The notes below the pieces were generated by a model that ran no database searches, was not told the DNA's origin, and worked only from the letters and a program-made list of their open reading frames with translations. 39,990 nt of DNA. It comes from Marivivens sp. GTDB lineage: Bacteria > Pseudomonadota > Alphaproteobacteria > Rhodobacterales > Rhodobacteraceae. This document shows positions 1 to 39,990 of this stretch, in pieces. The stretch spans positions 1 to 39,990 of the forward strand of contig JAURFB010000018.1 in NCBI GenBank assembly GCA_030827165.1, read 5' to 3'. A program made the position numbers and the translations under genes. The stretch's first letter is position 1. Each line of letters begins with the position of its first letter.

Positions 1-147
1 GAAGAAATCAAAGAGAAACGACGTCAATTCGCACTTGAGATGCGAGAAACCCATAGCTTCGACCAACGGGCGAGGCAGATCGTCGACAAAGCGCAATCTC
101 TGTTGAAGATTGCCGATGTTGAAAAGGAAAAAACATGGTCCAACTGA
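1..147 (+). CDS. 3' end of an unidentified protein (partial)
   Basis: An open frame runs from the window edge to a TGA at 145-147 and overlaps the sdhB start by 13 bases. The visible 48 residues are charged and helical, rich in Glu, Lys and Arg, with a pattern near the end ([12 protein letters not shown]) that resembles the last helix of some glycosyltransferases. This is too little to name a family. The sdhB ribosome binding site lies inside this frame, so the two genes could be translationally coupled. The frame has no internal stop, but at this length that is only weak proof of coding. Confidence 0.45.
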
Positions 148-914
148 CGCTTCCCAAGAACAGCCGCATGACGGTTGGCAAAACCTGGCCCAAACCCGCC
201 GGGGCGACCAATGTCCGCAAATTCCAGATCTATCGCTGGAATCCCGATGACGGGAAGAACCCGCAAGTTGATACCTATTTCGTCGATATGGACAGTTGCG
301 GGCCGATGGTTCTGGACGCGCTGATCAAAATCAAGAATGAGATCGACCCGACGCTGACCTTCCGCCGATCGTGCCGCGAGGGGATCTGCGGATCGTGTGC
401 GATGAACATCGACGGGCGCAACACGCTCGCGTGCATCTTCGGCATGGACGAGATCAAGGGCGACGTGAAGATCTATCCGCTGCCGCATATGCCGGTGATC
501 AAGGACCTGATCCCCGACCTGACGCATTTCTATGCCCAGCACGCCTCGATCATGCCCTGGCTCGAGACCAAGACCAACCGGCCCGCCAAGGAATGGCGCC
601 AGTCGATCGAGGACCGCAAGAAGCTTGATGGTCTTTATGAATGTGTCATGTGCGCCTCGTGCAGCACGTCTTGCCCAAGCTATTGGTGGAACGGCGACAA
701 GTATCTCGGCCCGGCGGCCCTTCTTCATGCCTATCGCTGGATCATCGACAGCCGTGACGAGGCGACGGGCGAGCGGCTGGATGCGCTGGAAGATCCCTTC
801 AAGCTCTATCGCTGCCACACGATCATGAACTGTGCCAAGACCTGCCCAAAGGGGCTCAACCCGGCCGAGGCCATCGCGCATATCAAGAAGATGATGCTCG
901 AGCGGGTTGTCTGA
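135..914 (+). CDS. sdhB: Succinate dehydrogenase iron-sulfur subunit SdhB
   Basis: This is the electron-transfer subunit of respiratory complex II. It passes electrons from the flavoprotein SdhA through three Fe-S centres to quinone at the inner face of the cytoplasmic membrane. The 259-residue length is normal for the family. The plant-type [2Fe-2S] ligands are C80, C85, C88 and C100. The C-terminal ferredoxin domain carries C170, C173, C176, C180 and then C227, C233 and C237, which bind the [4Fe-4S] and [3Fe-4S] clusters. The ATG at 135 has an AAGGA-type site 6 to 8 bases upstream. SdhC, SdhD and SdhA are presumably upstream, outside the window. A strong terminator follows, so sdhB ends its operon. 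Confidence 0.97.
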
Positions 915-937
915 GAGCCTGTTCCTGCCGTTCCAAG

Positions 938-965
938 AAGCCGGCCAATCGAGGCCGGCTTTTTC
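938..965 (+). terminator. Intrinsic terminator after sdhB
   Basis: A 9-bp perfect GC-rich stem (938-946 pairing with 953-961) encloses a 6-base loop and runs straight into a T tract (960-964). It lies 24 bases after the sdhB stop. The stem is a textbook rho-independent terminator. Confidence 0.85.
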
Positions 966-1086
966 GTTTGCCACGGCTGGAGCCGGCAACCGAGGCTAGC
1001 CCCAGCGAATTTTCGCTATGAAATGCCGCGCTCTCTGATAGCTTTTCTCAAGGATTGTTTGGAGTGGCGTCAATCCTGTTTCGGTC

Positions 1087-2216
1087 GTGTTGGTCGGCAC
1101 CACCAAGGGTGCATTTGTTCTTAGAAGCGATGATCGGAAAAAGTGGACAGTGAGCGGCCCGCATTGTGATGGCTGGCCGATCAATCACGTTGTCGGCGAT
1201 CCAGAAACGGGGCGGCTTTACGCAGGAGGCGGGGGCGACTGGTCAGGCGCGGGTATTTGGCGATCCGAAGATGGCGGTGAAACCTGGGAATTGGCCAAGC
1301 TCACAAGCGGGATGATGGATGATTGGGCGTCGCGAGATCCCGATTTCGCGGCGAACATTGGCTGGAACGGGGAAGAGCCGCCGTTCGGCAAGGAATTTTC
1401 GCAGGTCTGGTCGATGGGCGTCACAAGGGATGCCGTTTATGCCGGAACCAAGCCTGCGCAATTGCTCAAGAGCACGGATGGCGGAGTATCCTGGAGCAGG
1501 GTCGAGGGGCTGACCAATCATCCCTCGGCCGGAAGCTGGAATCCCGGCGCTGCGGGATTGGTTCTGCATACGATCCTGTCTGATCCGGATGACCCCCGGA
1601 AAATGTGGATAGGGATTTCGGCCGCGGGCGTTTTCGCGACGGAAGACGGGGGCGATACATGGGAGCGCCGCAACAGGCTTTCCAATACCGAGGCCTTCGG
1701 GCATCACGATCACCCCGCTGCGCCGCGTGACGGAGAGACGGGGCCCTGTGTGCACAACATCATGCGCGCGCCGGGGCTGGGGATATTCTCTATCAGCAAA
1801 ACCATCACGGGGTCTGGCGATCGGCGGATGGGGGGCGGAGCTGGGATGATATCTCCGCGGGCCTGCCTTCGATGTTCGGGTTTCCGATCCGCGTTCATCC
1901 CCGTGACGGGAATACCATCTGGACCATTCCGCTCAATGGCGACAGCCAGGGCCGGTTCCCGCCGGGCGCGGCGGCAGCGGTCTGGAAATCCATGGACGCG
2001 GGGCAGACATGGAGTGCGAAGCGCGAAGGGCTGCCGCAGGAGAACTGTTTTTTCACGGTGCTCCGGCAGGCGATGGCCGGCGATACCGCAGAGCCCGCGG
2101 GGCTTTATTTCGGGACAAATTCGGGGTCAGTCTTTGCCAGCTCCGATGAAGGAGAAAGCTGGCAGGAGATTGCCCGCCATTTGCCCACGGTTCTGGCCGT
2201 CGAGGCGTTGGGATAA
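1087..2216 (+). pseudogene. Asp-box (BNR/VPS10-like) beta-propeller protein, frameshifted
   Basis: This is a sialidase-fold or WD40/YVTN/BNR-like repeat protein of unknown substrate, often annotated as 'exo-alpha-sialidase' without evidence of that activity. Six Asp-box motifs (S/T-x-D-x-G-x-T/S-W) are visible, for example SEDGGETW, STDGGVSW, TEDGGDTW and SADGGRSW. The first four-fifths reads in one frame from a GTG at 1087 to about 1775. The homologous continuation (GAGDILYQQNHHGVW, then on to the stop at 2214-2216) lies in another frame. One missing base in the G run at 1773-1776 (four G where five restore the frame) explains the break. Repaired, the protein would be about 376 residues, close to the family's length. 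The break may be a real inactivation or an assembly error. No signal peptide is seen. The start is uncertain because no good ribosome binding site precedes the GTG. Confidence 0.8.
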
Positions 2217-2218
2217 GA

Positions 2219-2236
2219 GGGGGCGCTTGCGCCCCC
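2219..2236. terminator. GC hairpin between convergent genes
   Basis: A run of G followed by CGC pairs with GCG followed by a C run, with a 2 to 4 base loop, between the converging propeller gene and deoD. There is no T tract on either side, so a role in termination is only possible. Confidence 0.3.
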
Positions 2237-2260
2237 CCGAAGCCGGTAGGGCGGCCGATC

Positions 2261-2965
2261 CTAGGCGAAAGCGGCGCGCAGCGCGATTTCGACCATATCC
2301 CCAAAGGAACGTTCCCGATCTTCGCTTGGGAGCGCTTCGTGCGTCTTTAGGTGGTCGGAAACAGTCAGGACAGCCAGCGCGCGGCGTTTGTAACGAGCGG
2401 CGAGGATATAAAGCTCGGCCGCTTCCATCTCGACGCCCAGAACGCCGTGGCGCTCCATCTCGGCAGTGAGGTCGGGGCGCTCGTCGTAGAACACGTCCGA
2501 GGAATAGATCCCGCCCACATGGGTGCGCACACCCATATCCTTTGCAGCAACGGCCGCGGCGGCGAGAAGGCCGTAATCGGCGCAAGGCGCAAAGCTCAGT
2601 TCGCGGAAGATACCGCGCGAGGGGGTCGAGACCGTGCTTGCGGTCATCGCGAGGATCACGTCGCGCACGGCCACATCATCTTGCATTCCGCCACATGATC
2701 CGATGCGGATCAGCGTCTGGGCGCCGTAATCGCGAATAAGCTCGTTGGCATAGATCGACAACGACGGCATTCCCATGCCTGAGCCCTGAATGGTCACGCG
2801 GTGGCCTTTCCATGTGCCGGTAAAGCCGAGCATTCCGCGCACCTGATTGACGCAAACGGCATCCTTGAGAAAGGTCTCGGCGGCCCATTTGGCGCGATAG
2901 GGATCGCCGGGCATGAGAACGGTGTCTGCGACGTCGCCGGGTTTGGCGCCGATATGAACTGTCAT
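2261..2965 (-). CDS. deoD: Purine nucleoside phosphorylase, DeoD (hexameric) type
   Basis: The enzyme cleaves purine (deoxy)ribonucleosides with phosphate to free base and (deoxy)ribose-1-phosphate in the cytoplasm. The 234 residues match the E. coli DeoD family. The N-terminus carries the phosphate-site motif [11 protein letters not shown], the middle has IRIGSCGG, the nucleoside site is [10 protein letters not shown], and the catalytic Asp sits in [12 protein letters not shown] near the C-terminus. The ATG at 2965 is chosen over an in-frame upstream start because AAGGA lies 8 bases before it and the protein then begins like its relatives. It stands alone between a convergent and a divergent gene. 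A second, unrelated purine nucleoside phosphorylase is encoded at 14889-15689. Confidence 0.95.
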
Positions 2966-3082
2966 CGATTTGGTCCTTAAAACGAAAGGCCGGACTTGCA
3001 ATATCCGGCAGAGATATCCGAGGGTGGTAGCTTGAAGGCCCGTGCGGCTTCAACGAAAAAGCGACGGGAAAGGGCAGGCAAG

Positions 3083-3610
3083 ATGCGGCGATGGGGCCTT
3101 TTGGTTGGCAAACTGTGCGTCATGGCGTCTGTTGCAACGGCACAAGACGCCGCCGAGGTCGCGCTGGCCAGAGAGACGCTTTCGGCGTTGCAGGCCCTGT
3201 CCTTCGCGAAGGGCCGCGAGTTTTGTGGCTTTATTGGCTATGATGCGGGCGGCGTCTTGCAGGCAACCCACGCGGTTCAGGGGGATGAATCGACCTGTTC
3301 GGCGGATCTGCCGGATGATTTGGCGGTGACGGCCTCGTACCATACCCACGGCGGCTTCGATCCCGACTACTTTGGCGAAATCCCCAGCGATATCGACATT
3401 GAGGGCGATGCCGCGCTCTGGATCAACGGCTATGTTTCAACCCCCGGCGGGCGGTTTTGGTATGTGGACAGCCGGGCGATGGAGGTGCGGCTGCTGTGCG
3501 GCCTTTCATGCCTGCCGACGGCGCCGGGATATCGCAAAGGCGCAAACGGACCAATCGCGTCGAAGTATTCCTACGACGCGCTGGTTCGCAAATTGCAGGG
3601 CCGGAATTAG
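3083..3610 (+). CDS. Exported JAMM-like (DUF4329-type) protein
   Basis: This 175-residue protein has an N-terminal signal peptide (residues 1 to about 20, likely cut after ATA and before Q21), so it should act in the periplasm or outside the cell. The mature part resembles DUF4329-type proteins. The arrangement is that of a JAB/JAMM metallopeptidase: E46 in REFCGFIG, H87 and H89 in SYHTHGG, and S102-x-x-D105. The spacing from HxH to the serine is 12 residues, longer than the usual 7 to 10. Cysteines at 48, 72, 139 and 143 could form disulfides. The ATG at 3083 follows a GGCAGG site and gives a proper signal sequence; upstream in-frame starts do not. The stop overlaps the convergent H-NS-like gene by 4 bases. 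Domain membership is recognised from motifs only, and the substrate is unknown. Confidence 0.72.
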   Translation: MRRWGLLVGKLCVMASVATAQDAAEVALARETLSALQALSFAKGREFCGFIGYDAGGVLQATHAVQGDESTCSADLPDDLAVTASYHTHGGFDPDYFGEIPSDIDIEGDAALWINGYVSTPGGRFWYVDSRAMEVRLLCGLSCLPTAPGYRKGANGPIASKYSYDALVRKLQGRN

Positions 3611-3963
3611 ATCGCCATAGATGATGGATCGGCGCCGGCGGACACGGCGTCTTTGAACCAGACGGGCTGACGGCCCTTGCCTGTCCATGTCTGCGAGGCG
3701 TCAGCCGGATTCTTGTAGCGCGGCGCGCCGGCCTTCCTGGGCTTGGCTGCCTTCGGGCCGGGCTTGCGGCCGCGTTTCTTGGGGGCCGGCTTTTCGCTGC
3801 CGGTCAATTGGGCAAGGCTGAATCCATAAGCGGCCGCCGCCTTTTCGGCAGACTTGATCGCCAGCTCCATTTCACGGGAGGAAACCTGTTCCAGCGCTTT
3901 GTCGACATCAGCGCGCAGCTTTTCCAGCTCTTTGCGCGACATGGTTTTCAGATTGAATTTCAT
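3607..3963 (-). CDS. H-NS/HvrA-family nucleoid-associated protein
   Basis: This small (118 residue) DNA-binding protein of the H-NS histone family probably silences or bends AT-rich DNA; in Rhodobacter, HvrA of this family modulates photosynthesis and nitrogen genes. Residues 1-45 form the charged helical oligomerisation region. Residues 57-80 are a basic, Pro/Lys-rich linker with an RGRKPG AT-hook-like element. Residues 84-107 are the C-terminal DNA-binding domain with the hallmark TWTGKGRQPVWF. An AGGGG site precedes the ATG. A promoter-like stretch and a near-CtrA box lie upstream (4010-4053). The tail overlaps the convergent exported-protein gene by 4 bases. Confidence 0.93.
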   Translation of the reverse strand: MKFNLKTMSRKELEKLRADVDKALEQVSSREMELAIKSAEKAAAAYGFSLAQLTGSEKPAPKKRGRKPGPKAAKPRKAGAPRYKNPADASQTWTGKGRQPVWFKDAVSAGADPSSMAI

Positions 3964-4037
3964 AGGTGTCCCCTTTTGGCTCCGGCAGAAGTCTGGAATC
4001 GAATAAATCGCTTTATAACCTATTCCATTTGGAAAAG

Positions 4038-4053
4038 GTTAACTCTCTTTTAG
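4038..4053 (-). promoter_or_regulatory. CtrA-like site upstream of the H-NS-like gene
   Basis: On the minus strand the sequence reads CTAA, seven bases, TTAAC, one mismatch from the CtrA consensus TTAA-N7-TTAAC. It lies about 75 bases upstream of the H-NS-like start. TTAACC followed 17 bases later by GTTATA could be the promoter, so the site would overlap the -35 region. This is a motif match only. Confidence 0.4.
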
Positions 4054-4066
4054 GACAGGACTATTT

Positions 4067-6034
4067 CTATTCCGCCGCGATTTTCGAAGGGTCCGCCAGC
4101 GCAACGATGTCCGCCATGATGCGATTGAGATCGAAATCCTTGGGCGTATAGATCTCGGCCACACCAAATGCCTTGAGGGCCGCAGCATCTTCGTCGGGAA
4201 TGATTCCCCCCGCCACAACCGGAATATGATCCAGCCCGTTTTCCTTCAATTTCAACATCACTTCGGAAATCAGCGGAATATGAGAGCCGGAAAGAATTGA
4301 AAGGCCGATAACGTGCGGCGCCTTTTCCTTGGCGGCGGCAACGATCTCGTCGGGCGTCAGGCGAATGCCGTCATAGGTAATGTCCATGCCGCAATCGCGG
4401 GCGCGGGTGGCGATTTGCTCGGCCCCGTTGGAATGGCCGTCAAGACCGGGCTTGGCGACGAGGAATGACAGGCGGCGGCCGAGAGAGCGGCTGACGCTGT
4501 CGACACGGCCGCGGATCTCTTCAAGGCCCTGCGTCTGGTTCGAAGGGTTGCGCGAAACACCGGTCGGAGCGCGGTATTGCCCAAAGGCCCTGCGGATCTC
4601 TTCGGCCCATTCGCCTGTCGTGACGCCCGCCTTGGCACAAACGATCGACGCCTCCATGATATTGGCGCCCGACAGGGCAGCATTGCGCAGCTGTGCCAGT
4701 GCGGCCGCCACTGTGTCGCGATCGCGGGCCGCGCGCCAATCTTCCAGTCGGGCGATCTGATCGGCCTCGGAGGCGGGATCGACGACCATGATCGAGCCAT
4801 CACCAGCGGTCAGCGGCGAGGCTTCGCCACTGGTCCATTTGTTCACCCCGACAACAGTTGTCTCGCCGCTTTCAATTCGCCCGATCCGCGCCGCGTTCGA
4901 TTCCACCAGCCGGCTCTTCATGTATTCGATGGCGTTCACCGCGCCGCCCATCCCGTCGATCTGGCGCAATTCGGCGCGGGCGCTTTCCTTGAGCGCCTCG
5001 ACCTTTCTCGCAATTGCGGGATTGCCGTCAAACAAATCGCCGAATTCCAGCAGGTCTGTCTCATAGGCCAGAATCTGCTGCATCCTGAGCGACCATTGCT
5101 GATCCCACGGGCGGGGCAGGCCGAGCGCCTCGTTCCAGGCCGGCAATTGCACGGCGCGGGCGCGGGCATTCCTGGAAAGCGTCACCGCGAGGGTTTCAAG
5201 GAGAATGCGATAGACGTTGTTCTCGGGCTGCTGTTCGGTGAGACCAAGGGAATTGACCTGAACGCCATAGCGGAAACGGCGGTATTTCTCGTCTTCGATG
5301 CCATACCGGTCGCGGCATATTTCATCCCACAATTCGACAAAGGCCCGCATCTTGCACAATTCGGTGACAAATCGGATGCCGGCATTCACGAAAAACGAAA
5401 TACGCCCGACCATTTCCGGGAATTTCCCGGCCGGAACTTTCTTTTGCAGATCGTCGAGAACCGCGGTTGCGGTCGCCAGCGCAAAGGCCAATTCCTCTTC
5501 CGGCGTCGCGCCGGCCTCTTGCAGGTGATAGGAACACACATTCATCGGGTTCCATTTCGGAAGATTTGCGCGGGTATAGGCGGCCACGTCGGTGATCATC
5601 CGCAAGGACGGCTCGGGCGGGCAGATATAGGTGCCGCGGCTGAGGTATTCCTTGATTATGTCGTTCTGGACAGTGCCCTGAAGCTGCGCAACGTCTGCGC
5701 CCTGCTCCTCGGCCACGGCGATATAAAGCGCGAGGAGCCATGGGGCGGTGGCGTTGATCGTCATCGAGGTATTCATCTGCTCGAGCGGAATCTCGGCAAA
5801 AAGCGCGCGCATATCGCCCATATGGCAGACCGGCACGCCAACCTTGCCGACCTCGCCGCGCGAGAGACGGTGATCGCTGTCATAGCCGGTCTGGGTTGGC
5901 AGATCGAACGCCACGGAAAGACCCGTCTGACCCTTCGCTAGATTCGCGCGGTAAAGCGCATTGGAGGCGCTTGCGGTCGAGTGGCCCGCATAGGTTCTGA
6001 AAAGCCACGGGCGATCTTTCTGCGGTTGCGACAT
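4067..6034 (-). CDS. ecm: Ethylmalonyl-CoA mutase (B12-dependent)
   Basis: The enzyme converts (2R)-ethylmalonyl-CoA to (2S)-methylsuccinyl-CoA with adenosylcobalamin, a diagnostic step of the ethylmalonyl-CoA pathway for acetyl-CoA assimilation. The protein has 655 residues as a single chain. The N-terminal TIM-barrel substrate domain includes RTYAGHS and FDLPTQTGYDSDH. The C-terminal B12-binding domain (from about residue 520) has D532-G-H534-S-N-G537, whose His is the lower cobalt ligand, then LSILSGSH and VVAGG. The family is close to methylmalonyl-CoA mutase; assignment to Ecm/MeaA rests on overall resemblance and on ccr being nearby. The ATG at 6034 follows AAAGGAGG, ruling out a longer in-frame start. 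It is transcribed divergently from the acyltransferase and ccr. Confidence 0.93.
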   Translation of the reverse strand: MSQPQKDRPWLFRTYAGHSTASASNALYRANLAKGQTGLSVAFDLPTQTGYDSDHRLSRGEVGKVGVPVCHMGDMRALFAEIPLEQMNTSMTINATAPWLLALYIAVAEEQGADVAQLQGTVQNDIIKEYLSRGTYICPPEPSLRMITDVAAYTRANLPKWNPMNVCSYHLQEAGATPEEELAFALATATAVLDDLQKKVPAGKFPEMVGRISFFVNAGIRFVTELCKMRAFVELWDEICRDRYGIEDEKYRRFRYGVQVNSLGLTEQQPENNVYRILLETLAVTLSRNARARAVQLPAWNEALGLPRPWDQQWSLRMQQILAYETDLLEFGDLFDGNPAIARKVEALKESARAELRQIDGMGGAVNAIEYMKSRLVESNAARIGRIESGETTVVGVNKWTSGEASPLTAGDGSIMVVDPASEADQIARLEDWRAARDRDTVAAALAQLRNAALSGANIMEASIVCAKAGVTTGEWAEEIRRAFGQYRAPTGVSRNPSNQTQGLEEIRGRVDSVSRSLGRRLSFLVAKPGLDGHSNGAEQIATRARDCGMDITYDGIRLTPDEIVAAAKEKAPHVIGLSILSGSHIPLISEVMLKLKENGLDHIPVVAGGIIPDEDAAALKAFGVAEIYTPKDFDLNRIMADIVALADPSKIAAE

Positions 6035-6083
6035 AACCGGCCTCCTTTGGGTCGGGTGGGCAATATTATTCCGCGACAGGCTC

Positions 6084-6111
6084 ACTATCGGAAGTTTTCT
6101 GGCGGTGTCAA
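6084..6111 (-). promoter_or_regulatory. Sigma-70-type promoter for ecm
   Basis: Reading the minus strand, a perfect -35 TTGACA (6106-6111) is followed after 16 bases by GATAGT (6084-6089), a four-of-six -10. Transcription would begin near 6077 and leave a leader of about 43 bases before the ecm ATG. Confidence 0.55.
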
Positions 6112-6171
6112 TTCGCTGCGTTGCGGCATCGGAGGATTTACCTCGCCTCCGAAGCCTGTCACGGTCGCGTC

Positions 6172-7545
6172 ATGTCGCAGACTATTGAAGTGCCGCTCTG
6201 GCTTCTGATCCTGATCTTGCTGTTTGGGGCAGTGACGTTCGCGTCGCATTTCCTCTTTCCTTCGGTGCGCTGGTTTTTTCGCAAGCTGGCGGAAAGGGTC
6301 ATCGCGCGGGTCAACCAGCGCCTGACCCGACCGATCGAGCCGTTCAAACTCGCCCGCCGCTACGACATGATCCAGCGGCTGATCTATGATCCCGAGGTCG
6401 CCAAGGCGATTGCCGAACAGGCCGCGCTTGAAGGGATTCCCGAAAACGTCGCCTTCGAGGAAGCCCGCCGCTATGCGCGCGAGATCGTTCCGTCGTTCAG
6501 CGCCTCGTTTTATTTCGTGATCGCCGGACGGTTGGCCCAATGGGTCTCGCGGTCGATGTTCCGCATCCGGCTTGGCGCTTTCGACCGGGATCAGCTCGAG
6601 GCGCTCGATCCCAATGCGACGGTGATCTTCATCATCAATCACCGCTCGAACATGGATTATTTCCTTGTCACCTACCTGATGTCCCGGGCCTCGGCGCTGT
6701 CTTATGCGGTGGGGGAATGGGCGCGGATCTGGCCCTTGTCGGCGATCATCAAATCGATGGGGGCCTTCTTCATCCGGCGCCGGTCGCGCGGGGTTCTTTA
6801 TCGGCGCGTCCTTGCCCGCTATGTGCAGATGGCCACGCAAGGCGGGGTGACGCAGGTGATCTTTCCTGAAGGGGGGCTGACCCTGACGGGCCGCCTGGCG
6901 CCACCGAAGCTGGGGCTTTTGAGCTATATCGTCTCGGATTGGGAGCTGGGCAACCGTTCGGTGATTTTTGTGCCGGTGGCGATCAACTATGATCGGGTGT
7001 TGGAAGATTTCTATCTTATCGCGGCCCACAAAGCCGGGGTACGCAAGTTCAAACCGCCGCTGCGCGAGGTTCTGTCGATCGTCGTCAAGCATGTCTGGCA
7101 GCGCATCTCGTTTCGCCTCAAGCCTTTTGGCACCGCCTCGGTCGCTTTTGGCGAGCCTCTGGAGCTTGCCGATTTCATGATCGGGCGGACCGGCGATCAG
7201 GTTGAGGCCGTTGCGTCAGAGATGATGCGCCGAATCGAGAATGTCATGCCGGTGCTTCCGGTTCCGCTTGTGGCGCGTGCGCTTCTTGCAGGGATCGCGA
7301 CCCGCGACGACATCGAGGCCGAAGTGGCCGCGAACCTGGCGTATCTGGCCGGGCGCGGGGTGACGTTGCCGCGCCGCGATGCGACCAAGATCACCGACGA
7401 CGCGCTGGAAAACCTCAGACGTCGAAAGCTGGTTCGAGAATCGGGAGGGCGCTTTGCCCTCGAGCCGGCCTCGGAGGACACTCTGGCCTTCTACGCCGCC
7501 TCGATCACCCATCATTTTGATGCAGATGCAGCGAAAAACTGCTGA
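6172..7545 (+). CDS. PlsB/PlsC-type membrane acyltransferase
   Basis: This is probably a glycerol-3-phosphate or lysophospholipid acyltransferase working at the inner membrane in phospholipid synthesis. The 457-residue chain starts with one hydrophobic segment (residues 9-29). The acyltransferase signature follows in order: H157-x4-D162 in NHRSNMD, GAFFIRR (197-203), FPEGG (231-235) and IFVPVAINYD (265-274). After the catalytic domain there is a long C-terminal extension of about 150 residues with no motif I recognise. The core order and spacing resemble PlsB more than short PlsC enzymes. The start at 6172 fits the transmembrane N-terminus, though no strong ribosome binding site precedes it. 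It lies between the divergent ecm and the downstream ccr, 137 bases before the latter. Confidence 0.85.
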   Translation: MSQTIEVPLWLLILILLFGAVTFASHFLFPSVRWFFRKLAERVIARVNQRLTRPIEPFKLARRYDMIQRLIYDPEVAKAIAEQAALEGIPENVAFEEARRYAREIVPSFSASFYFVIAGRLAQWVSRSMFRIRLGAFDRDQLEALDPNATVIFIINHRSNMDYFLVTYLMSRASALSYAVGEWARIWPLSAIIKSMGAFFIRRRSRGVLYRRVLARYVQMATQGGVTQVIFPEGGLTLTGRLAPPKLGLLSYIVSDWELGNRSVIFVPVAINYDRVLEDFYLIAAHKAGVRKFKPPLREVLSIVVKHVWQRISFRLKPFGTASVAFGEPLELADFMIGRTGDQVEAVASEMMRRIENVMPVLPVPLVARALLAGIATRDDIEAEVAANLAYLAGRGVTLPRRDATKITDDALENLRRRKLVRESGGRFALEPASEDTLAFYAASITHHFDADAAKNC

Positions 7546-7554
7546 AATGCCGCG

Positions 7555-7602
7555 TTTGCAAAGTAATATAATTACAAAATGAGCTTCGCAGGGGTTGCAA
7601 AG
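7555..7602 (+). promoter_or_regulatory. TTTGCAAA palindrome cluster upstream of ccr
   Basis: Three dyads lie within 48 bases of the ccr upstream region. TTTGCAAA is a perfect palindrome at 7555-7562. GTAAT-ATA-ATTAC is a perfect inverted repeat at 7563-7575. GTTGCAAAG at 7594-7602 repeats the TTGCAA core. The TTTGCAAA core resembles sites described for ScfR/RamB-family regulators of short-chain acyl-CoA metabolism. I infer an operator for ccr; no promoter elements are clear enough to place it relative to RNA polymerase. Confidence 0.55.
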
Positions 7603-7682
7603 TTGCTCTGCCGTTAATAGCCATAGGGTAACGCGCGATTCTGCAGCGCGGCGTAAACAGGACATGCCCGATGGAGACCCCG

Positions 7683-8972
7683 ATGGCCCTTGATCAGACA
7701 CCCTCCGCCGAAACGGCCACCGCGCCCAAGAAAGACCTCTACGAAGTGGGCGAGATCCCGCCTCTGGGGCATGTCCCCGACAAGATGTATGCTTGGGCGA
7801 TCCGCCGCGAGCGGCATGGCGAGCCGGAGCAGGCGTTTCAGGTCGAGGTCGTGGATTGCCCCAAGCCTGATAGCCACGAGGTCCTCGTCATGGTCATGGC
7901 GGCAGGCGTGAACTACAACGGCGTCTGGGCTGGCCTTGGCATTCCGATTTCGCCCTTCGACGTCCACGGTGCGCCCTATCACATCGCGGGCTCGGATGCC
8001 TCGGGGATCGTCTGGGCGGTGGGCGACAAGGTCAAACGCTGGAAGGTTGGCGACGAGGTGGTGATCCACTGCAATCAAGACGACGGCGATGACGAGGAAT
8101 GCAACGGCGGCGATCCGATGTTCTCGCCCAGCCAGCGGATCTGGGGTTATGAGACGCCGGACGGCTCTTTCGCTCAATTTACCTGCGTGCAATCCCAGCA
8201 ACTCATGCACCGGCCCAAGCACCTGACCTGGGAAGAAAGTGCCTGCTACACGCTGACGTTGGCGACCGCCTATCGGATGCTGTTCGGCCACAAGCCGCAC
8301 GAGCTGAAACCCGGCATGAACGTGCTGGTTTGGGGCGCCTCGGGGGGGCTTGGGTCTTATGCGATCCAGCTGATCAACACCGCCGGCGCCAATGCGATTG
8401 GCGTGATTTCCGAAGAGGACAAGCGCGAATTTGTCATGTCGCTTGGCGCCAAGGGTGTGATCAATCGCAAGGATTTCAACTGTTGGGGCCAGATGCCCAA
8501 GGTGAACACGCCCGAATACAAGGACTGGTTCAACGAGACCCGCAAATTCGGCAAGGCGATCTGGGAGATCACCGGCAAGGGCAACAACGTTGACATGGTG
8601 TTCGAGCATCCGGGCGAGGCTACGTTCCCGGTTTCCGTCTTTGTTGTGAAGCGCGGCGGGATGGTGGTGATCTGTGCCGGCACCACCGGCTATAACCTGA
8701 CCTTCGACGTGCGCTATTTGTGGATGCACCAAAAGCGCGTGCAAGGCAGCCATTTCGCCAACCTCAAGCAGGCCAGCCAAGCCAACCAGCTGATGATCGA
8801 ACGCCGGCTTGATCCTTGTATGTCTGAAGTTTTCGGCTGGGACGAGATCCCGCTTGCCCACACCAAGATGCGCCGCAACGAACACAAGCCGGGCAATATG
8901 GCGGTTCTCGTCCAGAGCCCGCAAACCGGCCTTCGGACCCTTGAAGACGTGATCGCCGAAAGCAAATCCTGA
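7683..8972 (+). CDS. ccr: Crotonyl-CoA carboxylase/reductase
   Basis: The enzyme reductively carboxylates crotonyl-CoA with NADPH and CO2 to (2S)-ethylmalonyl-CoA, the key step of the ethylmalonyl-CoA pathway. The 429 residues form a medium-chain dehydrogenase/reductase: a GroES-like N-terminal half with GVNYNG (75-80) and YHIAGSDASG, then the nucleotide-binding fold with GASGGLGS (218-225). The conserved FEHPGEATFP and QGSHFANLKQA segments near the active site are present. Overall it closely resembles Rhodobacter Ccr. An in-frame ATG at 7671 is also possible; 7683 is preferred because GGAG sits 6 bases before it and relatives begin MALD. Its product feeds the Ecm branch encoded at 4067-6034. 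A GC hairpin follows. Confidence 0.96.
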   Translation: MALDQTPSAETATAPKKDLYEVGEIPPLGHVPDKMYAWAIRRERHGEPEQAFQVEVVDCPKPDSHEVLVMVMAAGVNYNGVWAGLGIPISPFDVHGAPYHIAGSDASGIVWAVGDKVKRWKVGDEVVIHCNQDDGDDEECNGGDPMFSPSQRIWGYETPDGSFAQFTCVQSQQLMHRPKHLTWEESACYTLTLATAYRMLFGHKPHELKPGMNVLVWGASGGLGSYAIQLINTAGANAIGVISEEDKREFVMSLGAKGVINRKDFNCWGQMPKVNTPEYKDWFNETRKFGKAIWEITGKGNNVDMVFEHPGEATFPVSVFVVKRGGMVVICAGTTGYNLTFDVRYLWMHQKRVQGSHFANLKQASQANQLMIERRLDPCMSEVFGWDEIPLAHTKMRRNEHKPGNMAVLVQSPQTGLRTLEDVIAESKS

Positions 8973-8996
8973 CATTCTTGCCCGAGTGACGGTCAA

Positions 8997-9030
8997 GGGC
9001 GCGCGCCGGCAACGGCCGCGCCCATTTCCT
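8997..9030 (+). terminator. Probable terminator after ccr
   Basis: A 7-bp GGGCGCG/CGCGCCC stem (8997-9003 with 9017-9023), extended inside by three more pairs across a one-base bulge, is followed by ATTTCCTATT. It lies 24 bases after the ccr stop. The U tract is weak, so termination is likely but not certain. Confidence 0.5.
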
Positions 9031-9109
9031 ATTGCGCTGAGCTTCACCATTTCTGGGGGGGGCAAATAGGCGAGTAAATCGTTAACCGGGCCTGTGCTAC
9101 CATAGGTTG

Positions 9110-9125
9110 TTAACTTCTTATTAAC
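9110..9125 (+). promoter_or_regulatory. CtrA-type binding site before the lux genes
   Basis: TTAA, seven bases, TTAAC is an exact match to the CtrA full-site consensus. It sits 21 bases before the ATG at 9146. A further TTAACC half-site is at 9082-9087. In roseobacters such as Dinoroseobacter shibae, quorum sensing and the CtrA phosphorelay are linked, which makes a functional site plausible. Its closeness to the start codon would suit repression, or a short leader. Confidence 0.6.
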
Positions 9126-9145
9126 CATTCACGGGGAGGGTGATC

Positions 9146-9364
9146 ATGGAGAATACGTGGAACATCGACGTGATCGCCGACCTCAAGACCTTTGCGGATC
9201 AGAACGAATTGCCGCTTCTTTCGCGGCAATTGTCCGAAACTGCCAAGGTTGCCGTGGCCGAGATCACTTCGACTGTGGGAGAAATTCCCGCGCGTCCGCA
9301 AGGGGAGGACGGTTATGTTGGAGTTGGCGGCTGGACAGCTGGAGGCAGCGGTCAGCCTCAGTGA
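9146..9364 (+). CDS. Small protein overlapping the luxR start
   Basis: This 72-residue frame begins at an ATG with a strong GGGGAGGG site 5 bases upstream, better than that of most genes here. The first 45 residues read as an ordinary soluble helical protein (DVIADLKTFADQNELPLLSR). The last 25 residues are Gly-rich and overlap luxR by 50 bases in another frame. I do not recognise a family. It may be a real small regulator, or a leader whose translation opens the luxR ribosome binding site, which lies within it. Its position directly after the CtrA-type box suggests it is the first gene of the quorum-sensing transcript. Confidence 0.6.
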   Translation: MENTWNIDVIADLKTFADQNELPLLSRQLSETAKVAVAEITSTVGEIPARPQGEDGYVGVGGWTAGGSGQPQ

Positions 9365-10082
9365 TCTTCAGGACATTGTCGTCGGATTGCGCGACAGTCT
9401 TGAAATAGATCATATCGTCTATCACTGGGTCAGCGCGGATGGCGAGCAATATGGCTGCGGAACATACGATCCCGTCTGGGTTCAGCGCTATGTCGATCAG
9501 GATTACCTTCGGATAGATCCCGTTATCCTTGCCTGCTTTCAGCGCTATCACCCTGTCGACTGGCGGCGTCTTGACTGGTCGTCGCGCGTGGCCAGGGCCT
9601 TTCGCAAGGACGCGCTCGACCATGGGGTCGGAAATCAAGGCTATTCCGTGCCGATCCACGGGCCAAGCGGCCAGTTTGCGCTTCTCACCCTTTCGCACAC
9701 GGCAAGTGACGAAGACTGGGACGCAGTCGTTGGCGCGCATCAGCGGGAAATCATTCTGATCGCGCATTACCTTAACAGAAAAGCGCTCGAGATCGCCTCG
9801 AACCGCGCTCCGAAGCCCTCAAAGACATTATCGCCCCGCGAAGTCGATGCCTTGACCTATCTCGCCATGGGATACGCTCGGGGGCAGGTTGCCGAGATGC
9901 TGGCGATCTCGGAGCACACGCTCAGGGCCGATATCGAAAGTGCCCGGCTCAAGCTCAACGCCCAAAACACAATCAGCGCCGTCGCGCAGGCCTTGCTTCA
10001 CGGCCATATCGTGATCGGCGGGACAGATCGCGCCGCGCCGGGCGACTGGCCAGGCAAAGAGCGCGCGGCTTTGGCCAGCTAG
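9315..10082 (+). CDS. luxR: LuxR-family autoinducer-binding regulator
   Basis: This is a transcription factor expected to bind an acyl-homoserine lactone made by the neighbouring LuxI and then DNA. Of 255 residues, 15-160 form the autoinducer-binding domain with the usual conserved positions: W55, Y59, D68-P69, W83 and G109. Residues 170-230 form the LuxR-type helix-turn-helix, starting LSPRE. The recognition region (GYARGQVAEMLAISEHTLRA) departs from the common consensus, with a Gly-Tyr-Ala in place of the usual Gly-Lys/Met-Ser. The ATG at 9315 follows GGAGGA by 6 bases; a longer in-frame start gives an Arg/Pro-rich N-terminus unlike the family. It is followed 75 bases later by luxI in the same orientation. 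Confidence 0.93.
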   Translation: MLELAAGQLEAAVSLSDLQDIVVGLRDSLEIDHIVYHWVSADGEQYGCGTYDPVWVQRYVDQDYLRIDPVILACFQRYHPVDWRRLDWSSRVARAFRKDALDHGVGNQGYSVPIHGPSGQFALLTLSHTASDEDWDAVVGAHQREIILIAHYLNRKALEIASNRAPKPSKTLSPREVDALTYLAMGYARGQVAEMLAISEHTLRADIESARLKLNAQNTISAVAQALLHGHIVIGGTDRAAPGDWPGKERAALAS

Positions 10083-10157
10083 CGGCAACGTTCGGGCAAG
10101 ACAGAGACCTTTAGGCTTGATCTGCAAACCTTGGCCCCTTGCATCCAGGGGGGCTCC

Positions 10158-10787
10158 ATGCTGCGCTATCTTCAAGGCTTCGAACTGGGCCGATATCCCG
10201 CGCTTCAATCCTCGATGTTCCTCGATCGGGCCGCACAATTTCGGGATCGACTGGGCTGGGAGGTGAGTGTCGACAGCAACGGCTGGGAACGGGATCAGTA
10301 TGACGATCTCGATCCGCTCTATGTCGTCTGGCAGCTCCCGGACGGGACGCACGGCGGCTCGATGCGGTTTCTGCCGACCACGGGTCGCACGATGACCAAC
10401 GAACATTTCCTCGGCCTTCTCGGCGGCGAGCAGCTTCATGATACGATGACTTGGGAATGCACGCGCTTCTGCCTCAGCCCGCAAGCGAGCGGGCAGGTGG
10501 CGGCGGCCTTGATGCTGGGCGGGGGCGAGGTGATGCGGCACTTTGCGATCCGGCATTTTCTGGGTGTCTTTGACGCGCGAATGGTGCGGATCTATCGCCA
10601 GATCGGGGCGTCGCCCAAACTTCTCGGAACGGACAAATCCGGCCCTTCCCCGATCAGCGCTGGCCTGTGGACCTATGATCCGCTCGATCGGTTGCGCATC
10701 CTGCACCGGGTCGGGATTTCTTCGGCGATTTCGGAACGGTGGGTTGACCGCTCGCTTGGCACACTGCTTCTCCGGCTTTCCGCCTGA
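10158..10787 (+). CDS. luxI: Acyl-homoserine lactone synthase
   Basis: The enzyme makes an N-acyl-homoserine lactone from S-adenosylmethionine and an acyl carrier, the signal of LuxR quorum sensing. All hallmark residues are present in 209 residues: R24, F28 and W34, then E44-x-D46-x-x-D49, R70, E100 and R103. The acyl chain length cannot be read from sequence. The ATG at 10158 follows a run of G (AGGGGGG); a start 27 bases upstream is less likely. No convincing lux box was found between luxR and luxI. A helicase gene follows after 42 bases. Confidence 0.95.
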   Translation: MLRYLQGFELGRYPALQSSMFLDRAAQFRDRLGWEVSVDSNGWERDQYDDLDPLYVVWQLPDGTHGGSMRFLPTTGRTMTNEHFLGLLGGEQLHDTMTWECTRFCLSPQASGQVAAALMLGGGEVMRHFAIRHFLGVFDARMVRIYRQIGASPKLLGTDKSGPSPISAGLWTYDPLDRLRILHRVGISSAISERWVDRSLGTLLLRLSA

Positions 10788-10829
10788 TCGCCTCTGGCTC
10801 TGCCCCACGTTGCTGGGTAGGGTCGCGCC

Positions 10830-12359
10830 ATGACCGCGCTTGCCCCGACCTTTTCTGCCGATCAGGCCGCCGCCTGGGATGAGATCGCCGAGGCGCTGCG
10901 CGGGGCGGGGATCAACCTTGACGACAGTCTTCTGATGCCGCCCGAGGCGGGTGATACCCGCGTTCTGGCGGTGATCGGCAAGGCGGGCTCGGGCAAGACG
11001 ATGCTCTTGTCGGAACTCACCAAGGCGCTGTCCGAGGCGGGCGTCGATCTGGTCTCGGGCGATTGGGAGGGCAAGCGGCGGAAAGACAGGCGCACGCTGG
11101 CGGTCCTTGCGCCCACCAACAAGGCGGCAAGCGTCTTGCGCAATCTCGGCGTGCCGGCGACGACGATCCACCGCATCCTCTATACCCCCGTCTATGATCC
11201 CGAATACGAGAGGATCGCCGAATGGCTCGCGGGGCAAGGCGAGAGGCCGCAGATCGAGGGGCTGACCGAGCTGGCGCTCGATCGCGCCTTTGGCTCCTAC
11301 CAGATCAACAAATCGGTCCCGGCGGCGCTTGCGGCGGCGGGGCTGCGCGGCTCGGATTTCATCATCGGCTGGAAACGGCGCGAGGATCCGCTCGACATCG
11401 GGTTTGTCGACGAAAGCTCGATGCTTGACGAACGTCAGTTTGAAGATTTGCAGGAGATCTTTCCGACCCTCGTCCTTTTCGGCGATCCCGCGCAGCTGCC
11501 GCCGGTCCAGAGCACAGGGGGCATGGTTTTCGACAGCTTGCCAGACGCGCGCAAGCTGGTCTTGCACCGCATCCACCGGCAAGAGGCCGACAACCCGATC
11601 CTCGATCTTGCGCACGCGCTGGCCGATCCGTCGCTGGATTTCCAAGGGTTCGAAGACATGATCAGCGAGGCTGCCCGCCGCGACGAGCGCGTGGTCTGGG
11701 CCGAGCGGGTCGGATCCGACCTGATGGCCCGATCGCCGGTTCTGGTCTGGCGCAACGCGACGCGCATCCGCTTGATCCATGCGTTCCGCGCGGCTTATGG
11801 CGTGCCCGCGGGAGAGCTGATCGTAGGCGAGCCACTGATCTGCGACGGGATCGAACTGCCGCTCAAGCACCGCAAGAAGCGCCTCGATCTCGAGGCGCGG
11901 GGGCTGATCAAGGGCGCGCAGGTGATCTATCTCGGGCCGGGCCGCCGCCCCGGCTTTTCGCGGCTGCACATCATCGGCGCGGAAGACCCGCAGGCCAACG
12001 CCGCCAGCATCATCAAGATCGAGATGGAGGGCGATGACGAGCCGTTCATCCCCTTCGCCGCGCGGATGGGCGCGACCTTTCTGCACGGCGCGGCGGTGAC
12101 GATCCACAAGGCGCAGGGCTCGCAGTGGGATACGGTTCAGGTCTTTGGTCCTGATATCTATGCCGCTGCGCGGATGGGTCGCGTCGAGGCGGGCCAGCCA
12201 CTTTGGAAACGGCTTGCCTATGTGGCGATCACGCGGGCAGAAACGCAGATCAGATGGGTCGTGCGCAACCGTCTTGGCAAACCGAGCGGGCCACTGAGGG
12301 TCGATGACCTGCCCGCCGCGCCGGCGAGCTTTGCGCTGGAACGAGAGGACACGGAATGA
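10830..12359 (+). CDS. SF1 (RecD/UvrD-like) ATP-dependent helicase
   Basis: This 509-residue superfamily 1 helicase presumably acts in DNA repair or recombination. The motifs appear in order: Walker A GKAGSGKT (50-57), motif Ia TNKAA (96-100), Walker B VDESSML (193-199), motif III GDPAQLPPV (218-226), motif V TIHKAQGSQWD and motif VI AYVAITRAE near the C-terminus. The arrangement is close to RecD2 and phage Dda enzymes but lacks the long RecD2 N-terminal domains. It shares the strand with luxI and overlaps the next gene by ATGA, so it is probably cotranscribed with the short-chain dehydrogenase. Nothing in the sequence links it functionally to quorum sensing. Confidence 0.88.
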   Translation: MTALAPTFSADQAAAWDEIAEALRGAGINLDDSLLMPPEAGDTRVLAVIGKAGSGKTMLLSELTKALSEAGVDLVSGDWEGKRRKDRRTLAVLAPTNKAASVLRNLGVPATTIHRILYTPVYDPEYERIAEWLAGQGERPQIEGLTELALDRAFGSYQINKSVPAALAAAGLRGSDFIIGWKRREDPLDIGFVDESSMLDERQFEDLQEIFPTLVLFGDPAQLPPVQSTGGMVFDSLPDARKLVLHRIHRQEADNPILDLAHALADPSLDFQGFEDMISEAARRDERVVWAERVGSDLMARSPVLVWRNATRIRLIHAFRAAYGVPAGELIVGEPLICDGIELPLKHRKKRLDLEARGLIKGAQVIYLGPGRRPGFSRLHIIGAEDPQANAASIIKIEMEGDDEPFIPFAARMGATFLHGAAVTIHKAQGSQWDTVQVFGPDIYAAARMGRVEAGQPLWKRLAYVAITRAETQIRWVVRNRLGKPSGPLRVDDLPAAPASFALEREDTE

Positions 12360-13084
12360 AGACGATCATTGTCACGGGCGCGAGCGCGGGGATCGGGCGG
12401 GCGGTGGCCGAGCGGTTTCTCGTGGATGGCTGGCAGGTGGGGCTGATCGCCCGCCGCGCCGAGATGCTTGAAACGGTGGCCGCAAGGCGTGGCAATGCCG
12501 TGATCCTGCCGTGCGATGTGGCCGATGCCGATCAGGTCGCGCGGGCCTTTGCCGATTTCACAGCCAAGGCGGGCCGGCTCGATGTGCTTTTCAACAACGC
12601 CGGTATATTCACGCCCGCCGCGCCCATCGACGAGGTGCCGGTCGAAGACTGGCTGCGCGCCGTGTCGGTCAATCTGACGGGGATGTTCCTTTGCGCCCGC
12701 GCCGCCTTTGGCCTGATGCGGCGGCAAACGCCGCAGGGCGGGCGGATCATCAACAACGGCTCGATCTCGGCCCATGCGCCGCGCGAGGGGGCGGTGACCT
12801 ATACGACGACCAAGCACGGCGTCACGGGCCTGACCCGCCAGCTTGCTCTTGACGGACGCCCTTTCGAAATAGCCTGCGGCCAGATCGACATCGGCAATGC
12901 CATGACCGATCTTCTGGAAGGTATCGTCGATCGGGCGCGCGCCGAAGGCAAACCCGTGCCGCCGCATATCGACGTGGGGCTGGTGGCCGAGGCCGTCGCG
13001 CAGATGGCGGCGCTGCCGCTTTCGGCCAACACGCTTTTCCAGACGCTTATGGCGACGCAGATGCCCTTTGTGGGACGCGGCTAG
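12356..13084 (+). CDS. Short-chain dehydrogenase/reductase
   Basis: This is a classical SDR of 242 residues with unknown substrate. The NAD(P)-binding motif TGASAGIG is at 7-14, the NNAG motif at 80-83, and the catalytic set is S136, Y149 and K153 (YTTTK). The start overlaps the helicase stop by four bases (ATGA), indicating translational coupling. The tail shares the palindrome CTAG (13081-13084) with the stop codon of the convergent TIGR02186 gene. The N-terminal basic residues after the first strand (ARR, 32-34) hint at NADPH preference. Confidence 0.92.
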   Translation: MKTIIVTGASAGIGRAVAERFLVDGWQVGLIARRAEMLETVAARRGNAVILPCDVADADQVARAFADFTAKAGRLDVLFNNAGIFTPAAPIDEVPVEDWLRAVSVNLTGMFLCARAAFGLMRRQTPQGGRIINNGSISAHAPREGAVTYTTTKHGVTGLTRQLALDGRPFEIACGQIDIGNAMTDLLEGIVDRARAEGKPVPPHIDVGLVAEAVAQMAALPLSANTLFQTLMATQMPFVGRG

Positions 13085-13836
13085 CGGCGGAGCGCGGCGA
13101 AGGCGGCCGAAGCGCCCCAGCCGGCGGCGACGGCGATCGCCAGCGACATGAGGCCATAGAGAACCGCATTGTCCTGCGCCATGCGATAGAGCCAGCGTTC
13201 GATGCCCACCTTTTCGACCGGGATGACCGTATCGTATTCATCGATGACCACGCCGCCGCGGGTCAGGAAGATGCGCGCCTCATAGTTACCCTCGGTGATG
13301 TTCGACGGCAGGTTGATGGCCGTTCGAAACAGCGTGTCTTCCTCAAGATCGACGGTGCCGACAAAGGTCGAATAGAGACGGGCATCGCTGCGGATGCGGA
13401 TCAGCGCCTCGGTGAAGGCCTCTGAATCCTCGACCGTGGCTCCTACCGAGCGGATCGCATGAGGGATCGTGATGGAATAACGCAGGTCTTCTACGCCTTT
13501 CAGGACGGATTCAAACGGACCGGATGTCGACACGGAGTAATAGCTCGGCGCAGAATCGACCTCGACCGCATCGGCGTTGATCCAGATGCCGTAGCGGCGT
13601 TCCTTGCGGCGGACAGTGATCGGCGCTTTGGGCCCCGAGACCGTGATGATCACGCCAAGATCACCCTCGGCGGTTTCGGTGCCGTCACGTTTGACCGCGC
13701 CGAAAATGAGGATGCGCGATCCCTCGAAGGTCGCGGTGATAGCGACCTCGTCCTGGCTGAGGCCAAGGACGATTTCCTCGGCGCGGGCCGGCATTGTCAG
13801 GCAGAGTAGCGCGAGGGCGATATAGACAAAGCGCAT
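13081..13836 (-). CDS. TIGR02186-family membrane-anchored protein
   Basis: This is a 251-residue protein of unknown function, matching by overall pattern the TIGR02186 family that travels with TSUP transporters in alphaproteobacteria. An N-terminal signal peptide (1 to about 19, ending ARA before EE) and a C-terminal transmembrane helix (about 222-247) flank a beta-rich periplasmic domain. The start at 13836 fits the signal peptide and overlaps the stop of the upstream transporter gene by one base, so the two are translationally coupled. A role in sensing or handing over the transporter's substrate is inference from this pairing. Confidence 0.8.
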   Translation of the reverse strand: MRFVYIALALLCLTMPARAEEIVLGLSQDEVAITATFEGSRILIFGAVKRDGTETAEGDLGVIITVSGPKAPITVRRKERRYGIWINADAVEVDSAPSYYSVSTSGPFESVLKGVEDLRYSITIPHAIRSVGATVEDSEAFTEALIRIRSDARLYSTFVGTVDLEEDTLFRTAINLPSNITEGNYEARIFLTRGGVVIDEYDTVIPVEKVGIERWLYRMAQDNAVLYGLMSLAIAVAAGWGASAAFAALRR

Positions 13837-14753
13837 CAGTGGCCCCCCGCCGTGCCGAGAACGAAAAGCTCTCTCGGGGTGAGAAGGAGATCGAAGCTCA
13901 GCTTGACGCACACGCCAAGCACCATCACCGCAAGAAGGATGCGGAGCTGTTCGGCCTTGAGCTTGACGCCGATCCGCGTGCCGATCTGCGCGCCGATCAC
14001 GCCCCCGATCAGAAGAAGCAGGGCGAGGGCGATGTCGACCGTGTGGTTGGTGGTGGCATGGAGCATCGTCGTGAAGGCGGTCACGAAAATGATCTGGAAG
14101 AGCGAGGTGCCGACCACGACCTTGGTTGGCATCCCCAAGAGATAGATCATCGCGGGGACCATGATGAACCCGCCGCCGACGCCCATGATGGCCGCCAGAA
14201 CACCGACAACCATCCCCACCAGCAGGGGCGGGATGACCGAGATATAAAGGCCCGAGACCCGGAATTTCATCTTGAAGGGCAGATTGTGCACCCAGTTGTG
14301 CTTGCGCCGTTTGGGTGCGGCCCTGCCTTTGCCGGTGCGTCGAAGGGTATTGATGCTCTCGACGAACATCAGGCTGCCGATGGCGCCCAGAAAGACAACG
14401 TAGAAGATCTTGACCAGAAGATCGACCTGACCCATCGACTTGAGATAATTGAAGACGAAGATGCCGAGGCCCGAACCGACGAGGCCGCCCGCCTGCAAGA
14501 CAAGGCCCATCTTGATGTCGACCGTCTTGCGCCGAAGATGTGCCAGAACGCCGGAAAAGGACGAGGCGACGATCTGGTTTGCTTCGGTCGCCACGGCCAC
14601 CGCCGGCGGGATACCGATGAAGAACAGAAGCGGTGTCATCAGGAAACCGCCACCCACGCCAAACATCCCCGAAAGAATCCCGACGATCCCGCCGAGTCCG
14701 AGGAGCAGAAAGGCATTCACCGATACCTCGGCGATGGGGAGATAGATCAACAT
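13836..14753 (-). CDS. TauE/SafE-family (TSUP) permease
   Basis: This 305-residue polytopic inner-membrane protein of the sulfite-exporter TauE/SafE family exports or imports small sulfur or organic anions. About eight hydrophobic helices are visible in two similar halves. Each half contains a Gly-rich segment of the family, GGIVGILSGMFGVGGGFLMTP near the N-terminus and GVLAAIMGVGGGFIMVP in the second half. A basic cytoplasmic loop with RRTGKGRAAPKRRK separates the halves. It is the first gene of a two-gene unit with the TIGR02186 protein. The substrate cannot be told from sequence; sulfite or sulfoacetate-like compounds are usual guesses. Confidence 0.9.
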   Translation of the reverse strand: MLIYLPIAEVSVNAFLLLGLGGIVGILSGMFGVGGGFLMTPLLFFIGIPPAVAVATEANQIVASSFSGVLAHLRRKTVDIKMGLVLQAGGLVGSGLGIFVFNYLKSMGQVDLLVKIFYVVFLGAIGSLMFVESINTLRRTGKGRAAPKRRKHNWVHNLPFKMKFRVSGLYISVIPPLLVGMVVGVLAAIMGVGGGFIMVPAMIYLLGMPTKVVVGTSLFQIIFVTAFTTMLHATTNHTVDIALALLLLIGGVIGAQIGTRIGVKLKAEQLRILLAVMVLGVCVKLSFDLLLTPRELFVLGTAGGH

Positions 14754-14810
14754 ATTCTGATCCGAGCGCGAATGGTGTTGACCAAAGAACGCCTTTCCAT
14801 TGGACCTGTC

Positions 14811-14827
14811 AAACCCCCCGGTGGGGG
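14811..14827 (-). terminator. Possible terminator of the nucleoside operon
   Basis: On the minus strand CCCCC, a 4-base loop and GGGGG form a short hairpin followed by TTT, 62 bases after the purine nucleoside phosphorylase stop. The stem is strong but the U tract is short. Confidence 0.35.
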
Positions 14828-14888
14828 CCAGCTTCTTTTTGACGCGGATTGAGTCGAAAAGACCCAGAAAGACACGCCGATTTGACCG

Positions 14889-15689
14889 TCAGAGACCCTT
14901 GAGAAACTGCCTCAGAATCTTTTCGAGCTTGGCCGCGCCCAGCGGGGCCATCGCCTTGGTGTGATCGTGGCTGATGGATTCCGCGCTCATCCCTGCGGCC
15001 ATATTGGTGATGACCGAGGCGGCGGCCACACGCAGGCCGAGGAAGCGGGCGAGGATCACCTCGGGCACGGTCGACATCCCTACCGCATCGGCGCACATGC
15101 CGCGGATGGCGCGGATTTCGGCGGGTGTCTCGAAGGAGGGGCCGGAATACCAGGCATAGATGCCTTCCGCCATCTCGACCCCCGCAGCCTTTGCGGCGAC
15201 GGCGAGGCTGGCGCGCAGCGCGGGGTCATAGGCCGCGGTCATCGGCACGAAGCGCGCGTCCGTAGGCTCGCCGATCAGCGGATTGAGGCCCGAGAAGTTG
15301 ATGTGATCGTTCAGTGCCATGACCGATCCGGTCGGCATGTCGGGGCGCATCGAGCCTGCGGCGTTGGTGGCGAACATGATTTCGGCGCCGAGGTGCTTGA
15401 GGACTTCCAGCGGCAGGCGCATGGCGTCGGGCTTGCCTTGCTCGTAGTAGTGCGCCCGCCCGCCGAAGACTGCCACGCGCACCCCTTCGAGCGAGCCGAT
15501 CACCAGCTGGGGCACATGGCCCGAGACCCCGGCGTGAGGAAAGCCGGGAAGCTCGGAATAGGGAATGGCGATTCCGTCGACCGCTCCGGCGAGGTGGCCG
15601 AGGCCCGAGCCGAGGATCAGGCCCACCCTCACAGGGGCCGCGCCTGTCCGTTCGCGGATCAGATCGGCGAGATCACCGCTCTTTGACAT
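14889..15689 (-). CDS. Purine nucleoside phosphorylase, trimeric type
   Basis: The enzyme cleaves inosine, guanosine or xanthosine with phosphate. The 266-residue chain belongs to the PNP/MTAP trimeric family, unrelated in detail to DeoD. Visible motifs are the phosphate loop GSG (27-29), HAGVSGHVPQ, GRAHYYEQG (77-85), TNAAGS, and the nucleoside site including YSGPSFETPAE, VGMSTVPE and VITNMAAG. It is the last gene of the transporter operon and overlaps the upstream permease gene by 17 bases. A GGGGAG site precedes the ATG. The context says imported nucleosides are cleaved at once. Whether it prefers xanthosine (XapA) or inosine/guanosine is not decided. Confidence 0.93.
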   Translation of the reverse strand: MSKSGDLADLIRERTGAAPVRVGLILGSGLGHLAGAVDGIAIPYSELPGFPHAGVSGHVPQLVIGSLEGVRVAVFGGRAHYYEQGKPDAMRLPLEVLKHLGAEIMFATNAAGSMRPDMPTGSVMALNDHINFSGLNPLIGEPTDARFVPMTAAYDPALRASLAVAAKAAGVEMAEGIYAWYSGPSFETPAEIRAIRGMCADAVGMSTVPEVILARFLGLRVAAASVITNMAAGMSAESISHDHTKAMAPLGAAKLEKILRQFLKGL

Positions 15690-16644
15690 AGGGCTCCCCT
15701 CCCGCGCGCGGCGGGATGGCCTTGCCGACGAAACCGGCGAGGATCACGACCGTCATGATATAGGGAAGGGCGCTCAGGAGCTGGCCCTGCACCTTGATGC
15801 CGATCACGTTGGTGATGAGGTCGGGGCGCAATTCGAGCGCTTGAAGGAAGCCGAACAGAAGGCAGGCCATCAGCGCATACCATGGCCGCCATTTGGCAAA
15901 GATCAGCGCGGCGAGCGCGATATAGCCGCGGCCGGCGGTCATGTCCTTGATAAAGCCGGCGGCGGGTTCGGCAGTGGCAAGCTGAGCGCCCGCGATGCCG
16001 CACAGAACGCCGCAGATCAGCACCGCCGAATAGCGCAGGCGGACAACCGAGATGCCGGCCGTATCAACCGCGGCCGGGTTTTCGCCCACCGCCCGCAGGC
16101 GCAAGCCAAACCGGGTGCGATAAAGAACCCACCACGTCAGCGGCACGATCAGCATCGCCATATAAACAAGGATCGAGTGACCCGAGATCAGCTCTTTATA
16201 GATCGGCCCCAGGAGGGGGACGCCCGAGAGGCTTTCGGCGAAGGGCAGGGTGATCGACTGGAACCGCGCCCCATCGCTGAGCTGCGGAGTGCGGCCGCCT
16301 TGGCCGAACCAGCTTTGTGCCACGACGACGGTTATGCCGGCCGCGAAAAAATTGATCGCCACGCCCGAGATCAGCTGATTTCCGCGGAAGGTGATCGAGG
16401 CAAGCCCGTGGACTATTGCCAGCACAAGCGACGCGCCGATGCCGGCAACAAGGCCGATCCAGGCCGAGCCGGTGACCGAGGCAATGGCAGCAGCAAGGAA
16501 GGCGGCGGCGAGCATCTTGCCCTCAAGCCCGATGTCAAAGATGCCCGCGCGCTCCGAGAAGAGACCCGCCAGGCAGGCCAGCAGCAGCGGGGTCGCCATG
16601 CGGACGGTCGAGTCAAGAACCTGAAGTAGTGTCAGAAGATCCAT
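15673..16644 (-). CDS. Nucleoside ABC transporter permease (YufQ/NupQ type)
   Basis: This inner-membrane subunit of a BMP-type ABC importer belongs to the branched-chain/ribose permease family (BPD_transp_2). The 323 residues include about eight to ten hydrophobic helices and the family motif region GIFDIGLEGKML near residue 36, plus the EAA-like cytoplasmic segment RAVGENPAAVDTAGI. The ATG at 16644 follows GGAG by 8 bases, 4 bases after the upstream permease gene ends. It forms a heterodimer with the other permease by analogy with NupP/NupQ. Confidence 0.9.
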   Translation of the reverse strand: MDLLTLLQVLDSTVRMATPLLLACLAGLFSERAGIFDIGLEGKMLAAAFLAAAIASVTGSAWIGLVAGIGASLVLAIVHGLASITFRGNQLISGVAINFFAAGITVVVAQSWFGQGGRTPQLSDGARFQSITLPFAESLSGVPLLGPIYKELISGHSILVYMAMLIVPLTWWVLYRTRFGLRLRAVGENPAAVDTAGISVVRLRYSAVLICGVLCGIAGAQLATAEPAAGFIKDMTAGRGYIALAALIFAKWRPWYALMACLLFGFLQALELRPDLITNVIGIKVQGQLLSALPYIMTVVILAGFVGKAIPPRAGGEPYVKER

Positions 16645-16648
16645 GTGA

Positions 16649-17767
16649 TTACTCCGCCGCGGCTGGTTTGGCCGCGGGCTTGCGCCGCAGCCCGAGGAAC
16701 AGTCTTTCAAGCGGCATCCGCACCATATTGTCGAGCGCTCCGGTAAAGAGGATCACCAGCGCCTGAATGACGACGATCATCTCGCGCGGGATCGAGGTCC
16801 ATAATGCAAGCTCTGCGCCGCCCTGATAAAGGAAGCCGAACAGGAGCGCGGCAAGGAAGACGCCGAAGGGGTGGCTGCGGCCCATGAGCGCCACGGCGAT
16901 GCCGATGAAGCCTGCGCCCTCGACAGCGTTCAAGACAAGGCGTTCGGCCTCGCCCATGACGTTGTTGATCGCCATCATGCCCGCAAGCCCGCCCGAGATG
17001 AGCATCGAGACCATGATGATCTTGGTGGGGTTGATGCCCGCATACTTGGCCGCCGATTCCGAATGGCCGAAGGCGCGCAACTCATAGCCGAGCCGCGTGC
17101 GCCAGATCAGAAGCCAGACCGCAACACAAGCGGCGACCGCGACGAAGAAGGTGATATTCGCCGGCGCGCCGCGGAACATGATCGTGTCGGCTGTCGAGAA
17201 CATGTCTCGGAAGGATGGCAGCTGGATCAGCTTGGGGAACTTGGAGGTTGCCGGTTCCATCATGCCGACGGGCTTGAGCACGTTGACAAGCAGATAGACC
17301 AAAAGCGCATTGGCGATGAAGTTGAACATGATCGTGGTGATCACGATATGGCTGCCGCGCTTGGCCTGAAGGAAGGCGGGGATGGCGGTCCAGGCCGCGC
17401 CGAAAAGCGCCGCGCCGACCGAGGCCCCGATCAGGGCAAGCGACCAGTGGGGCCACGGGATGTAGAGGCAGACAAGCGCCACGCCAAGGCCGCCAAGCAT
17501 GGCTTGGCCTTCGCCGCCGATGTTGAACATCCGCGCATGGAACGCCACGGCAACCGCGAGGCCGGTGAAGATGAAGTTGGTCGCGTAGTAAAGCGTATAG
17601 CCCCAGGCATAGGTCGACCCAAGCGCACCTTTGACCATGAGCTTGACCGCGGCCCAAGGGTCCTCGCCGATGGCGAGAATGACAATCGCCGAAAAGATCG
17701 CAGCCAGGACCAGCGAGACCAGCGGGATCAGGAAGATATCGGCCCATTTCGGCATTTTTTCCATCAT
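16649..17767 (-). CDS. Nucleoside ABC transporter permease (YufP/NupP type)
   Basis: This is the second membrane subunit of the importer, 372 residues with about ten hydrophobic helices. The conserved FNIGGEGQAMLG lies near residue 81 and the cytoplasmic coupling segment is RAFGHSESAAKYAGI. The C-terminus is basic and Ala/Pro-rich (RRKPAAKPAAAE). The start overlaps the stop of the ATPase gene by four bases (ATGA), so synthesis of the subunits is coupled. Confidence 0.9.
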   Translation of the reverse strand: MMEKMPKWADIFLIPLVSLVLAAIFSAIVILAIGEDPWAAVKLMVKGALGSTYAWGYTLYYATNFIFTGLAVAVAFHARMFNIGGEGQAMLGGLGVALVCLYIPWPHWSLALIGASVGAALFGAAWTAIPAFLQAKRGSHIVITTIMFNFIANALLVYLLVNVLKPVGMMEPATSKFPKLIQLPSFRDMFSTADTIMFRGAPANITFFVAVAACVAVWLLIWRTRLGYELRAFGHSESAAKYAGINPTKIIMVSMLISGGLAGMMAINNVMGEAERLVLNAVEGAGFIGIAVALMGRSHPFGVFLAALLFGFLYQGGAELALWTSIPREMIVVIQALVILFTGALDNMVRMPLERLFLGLRRKPAAKPAAAE

Positions 17768-19296
17768 GCGGCCTCCCCTGCCACGCCGGCCATTAACAGG
17801 CCGAGCTCTTTCACGTTGGTCTTCTCCGGCAGGCGTTCGCCCATGATCTTTCCGTCAAACATGACGGCGATCCGGTCGGAGAGCGACATGATCTCGTCGA
17901 GCTCGACCGAGACCAGAAGGATCGCCTTGCCCTGATCGCGCAGCGCCACGATCTGCTTGTGGATGAATTCAATTGCGCCGATATCGACGCCACGGGTCGG
18001 CTGGCCGACGAGGAGAAGATCGGGGTTGCGCTCGATCTCGCGGGCGACGACGATCTTTTGCTGGTTGCCCCCCGAAAAGCTTTTGGCCTGCAACATCGGG
18101 TTGGGCGGCCGTACGTCGAAGCGCTGCATCTTGTCGGCGGTGTCGTCACGGATCGCGGCGTTGTCCATGAAGAGGCGGTTTTTCTGGTATTTCGGATCGT
18201 GGTGATAGCCGAAGGCGATGTTTTCCCAGGCCATGAAATCCATGATCAGGCCCTCGCGCTGGCGGTCCTCGGGCACATGGGCGATGCCGCGCTCGCGCCG
18301 CGTTTGGCCGTTGGAATGGCGGCCTGTCAGGTCGATCGACTGGCCGTTGATCAAGACCTCGCCTTTGCCGAATTCATAGCCCCCCAGAACCTCGAGAAGC
18401 TCGGACTGGCCGTTGCCGGCAACGCCGGCGATACCGAGGATTTCGCCGGCGCGAATGGTGAACGACACATCCTTAACCCGGTGCACACCGCCGCTGTCGG
18501 TGACGTTGAGGTTCTTGACCTCGAGCACCATTGCGCCGGGCTTGGCGGGAACCTTGTCCACCTGCAACAGGACTTTGCGGCCCACCATCAGCTCGGCGAG
18601 CTCGGGCGGGCTTGTGTCTTGGGTCTTGACCGTTGCTGTCATCTCTCCGCGGCGCATGACGCTCACCGTGTCGGTGATCTCCATGATCTCGCGCAGTTTG
18701 TGGGTGATGAGGATGATCGTCTTGCCCTCTTCCTTGAGCCGGCCAAGGATGCGGAACAACTGATCGGCCTCGGCCGGTGTCAGAACGCCGGTCGGCTCGT
18801 CGAGGATCAGGATATCGGCCTGACGATAAAGCGCCTTGAGGATCTCGACCCGCTGCTGCATGCCCACGCCGATTTCTTCGATCACCGCATCGGGATCGAC
18901 GTTCAGCTCGTATTCCTCGGCCAGTTGCTTGAGCTGGCTGCGGGCCTTGGCAAGCGAAGGGCGCAGCATGGCGCCGTCCTCGGCGCCGAGCACCACGTTT
19001 TCCAGAACGGTGAAATTCTCGACCAGCTTGAAATGCTGGAACACCATGCCGATGCCCGCGGCGATCGCGTGCTGGCTGTCGGGAATCTCGGTCTTTTTGC
19101 CGTTGATGAAGATCTCGCCGGCATCGGCTTTGTAAAACCCGTAGAGGATCGACATGAGCGTGGATTTTCCCGCGCCGTTTTCGCCGATGATGCCGTGGAT
19201 CGTGCCGGGCATGACCCGGATCGAAATATCCTTGTTGGCCTGAACGGGGCCGAAGGCTTTTGAAATGCCTCTGAGTTCAATGGCGGGTGTTGTCAC
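17764..19296 (-). CDS. Nucleoside ABC transporter ATPase, duplicated
   Basis: This 510-residue ATPase has two fused nucleotide-binding domains, as in the sugar/nucleoside class (RbsA, YufO/NupO). The first half has Walker A GENGAGKS (38-45), a degenerate signature IGVGMQQR and Walker B ILDEPTGVL. The second half has a degenerate P-loop GVAGNGQSE, a clean signature FSGGNQQK and LLVGQPTRGVD, where Gln replaces the catalytic Glu, typical of this class. Start is GTG at 19296, with AGGAG 9 bases upstream inside the preceding gene, which ends 3 bases before. It powers uptake with the two permeases downstream. Confidence 0.94.
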   Translation of the reverse strand: MTTPAIELRGISKAFGPVQANKDISIRVMPGTIHGIIGENGAGKSTLMSILYGFYKADAGEIFINGKKTEIPDSQHAIAAGIGMVFQHFKLVENFTVLENVVLGAEDGAMLRPSLAKARSQLKQLAEEYELNVDPDAVIEEIGVGMQQRVEILKALYRQADILILDEPTGVLTPAEADQLFRILGRLKEEGKTIILITHKLREIMEITDTVSVMRRGEMTATVKTQDTSPPELAELMVGRKVLLQVDKVPAKPGAMVLEVKNLNVTDSGGVHRVKDVSFTIRAGEILGIAGVAGNGQSELLEVLGGYEFGKGEVLINGQSIDLTGRHSNGQTRRERGIAHVPEDRQREGLIMDFMAWENIAFGYHHDPKYQKNRLFMDNAAIRDDTADKMQRFDVRPPNPMLQAKSFSGGNQQKIVVAREIERNPDLLLVGQPTRGVDIGAIEFIHKQIVALRDQGKAILLVSVELDEIMSLSDRIAVMFDGKIMGERLPEKTNVKELGLLMAGVAGEAA

Positions 19297-19299
19297 GCG

Positions 19300-19650
19300 T
19301 CAGGCTCCTGTCCCCGTAAAACCGACCACTTGCGCAAGCTGACCGCCGTGCGCAAACCGGCCAAAATATTGTCCCTGCATCATGGTCTTGCCGTTCTTAA
19401 GGAAATTGACGGTCGCCCGCGCGTGGCCGTGATGTTCGGTGAAACTGGCCACCTCGGCGGTGGCGCCGGGCATCATCTGGCCGAACATGGCCACATGGGC
19501 GTCGAGGGCAGCGAAATCCTTCAGATGGCCGGGCGCATTCGGGTCGACATAGCTGAATTCGGGCGACAGCGCCCGCTCCAGCTTGGCCCGCCTGCTTTCG
19601 GGATCGGGATCCCCCCAGGCGGAAAAGAAGACTTCCATCGCGTCGTCCAT
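19300..19650 (-). CDS. NTF2/SnoaL-like small protein
   Basis: This 116-residue protein resembles the nuclear-transport-factor-2-like (SnoaL) fold: an N-terminal helix pair with FFSAWGDPDPE, then SPEFSYVDPNAP and a beta-sheet with HHGHARATVNF and GQYFGRF. The fold serves many small enzymes and binding proteins, so the role is unknown. It sits between the binding-protein gene and the ATPase, 3 bases from the latter, so it belongs to the nucleoside operon. A G-rich ribosome binding site precedes the ATG. No signal peptide is present; it should be cytoplasmic. Confidence 0.78.
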   Translation of the reverse strand: MDDAMEVFFSAWGDPDPESRRAKLERALSPEFSYVDPNAPGHLKDFAALDAHVAMFGQMMPGATAEVASFTEHHGHARATVNFLKNGKTMMQGQYFGRFAHGGQLAQVVGFTGTGA

Positions 19651-19675
19651 TCCGGCCCCCCCGGCGCAGAGTTGG

Positions 19676-19708
19676 AAAAAGGGCCGCGCCGATGGATCAG
19701 CGCGGCCC
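19676..19708 (-). terminator. Intrinsic terminator inside the nucleoside operon
   Basis: On the minus strand GGGCCGCGC, a 10-base loop and its perfect complement form a 9-bp stem followed by TTTTT. It lies just after the binding-protein gene and before the rest of the operon. It should let the binding protein be made in excess, with downstream genes reached by read-through. Confidence 0.85.
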
Positions 19709-19730
19709 CGATGGTTTGCCGTGGCCGACC

Positions 19731-20726
19731 TTAGAAGGTCAGGGCCGGGCAGCTTTCGTCGCTGGTGTAGTCATGCACTGCGAGGGCGCCCGAAGCGATA
19801 TCGGCAGCCGCCGCATCGACCGCGGCCTGCATTTCGGCGCTGATGAGCGCGGCGTTGTTCTCGTCGAGGGCATAGCCCACGCCGCCGTTGCCAACGCCCA
19901 TGACGTTGAAGCCCGTCTCCAGATCCGCGCCCGCCGTGAAGGCGTCATAGACGGCATTGTCCACGCGCTTGAGCATCGAGGTCAGGACCTGACCGGGGTG
20001 CATATAGTTCTGGTTGCTGTCCACGCCGATCGACAGGATGCCGTTGTCGGCCGCGGTCTGCAGAACGCCAACACCGGTGCCGCCAGCGGCCGCATAGACC
20101 ACGTCAGCGCCCTGGCTGATCTGGGCGAGGGTCAGCTCCGAGCCCTTCACCGGGTCGTTCCAGGCGGTGGGGGTGGTGCCGGTCATGTTGGCGATGACGG
20201 TCGCATCGGGGTTCACTGCGAGAACGCCCTGGGCATAGCCGCAGCCGAACTTGCGGATCAGCGGGATGTCCATGCCGCCGATGAAGCCGACGGTGCCCGA
20301 GGTCGAGGCCATCGCGGCAAGCATACCGACGAGATAGGAGCCTTCATGCTCGTTGAAGACAACCGAGCGGACGTTGGGCTGACCGACGACCGCGTCGATG
20401 ATCGCGAACTTGGTGTCGGGGTAATCGGCAGCCACTTCCTCAAGCGCGGTGGCAAACGAGAAGCCGGCCATCACGATCGGGTTGTTGCCGGCCTCGGCAA
20501 AGCGGCGGAGCGCTTGCTCGCGCTGGGCATCGGACTGAAGCTCGACCTCGGCAAAGCTGCCGCCGGTCTCTGTTGCCCACCGCTGGGCGCCGTTGAAGGC
20601 AGCTTCGTTGAACGATTTGTCGAACTTGCCACCAAGATCGAAAATCAGCGCCGGGTCGGCGAACGCGGCGCCCGCCGAAAGGGCGAGGGCGGCGGATGCG
20701 CCAAGGAATTTCGTCATAAGGGTCAT
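19731..20726 (-). CDS. BMP-family nucleoside-binding protein
   Basis: This periplasmic solute-binding protein of the basic-membrane-protein (PnrA/Med) family, 331 residues, is expected to deliver purine nucleosides to the ABC importer encoded next. A typical signal peptide runs from residue 1 to about 23, ending AFA before DPAL. No lipobox Cys is present, unlike the lipoprotein members of the family. Motifs include FDLGGKFDKSFNEAA after the signal, GFSFATALEEVA, and GFIGGMDIPLI. The ATG at 20726 has GGGAG 8 bases upstream; an alternative ATG lies at 20717. It is the first gene of the operon, followed by a terminator, and preceded by an inverted repeat at 20783-20801. Confidence 0.93.
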   Translation of the reverse strand: MTLMTKFLGASAALALSAGAAFADPALIFDLGGKFDKSFNEAAFNGAQRWATETGGSFAEVELQSDAQREQALRRFAEAGNNPIVMAGFSFATALEEVAADYPDTKFAIIDAVVGQPNVRSVVFNEHEGSYLVGMLAAMASTSGTVGFIGGMDIPLIRKFGCGYAQGVLAVNPDATVIANMTGTTPTAWNDPVKGSELTLAQISQGADVVYAAAGGTGVGVLQTAADNGILSIGVDSNQNYMHPGQVLTSMLKRVDNAVYDAFTAGADLETGFNVMGVGNGGVGYALDENNAALISAEMQAAVDAAAADIASGALAVHDYTSDESCPALTF

Positions 20727-20782
20727 TTCATACTCCCAATACATGTTGTTAACCTGGTCTGGCCAGTTGAGGCCCCAAGTTA

Positions 20783-20801
20783 CTGACATCTCTTGTGTCA
20801 G
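20783..20801 (-). promoter_or_regulatory. Inverted repeat before the nucleoside operon
   Basis: CTGACA, seven bases, TGTCAG is a perfect 6-bp dyad 57 bases upstream of the binding-protein start. On the minus strand a TTGACT -35-like element directly precedes and abuts it. It looks like an operator for a dimeric repressor. No regulator gene is adjacent. Confidence 0.5.
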
Positions 20802-20984
20802 AGTCAATTTAGCGCGTGAAGGTTCCTTGTGGTCAACTGAAATTTGCTGAGGAAACAACAATTTTTGACCGATTGATAAAAGTGATTTTGGATTCAATTG
20901 GCCGCAATCCGGCGCGGTTGCGGCTTGATTGGTTCGGAAATCAAACCACCTGCGATTCGCGATTCGAAACTGACCCCGAGTGGA

Positions 20985-21401
20985 TCAGAGATCTCGGCGC
21001 AGGATCACCGCGTCGACCTGCGTTCCTTCGCTCTTGCGGTAGTATTTCCGGCGGCGCGCGACCTCGGTGAAACCGGCGCCGCGATAGAGCGACAGGGCGG
21101 CCTCGTTATCGGCGGCGACCTCGAGAAATGCGGTAGATGCTCCGCGCGTGGCAGCCTCTTGGGCGAAGCCCTCAAGGGCGACGCGGGCGCGCCCTTGGCG
21201 GCGGCGGTCAGGATGGGTGGCGAGGGTCAGCACCTCGGCCTCGTCGACAACGACGCGGCCAAGCACGAAACAGGCGGCGTCACCGACCAGAAAGACCGAT
21301 GGATCGACAAGAAGGCCGCGAAACTCATCGGCGCTCCAGCCGCGGGTGTCGCTGAAGGCGAGGGCATGGGTGGCGGCGAGGGCCTCGGCGGGGCCGGTCA
21401 C
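20985..21401 (-). CDS. rimI: RimI-like N-acetyltransferase
   Basis: This 138-residue GNAT enzyme probably acetylates the N-terminal Ala of ribosomal protein S18 or related targets. The acetyl-CoA loop RRQGRA lies at 67-72, followed by FLEVAADNEAALSLY (92-106) and GFTEVARRRKYY (110-121), all typical of RimI. The likely start is GTG at 21401, whose bases overlap the tsaB stop as GTGA; no ATG exists at the right place. Pairing with tsaB is common in bacteria. A much longer in-frame reading upstream is only the shadow of tsaB. Confidence 0.85.
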   Translation of the reverse strand: MTGPAEALAATHALAFSDTRGWSADEFRGLLVDPSVFLVGDAACFVLGRVVVDEAEVLTLATHPDRRRQGRARVALEGFAQEAATRGASTAFLEVAADNEAALSLYRGAGFTEVARRRKYYRKSEGTQVDAVILRRDL

Positions 21402-21991
21402 GGCAGGATCACTGGCGGCGCATCGCGCGAGGGCGCGGCATCGGCGGCGCGGACATAGAGCGGCGCGGGGCGGGCTGACACGGTCTCGAAACGCTCGGCG
21501 GCGATGCGGGCGATATGGGCAATCATCCGCTCGGCCGGTTGCAGGGGGATCGCGGGGTCGGGGCGCGGGTCGTGGGGGGCGAGAAGCATGGGTGTTTCGC
21601 CGCCGTTCCCTGTGAGGCGCTGGGAATAGGCCTGATCGCGCGGCGCGGGTATCAGCACGTCGACCGGACGTGGCACCCCGTAGGCGGCGGCCTCGAAGTT
21701 GCTGACGCCCACCGCCGGTATGCCAAGGCCCAGCGCCAGCCCCCGCGCGGCGGCAACAGAGATGCGGATGCCTGTGAAATTGCCGGGGCCAGTGCCGACG
21801 CCGATCGCGGCGAGATCGCTCCACGAAAGATTATGCGCGGCCAGAACCTCTTCGAGCATCGGCATCAGGTGCATGGCCTGTCCGCGCGCCATCATGTCGA
21901 TCCGCACATGGACCTTGCCCGCGCACAGCAAAGCGGCGGCGCAATGCGCCGCCGATGTATCAAACGCCAAAAAGGTGGGTTCAGGCGGCAA
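21398..21991 (-). CDS. tsaB: tRNA t6A synthesis protein TsaB
   Basis: TsaB is the scaffold partner of TsaD in making N6-threonylcarbamoyladenosine at position 37 of ANN-decoding tRNAs. The 197-residue protein opens with FLAFDTSAAHC and has the family signature GTGPGNFTGIR. The start appears to be TTG at 21991, inside the end of nfuA (11-base overlap), with GAGGT about 9 bases before it. A second TTG at 21970 is possible but lacks a site. It overlaps rimI downstream. The C-terminal half is short and diverged, as is normal for TsaB. Confidence 0.9.
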   Translation of the reverse strand: MPPEPTFLAFDTSAAHCAAALLCAGKVHVRIDMMARGQAMHLMPMLEEVLAAHNLSWSDLAAIGVGTGPGNFTGIRISVAAARGLALGLGIPAVGVSNFEAAAYGVPRPVDVLIPAPRDQAYSQRLTGNGGETPMLLAPHDPRPDPAIPLQPAERMIAHIARIAAERFETVSARPAPLYVRAADAAPSRDAPPVILP

Positions 21992-22541
21992 CCGGCCGGA
22001 CCTCGGTCACTTCGGGGATGTAATGGCGCAGGAGATTCTCGATTCCCATCTTCAGGGTCAAGGTCGAGGAGGGGCAACCGGCGCAGGCGCCTTGCATATG
22101 CAGATAGACGATGCCGCGGTCGAAGCCGTGGAAGGTGATGTCGCCGCCGTCTTGGGCCACAGCAGGGCGGACCCGGGTGTCCAGAAGCTCTTTGATCTGG
22201 TTGACGATCTCGGAATCCTCGCCGCTGTGATCGGCATGGCCCACATCGCCGCGCCCGCCCACGAGCACGGGCTGGCCCGACTGATAATGCTCCATGATCG
22301 CGCCAAGGACCGCGGGTTTGATGTGATCCCACTCGACAGCCTCTGCCTTCGTCACGGTGACGAAATCATTGCCAAGAAAGACGCCGGTTACGCCCGAGTT
22401 CGCAAAAATCCGCTGTGCCAGTGGCGAGGCGCTGGCCACATCAGCCGAGGGAAAATCGGCCGTGCCCACTTCCAGCACGGTCTGGCCGGGCAGGAACTTG
22501 AGCGTCGCGGGGTTCGGCGTGGATTCGGTCTGGATAAACAT
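21981..22541 (-). CDS. nfuA: NfuA/NifU-type Fe-S scaffold protein
   Basis: This protein carries Fe-S clusters to target enzymes. Of 186 residues, 1 to about 90 form the Nfu N-terminal domain (MFIQTESTPNPATLKFLPG), and the C-terminal NifU domain has the cluster motif C153-A-G-C156. The middle linker is acidic and His-rich (GHADHSGEDS). The ATG at 22541 is preferred over an upstream TTG because relatives begin MFIQTE. It is the first gene of the nfuA-tsaB-rimI overlapping cluster. Confidence 0.94.
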   Translation of the reverse strand: MFIQTESTPNPATLKFLPGQTVLEVGTADFPSADVASASPLAQRIFANSGVTGVFLGNDFVTVTKAEAVEWDHIKPAVLGAIMEHYQSGQPVLVGGRGDVGHADHSGEDSEIVNQIKELLDTRVRPAVAQDGGDITFHGFDRGIVYLHMQGACAGCPSSTLTLKMGIENLLRHYIPEVTEVRPVAA

Positions 22542-22604
22542 GGGAGCCAACCTTTTTTGTCAGGTTTAAGATATGCGCTCCGACAGGAGCCCAGTCAAGG
22601 TTTG

Positions 22605-22623
22605 GAACGATTCTAAATCGTTC
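22605..22623. repeat. Perfect hairpin at the universal stress gene end
   Basis: GAACGATT, a 3-base loop and AATCGTTC form an 8-bp perfect dyad that includes part of the stop codon of the minus-strand gene. A second small stem (22577-22590) lies beyond it. No U tract follows, so this is a possible 3' end stabiliser or weak terminator. Confidence 0.4.
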
Positions 22624-23077
22624 AGGTGATCGATTCCAGCCGTTCTTTCGACATTTCGCCGGGAACCAGCGTGATCGGGATCGGCAAACTGCCTGACTGG
22701 CGGGTGAGCTGGGTGACAAGGGGGCCGGGGCCCTTGTTGTCGGTTCCGGCGCCAAGGACCAGAACGCCGATCTCGGAATCCTCACGGATCTGGGCAAGGA
22801 TTTCCGGCACCGGCTCGCCCTCGCGGATCACCAGCTCGGGGTCGACGCCTTGCTTGTCCCGCATCCATTTGGCAAAGACTTCAAAGTGCGCGTGGATGCG
22901 TTCGCGGGCTTCCTCGCGCATGATCTCGCCGACGCCGATCCAGTGGTTGAACTCGTCAGGCGGGATGATCGATAGAATCTCGACGCCGCCTCCGGTCCTG
23001 GCGGCGCGCATCGCGGCAAAGCGCATGGCGTTAAGGCATTCGCGGCTGTCATCGAGCACGACCAGAAACTTGCGCAT
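22622..23077 (-). CDS. Universal stress protein
   Basis: This 151-residue cytoplasmic protein has the UspA fold: first strand KFLVVLDDS, then a helix starting with ECLNAMRFAA, and a final GAGTDNKGPGP region followed by SGSLPIPITLVPG that forms the usual nucleotide-binding loop, slightly diverged from the G-x2-G-x9-G-S pattern. The ATG at 23077 has GAGGAG upstream; in-frame starts further up would add Arg/Ser-rich non-homologous sequence. It is monocistronic, between nfuA and the aminotransferase gene on the same strand. Confidence 0.9.
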   Translation of the reverse strand: MRKFLVVLDDSRECLNAMRFAAMRAARTGGGVEILSIIPPDEFNHWIGVGEIMREEARERIHAHFEVFAKWMRDKQGVDPELVIREGEPVPEILAQIREDSEIGVLVLGAGTDNKGPGPLVTQLTRQSGSLPIPITLVPGEMSKERLESIT

Positions 23078-23174
23078 GGTGGGTCTCCTCTTCGGCAGGG
23101 ATATTGGCCGAAGCCCGTGAGGCTGGCAACGGCAGTTCGCTGCGCGCTTTTCCCGCAGGCGGCAGGCCGCCGGA

Positions 23175-24038
23175 TCATTTGCCCGAGTGCGCCCAATCCC
23201 AATAAAGCTCGCGCACCTTCCGCGTGATCGGGCCAACCTGATACTGGCGGTCGTCGAAGGCGGTGACGGGCGTGACCTTGGAATAGTTGCCGCTGAGGAA
23301 AACCTCGTCGGCGTTGCGGAAATCGTCATAGGTCAGGACAGTCTCGCGCACGGCCATGCCTTCGCCAGCGAGGTTCACCATATGGCGGGCGCGGGTGATC
23401 CCGGCAAGGAAAGTGCCGTTGGCGATCGGCGTCAGGATTTCGCCGTCGCGCACCATGAAGACATTGGCGGTCGCCGTTTCGGCGACGTTGCCCATCACGT
23501 CGGTGACGAGCGCATTGCCAAAGCCCTTGGCATTGGCCTCGGCCAGCATTCGGGCGTTGTTGGGGTAGAGGCAGCCGGCCTTGGCATTGACCACGGCCGA
23601 ATCGAGCGTCGGGCGGCGGAAACGGGTCGTGGTCAGGGTGGTCGTCCGGTCGGGCGAGGCCATTGGTGCCTCTTCAAGGCAGATGGCAAAGCCGGTCACC
23701 GACTCTTGCGGGATAATCGCAGTCGCATCGCCATGAATGCCCCAATACATCGGACGGATATAGGCGGCAGAGCCGGGGGAGAACATCTTCAGTCCCTCGC
23801 GGACGATTTCGACCATTTCTTCGGTCGAAACGGTCGGCTTAATCATCAAAGCGGCGGCTGAACGATTGACGCGGGCGCAATGCGCTTCAAGATCGGGCGA
23901 CACCCCTTCGAACCAGCGTGCGCCGTCGAACACGGTCGAGCCAAGCCACGAGCCGTGGTCGGCAGCACGCATCACCGGGATGTTGCCGTCGTGCCAGGTG
24001 CCGTTGAAATAGGTTTTGACGTTGTCGCTGATGCTCAT
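23175..24038 (-). CDS. Branched-chain amino acid aminotransferase (class IV)
   Basis: This PLP enzyme interconverts branched-chain amino acids and their 2-oxo acids. The 287-residue chain has the catalytic lysine K153 in NAKAGCLYPN and the conserved E187 in NVAETATANVF, both typical of fold-type IV aminotransferases. Relation to IlvE is clear, but a D-amino-acid transaminase or aminodeoxychorismate lyase role is not excluded by motifs alone. AAGGAGG precedes the ATG at 24038. A hairpin lies between it and trpS upstream. Confidence 0.88.
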   Translation of the reverse strand: MSISDNVKTYFNGTWHDGNIPVMRAADHGSWLGSTVFDGARWFEGVSPDLEAHCARVNRSAAALMIKPTVSTEEMVEIVREGLKMFSPGSAAYIRPMYWGIHGDATAIIPQESVTGFAICLEEAPMASPDRTTTLTTTRFRRPTLDSAVVNAKAGCLYPNNARMLAEANAKGFGNALVTDVMGNVAETATANVFMVRDGEILTPIANGTFLAGITRARHMVNLAGEGMAVRETVLTYDDFRNADEVFLSGNYSKVTPVTAFDDRQYQVGPITRKVRELYWDWAHSGK

Positions 24039-24094
24039 CTGGGCCTCCTTGTCGGGCAGACCCTAGGCAAGAGGCGAGGCAAGGTCCAGCGCTC

Positions 24095-24132
24095 GAAAGG
24101 AAGACGCGCCCGAGGGACGGACGGGCGCGTCT
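24095..24132 (-). terminator. Probable terminator after trpS
   Basis: An 11-bp perfect stem (AGACGCGCCCG, 24102-24112, with its complement at 24122-24132) and 9-base loop lies about 100 bases after trpS. On the minus strand it is followed by TTCCTTT. It separates trpS from the aminotransferase gene. Confidence 0.6.
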
Positions 24133-24230
24133 GAATGCCTGGAGGGACTGAAGCAGGCACACGGGGGATGATCGTTTCCCTGAATGCGAGGGTCCGCCGA
24201 TTCTGAATCGGTTTCGTGACAGGCGTTCTC

Positions 24231-25250
24231 TCAGGAGCGCAACAGGCCGACGATATCGTAGGTTTGCTTGAGGATCGGCGCGGCGATCTCGCGGGCGCGC
24301 ACGGCGCCGCGGCCAAGGACGCGGTCGATCTCGGCGGGGTCGTTCATCAGCCGCTCCATCTCGGTCGAGATCGGCGCGAGCTTGTCCACGGCAAGGTCGG
24401 CCAGCGCGGGCTTGAACCGGCCCCAGCCAGCGCCTGCATATTCGGCGATCACGGCCTCGGGGGTCATGTCGTTCAGGGCCGAATAGATATCGACAAGGTT
24501 GCGCGCCTCGGGGCGATCCTTGAGGCCATCGAGCGTTTCGGGCAGGGGCTCGGGGTCGGTCCTGGCCTTCTTGAACTTCTTGGCGATCGCGTCGGCATCG
24601 TCGGTCATGTTGATGCGTTCCATGTCGCTCTCGCCCGACTTGGACATCTTCTTGGTCCCGTCCCGCAGGTTCATCACGCGCATGGCGGGGCCTTCGATCA
24701 CCGGCGAGGTGAGCGGAAAGAAATCGACCTTGAAGTCATGGTTGAACTTGGCGGCGATATCGCGCGTCAATTCGACGTGCTGTTTCTGGTCTTCGCCCAC
24801 GGGAACGTGGGTGGCGTGATAGAGCAGAATGTCGGCGGCCATGAGCGAGGGATAGGCGTAAAGGCCGAGGCTGACCTTTTCCGCGTTCGACCCGGCCTTG
24901 TCCTTGAACTGGGTCATCCGGTTCATCCAGCCGACACGGGCGACGCAATTGAAGATCCAGCCAAGCTCGGCGTGTTCGTGGACCTGCGCCTGATTGAAGA
25001 GGATGGATTTCTCGGGATCAATGCCCGAGGCGAGATAGCCGGCGGCCACCTCGCGGGTCGCGGTCTTGAGCTCGGCCGGGTCTTGCCAGACGGTGATCGC
25101 GTGCAGATCGACGACGCAATAGATCGTCTCGAAGCCCGCGCCCTGCATCCCGACGAAACGCTTGATCGCGCCAAGATAGTTGCCAAGCGTCAGGCCGCCG
25201 GACGGCTTGATGCCGGAAAACACACGCGGGGTGAACTTGGTCTCGGTCAT
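24231..25250 (-). CDS. trpS: Tryptophanyl-tRNA synthetase
   Basis: The enzyme charges tRNA-Trp. The 339-residue class I enzyme has the signature TLGN (21-24) standing for HIGH, the GEDQ motif (152-155) and KMSKS (201-205). Length and motif spacing are standard for bacterial TrpRS. The rhomboid-like gene diverges 87 bases away. The region between trpS and the aminotransferase (24039-24230) holds only the hairpin and no convincing ORF. Confidence 0.97.
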
Positions 25251-25337
25251 CGTGAAGGGTCCGGGGCTGGATTTCGGTTTCGGGCTGGCTTACCCATGCA
25301 GGCTATGCCCGTCAACATCTGGCGGACTGGAGGCACC

Positions 25338-26021
25338 ATGCAAAGCGAAAGCCCGTTCAACAATATCCCGCCCGTGATCGTGATCATCGTGTTGGCCATA
25401 GCCGGGATCGAGGCGGTTCTGACGCTGGCCGATCTGGGGATCGCCGGAGGCGGCGATGCGATAGGCTGGCGGATCGCCACGCTTGACAAATACGCCTTCT
25501 CGCCTGCCGTCCTGGATTGGATCGTGGCGCGGGGGGATACGTCTTTCGGGATGCTGCGGCGGTTCGTGACCTATGCCTTCATCCACAGCAGCTTTGTCCA
25601 TGCCCTCTTTGCCGTCGTGATCCTGCTGGCACTGGGCAAGTTCGTGGGGGATGCGTGGAAACCCGTCTCCCTGATCCTTGTACTTCTGGCCTCGACCATC
25701 TTCGGTGCGGTCATCCACGGGCTTCTCGATACCGGCAATACGCCGCTCTACGGTGCCTATCCGCCGATTTACGGGCTGATCGGGGCCTATACCTATGTGA
25801 TGTGGCTGCGCTTCAAACGCGAGGGCGGCAACAAGTGGTGGGCGTTCCGCCTGATCGGGGTCTTGCTGGCGGTGCAGCTTTTCTTCGGCGTGACGCTCGG
25901 CGGTGCGCCGCATTGGATGGCGGATGTGTCGGGCTTTGTAATCGGCCTTGGCCTGTCGCCGATCCTTGGCCCCGGCGGCTGGACAGGGTTCGTCGAGCGG
26001 ATGCGCCGCCGCAGAACCTAG
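25338..26021 (+). CDS. Rhomboid-like membrane protein lacking catalytic residues
   Basis: This 227-residue inner-membrane protein has about six hydrophobic helices in rhomboid order. The landmark regions align with rhomboid proteases: FIHSSFVHALF for the H-x4-H-x2-N region (83-92), YGAYPPIYGLIGA for the GxSG helix (138-150), and ADVSGFVIGL for the AHxxG helix (195-204). Yet the catalytic Ser is Tyr141, the next Gly is Pro142, the catalytic His is Asp196, and the usual Asn is replaced. It should be a pseudoprotease. GGAGG precedes the ATG. Its stop shares CTAG (26018-26021) with the convergent murJ stop. Confidence 0.82.
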   Translation: MQSESPFNNIPPVIVIIVLAIAGIEAVLTLADLGIAGGGDAIGWRIATLDKYAFSPAVLDWIVARGDTSFGMLRRFVTYAFIHSSFVHALFAVVILLALGKFVGDAWKPVSLILVLLASTIFGAVIHGLLDTGNTPLYGAYPPIYGLIGAYTYVMWLRFKREGGNKWWAFRLIGVLLAVQLFFGVTLGGAPHWMADVSGFVIGLGLSPILGPGGWTGFVERMRRRRT

Positions 26022-27556
26022 CGGCGCAGCGCGGCCCGGATGTCGGACAGCTGGAAGGCTCCGACGATCTGGCCGATACCGAAATAACCGGCGAGCCCGG
26101 TCCCGACGAGCACCGCCAGCGCGCCATAGCGCAGGGTCGGCAGATCGAGGAACGGCCCAAGCGCCTGGGCCGCGACCCACAAGAGCGCGCCCATCAATGC
26201 CGAGGCCAGGAGGATGCGCCAGACCCGCGCACGAAAGCGGCGGTCGGTGGTGGCGGCAACACCCATCCGGCGAGACGCGACCCAAAGAAGCGCAACGCTG
26301 GCCCAGCCGGACATCGTAGTGCCGATCGCGGCAGCGATGAAGCCAAGGTAGGGCATCAATCCCACGGCAATGACGGCATTCACCGCAAGCGAGGCCAGCG
26401 CGAAATAAAACGGGCGGCGCGTGTCTTCGCGGGCGAAAAAGAGGGGCTGAAGCGCCTTTTGCAGCACAAAGCTGGGCAGACCGAGGCCATAGACGGCCAC
26501 GGCGAGGGCGGTGGCTTTGGTGTCGTCGGCCCCGAAGGCGCCGCGCTCGAACAAGACGCTGACAAGCTGGATCGGGATCACGCAGAGCGCCACGGCGGCG
26601 GGTATGGTCAGGGCCAGCGAGATTTCGGCGGCACGGTTGAAGGCGTTGCGGCCGCCTGCGGTATCTCCGGCGCGAAGGCGGCGGGAAAGGTCGGGCAAGA
26701 GGACCACGCCAACCGCAATGCCGACAACGCCAAGGGGTAGCTGATAAAGACGGTCGGCATAGGACAGCCAAGCCACCGCGCCTTCGTAGAAGCTGGCGAC
26801 CTGGCGGCCGACGAGCAGGTTGATCTGCACGACGCCACCCGCCATTGCTGCCGGCCCGGCGATGAGGGCCAGGCGTTTCAGCTCCGGCGTCAACTTCGGG
26901 CGGCGGGGCGTGAGGTTGAACCCCGCCCGTTTGGCCGCCTGCCAGACAAGGGCAAACTGGGCCAGGCCCGCCACGGGAACCGTCCAGGCCAAAGCATCGC
27001 CCACCGGCCAGCCCGCCTTGGTGGCAACGATCATCGCTGTGATGAAAAGAACGTTGAGCAAGACGGGCGCGGCGGCCGCGGCCATGAACCGGCCCGCGGC
27101 ATTGAGAACGCCCGAGAGGAGCGCCGCGAGCGAGATGAAGAGGATATAGGGAAAGGCAATCCGGCCAAAGCCGACCGCCAGATCGAACCGCTCGTCGCCG
27201 GCAAAGCCGCTTGCCATCGCCAAGACAAGCCACGGCATCGCCAAAATGGCGACCACCGAAACGACGATGACGACCGCGGCGAGCCCGGCAAAGGCATCGC
27301 GCGCAAACCCTTCGGCATCGTCTCCGGCCTCGAGCTTTTTCGAGAACATCGGCACAAAGGCCATGTTGAACGCGCCTTCGGCAAAGAAGCGGCGGAACAT
27401 ATTGGGCAGGGCAAAGGCGACGAGGAAGGCCTCGGCCACCGGCCCCGTGCCAAGATAGGCCGCGATCAGGATGTCGCGGGCAAAGCCGAGCAAGCGCGAC
27501 ACAAGAGTCCACAGACCGACCGTCAGAAACCCTGAGACAAGTCGGATCGGCTTCAT
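26018..27556 (-). CDS. murJ: Lipid II flippase MurJ
   Basis: MurJ moves lipid II across the inner membrane for peptidoglycan synthesis. The 512-residue protein shows about 14 hydrophobic helices and typical opening motifs: TLVSRLLGFARD (17-28), ALPNMFRRFFAEGAFNMAFVP (49-69). The gene starts inside the glnD stop (ATGA, 27553-27556), so both are cotranslated. AAAGGG precedes the ATG. The pairing glnD-murJ is common in alphaproteobacteria and links nitrogen control to cell-wall export only by position. Confidence 0.96.
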   Translation of the reverse strand: MKPIRLVSGFLTVGLWTLVSRLLGFARDILIAAYLGTGPVAEAFLVAFALPNMFRRFFAEGAFNMAFVPMFSKKLEAGDDAEGFARDAFAGLAAVVIVVSVVAILAMPWLVLAMASGFAGDERFDLAVGFGRIAFPYILFISLAALLSGVLNAAGRFMAAAAAPVLLNVLFITAMIVATKAGWPVGDALAWTVPVAGLAQFALVWQAAKRAGFNLTPRRPKLTPELKRLALIAGPAAMAGGVVQINLLVGRQVASFYEGAVAWLSYADRLYQLPLGVVGIAVGVVLLPDLSRRLRAGDTAGGRNAFNRAAEISLALTIPAAVALCVIPIQLVSVLFERGAFGADDTKATALAVAVYGLGLPSFVLQKALQPLFFAREDTRRPFYFALASLAVNAVIAVGLMPYLGFIAAAIGTTMSGWASVALLWVASRRMGVAATTDRRFRARVWRILLASALMGALLWVAAQALGPFLDLPTLRYGALAVLVGTGLAGYFGIGQIVGAFQLSDIRAALRR

Positions 27557-30354
27557 TCGCGTGCCCTTTCGGCGCCCTGTTCGATGGCGTCCTTCAGTTT
27601 CTTCTCAAGCGCCAGCCTCCGGTTTTCGGCGTGGAACTTCAGCCCGAACATATCCTTCACGTAGAAGGTATCGACGGCCTGTTCGCCGAATGTCGCGATC
27701 ACGGCGGAAGCAATATAGACGTTGTTGGCCGCAAGCGTGCGCGTGAGGTCGAAGAGAAGGCCGGGCCGGTCTCGGGTATCGACCTCGATGATCGTGTAGA
27801 TCTCGGAGCCTTCGTTGTCGAAGGTGATCGAGGTGGGCACGCGAAAGGCCTGCTCGCGCTTCTTGATCTTGTCGCGTTCCTTAAGCGCCTCGCGGGCCAC
27901 GACCTCGCCCTTGAGCGTGCGGTGGATCATCTGCCGCAGGCGCGGCAGGCGAACCTCTTCATAGGGATGCCCGTCGGCGTCCTGAATCCAGAAGATCGCG
28001 GTCGCGAAGCCGTCTTTCGAGGTATAGGTCCGCGCATCGACGATATTGGCGCCGACAAGCGCCAACGCGCCGGTCATCCGCGAGAAAAGGCCCGGATGGT
28101 CGGCCATGGCGAAACAGGCGCGGGTGGCGTCGCGGTCGGCGTCGAGCATGAGGTCGATGCGGATCTCGTCATTCGGCAGATCGCGCAGGAGATTGGCGAA
28201 AATGACCTGGGCCGCCGTCGAGAGCCCCTGCCAATAGGGGCCGTAATGGCGGGCGGTTTCGGTCCGCAGATCCTTGGCATCCCAACCGGCTAGCGCCTCG
28301 CGCAGCGATTTCTTGGCCTCGGCCTCGCGTTTTTCGCGGTTGAGGTCTTCCAGCCCGTTTTCAAGCGCATCGCGCGTGGCCTTGTAGAGCCCGCGCAAAA
28401 GCATGGCCTTCCAGTTGTTCCATGTGCCGGGGCCGACGCCGCGGATATCGCAGACCGTCAGCACCGTCAGAAGATCTAGCCGCTCGACCGTTTTCACCGC
28501 CTTGGCGAAATCGCGCACGGTGCGCGGTTCGGCGATGTCGCGCTTCTGGGCGGTGTCCGACATGAGCAGGTGATAGCGCACCAGCCATTCGACCGTTTCG
28601 CAGTCTTTCTTGGTCAGCCCCAGCCGCGGCGCCACCTTGCGAGCGATCTGGGCGCCGAGGACCGAGTGATCAATATCGCGGCCCTTGCCGATATCGTGCA
28701 GGAGGAGCGCCACAAACAGGACCTTGCGGTTCACCCCCGCCTTGAGGATCGACGAGGCGACAGGCAGCTCTTCGATCAGCTCCTCGCGTTCGATCATCGC
28801 AAGGTTCGAGATGCATTGGATCGTGTGCTCGTCGACCGTGTAGGCGTGATACATATTGAACTGCATCATCGCCACGATCGGCGCAAATTCGGGGATGAAC
28901 GCGTCGAGAACGCCCAGCTCGTTCATCCGGCGCAGCGCCCGCTCGGGGTTGCCGTGTTTCAGGAGCAGATCAAGGAAGATACGGACCGCCTCGGGATCGT
29001 CGCGCAGCTTGCCGTCGATCAAATGCAGATTGGCCGCCAGAAGCCGCATTGCGTCGGGGTGGAGGAGCGTGCCGGTGCGCAGCGCCTCCTCGAAGATGCC
29101 GAGCATGTTGATCGGATGTTTGAAAAACGCCTTTTCATCCGCCACGGTCAGCCGGTTCTGCCGGATCGCATAGGGCGCGCGCGCCCGTTTGCGGCGGGCA
29201 AGGAGACGGGTGAGCATGGGCTCGGCCTTGGTGTGATCGGCCTCGAGCGAGGTGAGGAAGATGCGCGTCAACTCGCCCACGCGGGTCGCATGGCGGAAAT
29301 AGTCCTGCATGAAGAACTCGACCGCCCGGCGCCCGTCATGATCGGTATAGCCCATCCGCTCGGCCACCTGCACCTGCATGTCGAAGTTTAGTTGGTCCAT
29401 CGCGCGGTTTGCGATCATGTGAAGGTGGCATCGAACCGCCCAGAGGAAATCCTCGGCCTTGATGAAGGTGGCAAACTCTTCGGGCGTAAAGACGCCACGG
29501 CCAACAAGTTCGCGTGTGTCCTGAACGCCGTTCACATATTTGGCGATCCAGAACATCGATTGCAGGTCGCGCAGGCCGCCCTTGCCCTCCTTCACGTTGG
29601 GTTCCACGACATACCTTTGGCCGCCCTGCTTGCGGTGCCGCTCGGCGCGCTCGGTCAGCTTGGCCTCGACGAACTCGGCCGCGGTCGATTTGAAAAGGTC
29701 GGTCCAGAGGCGCTTGCGCAGGGTCTCGGCCAGATCCCGATCGCCGGTCAGAAAGCGGAACTCTACAAGGCTGGTGCGGATCGTGTAATCCTCGCGGCCA
29801 AGGCGCAGGCAATCCTTGATCGTTCGGCTGGCATGGCCGACCTTCAGCTTGAGATCCCACATGATGTAGAGGGCGGATTCGATCAGGCTCTCGGCCCAGG
29901 GCGTGATCTTGTAGGGCGTGAGGAACAGGAGATCGACATCCGAAAAGGGCGCCATCTCGCCCCGGCCATAGCCGCCCACCGCGATGACGGCGAGCCGCTC
30001 GCCCTCGGTCGGCGTGGCCAGCGGATGAAGGCGCGTCCGGCAAATTTCGAGTATGGTCGTGACGATCTGATCGGTCAGCCAGCAATAGGCGCGGGTCGTC
30101 GGTCGTGCCGCAAAGGGATCGGCGCGAAACGCTGCCTCGATGGCCGCCGCGCCGCGCGTGCGGGCCTTGCCCAGCACCTCGACGGCGGCCCTGCGAACAG
30201 CCATCGCATCCGGCGCGTCTTCGAGTGCCGCCGCGAGGTCGCTGGCGACGGCAGTCGGGTCGAAGATCGCGCTCGCTAGACAGACAAGATCGTCCGGCAG
30301 GGCGGCGTGCGCCTCAGAACGGGGTTCTGGCGAAGCTGCGAGGGGCTGGATCAA
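27553..30354 (-). CDS. glnD: PII uridylyltransferase/uridylyl-removing enzyme
   Basis: GlnD senses glutamine and adds UMP to, or removes it from, PII proteins, setting nitrogen assimilation. In 933 residues the nucleotidyltransferase motif GGYGRGE (127-133) with S138-D-V-D141 comes first, then the HD hydrolase domain with LLHDIGKG, then two C-terminal ACT domains (each with a D-x-P-G-L motif). All active-site features are intact. The start is TTG at 30354 with AGGTGG 7 bases upstream; the next Met is at residue 51. The TTG start overlaps the end of the upstream lipoprotein gene by 41 bases in another frame. Confidence 0.95.
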   Translation of the reverse strand: MIQPLAASPEPRSEAHAALPDDLVCLASAIFDPTAVASDLAAALEDAPDAMAVRRAAVEVLGKARTRGAAAIEAAFRADPFAARPTTRAYCWLTDQIVTTILEICRTRLHPLATPTEGERLAVIAVGGYGRGEMAPFSDVDLLFLTPYKITPWAESLIESALYIMWDLKLKVGHASRTIKDCLRLGREDYTIRTSLVEFRFLTGDRDLAETLRKRLWTDLFKSTAAEFVEAKLTERAERHRKQGGQRYVVEPNVKEGKGGLRDLQSMFWIAKYVNGVQDTRELVGRGVFTPEEFATFIKAEDFLWAVRCHLHMIANRAMDQLNFDMQVQVAERMGYTDHDGRRAVEFFMQDYFRHATRVGELTRIFLTSLEADHTKAEPMLTRLLARRKRARAPYAIRQNRLTVADEKAFFKHPINMLGIFEEALRTGTLLHPDAMRLLAANLHLIDGKLRDDPEAVRIFLDLLLKHGNPERALRRMNELGVLDAFIPEFAPIVAMMQFNMYHAYTVDEHTIQCISNLAMIEREELIEELPVASSILKAGVNRKVLFVALLLHDIGKGRDIDHSVLGAQIARKVAPRLGLTKKDCETVEWLVRYHLLMSDTAQKRDIAEPRTVRDFAKAVKTVERLDLLTVLTVCDIRGVGPGTWNNWKAMLLRGLYKATRDALENGLEDLNREKREAEAKKSLREALAGWDAKDLRTETARHYGPYWQGLSTAAQVIFANLLRDLPNDEIRIDLMLDADRDATRACFAMADHPGLFSRMTGALALVGANIVDARTYTSKDGFATAIFWIQDADGHPYEEVRLPRLRQMIHRTLKGEVVAREALKERDKIKKREQAFRVPTSITFDNEGSEIYTIIEVDTRDRPGLLFDLTRTLAANNVYIASAVIATFGEQAVDTFYVKDMFGLKFHAENRRLALEKKLKDAIEQGAERARE

Positions 30355-31483
30355 CGATGACCACCTGATTGTTCTGGATTTGCGCCACGGCGAGGCCGCG
30401 CTCGTTGGTGCCGTCGGGCAGAAGGCGGAAGATACCGGCCGTGCCTTGGAAGCCCTGCGGCTGTGTCAGGGCGCGAGCCGTCAACGCATCGCGGTTGCCT
30501 GCCGCGATCAGCGCACCGATGGCGGCGATGCCGTCATAGGCAAGCCCCGCGAGCGGGTGCGGCAGGCCGCCGAAAGTGGCGGCATAGCGGGAATCGAACT
30601 GGGTCGAGACCGAGGTGTCGGGCATGGCGAAGATACCGCCCTGAAGCCCTGGCAGCGAAAGCGCCTGCGGCGTCACATCCCAGCGGGTGAGGCCTATGTA
30701 GCGAACCGTGGCGGGGTTGATCCCGTGTTCGGGAAGAACGGTTGCCACGATCGGCAGGTCGGCGTTGACGCCCGCCGTCAGGAACAAGGCGTTGGCGCTG
30801 TTGGCGGTCGCGTTCTCGGCAATCAGCGAAGACGCGTCGAGGATGCCCTGCTGCGAGAGCGGATAGGATTCGACACCCGCGAGGGTTGCCCCAGAACGAA
30901 CGATGGCCTGCACGATCGCGTCGCGTCCGACCGCGCCCGGCACGTCGTCGCCATGGACGACCATGATCCGGTCAAAGCCGGTCGAGGCGGCATAGGTGGC
31001 AAGCCGTTTGGCGGTGTTTTCAAAGGTCGCGCCCAGGACGAAGACGTTGCCGCCGGCGATCGACGGGTTGTTGGAGAAGGCCAGAACATTGACGCCGCGG
31101 CTGCGGACCGCAATGCCCGCGGCATTGGCGGCCTCGGCATAGAGCGGGCCGAGGATGATCCTGGCGCCCTCGTCGACCGCGCGAGACGCCGCGGCGGCGG
31201 CCTGCGCCGCGTCGGCGCCGGTATCATAGACCCGCAGGTCGATGGTCACGCCTTGCAGATCGGCAATGGCCATCCGCGCGGCGTTTTCGAGGGTGCCGGC
31301 CAAGAATCCGTCGGTCGCATCGCCGGTGCCGATGGGCACAAGCAGCGCAACCTGCACCGGGGCCGAGGTGTTGATGGTCGGCCCCGAAACGGTTGTCGGT
31401 GTGCAGGAAGCGATCCAGACAAGGGCACCGAGGGCAAAAACCGAAAGGATCGCCTTGCGGGCGGTCGACAAAAGGGCAAACAT
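30314..31483 (-). CDS. LpoA-like periplasmic-binding-fold lipoprotein
   Basis: This 389-residue outer-membrane or periplasmic lipoprotein is annotated in relatives as 'penicillin-binding protein activator'. The lipobox I24-A-S-C27 follows a hydrophobic signal. The remainder has the type I periplasmic-binding fold (VQVALLVPIGTGDA, RIILGPLYAEAAN, FDRIMVVHGDD). The true LpoA of gammaproteobacteria activates PBP1A; in alphaproteobacteria the role is unproven. GAGGAG lies about 10 bases before the ATG at 31483. It diverges from rsmI, a conserved arrangement with rsmI-yraN. Confidence 0.87.
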   Translation of the reverse strand: MFALLSTARKAILSVFALGALVWIASCTPTTVSGPTINTSAPVQVALLVPIGTGDATDGFLAGTLENAARMAIADLQGVTIDLRVYDTGADAAQAAAAASRAVDEGARIILGPLYAEAANAAGIAVRSRGVNVLAFSNNPSIAGGNVFVLGATFENTAKRLATYAASTGFDRIMVVHGDDVPGAVGRDAIVQAIVRSGATLAGVESYPLSQQGILDASSLIAENATANSANALFLTAGVNADLPIVATVLPEHGINPATVRYIGLTRWDVTPQALSLPGLQGGIFAMPDTSVSTQFDSRYAATFGGLPHPLAGLAYDGIAAIGALIAAGNRDALTARALTQPQGFQGTAGIFRLLPDGTNERGLAVAQIQNNQVVIVDPAPRSFARTPF

Positions 31484-31583
31484 CAGACAGCAACTCCTCA
31501 TAGGCCGGGCCGGCGGCGGGCTCTTGCGCGGGGCCCGGTTCGGCTTTCGGCTATCATACGGCGAGGGCCGGAAGGGTCTAGGC

Positions 31584-32444
31584 ATGAATTTCGACCGAAA
31601 GCCTCTCTCGGCAGGTCTTTACTTTGTTTCAACTCCGATCGGAACCGCCCGCGACATGACGTTGCGTGGGCTCGATATTCTGGCCACGGCCGACATCATC
31701 GCGGCCGAGGATACACGGACGGCCCGCAAGCTGATGGAGATTCACGGCGTTTCGCTGGCCGGGCGACCGGTGGTGTCCTATCACGACCATTCCGGCCCCG
31801 GCGCCCAGACGCGGCTGGTCGACGCGATCCGCGAGGGCAAGTCGGTGGCCTGCGTCTCGGAGGCCGGAACGCCGCTGATCGCCGATCCGGGCTATGAGCT
31901 TGGTCGTGCGGCGATCGACGCGGGGCTTATGGTGACGGCGGCGCCGGGGGCCTCGGCGGTACTTGTCGCGCTTGCGGTCTCGGGCCTGCCGAGCGACCGG
32001 TTTCTCTTTGTCGGCTTCCTCCCTTCGGGCAAGACCCAACGCGAGACCGAGATCGCCCTTTTGCGCGATCTGCCCTTTACCCTGATCTTCTATGAATCGC
32101 CGAAACGCGTTGGGGAAATGTTAGCTTCTTTGAGGGATATTCTGGGAAGCGGCAGGGAAGCGGTCGTCTGTCGCGAGCTGACAAAACGGTTTGAAGAGGT
32201 GCGGCGCGGCACGCTTGGCGATCTCGCTGCCGAATTCTCGGAGCGCTCTGTCAAGGGCGAGATCGTTGTTCTTGTCGGTCGGGCCGGGGCGGAGACGGTC
32301 GAGGATGCCGATGTGGAGGGCGCGTTGCGAGAGGCGATGAAAACGATGCGGCTCAAGGATGCGGCGACGGCGGTAGCCGGGGCGTTGGGCCTGCCACGGC
32401 GGCAGGTCTATCAGATTGCTCTTGGGTTGGAGAAAAAGGGATGA
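31584..32444 (+). CDS. rsmI: 16S rRNA C1402 2'-O-methyltransferase
   Basis: RsmI methylates the ribose of C1402 in 16S rRNA, using SAM. The 286-residue protein has the tetrapyrrole-methylase-like signatures VSTPIGTARDMTLR near the N-terminus, AEDTRTARKL, and SEAGTPLIADPGYELGR, then the KSVKGEIVVLVG end of the second domain. GAAGGG lies before the ATG at 31584; longer in-frame readings cross into the divergent lipoprotein gene. It overlaps yraN by ATGA, forming a short rsmI-yraN unit. Confidence 0.95.
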   Translation: MNFDRKPLSAGLYFVSTPIGTARDMTLRGLDILATADIIAAEDTRTARKLMEIHGVSLAGRPVVSYHDHSGPGAQTRLVDAIREGKSVACVSEAGTPLIADPGYELGRAAIDAGLMVTAAPGASAVLVALAVSGLPSDRFLFVGFLPSGKTQRETEIALLRDLPFTLIFYESPKRVGEMLASLRDILGSGREAVVCRELTKRFEEVRRGTLGDLAAEFSERSVKGEIVVLVGRAGAETVEDADVEGALREAMKTMRLKDAATAVAGALGLPRRQVYQIALGLEKKG

Positions 32445-32797
32445 GCGGATCGGTCAACTATCATGCGGGGCTTGCGGCGGAAGAGATTGTCGCCGCGGAT
32501 TACGCGCGGCGTGGCTTGCGGCTTGAACGCCGGCGCTGGCGCGGCAAACGCGGCGAAATTGACCTAATCCTGCGCGAGCAGGACCGTGTGGTCTTTGTCG
32601 AGGTGAAGAAGAGCCGCGATTTTGCCCGCGCCGCCGAAAGCCTGTCGCAACGGCAAGTGCAGCGGATATTGGGCGCGGCCGAAGAATTCGTGGCCGGCGA
32701 GCCAAAGGGCCTGTTGACCGAGATGCGCTTTGATCTGGCGATGGTCGATGGGATGGGGCGGATCGAAATTCTGGAGAATGCCTGTCTCGCCGCCTGA
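32441..32797 (+). CDS. YraN-family (UPF0102) nuclease-like protein
   Basis: This 118-residue protein has the restriction-endonuclease-like fold of UPF0102. Visible are the motifs GEIDLI (38-43) and FVEVK (52-56), giving the D-ExK residues of that fold. The biological role in bacteria is poorly defined, perhaps in DNA processing. The start overlaps rsmI by four bases (ATGA) with GGAG and AAGGG sites just upstream. The gene before it is usually rsmI, as here. Confidence 0.92.
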   Translation: MSGSVNYHAGLAAEEIVAADYARRGLRLERRRWRGKRGEIDLILREQDRVVFVEVKKSRDFARAAESLSQRQVQRILGAAEEFVAGEPKGLLTEMRFDLAMVDGMGRIEILENACLAA

Positions 32798-32863
32798 TGC
32801 CGGACCATTGAACCTTGGGGGGCGATGCGCCATGTATCGGTCAAACGTGACGCAGGAGTTCCG

Positions 32864-33805
32864 ATGCCGCTCAAGGTCGCCATCCAGATGGACCCGATCG
32901 CGCCGATCAATATCGACGCAGACAGCACTTTCCGCATTGCCGAAGAAGCGCAAAAGCGCGGCCATTCGCTGTTTTACTACACGCCCGACCGGCTCGCCTA
33001 TCAGGAAGGGCGGATCACCGCGCGGGGCTGGCCGCTTAGGGTGCGGCGGGTCAAGGGCGATCACTTCGAACTTGGCGCGGAACAGGAGGTCGATCTTTCG
33101 ACTTTTGACGTGGTCTGGCTGCGGCAGGACCCGCCCTTCGACATGGGCTATATCACGACGACCCATCTTCTTGACCGGATCCATCCGAAAACCTTCGTGG
33201 TCAACGATCCGTTCTGGGTACGGAATTATCCCGAAAAGCTATTGGTTCTGGAGTTTCCCGATCTCACACCTCCCACCGCCATCGCCCGCGACCTGCAGAC
33301 GCTGCGCGCCTTCCGCGCGCGTCACGGGGATATCATCCTCAAACCGCTCTACGGCAATGGCGGCGCGGGGGTTTTCAAGCTGACCTCGGGCGACGGCAAC
33401 CTGGCGTCGCTCCACGAGATGTTCACCGGCATCAGCCGCGAGCCGCTCATCGTGCAGAAATTCCTGCCGGCGGTTGCCAAGGGCGACAAGCGGGTGATCC
33501 TTGTCGACGGCGAGCCGGTCGGCGCGATCAACCGCGTGCCGGTGCAGGGCGAGACCCGTTCGAATATGCACGTTGGCGGCAGGCCCGAGCCCGTGGGTCT
33601 GACCGACCGCGACCGCGAGATCTGTGCCCGGATCGGCCCCCTACTGCGCGAGAAGGGGCAGATCTTTGTCGGGATCGACGTGATCGGCGACTGGCTGACC
33701 GAGATCAACGTGACCTCGCCGACGGGCATCCAGGAACTGGAGCGGTTCGAGGGCACGAACGTGGCCGAAAAGATCTGGCTCGCCATCGAAAAACGGCGGG
33801 CCTGA
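32864..33805 (+). CDS. gshB: Glutathione synthetase
   Basis: The enzyme joins gamma-glutamylcysteine and glycine with ATP to make glutathione. The 313-residue ATP-grasp protein has the usual [12 protein letters not shown] start, the [12 protein letters not shown] segment, [14 protein letters not shown] (ATP-binding loop) and [13 protein letters not shown] at the metal site. AGGAG precedes the ATG at 32864. The longer upstream in-frame start lacks a ribosome binding site. The stop overlaps the next start by one base (TGATG). Confidence 0.97.
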
Positions 33806-34716
33806 TGCCGTCACTGCGTCTCAGGGCCTTCGGGCTTGTCGCGCGGGCGACGATCTGGCCGATACTGGCCTATCTGGGGAAAACGGAATCGACGCGGAAG
33901 CTGCTGGATCTCGCTGCCGCGATGAGCGGGCGCGCGCCCAGGGGCATATCTCGAACCGAGATCCGGATTGGCGGGCGCGACGGGCTCAGGTTTGACGCGT
34001 CGGGCCTTGAACGTGACCGGGTCATCTTGTTCTTCCACGGCGGCGCCTATTTCTCGGGCTCGCCGAAAACCCATGGCCCGATGTTGTCGCAGCTGGCGCT
34101 GGACGCAGGCGTTCCGGTGATTGCGCAAGATTACCGCCTCGTTCTCGAGGCGCCTTTTCCGGCAGCTTTCGACGATGCCGTGGCCGCGTGGGACGACGTG
34201 CGCGGGCAGGGCTATGGGGCGGAGCGGATCGTCTTGGCGGGCGATAGCGCGGGCGGCGGCCTCGCCCTGGCGCTTCTCGCGCGTCTGCTTGCCCGTGGCG
34301 AGCGGCCCGCGGGCCTTCTGGCCTTTTCCCCCTGGACCGACCTGACCCATTCGGGCGAAAGCATCCGCGCCAACGCGCGACGCGATGCCATGCTCCCGGC
34401 GCGACGCATCGAGGAGGCGGCCCAAAGCTATTTGGCCGGCGCCGACCCGACCGATCCCCGCGCCTCGCCGCATTTTGCCGGGTTCAGTGATCCGCCGCCG
34501 GTGATGATCCAGGTGGGGGATCAAGAGATCCTGCTGGATGATGCGCGGCGCATTGCGGCCAGGCTGGACGCGGCGGGGGGCGAGGTCAGGCTCGATGTTT
34601 GGGAGGGCGCGCAGCACGTCTGGCAGCTGGCGTTCGGCTTTGTCCCCGAGGCGCGGGCGGCGCTGCGCGACGCGGGGGCTTGGGTTCAGGCGGCTTTCGA
34701 AAAGGCGATGCGATAG
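33805..34716 (+). CDS. Alpha/beta hydrolase (HSL-type esterase)
   Basis: This 303-residue esterase or lipase of the hormone-sensitive lipase family has unknown substrate. The oxyanion motif HGGAYF lies at 78-83, the nucleophile elbow GDSAGG at 146-151 with S148, a carboxylate at D239 or E241, and H271. The start overlaps the gshB stop as TGATG. The last 31 bases overlap the end of the convergent yifB gene on the opposite strand. Cytoplasmic: the N-terminus is mildly hydrophobic but has no clear signal peptide. Confidence 0.9.
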   Translation: MPSLRLRAFGLVARATIWPILAYLGKTESTRKLLDLAAAMSGRAPRGISRTEIRIGGRDGLRFDASGLERDRVILFFHGGAYFSGSPKTHGPMLSQLALDAGVPVIAQDYRLVLEAPFPAAFDDAVAAWDDVRGQGYGAERIVLAGDSAGGGLALALLARLLARGERPAGLLAFSPWTDLTHSGESIRANARRDAMLPARRIEEAAQSYLAGADPTDPRASPHFAGFSDPPPVMIQVGDQEILLDDARRIAARLDAAGGEVRLDVWEGAQHVWQLAFGFVPEARAALRDAGAWVQAAFEKAMR

Positions 34717-36200
34717 CTTGCGGCTTCGGCCACATGGGGGCGGCGCACATCGGGCGAGCCCTCAAGATCGGCAATCGTCCGCGCAACCCGCAAGACGCGG
34801 TGATAACCGCGTGCAGTAAGCCCGAATTTCTCGGCGATCCGCAAAAGAAGCTCGCGCCCTTCACCGTCGGGGGTGGCATATCTCTCCAAAACCGCCCCTT
34901 CGGCATCCGAGTTTGAACGGATTTCGGGCTGGTGCGCATAGCGCGCGGCCTGAACCGCGCGAGCGGCCGAGACACGGCCGGCGACCGTGGCCGAGCTGTC
35001 GCCCGAAGGCGGCAGGTCGAGGTCGGTAAAGGCCACAGGGGGGACTTCGATCCGTAGGTCGAACCGGTCCATCAGCGGGCCAGAAATGCGCCCTAGGTAA
35101 TCCTCGCCACATTGGGGCACGCGGGCGCAGGCGCGGGTGGGGTCAGCCATATGGCCACAGCGGCAGGGGTTGGCGGCGGCCACAAGAAGGAATTTGCAGG
35201 GATAGCGCACATGGGCGTTGGCTCGCGCGACGACGACCTCGCCGGTTTCGATCGGCTGTCGGAGGGTCTCTAGGACGGGGCGGGAGAATTCCGGCAATTC
35301 GTCAAGAAACAGAACGCCGTTGTGAGCCAGGCTGATCTCGCCGGGTTTGGCCCCGCGGCCGCCGCCGATGATCGCTGCCATCGAGGCGGTGTGGTGCGGC
35401 TCTCGAAAGGGGCGCTGGCGGCTGATCCCGCCCTCGGTCAGAAGCCCCGCGAGCGAGTGGATCATCGAGGTTTCAAGCGCCTCGGTGGGCGAGAGGGGCG
35501 GCAGAATGCCGGGCAGGCGGGTCGCCAGCATGGATTTGCCCGAGCCGGGCGCGCCGATCAGCATCACATGATGCCGCCCGGCCGCCGCGATCTCAAGCGC
35601 GCGCTTGGCGCGTTCCTGTCCCTTCACGTCGCGCAGATCGCGCTGGCCGGTGCTTGGGGCAACCTCGCCGGGCTCGGAGGGCGAAAGGGGTTTTTGGCCG
35701 GTCAGATGCCGGATGACTTCGCCGAGTGAACGGGCGGCAATGACAGTGGCCGAGGCGACCCAGGCGGCTTCGCCCCCGCAGGCCTTGGGGCAGACAAGGC
35801 CCCGCTTGTCGGTCGCGGCGGCCATCGCGGCGGGAAGGGCGCCCGCAACAGGCACCAACTCGCCCTCAAGCGACCATTCGCCAATGGAGACAAGGGAATC
35901 GAGCTCGTCCCTTGGCACGATCTCCAGCGCGCCAAGGAGCGCGAGCGCGATCGGCAGGTCGAAATGCGAGCCTTCCTTCGGCAGGTCGGCAGGCGAGAGG
36001 TTGATGGTGATTCGCTTGGGAGGCAGGGCGATGGCGAGGGCGGAGAGTGCGGCCCGCACTCTTTCGCGGGCTTCCGAAACCGCCTTGTCGGGCAGGCCGA
36101 CGATGGCAAAGGCTGGTAGTCCGGGCGAGACAGCGCACTGAACCTCGACCGTCCGCGCCTCCACGCCTTCGAAGGCCACTGTGTAGGCGATTGCTCCCAA
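34686..36200 (-). CDS. YifB-family Mg-chelatase-like AAA ATPase (ComM-like)
   Basis: This 504-residue protein comprises a Lon-like N-terminal domain (VAFEGVEARTVEVQ, GLPDKAVSEARERVRAAL) and an AAA+ domain with Walker A GAPGSGKS, PFREPHHTAS, Walker B LFLDELPEF and a C-terminal Zn-like CRCGH motif. ComM, its relative, is a helicase aiding natural transformation and recombination. The start is probably TTG at 36200, preceded at 7 to 8 bases by AAGGGG; an in-frame ATG at 36242 has no ribosome binding site and would add unmatched residues. A near-CtrA box lies upstream. Confidence 0.9.
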   Translation of the reverse strand: MGAIAYTVAFEGVEARTVEVQCAVSPGLPAFAIVGLPDKAVSEARERVRAALSALAIALPPKRITINLSPADLPKEGSHFDLPIALALLGALEIVPRDELDSLVSIGEWSLEGELVPVAGALPAAMAAATDKRGLVCPKACGGEAAWVASATVIAARSLGEVIRHLTGQKPLSPSEPGEVAPSTGQRDLRDVKGQERAKRALEIAAAGRHHVMLIGAPGSGKSMLATRLPGILPPLSPTEALETSMIHSLAGLLTEGGISRQRPFREPHHTASMAAIIGGGRGAKPGEISLAHNGVLFLDELPEFSRPVLETLRQPIETGEVVVARANAHVRYPCKFLLVAAANPCRCGHMADPTRACARVPQCGEDYLGRISGPLMDRFDLRIEVPPVAFTDLDLPPSGDSSATVAGRVSAARAVQAARYAHQPEIRSNSDAEGAVLERYATPDGEGRELLLRIAEKFGLTARGYHRVLRVARTIADLEGSPDVRRPHVAEAASYRIAFSKAA

Positions 36201-36243
36201 GCCCGTTCCCCTTCCCCGTTGGAAAAGGGTTAACGGCAGCATG

Positions 36244-36259
36244 GTTTACGAAAGATTAA
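36244..36259 (-). promoter_or_regulatory. Near-CtrA box upstream of yifB
   Basis: On the minus strand TTAA, seven bases, TAAAC sits 44 to 60 bases upstream of the probable yifB start. It differs from TTAA-N7-TTAAC by one base. This is a motif match only. Confidence 0.3.
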
Positions 36260-36262
36260 TCG

Positions 36263-36946
36263 CTATGCGGTCGGCCAGGGGCGGTGGGGCAGGTCCATCG
36301 CATAGGGCACCGGATCGTAGCTGCGCTCAAGCCCCATCGCCCGCCAGCGGCGGAACTCGGGGTCGTTGAGGGTTTGGGCAACATAATCGGCGGCGACCTT
36401 GCCGACCTTGAGGTCATAACCCGCGATCCGTGCGGCGACGGGTGCATAGAAGGCATCGGCGATGGAATAGGCGCCAAAGAGCCAAGGACCCTCCGCGCCG
36501 TGGCGGCTGCGGGCCATGCCCCAAAGCTCTTCAAGCCGCGCGAGGTCGGCGAGAAGGGCGTCGGTGATCGTCAGCCCCTCATAGACATGAAGAAGCTGCA
36601 TCGGGCAGGCCGAGCGCAGGGCGCCAAAGCCCGAGTGCATTTCGGCGGCAATCCAGCGGGCGAGGCCCCGCGCGGCGGGGTCGGCGGGCCACAGGCCCTT
36701 GTCGGGGTGCCGCTCGGCGAGGGTTTCGGCCATGGCCAGTGTATCGCCGATCAGGGTGCCCTCGGGAGTTCGCATCAACGGCATCAAGCGGGCCGGGGCA
36801 AGATCCTTGAGCGTGGCCTTCATCGTGCCGTCATAGATGCTGATCATATGGGGCCGGTAGGGAATGCCGAATTTCTCGAACATCAGCCAACCGCGAAGCG
36901 ACCAGCTCGAAAAGCTCGGATCGCCGATATAGAGGTCGTAGGTCAT
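36263..36946 (-). CDS. Glutathione S-transferase family protein
   Basis: This is a 227-residue member of the GST superfamily. The N-terminal thioredoxin-like domain begins YDLYIGDPSFSSWSLRGW, whose serines are candidates for activating glutathione. The C-terminal helical domain has the ARWIAAEMHSGFGALR pattern and GPWLFGAYSIADAFYAPV, the usual N-capping Asp region. Substrate unknown. AGGGAG precedes the ATG. It lies 43 bases after the CobC-like gene on the same strand, possibly in one transcript. Confidence 0.88.
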   Translation of the reverse strand: MTYDLYIGDPSFSSWSLRGWLMFEKFGIPYRPHMISIYDGTMKATLKDLAPARLMPLMRTPEGTLIGDTLAMAETLAERHPDKGLWPADPAARGLARWIAAEMHSGFGALRSACPMQLLHVYEGLTITDALLADLARLEELWGMARSRHGAEGPWLFGAYSIADAFYAPVAARIAGYDLKVGKVAADYVAQTLNDPEFRRWRAMGLERSYDPVPYAMDLPHRPWPTA

Positions 36947-36989
36947 GTCAATCTCCCTGAGATTGGCGCAGAAATGCCGGTCGGGTCAC

Positions 36990-37568
36990 TCAGGGGCAAG
37001 TGCCGATGTCGCCCAGATACCAGCCCGCCGCGGAATATCCGGTTTGGGTTACAGAAAGAGGCTCGATCTGGTGGCCAAGGGCGGCTTCGGCAGTCAGGCC
37101 ACCGGCCTTTTGAATTCGCGTCAAGATCACCCCGAAATGCGCCACAGCGACAATATCGCGCCCCGCATGATCAGCGAGCATCCGCGCGACAAAGCCATCG
37201 ACGCGGGCGGAGACGGCGTTCCAGCTTTCGCCCTCGGGCGGGGCGATATCGCCGGGGTTTTCCCAGAATGCGCGGGTCAGCTCGGGATCGCGGGCCGAGG
37301 CCTGGGACCAGTGGAGGCCATCCCAAGCGCCGAAATTGATCTCGCGCAGCGCCGGATCGGCGGGCAGAGCCTTGCGGCCCTCCGCCAGCACGGCCGCGGT
37401 GGCCGAAGCGCGGACAAGATCGGACGAGACGATGAGCGCCCCTTTGGGCAGATGCGCGTCGAGGCGCGCGAGGCGGGCGGTGTCGGACAGATCGGCCGGC
37501 ACATCCCGCCAGCCGACAAAGGCTTTCTCATGTGTCGGGCCGTGCCGCACCCACCAAAAGCGGGTCAT
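36990..37568 (-). CDS. Histidine phosphatase, CobC-like
   Basis: This 192-residue protein belongs to the histidine (phosphoglycerate-mutase-like) phosphatase superfamily: R8-H9-G in VRHGPTH, R53, E76 in REINFGAWDG and H144 in AHFGV form the active site. Its start overlaps the cobU stop as ATGA, so alpha-ribazole-5'-phosphate phosphatase (CobC) of vitamin B12 assembly is the best guess, though the superfamily is broad and promiscuous. Confidence 0.82.
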   Translation of the reverse strand: MTRFWWVRHGPTHEKAFVGWRDVPADLSDTARLARLDAHLPKGALIVSSDLVRASATAAVLAEGRKALPADPALREINFGAWDGLHWSQASARDPELTRAFWENPGDIAPPEGESWNAVSARVDGFVARMLADHAGRDIVAVAHFGVILTRIQKAGGLTAEAALGHQIEPLSVTQTGYSAAGWYLGDIGTCP

Positions 37569-38092
37569 TCCGGCAGCCGCCCTTTGAGCACCATCGGCAG
37601 GCCCGCCATAACGGCGATCACCAGATCCGCCTTTGCGGCCAGCTCTTGGTTGAGCCGCCCTTGGGCATTGCGAAACCGGCGACCAAGCGAGGTATCGGGC
37701 ACAACGCCCATGCCGGCCTCGTTCGAGACAACCACCACCGGCACGGGGCAGGCATCGAGCGCCGCCAACAGCTTTTCTGTCTCGGCGGCAAGGTCACTGT
37801 CTTCCAGAAGGTGGTTGGACAGCCAGAGCGTCACGCAATCAAGAAGCACGGCCTCGCCCTTGCGCGCACCTTCAAGCGCCGCGGAGATGTCGAGCGGTTC
37901 TTCCACCGTGCGCCAATCGGGGCCGCGCATTTCCTGATGGCGCAGGATCTTGTCTGCCATCTCGTCGTCGAAGGCCTGCGCCGTGGCGATATAGACGCGC
38001 GACAGGCCGCTTGCGACAACAAGCGCCTCGGCGCGGGCCGATTTGCCCGATGCCGCACCGCCCAAAACGAGTGTGAGTTTGCCAAGGCCCAT
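37565..38092 (-). CDS. cobU: Adenosylcobinamide kinase/guanylyltransferase
   Basis: CobU (CobP) phosphorylates adenosylcobinamide and then transfers GMP to it in building the B12 nucleotide loop. In 175 residues the P-loop GGAASGKS (11-18) opens the protein and RHQEMRGPDWRTVEEP (51-66) includes H52, the GMP-carrying His. AAAGGAG precedes the ATG at 38092. B12 made here would serve the Ecm mutase at 4067-6034. The gene diverges from coaBC. Confidence 0.95.
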   Translation of the reverse strand: MGLGKLTLVLGGAASGKSARAEALVVASGLSRVYIATAQAFDDEMADKILRHQEMRGPDWRTVEEPLDISAALEGARKGEAVLLDCVTLWLSNHLLEDSDLAAETEKLLAALDACPVPVVVVSNEAGMGVVPDTSLGRRFRNAQGRLNQELAAKADLVIAVMAGLPMVLKGRLPE

Positions 38093-38222
38093 GGGCGCTC
38101 CTTTCAGGTCCGTGCCGACTATCCAAAGCCTTGCGGCGAATGACAAGCGGCCTTGCATATCTCGGGGCTGGCCTCGGGGGCGTATTCCCCATAGTTTCAC
38201 CCATGAACCCGAGGGGCCGATC

Positions 38223-39422
38223 ATGCTGAATGGCAAACATATCCTGCTGATCATTTCGGGCGGCATTGCCGCCTATAAATCGCTCGACCTGATCCGCCGC
38301 CTGCGCGAGCGGGGCTGCAAGGTCACGCCGGTGCTGACCAAGGGGGGCGCGGCATTTGTGACGCCGCTGTCGGTCTCGGCGCTGGCGGGGGCGAAGGTGC
38401 ATGAGCATCTCTTGGACCTGACCGCCGAGGCCGAGATGGGGCATATCGAACTCAGCCGCGCCGCCGACCTGATGGTCGTCGCCCCAGCGACCGCCGATCT
38501 GATTGCCAAGATGGCGGGCGGTCAGGCGGATGATCTGGCCTCGACGCTTCTATTGGCGACCGACAAGCGGGCGCTGATCGCTCCGGCGATGAACGTGCGG
38601 ATGTGGACCCATGCCGCGACCCAGCGCAATATCGCGCGGCTGAAGGATGACGGCATCCTTTTCGTCGGCCCCAATGAGGGCGACATGGCCTGCGGCGAAT
38701 ATGGGCCGGGCCGGATGGCCGAGCCTTTGGAGATCGTCGCCGCGATTGAAAAGGTTCTGGCCGAGGGGCCGCTCAAGGGGCGGCACGTCCTTGTGACCTC
38801 GGGGCCGACCCATGAACCTATTGATCCTGTGCGCTATATCACCAACCGCTCGTCGGGCGCGCAGGGCGCGGCAATCGCGGCGGCGCTGGTGCAACTTGGC
38901 GCGGATGTGACATTCGTCACCGGCCCGGCAACGTTTCCTGCGCCTTCCGGCGTGCGCGCCGTGCGGGTCGAGACGGCGCAAGAGATGCATGATGCGGTGA
39001 TGGCCGCGCTTCCGGCTGACGCGGCGGTGATGGCGGCGGCGGTGGCGGATTGGCGCGTGGCCTCGCGGTCGGATCAGAAGATCAAGAAAGACGGCAAGGG
39101 CTTGCCGAACCTGAGCTTTGCCGAGAACCCCGATATTCTGGCCAAGGTGTCAAAGCTCAATTCAGGCCGGCCCGCGCTGGTCGTGGGCTTTGCCGCCGAA
39201 ACCGAGAATGTCGCCGCCAACGCGACCGCCAAGCGCAAGCGCAAGGGCTGCGACTGGATCGTGGCGAACGATGTCTCGCCCGCGACGGGGATCATGGGTG
39301 GATCGGAAAACGCCGTTACCCTGATCACAGAAGGCGGTGCCGAGGACTGGCGGCGCATGGGCAAGGGCGACGTGGCGCGCAAGCTTGCCGCGCGGATCGC
39401 CGAGACCTTGCTCAAAGGCTGA
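38223..39422 (+). CDS. coaBC: CoaBC: phosphopantothenoylcysteine synthetase/decarboxylase
   Basis: This bifunctional enzyme performs two steps of coenzyme A synthesis. Of 399 residues, the N-terminal flavoprotein decarboxylase has [11 protein letters not shown]74 (catalytic) in [10 protein letters not shown]124 in PAMN and C157 in the substrate flap [13 protein letters not shown]. The C-terminal synthetase begins [25 protein letters not shown] precedes the ATG at 38223. Followed 13 bases later by dut, a widespread pairing. Confidence 0.97.
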
Positions 39423-39435
39423 GGCTGGAGGCCCG

Positions 39436-39903
39436 ATGACCCCGACCGTGATCCTTGCCTGGCTCCCCGAGGCCGACCCGAGCCTGCCGCTTCCGGCCTA
39501 TCAGACCGACGGCGCCGCCGGTGCCGATGTCTGCGCCAACTTCCCGCCCGACAATCGCGAGGGTATCACCCTCGCCCCCGGAGGCCGCGCCCTTTTGCCG
39601 ACCGGCCTGCGCATGGCGATCCCGGCGGGGTTCGAGGTGCAGGTGCGGCCGCGTTCGGGGCTGGCGCTCAAACATGGCGTGACGGTCGCCAACGCGCCGG
39701 GCACGATCGACAGTGATTATCGCGGTCCGCTGGGCGTGATCCTTGTGAACCTCGGGGCCGAGCCCTTCCACATCGCCCACGGTGACCGGATCGCGCAGCT
39801 GATCGTGGCGCCCGTGGTGCAGGCGGGGTTCGACCTTGCCCAGAGCCTTGATGACACCGCGCGCGGCGCGCGCGGCTTCGGCTCGACAGGGGTTGGCCGA
39901 TGA
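39436..39903 (+). CDS. dut: dUTP pyrophosphatase
   Basis: The enzyme hydrolyses dUTP to dUMP, keeping uracil out of DNA and feeding dTMP synthesis. The 155-residue trimeric family member shows all five motifs: AGADV (28-32), RSGLA (73-77), GTIDSDYRG (89-97), GDRIAQL (116-122) and [10 protein letters not shown] (143-152). GGAGG precedes the ATG. It follows coaBC and its stop overlaps the next start (ATGA). Confidence 0.98.
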
Positions 39904-39990
39904 TCCTCGTTTTCGCCATTGCCGCCGTCTTGTGGGGGATCGGCATGGCAATGGGTGCGCCACATCGCGCCCGGTGGACGATGATCGGTA
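39900..39990 (+). CDS. Small membrane protein, 5' end (partial)
   Basis: A frame starting at 39900 inside the dut stop (ATGA) encodes a hydrophobic helix ([18 protein letters not shown]) followed by basic residues, and continues past the window. Rhodobacteraceae often carry a small hypothetical membrane protein after dut. Function unknown. Confidence 0.6.

Follow-up and report, generated by a model that had tools for sequence, protein, structure and literature searches.

In D. shibae, CtrA sites are located upstream of luxR2, and expression of luxR2I2 was reported to be strongly lost in ctrA, cckA and chpT mutants (Wang et al. 2014, PMC4046655). Moreover, when signal is added to D. shibae, the genes of the CtrA phosphorelay were described as responding first and the quorum-sensing genes after them (Koppenhoefer et al. 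2019, PMC6473078). The gene orders topology B and B1 were named by Cude and Buchan, in whose survey B was the most prevalent topology among their roseobacters (2013, PMC3824088). By their Table A1, luxR2I2 (DSHI_2852/2851) and pgaRI1 of P. inhibens (PGA1_c03880/03890) are topology B1 operons, and the topology-B pair of KLH11 is ssbRI. A 2025 study reported that pgaIR1 homologs fall in D. shibae alone, pgaRI1 of P. inhibens being given there as unchanged in CtrA-phosphorelay mutants (PMC12363192). In KLH11, cckA has CtrA-like sites and was yet reported not to respond to extra CtrA (PMC3692519).

In Caulobacter, the effect of CtrA is described as depending on where it binds: a full site whose 5' end is close to -35, as at ctrA P2 (-39), activates, and one that covers the -10, as at ctrA P3 (-14), represses (PMC4287350). 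The same rule, i.e. activation from near -35 to -39 and repression from over the -10, is also drawn from PMC6180460 and PMC11264516.

Here, we analysed a stretch of 39,990 nucleotides from Marivivens sp. (the window). Like D. shibae luxR2I2, for which CtrA-dependence is published (PMC4046655), and like P. inhibens pgaRI1, the window carries a topology B1 operon with orthologous luxR and luxI (PMC3824088, Table A1); as upstream of luxR2I2, a full CtrA site precedes it. A first-pass annotation of the window had proposed that this site provides a direct physical route by which CtrA could set signal production, and had stated that quorum sensing and CtrA interact in roseobacters. The interaction had already been published for D. 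shibae in 2014 (PMC4046655). The proposed route is supported by the sequence, i.e. by a position-locked site, a ctrA gene with a full site in the same genome and 0 full sites at 46 paralogs, together with the published data on the D. shibae ortholog. The link between CtrA and the topology-B operon is not new; what is new is the specificity, the wide sharing and the odd placement of the site. As judged from the sequence, the site is probably a genuine CtrA operator, an old and position-locked part of the topology-B promoter, through which CtrA would control the small ORF, luxR and luxI.

CtrA sites in the window and its genome

The full site, TTAA-N7-TTAAC (TTAACTTCTTATTAAC), is present letter for letter as first annotated, and so is the extra TTAACC 28 bases upstream of it (Table 1). 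The placement before the small ORF, luxR and luxI likewise held: the site lies 21 bp 5' of the 72-aa ORF, which overlaps luxR, and luxI follows. Because the element is nearly palindromic, the full-site pattern matched on both strands; nowhere else in the window did this pattern match (shuffle mean, 0.02). The order of ccr, luxR-luxI, helicase and short-chain dehydrogenase is that of topology B/B1. The nearest named loci to the window are in Rhodobacteraceae and Marivivens metagenome bins.

Table 1. Features of the quorum-sensing promoter and operon, in coordinates of the window.
Feature	Position	Strand	Basis or remark
ccr, crotonyl-CoA carboxylase/reductase	7671..8972	+	TIGR01751 above cut-off; upstream neighbour marking topology B
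Imperfect palindrome CTTCACCATTTCTGGGGGG, candidate LuxR box	9042..9060	+	about 58 bases upstream of the full site; function predicted
TTAACC half-site	9082..9087	+	28 bases upstream of the full site; mainly in the window's near relatives
Putative extended -10, TGC-TACCAT	9095..9103	+	predicted transcription start at about 9110
Full CtrA site TTAA-N7-TTAAC, near-palindrome	9110..9125	+ (- strand reading 9109-9124)	exact match and conservation
Shine-Dalgarno-like GGGGAGG	9133..9139	+	6 nt before the small ORF; from sequence
Small ORF, 72 aa	9146..9364	+	microprotein without named family, predicted two-helix hairpin
luxR	9315..10082	+	autoinducer-binding PF03472 and GerE PF00196; overlaps the small ORF by 50 nt
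luxI, autoinducer synthase	10158..10787	+	PF00765
AAA/RecD-like helicase	10830..12359	+	downstream neighbour of topology B
Short-chain dehydrogenase	12356..13084	+	as in topology B1

The assembly to which the window belongs, as contig C58, comprises 2.39 Mb in 129 contigs and is 82% complete. It contains the exact full pattern at six distinct places, or nine strand-hits, compared with five hits of the backwards pattern; since this is not far above the control, a single match is weak evidence by itself. All six places stand 5' of genes, with start codons chosen by hand: ctrA, a PAS protein that we take to be divL-like, a receiver-domain protein (its PF00072 score is below the cut-off), a PAS_5 protein, an MshEN-domain protein and the luxRI operon. 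The TTAACC half-site was rejected as stand-alone evidence, being about as common in the window as expected (6 occurrences, not beyond chance against 4.08 expected).

Of 295 family genomes, 271 gave a CtrA match, with 14 first-look candidates scored in each. The genome of the window encodes ctrA in two pieces with overlapping residues, one at an end of contig C111 (L041) and one at an end of C129 (L042). The product is 83% identical to Caulobacter CtrA over residues 81-223, and the start codon of the gene is preceded, at a distance of 49 bp, by a full CtrA site. Similarly, among the ctrA loci of relatives (L273-L302, of which 29 of 30 were placed and L301, from D. shibae, was left out), all 29 promoters placed have a 7-of-8 CtrA match within 300 bp, which in 27 of them reads GTAA-N7-TTAAC. 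A TAGGTT-like -10 was often seen after the site in these ctrA promoters, by eye and uncounted.

Conservation of the site at orthologous and paralogous luxR loci

Matches to luxR were obtained in 192 of the 295 genomes; all 150 places among the matches listed were read, as was one weaker place (L271). Altogether, 207 loci were read (30 + 57 + 120) and 12 repeats of identical luxR DNA were dropped, leaving 195 distinct orthologous loci. Among these listed matches, exact TTAA-N7-TTAA is present in 147 of the 195, at 189-216 bp 5' of a luxR start that was extrapolated from the window's own luxR. In the same upstream stretches, the backwards control AATT-N7-AATT was found once, TTAA pairs with a gap of 5, 6, 8 or 9 were found in 2, 7, 3 and 1 loci, respectively, and mononucleotide shuffles gave an expectation of 0.55. 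Seven of the eight letters are present in a further 17 loci, and not even seven of eight in 31. In the whole-genome set, which holds one genome per genus except for the window's own genus, the exact site was detected in 108 of 145 loci. Upstream of luxR, ccr is present in 140 of the 147 site-bearing loci (not found in five and not callable in two), ccr being the one neighbour tested in relatives. One of the loci with the full site and ccr upstream is that of KLH11 (L087).

The full site was not found in the 750 bp upstream of any of 46 paralogous autoinducer-binding genes, and a 7-of-8 match was found at three of them. These 46 genes, from 19 of 20 genomes, are part of 52 listed non-orthologous autoinducer-binding matches, of which the other six were left out; the topology-B orthologs in the 20 genomes carry the full site in 16. 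One of the three 7-of-8 matches is on the 86-kb plasmid of D. shibae, on which Wang et al. likewise reported a site (PMC4046655). In total, the full site is far beyond chance owing to its conservation at orthologous loci, and it is a position-locked part of the topology-B promoter rather than a scattered element. Thus, what had been observed in a single species, D. shibae, is common to most of the family loci read.

The site is nevertheless dispensable, since 31 of the 195 loci lack even seven of eight letters while CtrA is nearly universal, and 10 further loci (L271, L303, L316, L317 and L319-L324) have no full site. Conversely, two full-site loci are in genomes with no CtrA match at E <= 1e-30, L020 (G006, 100% complete) and L156 (G212, 62% complete); possibly CtrA was missed there among the 14 candidates scored per genome, or the site outlived CtrA. 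From the scattered occurrence of sites in 89 alphaproteobacterial genomes, Wang et al. concluded that CtrA control evolved several times, a view that applies to the Alphaproteobacteria as a whole (PMC4046655). For the topology-B operon, we infer from the shared position and context of the site, i.e. its common position, -10, palindrome and ORF, one origin followed by repeated loss. On a tree of 204 LuxR proteins (FastTree), the state of the site (seven of eight letters or better versus none) changed at least 18 times, a count that cannot tell gain from loss.

The D. shibae and Phaeobacter loci provide a natural comparison between a site-bearing and a site-less promoter. In genome G035, which we take to be D. 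shibae, ccr lies upstream of luxR2 (L212), and the promoter there shows the whole layout, with the full site at the same place. Whereas the published D. shibae promoter is described with two perfect sites (PMC4046655), L212 contains one near-palindromic element that matches both strands, and this element may be what Wang et al. counted as two. Unlike the luxR2I2 promoter of D. shibae, the window has the additional TTAACC at 9082.

Seven genomes (L306 and L319-L324) represent Phaeobacter, their genus having been read from a plasmid match to G075; they stand for the genus and not for P. inhibens by name. The P. inhibens plasmid stretch matched G075 at 94% over its length; listed plasmids matched the same stretch at 93.9-100% (P. 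inhibens), 92.6-93.1% (P. piscinae) and 92.0% (P. gallaeciensis). In all seven genomes, ccr is still upstream of luxR, but the full site, the palindrome core, TG[CT]TAnnGTTG and the small ORF are absent; bare TGnTAnnnT is present in three of the seven. The luxR promoter between ccr and luxR thus seems to have been replaced in Phaeobacter. Its lack of the site fits the CtrA-independence reported for pgaRI1, without isolating the site as the cause, because the whole promoter differs, including the three other elements just named. The genus of 'Phaeobacter sp. QD34_24' was rejected as the genus of P. inhibens, because the P. inhibens plasmid stretch matched it poorly; its four genomes have no full site and keep the small ORF.

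Promoter layout and the direction of CtrA control

In the site-aligned loci, the order of elements is a palindrome near -60, GCGAATATT near -35, an extended -10, the site, a short leader and the ORF. The extended -10 pattern TGnTAnnnT lies directly upstream of the site in 134 of the 147 loci compared with 8 of 1464 control segments, and in those 134 loci transcription is predicted to start at bases 0 to 3 of the site. The pattern is also kept in 14 of the 31 site-less loci (3 and 2 of 192 in control stretches) and is therefore independent of the site. A scan of 8900-9500 for the sigma70 consensus gave no hit (0.3 expected), the -10 being recognised by alignment only, and we found no mapped transcription start of D. 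shibae luxR2 in the literature. The TGCTATGGTTG block was considered as a third CtrA half-site and is disfavoured, since TG[CT]TAnnGTTG is kept in 12 of the 31 site-less loci (0 of 192 in each of two control stretches).

The palindrome, with the consensus CCTCnCYATTTYTGGGGAG, is conserved across loci. In eight genomes it gave three hits with at most one mismatch, all of them at this promoter, and 50 hits with up to three mismatches compared with 28 for the backwards pattern; as a regulon-wide LuxR box it is disfavoured by the close hits, but further sites may exist among the looser ones. For KLH11, a review describes the SsaR target as not being an inverted repeat (PMC3907830).

The distance between the 15-mer and the start codon of the small ORF is 21 bp in the window and 19-22 bp in 132 of the 147 orthologs, and in 132 of the 147 the ORF starts 34-37 bases after the first T of the site. 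The other five full sites in the genome of the window are 44, 46, 49, 62 and 76 bp from their start codons. Like the luxR operon, the ctrA genes of Rhodobacteraceae have a CtrA-type site upstream; by contrast, the nearest site (7-of-8) in the ctrA promoters is 46-59 bp from the start codon in 26 of 29 (32, 89 and 106 bp in the others), which is an activator layout. The layout of CtrA-activated promoters in Caulobacter, with the 5' end of the site at -35 to -39 and the -10 downstream, was not found at this promoter, where the conserved -10-like motif lies upstream of the site. Instead, the predicted start matches the CtrA-repressed layout, in which the box covers the -10 or the start; the expression of the D. 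shibae ortholog points the opposite way. The likeness extends to the boxes of Caulobacter ctrA P3/P1, where a CtrA box also lies over the promoter start region; there, CtrA is described as repressing one start and activating another (PMC4287350), whereas at the promoter in the window no second conserved -10 was seen after the site. Two observations speak against an activator layout with a leaderless start at or just after the ATG of the small ORF: downstream of the site the alignment shows no conserved -10, and the small ORF, itself under codon constraint, has a Shine-Dalgarno-like stretch in front of it.

In the mechanism that we propose, CtrA phosphorylated through CckA-ChpT would bind the near-palindrome at 9109-9125 and control transcription of the small ORF, luxR and luxI, and AHL production would thereby be tied to the CtrA phosphorelay. 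Judging from the expression data published for the D. shibae ortholog, the net effect would be positive. For Marivivens sp., we infer the binding, the start near 9110 and the sign. A site over the predicted start fits a positive direct effect poorly, and a concrete conflict is thus exposed between a repressor-like position and a published positive net effect; it may come from an indirect effect, from a dual input in which the upstream half-site takes part, or from a start that is predicted wrongly.

Provided that the start is predicted correctly, the layout is that of a repressor. CtrA may therefore bind the site and repress the operon directly, a possible but on balance doubtful reading: the site would cover about -2 to +15 and block RNA polymerase, resulting in negative feedback or a delay, and the fall in luxR2I2 expression reported for D. 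shibae without ctrA would be indirect. The extended -10 directly upstream of the site in 134 of 147 loci, its independence of the site, the short gap to the start codon compared with those at the other five own sites and at the ctrA promoters, and the Caulobacter position rule (PMC4287350) all argue for this. However, removal of CtrA, CckA or ChpT in D. shibae was reported to cause a strong loss of luxR2I2 transcripts (PMC4046655), and the phosphorelay genes were reported to rise first after signal, with the quorum-sensing genes following (PMC6473078).

A more elaborate arrangement, which we consider rather improbable, is a start-site switch in which CtrA has two opposite inputs: the full site would block, a lineage-specific half-site near -30 (TTAACC in the window) would help, the operon would fire only within a certain range of CtrA~P, the co-transcribed microprotein would tune LuxR, and the module would have a single origin near the base of the family, followed by repeated losses. 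Among the 147 site-bearing loci, GTTAA is present at -34..-20 of the site in 15 and [TC]TAAC at -38..-18 in 30, compared with 0-14 of 146-147 in 16 other 20-nt segments.

It is highly unlikely that a protein other than CtrA, i.e. a different regulator or the LuxR of the operon, binds the conserved sequence and that CtrA has no direct role. The sequence by itself does not reveal which protein binds, the two site-bearing genomes without a CtrA match (possibly missed) would agree with another protein, and the Dnr/Fnr site of D. shibae is described as having a TTAAC half-site in common with CtrA (PMC7232146). On the other hand, of the spacings compared only 4-7-4 is conserved; in the window's genome ctrA carries a full site of its own, and each of the 29 relatives placed has a 7-of-8 site no more than 300 bp from ctrA; and LuxR could use a separate palindrome. 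Finally, a chance match without function, to which the nine strand-hits against five backwards in the window's genome might point, is ruled out by conservation at one position in 147 of the 195 listed orthologs against 0.55 from shuffles.

The small ORF between promoter and luxR

The small ORF was identified in all 147 site-bearing loci using an early tryptophan as filter, with an ATG start in 139, and its start-like stretch is present in 17 of the 31 site-less loci. Its product is about 60-79 aa long and its consensus begins MxxDWILDVLADLKxFAxxNGL. An alignment of 71 sequences, i.e. that of the window and 70 drawn at random, had no match in NCBIfam and a single weak match in Pfam, to DUF7515 with an E-value of 0.006 in 1 of the 71 members. 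Similarly, a PDB search with the structure model returned no match at E <= 0.001. In a narrow literature search, we found no description of a small ORF beside luxR in Rhodobacteraceae quorum sensing; one may still have been published.

The ORF has a pN/pS of 0.42 (40 codons, 140 loci, 3000 random pairs), which indicates codon constraint, and its product is modelled as a two-helix hairpin with a disordered tail. We conclude that a well-studied quorum-sensing operon contains, between its promoter and luxR, a conserved microprotein without named family, whose reading frame overlaps the start of luxR with its 3' end.
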